Of a DNA stretch of 12,692 nucleotides, positions 1 through 12,692 are shown in pieces. The stretch comes from an uncultured Sutterella sp. Lineage in GTDB: Bacteria > Pseudomonadota > Gammaproteobacteria > Burkholderiales > Burkholderiaceae_F. Positions within the stretch are counted from its first letter, which is position 1; every line of letters starts with the position of its first letter. The position numbers and the translations under genes were made by a program. The stretch covers positions 1-12,692 of the forward strand of contig URYO01000019.1 of NCBI GenBank assembly GCA_900552195.1. Direction: 5' to 3'. The notes below the pieces were generated by a model. The model saw only the letters and a list, made by a program, of their open reading frames with translations, was not told the origin of the DNA and searched no databases.

Positions 1-18
1 GGGCGCAAGCCCAAGTAA
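1..18 (+). CDS. Tail of upstream gene, possibly rplA (ribosomal protein L1)
   Basis: Read from base 1, the sequence gives Gly-Arg-Lys-Pro-Lys and a TAA stop at 16-18, just before the L10 leader begins. In most proteobacteria the gene at this place is rplA, so this may be its last five codons. Five residues cannot identify a family; the assignment rests only on gene order and on the position of the stop. If it is right, the L10 leader starts almost at once after the stop, and any promoter for rplJ-rplL lies upstream of this window or inside rplA. Confidence 0.3.
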   Translation, partial: GRKPK

Positions 19-220
19 AGGACTTTGGGTTACAGCCTCTGGGCTGTAGCCGTCAAAGACCGCTGGCGAATGTGTCATTCTTAATATCCCGAAGCGGAAA
101 ACCAGCGTAGATGGCAACCGAAGAGAGAACAAGCGTTGTGTGTCCTGACGGACAGATTCCTTGGAACTCTCGGAGTGAGCCGGTTATTTTGAACCGGTGC
201 TGTGAAAGCAGCACCTCTGA
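19..220 (+). ncRNA. Ribosomal protein L10 leader (autoregulatory mRNA structure)
   Basis: This untranslated stretch before rplJ resembles the L10 leader family, in which surplus L10(L12)4 complex binds the mRNA and represses translation of rplJ-rplL. Visible pairings are CTTTG 23-27 with CAAAG 54-58, enclosing TACAGCC 31-37 with GGCTGTA 42-48; then CGCTGG 61-66 with CCAGCG 102-107, followed by the family-like GTAGATGG. Further hairpins are TGTCC 141-145 with GGACA 150-154, CCGGTT 180-185 with AACCGG 192-197, and GGTGCTG 196-202 with CAGCACC 209-215. The last two share bases 196-197, so they cannot both form fully. The family call is from remembered consensus and the pairings; binding by L10 is inferred. 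Confidence 0.85.
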
Positions 221-232
221 GTGGAGCAGACC

Positions 233-763
233 ATGGGTCTTAATAGACAAGAAAAGGCTGACATGATCAAAGAGATCAGCGAAATCATCGCTGGTACCGA
301 AGGTCTTGTTATTGCCGAATACCGTGGGCTGACCGTAGATGCAGCCACCAAACTCCGTAAAGAAGCACGTGAGAATGGTGTTCAGTTGCGCGTTTTGAAA
401 AACACCTTAGCACGCCGTGCCGTCAAAGACACTCCGTTCGAAGGCTTGTCCGATCAGTTTGTCGGACCCCTTCTTTACGGTTTTTCTGCTGACCCTGTGG
501 CTCCTGCCAAGGTCATGGCTAACTTTGCCAAGACAAACCCGCAGCTCGTTATTAAGGCTGGTGCAATGCCCAATAACGTCCTTGACGTTGCCGGCGTTGA
601 AAAACTTGCCACAATGCCGAGCCGCGATGAATTGCTGGCTAAGTTGATGGCCACGATGAACGAACCGGTTGCTAAGTTCGTTCGTACGCTCAACGAAGTT
701 CCCGCACGTTTCGTCAGAACTCTTGCTGCAGTGCGCGATGCCAAAGAACAGGCTGCTGCCTGA
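233..763 (+). CDS. rplJ: 50S ribosomal protein L10
   Basis: L10 anchors the L12 dimers to the 23S rRNA GTPase-associated centre and, complexed with L12, represses its own mRNA. The 176-residue product begins [12 protein letters not shown], with the typical AEYRGLTV (28-35) and [10 protein letters not shown] (55-64) segments of the N-terminal rRNA-binding domain. The C-terminal helix, which carries L12 dimers, ends in [12 protein letters not shown]. It has two copies of A(K/R)FVRTL, at 147-153 and 158-164, with an 11-residue period. The E. coli protein (165 residues) has only one such unit, whereas betaproteobacterial homologues are usually longer here. The ATG at 233 is chosen because GGAG at 223-226 lies six bases upstream; an in-frame GTG at 221 would overlap that ribosome binding site. 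rplL follows after 48 bases. Confidence 0.98.
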
Positions 764-811
764 TTTTGTAAGTTTTAATTTTTAGTTACACAACGTATTG
801 GAGTTACCAAA

Positions 812-1189
812 ATGGCTTTGTCCAAAGAAGAAATCCTTGACGCAATTGCGTCCATGTCCGTTCTCGAAGTTTCCGAACTCATCAAAATGATGGAAGAAAA
901 ATTCGGTGTTTCCGCTGCTGCAGCTGCTGTTGCTGTTGCTGCCCCTGCCGGTGGCGCTGCTGCTCCTGCTGAAGAAAAATCCGAATTCGACGTCGTTCTG
1001 AAAGAAATCGGCGCTAACAAGGTTCAGGTTATTAAGGCTGTCCGTGAACTGACTGGACTCGGCCTGAAGGAAGCCAAAGACCTCGTCGACGGCGCTCCTA
1101 AGACTGTTAAGGAAGGCCTTGCCAAGGCTGACGCTGAAGAAGCCCAGAAGAAACTGGAAGCCGCTGGCGCCAAGGTTGAACTGAAGTAA
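812..1189 (+). CDS. rplL: 50S ribosomal protein L7/L12
   Basis: L12 forms the flexible multi-copy stalk of the large subunit and recruits IF2, EF-Tu, EF-G and RF3, stimulating their GTPase activity. The 125-residue product has the usual three parts: an N-terminal dimerisation helix pair that docks on L10 (about 1-33), an Ala/Pro/Gly hinge (about 34-55), and a compact C-terminal factor-binding domain (about 56-125) with [20 protein letters not shown] and [18 protein letters not shown]. The length is normal. GGAG at 800-803, eight bases before the ATG, is the ribosome binding site. It is co-transcribed with rplJ; a strong terminator-like hairpin directly after it should make rplL and rplJ more abundant than rpoBC. 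Confidence 0.98.
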
Positions 1190-1205
1190 TTTTTCAGTTA
1201 TACTG

Positions 1206-1236
1206 CAAGGCTCCGTATTTGGAGCCTTGTTTTTTT
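1206..1236 (+). terminator. Terminator or attenuator between rplL and rpoB
   Basis: CAAGGCTCC (1206-1214) pairs perfectly with GGAGCCTTG (1221-1229) around the loop GTATTT, and seven T follow (1230-1236). This is a textbook intrinsic terminator 16 bases after the rplL stop. In E. coli the same gap holds a partial attenuator that lets only a fraction of transcripts reach rpoBC; the same role is inferred here. If it terminated completely, rpoB would need its own promoter in 1237-1400. Confidence 0.88.
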
Positions 1237-1417
1237 CCTATCGGAAAACTTTGAGTGGGTCATTGAGTATGATCCAGCCAAAGTCTTCTGCAGGAGCATA
1301 ATTTAGACAATTTGAGTTTTGCCGCGCATTGGGCCCTGGTGAGGGCTCGGCGTGGCTATTCGTGTCTGTTATTGCTTTTGGGGAATTTTCTTTTTTTCTC
1401 TTTCGAACGGAGCGTTC
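1237..1417 (+). promoter_or_regulatory. rpoB leader with stable hairpin
   Basis: No credible gene lies between the rplL terminator and rpoB. A GTG-started reading frame from 1352 is just an upstream extension of rpoB, and its extra residues look non-coding. Bases 1331-1337 (GGGCCCT) pair with 1342-1348 (AGGGCTC) around the loop GGTG, a seven-pair stem with one G-T wobble and no T run, so it is not a terminator. CATAAT at 1297-1302 resembles a -10 box but has no good -35 box at 16-18 bases. GGAG at 1409-1412, five bases before the ATG at 1418, is the rpoB ribosome binding site. Confidence 0.45.
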
Positions 1418-1708
1418 ATGTCGTACTCGTTCACTGAAAAGAAGCGTATTCGGAAAAGCTTTGCCAAGCGTCCGAGCGTACTTGAAGTGCCTTCCTTACT
1501 GGAAACGCAGTTGCATTCCTACCACGAATTTTTGCAGGCAGATGTTCCCGCTGCAGAGCGCCGTGATGAAGGTTTGCAGGGTGCATTTAAATCCATCTTC
1601 CCTATCGTCAGCCACAACGGTTTAGCCAGGCTTGAATTTCAGGAATATATTTTAGACGATCCTGTCTTTGATGTCTCTGAATGTCAGCTTCGCGGACTGA
1701 ATTATTGA
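1418..1708 (+). CDS. rpoB: RNA polymerase beta subunit, N-terminal part before an in-frame stop
   Basis: This reads 96 residues from [19 protein letters not shown] to CQLRGLNY and then hits TGA. It is the normal N-terminus of the beta subunit: E. coli begins [19 protein letters not shown] and has the equivalent CQIRGVTY before SAPLRVKLRLVI. The segment covers the start of the beta protrusion. The ATG at 1418 is supported by GGAG at 1409-1412 and by alignment with the family start; the frame is open further upstream to a GTG at 1352, but that extension is unlike RpoB. The frame after the stop is the same frame as the rest of rpoB (1802-5551), so the whole gene is 1418-5551, 1378 codons including both stops, a normal betaproteobacterial length. 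Alone, this fragment could not function. Confidence 0.85.
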
Positions 1709-1714
1709 TCTCGC
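1706..1714 (+). other. In-frame TGA and local sequence disruption in rpoB
   Basis: Codon 97 of rpoB is TGA, followed by TCT CGC. Flanks read CQLRGLNY, then stop-Ser-Arg, then [20 protein letters not shown], all in one frame. The family has Tyr-Ser/Ala-Ser/Ala-Pro-Leu-Arg here, so both the stop and the Arg in place of the conserved Pro deviate. The shifted frame at 1711-1716 reads TCG CCT (Ser-Pro), so a two-base gain before it and a two-base loss after it would also explain the pattern. TGA is used as a normal stop for rplJ and rpoB in this window, so a changed genetic code is excluded. Sequence or assembly error is the likeliest cause. Confidence 0.9.
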
Positions 1715-1801
1715 CTCAGAGCAAAAGTACGTCTTGTTATTTTCGACAGGGACCAACCCAAGCAGTCTACTGTAAAAGAGATCCGCGAGTCAGAAGTTTA
1801 C

Positions 1802-4800
1802 ATGGGTGAAATCCCTTTGATGACGAAAAAAGGATCTTTCATCATCAACGGTACCGAGCGCGTTATTGTATCTCAGCTTCATCGTTCTCCGGGCGTATTT
1901 TTTGAGCACGATCGCGGCAAGACACACAGCTCCGGAAAACTGCTGTTCAGCGCCCGTATTATTCCGTACCGCGGCTCTTGGCTCGACTTTGAATTCGATG
2001 CGAAAGACATTCTTCACTTCCGTATCGACCGTCGCCGCAAGATGCCCGGAACCATCATGCTCAAAGCATTGGGCATGACACCGGAAAGCATTCTGAAGCA
2101 GTTCTACGAATTCGATCACTACACACTGACCCAGGACGGCGCCACGCTCGAGATCATTCCGTCTCGTCTCCGCGGTGAAATTGCCGCTTTTGATATTAAA
2201 GATCCGGAAGGCAAAGTTATTGTTGCCAAGGATAAGCGTATCAATGCCCGTCACGTTCGTGAAATCGAAAAGCTCGGCATTACCGAACTTCCGGTTCCGC
2301 TTGACAACCTCATCGGTAAGGTCATCGCTACGAATCTGTATGACGAAGATTCCGGTGAAGTCGTGGCCAACGCCAACGATGAAATTACTCCGGAACTTCT
2401 TGAGAAGATCCGCGAGCACGGCATCGATTCTTTCGATACGCTGTACATCAACGAACTGAACCGCGGTCCGTACATTTCCGACACTCTGAGACTGGACGAA
2501 ACTCCTGATCAGCTGTCCGCACGTATTGCGATCTACCGCATGATGCGTCCGGGCGAACCGCCTACAGAAGAAGCTGTTGAGACATTGTTCCGTCGTCTGT
2601 TCTTCGATCCCGAAACATACGATCTGTCCCGCGTCGGCCGCATGAAGATTAATTCCCGCTTCGACCGCGGTACCGAAACCGGTCCGATGACGCTTGAACC
2701 GGAAGACATCATCGATACGATGAAGGCTATCGTTCAGCTTCGCAACGGCGAAGGCCAGGTTGACGATATTGACCACTTGGGCAATCGTCGCGTCCGCTGT
2801 GTCGGTGAATTGACAGAAAACCAGTTCCGTTCCGGTCTTGTTCGTGTCGAGCGTGCCGTTCGTGAACGTTTGGGACAGGCCGAATCCGACAATCTGATGC
2901 CGCATGACCTGATCAACAGCAAACCGATCAGCGCAGCTATTCGCGACTTCTTCGGTTCTTCTCAGCTGAGCCAGTTCATGGATCAGACCAACCCGCTGTC
3001 TGAAATCACGCACAAGCGCCGTATTTCCGCATTGGGCCCGGGCGGCTTGACTCGTGAGCGCGCAGGCTTCGAAGTTCGAGACGTGCATCCGACTCACTAC
3101 GGTCGTGTCTGCCCGATTGAAACGCCTGAAGGTCCGAACATCGGTTTGATTAACTCTCTGGCTCTTTATGCGCGTCTGAACGACTACGGTTTCCTTGAGA
3201 CACCGTACAGAAAAGTGATCGACGGTCACGTAACCAACGAAATCGCCTACCTCTCTGCAATCGATGAAGGCAACTACATTATTGCTCAGGCTAACGCTTC
3301 CATCGATGACAAGGGCAACCTGAGCGACGAGCTCGTCAGCTGCCGTGATAAAGGCGAATTCGTCCTGATGCGTCCCGAACGCGTTCAGTACATGGACGTG
3401 GCTCCGGCACAGATCGTTTCCGTTGCTGCTTCCCTGATTCCGTTCCTGGAACACGATGACGCGAACCGTGCTTTGATGGGTTCCAACATGCAGCGTCAGG
3501 GCGTTCCCTGTCTCCGTCCGGAAAAACCTGTTGTCGGTACGGGCATCGAAAGAACGGTTGCGGTTGACTCCGGTACGACTGTTCAGGCAGAGCGCGGCGG
3601 TGTTGTTGACTACGTCGACGCCAACCGTATCGTTGTTCGTGTAAATGACGAAGAAAACGTCCCCGGCAGAGTTGGTGTGGACATTTACAACCTTCAGAAA
3701 TTTACACGTTCCAACCAGGGTACGAATATCAACCAGCGTCCTATCGTCAACCCCGGCGACCATATCGCCAAGGGCGACGTGATTGCTGACGGTGCTTCGA
3801 CCGATCTCGGCGAACTGGCATTAGGTCAGAATATGATCGTTGCCTTCATGCCGTGGAACGGATACAACTACGAAGACTCTGTGATGGTGAGCGAAAAAGT
3901 GGTTGCTGATGACCGTTATTCTTCCATCCACATTGAAGAGCTTTCTGTTCAGGCCCGTGATACCAAACTCGGCAGCGAAGAAATTACGCGCGATATTTCG
4001 AATCTGAGTGAAAACCAGATCAACCGTCTCGACGAATCCGGCATCGTTTACATCGGTGCTGAAGTCAAGGCCGGTGACGTTCTGGTCGGTAAAGTGACTC
4101 CGAAGGGAGAAACTACACTGACTCCGGAAGAGAAACTGCTTCGCGCTATCTTCGGTGAAAAAGCCAGCGACGTTAAGGATACTTCTCTGCGCGTCCCGAG
4201 CGGCATGGTCGGTACCGTTATCGACGTTCAGGTCTTCACACGTGAAGGCATCGAACGCGACAAACGCGCCCAGTCCATCATTGACGATGAACTGAAGCGT
4301 TACCGCACCAACCTGAATGACCAGTTGAGAATTGTTGAGCGCGATGCTTTCGAACGTCTGGCTCGTCAGCTGATCGGCAATGTTGCTCAGGGCGGTCCTG
4401 ACGGCTTAGGCAAGGGCAAGAAAGTCACTAAGGAATACCTCGACGGCCTCAATGTTCACAAGTGGTTTGACATCCGTATGGCTGACGAAGAGCTGCAGAA
4501 GCAGATCGAAGAAGTCCGCATTTCCTTGGAAGCCAAACGTAAAGAGTTCGACGAAGCTTGGAACGAAAAACGCAAGAAACTGACTCAGGGCGACGAACTG
4601 CCGACAGGCGTTCAGAAGATGGTCAAGGTTTATCTAGCTGTTAAGCGTCGTCTGCAGCCCGGTGACAAGATGGCCGGTCGTCACGGCAACAAGGGTGTGG
4701 TTTCCCGCATCACTCGTGTCGAAGATATGCCTTTCATGGCCGACGGCAGACCTGTTGACATTGTTCTGAACCCGCTGGGCGTGCCTTCCCGAATGAACAT

Positions 4801-5551
4801 CGGTCAGGTTCTTGAAGTTCACTTGGGCTGGGCTGCTTTCGGTTTGGGCTGGAGAATTGCTGAAATGCTCAAGCACGAGCGCAGCAAGCAGGTCGCAGAG
4901 ATCCGTGAGTTCTTGAACACGATTTACAACAAGAGCAGCGGTAAGAAGGAAGACTTTGATTCTCTGACCGATGACGAAATCATCGATCTGGCTAAACACC
5001 TGAAGAAGGGTGTTCCGTTCGCAACCCCCGTGTTCGACGGCGCAAGCGAAAGCGACATCCGTGAGATGCTCAACCTTGCCTTCCCGGAAGAAACCGCGAA
5101 GAAACTGCACCTGACTCCTTCCAAGACTCAGGCCCAGCTCTTTGACGGACGCACCGGCGACGCATTTGACCGTCCTGTTACCGTCGGCGTGATGCACTAT
5201 CTGAAACTGCACCACTTGGTCGACGACAAGATGCATGCTCGTTCTACCGGTCCGTACTCTCTGGTTACACAGCAGCCTCTCGGCGGTAAAGCTCAGTTCG
5301 GCGGTCAGCGTTCCGGTGAAATGGAAGTCTGGGCGCTTGAAGCTTACGGTGCCAGCTATGTCCTGCAGGAAATGCTTACTGTTAAGTCTGACGACGTGAC
5401 GGGACGTACAAAGCTCTACGAAAACATTGTCAAGGGCGATCACGTGATCGACGCCGGAATGCCGGAATCCTTCAACGTTCTCGTTAAGGAAATCCGCTCT
5501 CTGGGCATTGACATTGATTTAGACCGTGATAAGGAATCTTCTAAAAAATGA
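1802..5551 (+). CDS. rpoB: RNA polymerase beta subunit, main body of interrupted rpoB
   Basis: This is the bulk of the beta subunit, which forms one pincer and much of the catalytic centre of RNA polymerase. The ATG at 1802 is only the first Met after the internal stop (MGEIPLM, internal in all homologues) and has no convincing ribosome binding site; codons from 1709 also belong to the protein. In full-gene numbering the rifampicin pocket, [20 protein letters not shown] and RISALGPGG, carries Asp522, His532 and Ser537, the sensitive-type residues matching E. coli 516, 526 and 531. [14 protein letters not shown] has the active-site lysines at about 1084 and 1092. The C-terminal clamp region has [20 protein letters not shown] and [19 protein letters not shown]. 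It ends overlapping rpoC by four bases (ATGA), so the two subunits are probably translationally coupled. Confidence 0.97.
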
Positions 5552-8500
5552 TGAAAGCTTTTAACTCTCTCTTTAAGACAAATAAAGAGAATGAGCCGTT
5601 TGACGCGATCAAGATCGGCATTGCTTCCCCGGAAAAGATTCGTTCTTGGTCTTACGGTGAAGTAAAGAAGCCTGAGACAATTAACTACCGTACGTTCAAA
5701 CCCGAACGCGACGGCCTGTTCTGCGCAAAGATTTTCGGACCGATTAAGGACTACGAATGTCTTTGCGGCAAATACAAGCGCCTGAAACATCAGGGTATCG
5801 TCTGCGAGAAGTGCGGCGTTGAAGTCACACTTTCCAAAGTCCGCCGCGAACGCATGGGCCACATTGAACTGGCCAGCCCTGTTGCGCACATTTGGTTCTT
5901 GAAGAGCCTTCCGTCCCGCATGGGTATGGTTCTCGATATCCCTCTGCGTGATATCGAACGCGTCTTGTATTTCGAAGCCTATATCGTTGTTGATCCCGGC
6001 ATGACCGAGCTGCGCAGAGGCCAGCTCATGACCGAAGACGACTACATGGCCAAGACCGAAGAATACGGTGACGAATTCAAGGCCATGATGGGTGCTGAAG
6101 CCATTAAAGAGCTTCTGGCTACTATCAACATTGACGAAGAAGTCGAGGATCTCCGCAGAGAGCTTTCCGAAACTACCAGCGAAGCTAAGGTCAAGAAGAT
6201 TGCCAAGCGTCTGAAAGTTCTCGAAGGCTTCCAGCGCTCCGGCATTAAGCCTGAGTGGATGGTTATGGATGTTCTTCCGGTTCTTCCGCCGGATCTTCGT
6301 CCGCTGGTTCCGCTCGACGGCGGCCGTTTCGCCACAAGCGATCTGAACGACCTCTATCGCCGCGTGATCAACCGTAACAACCGTCTGAAACGACTTCTTG
6401 AGCTTAAAGCTCCGGACATCATCGTCCGCAACGAAAAGCGTATGCTGCAGGAAGCCGTTGACTCTCTGCTGGACAACGGCCGCCGCGGCAAAGCCATGAC
6501 CGGTCCTTCCAAGCGTCCGCTGAAGTCTTTGGCAGACATGATCAAAGGTAAGGGCGGCCGCTTCCGTCAGAACCTGTTGGGTAAACGTGTTGACTACTCC
6601 GGCCGTTCCGTTATTACCGTCGGTCCGTACCTGAAACTGCATCAGTGCGGTCTGCCGAAACTGATGGCTCTTGAGCTCTTCAAACCGTTTATCTTCAACA
6701 AGCTTGAACTGCGCGGTCTGGCTCCGACAATCAAGGCTGCCAAGAAGATGGTTGAGAATCAGGATCCGGTCGTTTGGGACATCCTTGAAGAAGTCATTTA
6801 CGAACATCCTGTGATGCTGAACCGTGCGCCTACGCTGCACCGTCTCGGTATTCAGGCGTTCGAACCGCTTCTGATTGAAGGCAAAGCCATTCAGCTGCAT
6901 CCGTTGGTCTGCGCAGCATTCAACGCTGACTTCGACGGCGACCAGATGGCTGTTCACGTACCTCTTTCCTTAGAGGCACAGCTTGAAGCCCGTTCTCTGA
7001 TGCTGGCTTCCAACAACGTGCTGTTCCCTGCCAACGGCGATCCTTCGATCGTTCCGTCTCAGGACATCGTGTTGGGCTTGTACTATTCGACTCGTTCCCG
7101 TATCAACGGAAAGGGCGAAGGCATGTTCTTTGCCGATATCGGCGAAGTTGAACGCGCTTTGGCCAACAAGGTTGTCGAGCTCCAGACACGCTGCACCGTT
7201 CGCGTTAAAGAATTTGACGTCAACAAGGAAACCGGTGAAAAGACACCGAAGCTGGTTCGTTACGAAACCACCGTCGGCCGTGCGCTTCTTTCCGAAATTC
7301 TTCCTCCGGGCCTGCCGTTCTCCGTTTTGAACAAGACCCTCAAGAAGAAAGAGATCGCCAAGCTGATTAACATGGCTTTCCGCCGTTGTGGTCTGCGTGA
7401 AACCGTGATCTTCGCCGACAAACTGATGCAGCGCGGCTACCACCTCGCTACCATCGGCGGTCTGTCGATTGCTATCGACGACATGATCGTTCCAGAACAG
7501 AAGAACGAGATCGTTCACGAAGCCGAACAGGAAGTCAAAGAGATCGATGCTCAGTACACTTCCGGTTTGGTGACTGCCGGCGAACGCTATAACAAGGTGG
7601 TTGATATTTGGGGCCGTACGACAGAAAAAGTCGGTAAGGTGATGATGGATGAAATCTCCAACGAACCTGTTATCGACCGTCACGGCAACAAGACAACTCA
7701 GGAATCCTTCAACTCCATCTACATGATGGCGGACTCCGGTGCCCGTGGTTCTGCAACTCAGATCCGTCAGCTGGCCGGTATGCGTGGTTTGATGGCTAAG
7801 CCGGACGGCTCCATTATTGAGACTCCGATTACCGCGAACTTCCGTGAAGGTCTGAACGTTCTGCAGTACTTCGTGTCTACCCACGGTGCTCGTAAGGGTC
7901 TGGCTGATACGGCTTTGAAGACGGCTAATTCCGGTTATCTGACACGTCGTTTGGTTGACGTGACCCAGGACTTGGTTGTTACAGAAGACGACTGCGGAAC
8001 CCATCAGGGCGTTCTGATGAAAGCCTTGGTTGAAGGCGGTGAAGTGACCGAAAGTCTGGCTGACCGTATTCTGGGCCGCGTGACGGCTGATCCGGTTATC
8101 AACCCGGATACCCAGGAAGAAATCTTTCCGGCCGGTCATCTGCTCGAAGAAGACGACGTCGAACTCATCACGAAGCTCGGCATTGACGAAGTCAAGATCC
8201 GTACTCCGCTTACCTGCGAAACACGCTACGGTCTTTGCGCCAAGTGCTACGGCCGCGATCTCGGCCGCGGCAAGCTCGTTAACGCCGGTGAGGCTGTCGG
8301 TGTTATCGCCGCCCAGTCCATTGGTGAACCGGGTACTCAGCTGACCATGCGTACGTTCCACATCGGTGGTGCTGCTAGCCGTACAGCTGTTGCCAGCAAC
8401 GTCGTTACGAAGTCTGCCGGCACGATTCGCTTCACAAGCTCTATGCGCTATGTGACCGGTGAGAAGGGCAACAAGGTTGTGATTTCCCGCTCCGGCGAAA

Positions 8501-9795
8501 TCGTGATCGAAGGTCCGAACGGCCGCGAGAGAGAACGTCATAAGATTCCTTACGGCGCCAACCTCCTTGCATCCGATGGTCAGCAGGTTGAAATCGGAAC
8601 CGAACTTGCCAACTGGGATCCGATGACTCGTCCGATCGTTACCGAATACGCAGGTAAAGTTCGCTTTGCCAACGTTATCGACAACGTCACGGTTAAGAGC
8701 CAGGTGGACGAAGTTACCGGCTTGAGCTCTTTGGTCGTTATCGACGCTAAGCACTCTTCTTCCAGCAAGATCGGCAAGCCGCTGATTCAGTTCCTCGATG
8801 CCAACAACGAGCCCGTTAAGATTCCGGGCACCGAGCATCCTGTGAGCATTCAGCTGCCGGTCGGCGCTCTCATCATCGTTCATGACGGTGACGAAGCCAA
8901 GGTCGGTGACGTGCTTGCCAGAATTCCGACGGAAAGCCAGAAGACTCGAGACATTACCGGCGGTCTGCCGCGTGTTGCCGAGCTCTTCGAAGCCCGCTCT
9001 CCGAAGGACGCAGGTATTCTTGCCGAGGCAAGCGGTACCGTTACCTTCGGTAAGGAAACCAAGGGCAAACAGCGTCTGATCATTACTGACACCCAGGGTC
9101 AGGATCATGAATTCCTTATTCCTAAGGATAAGGACATTCTGGTTCACGACGGTCAGGTGGTTCACCAGGGCGAAGTCATTGTTGACGGTCCTGCCGATCC
9201 GCATGACATCCTGAGACTTCAGGGTATCGAAGCTCTGGCTCGCTACATTGTTGACGAAGTCCAGGCTGTGTACCGTCTGCAGGGTGTGAAGATCAGCGAC
9301 AAACATATTGAAGTGATTGTTCGCCAGATGCTTCGCCGCGTTGTCATTACCGATCCGGGCGACACCAAGTTCATCACCGGTGAACAGGTCGAACGCAGTG
9401 AAATGCTCGATGAGAACGAAAAAGCTCTTGCCGAGAACAAGCGTCCCGCCACTTACGACAATCTGCTTCTTGGTATTACCAAGGCCAGCTTGTCTACGGA
9501 CTCCTTCATCTCTGCCGCTTCCTTCCAGGAAACGACCCGAGTGCTTACCGAAGCAGCCATCATGGGCAAACGTGATGAACTGCGCGGCCTGAAGGAAAAC
9601 GTGATTGTCGGCCGCTTGATTCCTGCCGGTACCGGTTTGGCCTATCACAGAGCCAGACACGACCGCGATGCTTTCAAGTACGACAATGAGATCGAAACTT
9701 CCGAAGCTTATGTCGGAAACGAGGACATCGTGAGCGATGTTCCTGCGATTCCCGAAGCAGAAGTGACCGGTGAGAGCAAAAGCTATCACAACTAA
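5548..9795 (+). CDS. rpoC: RNA polymerase beta' subunit
   Basis: Beta' is the catalytic clamp subunit of RNA polymerase. The product is 1415 residues (E. coli 1407). Seen in order: the zinc ribbon [10 protein letters not shown] with Cys71/73 and CEKCG with Cys86/89; the lid and rudder region with [20 protein letters not shown] with the Mg-binding aspartates 461, 463 and 465; the bridge helix around 772-806 ([20 protein letters not shown]); the second zinc site at Cys816, 890, 897 and 900; trigger-loop halves [12 protein letters not shown] and [15 protein letters not shown] (about 1135 on), with the proteobacterial insertion between them. Start: ATG 5548 overlaps the rpoB stop; the adjacent ATG at 5551 gives MKAFNSLFK and fits E. 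coli numbering exactly, so either is possible. AAGGAA at 5531-5536 is a distant ribosome binding site. No disruption is seen. Confidence 0.98.
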
Positions 9796-9811
9796 TTAGG
9801 TTTTAACTCCT

Positions 9812-9843
9812 CCAAAAAAGCGGCTGAAAGGCCGCTTTTTTGG
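9812..9843. terminator. Symmetrical intrinsic terminator after rpoC
   Basis: CCAAAAAAGCGGC (9812-9824) pairs perfectly with GCCGCTTTTTTGG (9831-9843) around TGAAAG, giving 13 pairs. The A run on one side and the T run on the other make it usable on both strands. It lies 16 bases after the rpoC stop and separates the rpoBC transcript from the str operon, which has its own promoter just downstream. No convergent gene is present, so termination of rpoC transcripts is the likely job. Confidence 0.93.
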
Positions 9844-9896
9844 TTTTTGAAAAACGCTGAATACAATTGCTAACCTATTCAGCCAAATAGAAAAGT

Positions 9897-9925
9897 TTGA
9901 CAATTGGTTGAATTTGCGCAATAAT
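9897..9925 (+). promoter_or_regulatory. Sigma-70 promoter of the str operon
   Basis: TTGACA at 9897-9902 is a perfect -35 box, followed by an exact 17-base spacer and AATAAT at 9920-9925, five of six bases of the -10 consensus. Transcription should begin near 9931-9933, leaving a leader of about 150 bases before rpsL. An AT-rich stretch (9844-9896) lies upstream and could act as an UP element. A long open frame starting at 9908 contains part of this promoter and is not a gene start; rpsL begins at 10085. Confidence 0.85.
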
Positions 9926-10084
9926 GCGGAACTTTTCGGAATCCCGCCCGGGTTTCTGCGCTCTTTCTCGGCTGCCGTGCAGCACGTCCTTTCGCGCAGA
10001 GTCCGCGCATTTTCCTTAAAGTTTTTTATTAACCTCCACTCCGTCAAAAGAGTGGTTTTTCTAATCGTTTCGGATACGGACTTT
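9926..10084 (+). promoter_or_regulatory. Long rpsL leader with terminator-like hairpin
   Basis: The str operon leader has no gene of its own. CCACTC (10036-10041) pairs with GAGTGG (10050-10055) around an eight-base loop, followed by TTTTTCT, which resembles a weak intrinsic terminator or attenuator 22 bases before the rpsL ATG. Upstream, CTGCGC 9956-9961 can pair with GCGCAG 9994-9999, enclosing CGTG 9976-9979 with CACG 9983-9986. The alternative GCGC 9994-9997 with GCGC 10005-10008 is mutually exclusive with that stem. The ribosome binding site before rpsL is weak (CGGA at 10077-10080, four bases from the ATG). Attenuation is inferred from structure only. Confidence 0.5.
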
Positions 10085-10462
10085 ATGCCGACCATTAACC
10101 AATTAGTGCGTAAGCCTCGCGAGAGAGCTATTGAAAAGAGCAAGAGCCCTGCGCTCAACAACTGCCCGCAGAAACGCGGTGTCTGCACCCGTGTTTACAC
10201 AACAACTCCGAAGAAGCCGAACTCCGCTCTTCGTAAAGTTGCCAAGGTGCGCCTGACCAACGGCTTTGAAGTCATCTCCTATATCGGAGGTGAAGGCCAC
10301 AATCTTCAGGAACACAGCGTCGTTTTGATTCGCGGCGGTCGTGTGAAGGACTTGCCGGGCGTTCGTTACCACGTCGTCCGCGGCTCTCTTGATACTCAGG
10401 GTGTCAAGGATCGTAAGCAATCTCGTTCTAAATACGGCGCAAAGCGTCCTAAACAGGCTTAA
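10085..10462 (+). CDS. rpsL: 30S ribosomal protein S12
   Basis: S12 sits at the decoding centre of the small subunit and helps check codon-anticodon pairing. The 125-residue product starts [20 protein letters not shown] and contains [36 protein letters not shown] and [17 protein letters not shown]. Lys43 and Lys88 (counting Met) are the unmodified residues whose substitution gives streptomycin resistance, so the protein looks sensitive-type; Asp89 is the residue methylthiolated by RimO in E. coli. The start at 10085 matches the family exactly; the open frame extends to 9908, but that part overlaps the promoter and leader. It is the first gene of the str operon, with rpsG 108 bases downstream. 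Confidence 0.98.
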
Positions 10463-10570
10463 TACCGGATCGCACCCGGTAACGGTCTCTTTTTATGACC
10501 GAGTAAGTCGCATTTTCATGATGGAAATGCATTTTCAAATTATTTGACTGAAGACAAAACTGAGGTAAAC
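10463..10570 (+). promoter_or_regulatory. Structured rpsL-rpsG spacer, candidate S7 control site
   Basis: The spacer holds three hairpins: TACCGG 10463-10468 with CCGGTA 10476-10481; CGGTC 10483-10487 with GACCG 10497-10501; and GCATTTTC 10510-10517 with GGAAATGC 10523-10530 (one wobble). GCATTTTC occurs again at 10529-10536, so the last stem has a competing partner. In E. coli the rpsL-rpsG gap is where S7 binds to repress rpsG and fusA; a similar role is inferred from place and structure, not from a recognised S7 consensus. GAGG at 10562-10565 serves rpsG. Confidence 0.5.
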
Positions 10571-11044
10571 ATGCCCCGTCGTCGCGAAGTACCTAAACGT
10601 GAAGTTCTCCCGGATCCTAAATTCGGTTCCGTTGAGATCACCAAATTCGTCAACATGATCATGCTTGACGGCAAGAAAGCCGTTGCAGAACGCATCGTGT
10701 ATGGCGCTTTGGAAGAAATCCAGAACAAGTCTGGTAAAGATCCCCTCGAAGTGTTCACAAACGCTTTGAACAATGTTCGTCCGCTGGTTGAAGTTAAGTC
10801 CCGCCGTGTCGGCGGTGCCAACTACCAGGTTCCGGTCGAAGTTAGACCTGTCCGTCGTATGGCTCTGGCCATGCGCTGGCTGCGTGAAGCTGCTAAGGGC
10901 AGAAGTGAAAAATCTATGCCGCTCCGCTTGGCCGGCGAGCTTATCGACGCCTCTGAAGGCCGCGGCGGTGCTATGAAGAAGCGTGAAGAAGTTCATCGTA
11001 TGGCTGAAGCCAACAAGGCCTTCTCTCACTTCCGTTTTAACTAA
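10571..11044 (+). CDS. rpsG: 30S ribosomal protein S7
   Basis: S7 nucleates assembly of the 30S head on the 3' major domain of 16S rRNA and lines the E site. The 157-residue product begins [20 protein letters not shown] and carries the family segments [20 protein letters not shown] (28-47), the beta-hairpin region [19 protein letters not shown] (78-96) and the C-terminal [20 protein letters not shown]. The N-terminal RR-rich arm contacts rRNA. The ATG at 10571 is preceded by GAGG five bases upstream; an in-frame TTG at 10544 is rejected because the family starts at MPRR. It lies between rpsL and fusA as in the classical str operon. Confidence 0.98.
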
Positions 11045-11054
11045 TTTCTTTTTC

Positions 11055-11085
11055 AATAGGGGAGGCCCGGCGGGCTCTCCCCATT
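11055..11085 (+). promoter_or_regulatory. Strong hairpin between rpsG and fusA
   Basis: GGGGAG 11059-11064 pairs with CTCCCC 11077-11082, and GCCC 11065-11068 with GGGC 11072-11075, leaving T11076 bulged and GGC as loop. AAT 11055-11057 can add pairs with ATT 11083-11085. This ten-pair G+C-rich stem has no T run on either strand, so it is not an ordinary intrinsic terminator. It ends five bases before the fusA Shine-Dalgarno GAGGA (11090-11094). It may affect mRNA processing, pausing or coupling of rpsG and fusA translation; its role is unknown. Confidence 0.7.
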
Positions 11086-11101
11086 ATCAGAGGATAGAAA
11101 C

Positions 11102-12692
11102 ATGGCTCGCAAAACTCCGATTGAGCGTTATCGCAATATCGGCATTTCCGCGCACATCGACGCGGGCAAAACAACCACCACGGAACGCATTCTGTTCTAC
11201 ACCGGCGTTAATCACAAGATTGGCGAAGTGCACGATGGCGCTGCGACCATGGACTGGATGGAACAGGAACAGGAACGCGGCATTACGATTACCTCCGCTG
11301 CTACTACTGCTTTCTGGCGCGGTATGGACATGAACCATCCCGAACACCGTATCAACATTATTGATACCCCGGGACACGTTGACTTCACTGTTGAAGTTGA
11401 ACGTTCCATGCGTGTTCTGGACGGTGCCTGCATGGTTTACTGTGCTGTCGGCGGTGTCCAGCCTCAATCCGAAACTGTTTGGCGTCAGGCTAACAAATAC
11501 AAAGTTCCCCGTCTTGCTTTCGTGAACAAGATGGACCGTACAGGCGCAAACTTCTTCAAAGTTTACGATCAGATGAAGACTCGTCTGAAAGCTAATCCTG
11601 TACCTATCGTTATTCCTATCGGTGCTGAAGACACTTTCAAAGGCGTTATCGATCTGGCCAAGAGAAAAGCCATCATTTGGGATGAAGCTTCTCAGGGCAT
11701 GAAGTTCAAATTCGAAGACGTTCCCGCCGAGCTGGTTGAAGAAACCGAAAAATGGCGCAGCAACATGGTTGAAGCTGCTGCCGAAGCTAACGAAGAACTG
11801 ATGGACAAGTACCTGAACGACGGCGACCTCTCCGAGGCCGACATCAACAAGGGTCTGCGTCTGCGTACCATCGCCAACGAAATTCAGCCGATGCTCTGCG
11901 GTACAGCGTTCAAGAACAAGGGTGTTCAGCGCATGCTTGACGCTGTTATTGAACTGCTTCCGAGCCCGGTTGACATTCCTCCGGTCCAAGGTGTTGATCC
12001 TGATGACGATTCTGTCGCTAGTCGTAAGGCTGATGATAAAGAGCCGTTCTCCGCTCTTGCCTTCAAGATCATGACTGACCCGTTCGTCGGTCAGCTGACC
12101 TTCCTTCGCGTGTACTCCGGCGTTGTTAACTCCGGCGACACCGTTCTGAACTCTGTCAAGGGTAAGAAAGAACGTATCGGTCGTTTGCTGCAGATGCACG
12201 CTAACGAACGTAAAGAAATCAAGGAAGTTCTCGCAGGCGACATCGCAGCTGCCGTCGGTCTGAAAGAAGTGACCACCGGCGATACACTCTGCGCTATCGA
12301 CCATCCGATCATCCTTGAAAAGATGGAATTCCCAGAACCGGTTATTTCTCAGGCTGTTGAGCCCAAGACTAAGGCCGACCAGGAAAAAATGGGTATCGCT
12401 CTTAACCGTCTGGCTCAGGAAGATCCGTCTTTCCGTGTCCGTACTGACGAAGAAAGCGGTCAGACCATTATTTCCGGTATGGGTGAGCTCCACCTCGACA
12501 TTCTTGTCGACCGTATGCGTCGTGAGTTCAACGTTGAAGCCACAGTCGGCAAACCTCAGGTTGCCTACCGTGAAACCATCCGTTCTACTGTTGAGAACGC
12601 CGAAGCTAAGTTTGTTAAGCAGTCCGGCGGCCGTGGTCAGTACGGCCACGTTGTTCTGAAGCTCGAACCGAACCCCGGCAAGGGCTACGAGT
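11102..12692 (+). CDS. fusA: Elongation factor G, 3' end beyond the window
   Basis: EF-G is the GTPase that drives translocation of tRNAs and mRNA, and ribosome recycling together with RRF. The visible 530 residues (family about 700) hold the G domain with AHIDAGKT (17-24, P loop), RGITI (59-63, switch I), DTPGH (88-92) and NKMD (142-145). Domain II follows from about 313 ([20 protein letters not shown]), then domain III with [10 protein letters not shown] (about 457-466) and the start of domain IV with [13 protein letters not shown]. The ATG at 11102 has GAGGA seven bases upstream and gives the usual [20 protein letters not shown]. It is canonical EF-G1. The frame runs off the end of the window one base into codon 531; a tuf gene would be expected after it. 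Confidence 0.97.

Follow-up and report, generated by a model that had tools for sequence, protein, structure and literature searches.

The rpoB gene of an uncultured Sutterella sp., which encodes the RNA polymerase β subunit, carries an in-frame TGA at codon 97 in a draft contig. This TGA is most likely not a real feature; judged from sequence comparison, the gene appears to be an ordinary rpoB with a probable one-letter error. We consider it very probable that a wrong base entered the consensus of the contig and that the organism's own rpoB is intact, with cysteine at residue 97. Sequencing or assembly error was also the first choice of the initial annotation, and it is the best-supported reading, the codon differing by a single base from a same-species genome (G001) and the stop being absent from all other sequences compared.

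The stretch of DNA analyzed, here called the window, is 12,692 nucleotides long and contains rplJ, rplL, rpoB, rpoC, rpsL, rpsG, and the start of fusA, gene names being taken from the initial annotation, gene order, and sequence. The rpoB frame begins with the ATG at 1418, is unchanged on both sides of the TGA at 1706–1708, and stays open after codon 97 up to the normal stop (TGA, 5549–5551), which overlaps the start of rpoC. The window sequence bears out the initial annotation both on the absence of a frame change around codon 97 and on TGA as the normal terminator of rplJ and rpoB.

Table 1. Features of the window bearing on the interrupted rpoB gene
Feature	Position	Strand
rpoB, RNA polymerase β subunit; 1377 codons plus stop, broken by one in-frame TGA	1418..5551	+
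Site of an inverted repeat that is perfect in G001 (7-bp arms, 6-base loop); window base 1708 breaks the repeat	1705..1724	+
Codon 97, in-frame TGA; G001 has TGC (Cys) at this codon	1706..1708	+
TCT CGC CTC AGA (Ser-Arg-Leu-Arg); same in G001, native sequence	1709..1720	+
Second difference of the same type from G001 (C in G001, A in window); silent, codon 104	1729	+
ATG, codon 129, restart proposed in the initial annotation; without strong ribosome binding site	1802..1804	+
Codon 1299, Ser in window; Phe invariant in sequences examined	5312..5314	+

Comparison with a same-species genome

G001, the nearest genome among those compared, shares 85% of sampled 31-letter words with the window and is 99.8% identical to it across the full 12,692-base alignment, the differences being 25 substitutions and a single 2-base gap. 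The rplJ-rplL-rpoB-rpoC-rpsL-rpsG-fusA cluster is an ordinary bacterial one, its gene order and rpoB length (1377 codons) being the same as in G001; what distinguishes the window copy from an ordinary bacterial rpoB is the in-frame TGA at codon 97 together with serine at the invariant residue 1299. The 22 coding substitutions comprise 17 silent changes, four amino-acid changes, and one that creates the stop. For the most part, the remaining differences resemble normal variation between strains, and the contig does not appear obviously error-filled. A search for rpoB in the G001 genome returned one match, so that the second intact copy listed as an option in the initial annotation finds no support in this relative. 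At codon 43 of rpsL (10212), the window has lysine and G001 arginine; since arginine at this codon is a known streptomycin-resistance change, it is G001 and not the window that looks altered there.

Codon 97 differs from G001 by one substitution, at base 1708 (TGC to TGA), while codons 98–103 show none: the sequence that follows, TCT CGC CTC AGA GCA AAA, is identical in both, and the next difference is the silent one at 1729. The initial annotation had described local scrambling, with two of three codons wrong, because Ser-Arg stands after the stop where relatives have Ser/Ala-Pro. It had further taken a Ser-Pro legible in a shifted frame at 1711–1716 as the trace of two bases gained and two others lost in compensation, or alternatively had invoked a few substitutions. 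The paired gain and loss is ruled out, there being no shifted stretch against G001 and only base 1708 differing across codons 97–103. The alternative came nearer, although the few substitutions reduce to one in codon 97.

The residues of this clade account for the remainder of the claim. A set of 112 rpoB loci was assembled, of which 111 could be aligned; two of them (L003 and L033) are one gene and another (L002) is G001's own, leaving 109 distinct rpoB genes besides that of G001. The contig scan yielded at least 80 rpoB loci, all at 73% identity or less among the matches listed. Across the 111 aligned loci, residue 97 is Ala in 62, Ser in 24, Cys in 15, Gly in 8, and His and Gln in one each; residue 98 is Ala in 50, Ser in 46, Val in 6, Lys in 5, Cys in 3, and Thr in one; and residue 99 is Pro in 72, Arg and Ala in 16 each, and Ser in 7. 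At residues 97–99, the two remaining genus genomes have Cys-Ser-Arg in G003 and Cys-Ala-Arg in G002, and Arg at residue 99, present in 16 of the aligned loci, is by this comparison native to the clade. Given that Ser-Arg-Leu-Arg is native in G001 and Arg99 occurs in the genus, the shifted-frame Ser-Pro is a coincidence. The comparison with close relatives that the initial annotation called for finds the site open, as a sequence error predicts, but with Cys-Ser-Arg or Cys-Ala-Arg in place of the expected Ser/Ala-Pro. The initial annotation drew on relatives with Ser/Ala-Pro, whereas this clade has Ser-Arg, and it is the comparison with distant relatives that made a normal sequence look scrambled.

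A stop found only in the window among the sequences searched

A stop at codon 97 was found in none of the 111 aligned rpoB loci and in none of the 117 large RpoB proteins covering the site among the best 120 of 8000 scored. Two full-length protein clusters of the same species, P0121 (296 member sequences) and P0122 (1500), have Cys97, as does P0123; the site is therefore intact in same-species sequences, namely G001 and these three clusters, as expected if the window carries a consensus error. A further same-species sequence from another contig, P0001, is a 118-residue fragment whose frame is shifted from residue 94 on. Its tail matches the shifted reading of G001 and not that of the window; because it is readable only in this way, the P0001 contig must have C at both 1708 and 1729.

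At the amino-acid level, the RpoB of the window differs from that of G001 by the stop at 97, D416, and S1299, all three of which are absent from P0121, P0122, and P0123, where G001 is matched instead; relative to the window RpoB, P0121 shows one further difference and P0122 four. Residue 416 is variable, and with Asp in 2 of 111 loci, D416 is unremarkable. Residue 1299, in contrast, is Phe in all 105 loci that reach the site (6 do not) and in all 120 proteins listed, the best 120 of 8000 scored. The serine at codon 1299 is probably a second base error in the rpoB of the window, and that an essential gene should both contain a stop and lack an invariant residue points to base errors in the contig, a dead allele being less likely. 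The practical lesson is one of caution: before a stop inside an essential gene of a draft contig is attributed to recoding or splitting, it should be compared with the nearest genome.

A possible source of the probable miscall

A miscall arising from shallow depth or from sequence context would have put A for C at 1708, and a small hairpin in the native sequence possibly promotes such a miscall. In G001, the site sits in a perfect inverted repeat, TTGCTCT-6-AGAGCAA (locus L032, 4077–4096), whose pairing is broken by the window base. The G001 fold at the site, computed on a stretch one base off that of the window, has a z of −2.06, and a minus-strand GGC, read from the sequence, ends four bases before the site. 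According to the available portion of one report, Illumina miscalls follow GGC and inverted repeats, with GGC usually lying four bases before the first error, a setting like that of the window site with its G001 inverted repeat and its minus-strand GGC at four bases; the same portion describes GGC alone as an unreliable predictor of error-prone positions (PMC3622629). The error contexts stressed in the part of a second report that was consulted are 3-mers ending in GG (PMC4787001), unlike the window site, which lacks a GG-ending 3-mer and is directly preceded on the minus strand by AGA.

The fit of a context-dependent miscall to this site is suggestive only. Perfect repeats of this size number 15 in the G001 stretch, overlapping ones being counted apart, against a shuffle mean of 4.4, and GGC is common, which makes the hairpin argument a weak one. 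The two C/A differences (1708 and 1729) lie 21 bases apart, a distance that is unremarkable when all 25 substitutions are considered (64% of simulations) and only mildly unusual for the 7 transversions (7% of simulations).

Alternative explanations

An unlikely explanation, though the least improbable of the alternatives, is that the stop is a true nonsense mutation from a minority or dying lineage, or from a single DNA molecule, that was assembled as the consensus. Such mutants must arise, since 388 of the 12393 single-base changes of the G001 rpoB give a stop, and the occurrence of the stop and S1299 in one gene is a possible pattern for a dead allele. However, rpoB is an essential gene, G001 yields one rpoB match, and nonsense-mutant cells without another copy would not propagate; moreover, only at very low depth would a rare allele be expected to prevail in the consensus, and the remainder of the contig is under normal constraint. 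Considerably less probable is a real stop bypassed in the living strain, whether by reading through the TGA, by means of a suppressor tRNA, or by restarting at 1802 so that β is made in two pieces. The frame is open on both sides of the TGA, most of rpoB is otherwise conserved, and an ATG is present at codon 129, but release factor 2 (prfB) is found in 3/3 genomes of the genus, TGA ends rplJ and rpoB, and restart at 1802 would drop residues 97–128 without a strong ribosome binding site. The absence of a good site before 1802, asserted in the initial annotation, was confirmed by eye, only a weak ribosome-binding-like stretch preceding this ATG. In addition, position 129 is Leu and not Met in 5 of the 110 loci covering it, and no same-species protein in the full-length range (1377–1446 residues) among the 120 listed starts at 1802, although clustering at 90% could hide one. 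It would be surprising for an essential polymerase gene to rely on readthrough or on a two-piece β subunit, as a real but bypassed stop would require. A naturally split rpoB, already doubted in the initial annotation, was rejected: the split is not conserved in relatives, 111/111 aligned loci being open through codon 97, and the start signal at 1802 is weak. Reassignment of TGA to an amino acid was rejected on the same evidence of prfB in 3/3 genus genomes and of TGA as terminator of rplJ and rpoB.

That codon 97 encodes selenocysteine in place of cysteine is the remotest of these explanations and scarcely credible. The homologous codon in G001 is TGC, and cysteine is the usual partner of selenocysteine; nevertheless, SelA was found in 0/3 genomes of the genus, as compared with 16/41 genomes searched, and site 97 tolerates Ala, Ser, Gly, His, and Gln. 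In the three genus genomes, 43 weak matches to tRNA-Sec were obtained, one of them (G003) above the family cut-off, and the best four are serine tRNAs; control genomes proved equally unspecific, with matches in 14/14 and 5 above the cut-off. Folding just after the TGA revealed nothing beyond chance (z 0.38 for 1703–1752 and −0.17 for 1709–1790), in agreement with the earlier statement that no selenocysteine-type hairpin follows the stop, and an Rfam scan of the window returned nothing at gathering score. The doubt that the initial annotation cast on selenocysteine thus holds when tested in relatives, and a selenoprotein was rejected on the lack of SelA in the three genus genomes, the serine-type tRNA matches, and the lack of a hairpin in the window.

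Fragments and artifacts in related sequences

A breakage hotspot at codons 92–97 was considered because P0001 shifts from residue 94 and another fragment, P0002, ends at 92, but no hotspot could be shown. P0002 covers the N-terminal 92 residues of RpoB from the same species and represents 40 member sequences on 15 contigs. The RpoB fragments analyzed were the best 120 of 442 found in a search that favors fragments of that length; 68 of these 120 end in native sequence, at positions spread from bin 85–89 to bin 165–169, and 52 carry a foreign tail longer than 3 residues, with breaks ranging from residue 93 to residue 162. In P0059, P0093, P0104, P0110, and P0116, the tails (such as SLIHI, DRKSTRLNSSH, EIGRASCRERV, and CLLYTSRCV) look like translated sequencing adapters, a sign of how many public fragments are artifacts.

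Larger proteins show irregularities of their own. P0125, P0126, P0127, and P0128 are singleton 1444-residue RpoB clusters that match the same species to approximately residue 1312 and then continue with the C-terminal tail of another bacterium, and by their sequences are probably chimeras whose parts were joined within a conserved block during assembly. P0124, of 1446 residues, runs from the end of a same-species RpoB into the start of RpoC, indicating that another contig has a frame error where rpoB meets rpoC.
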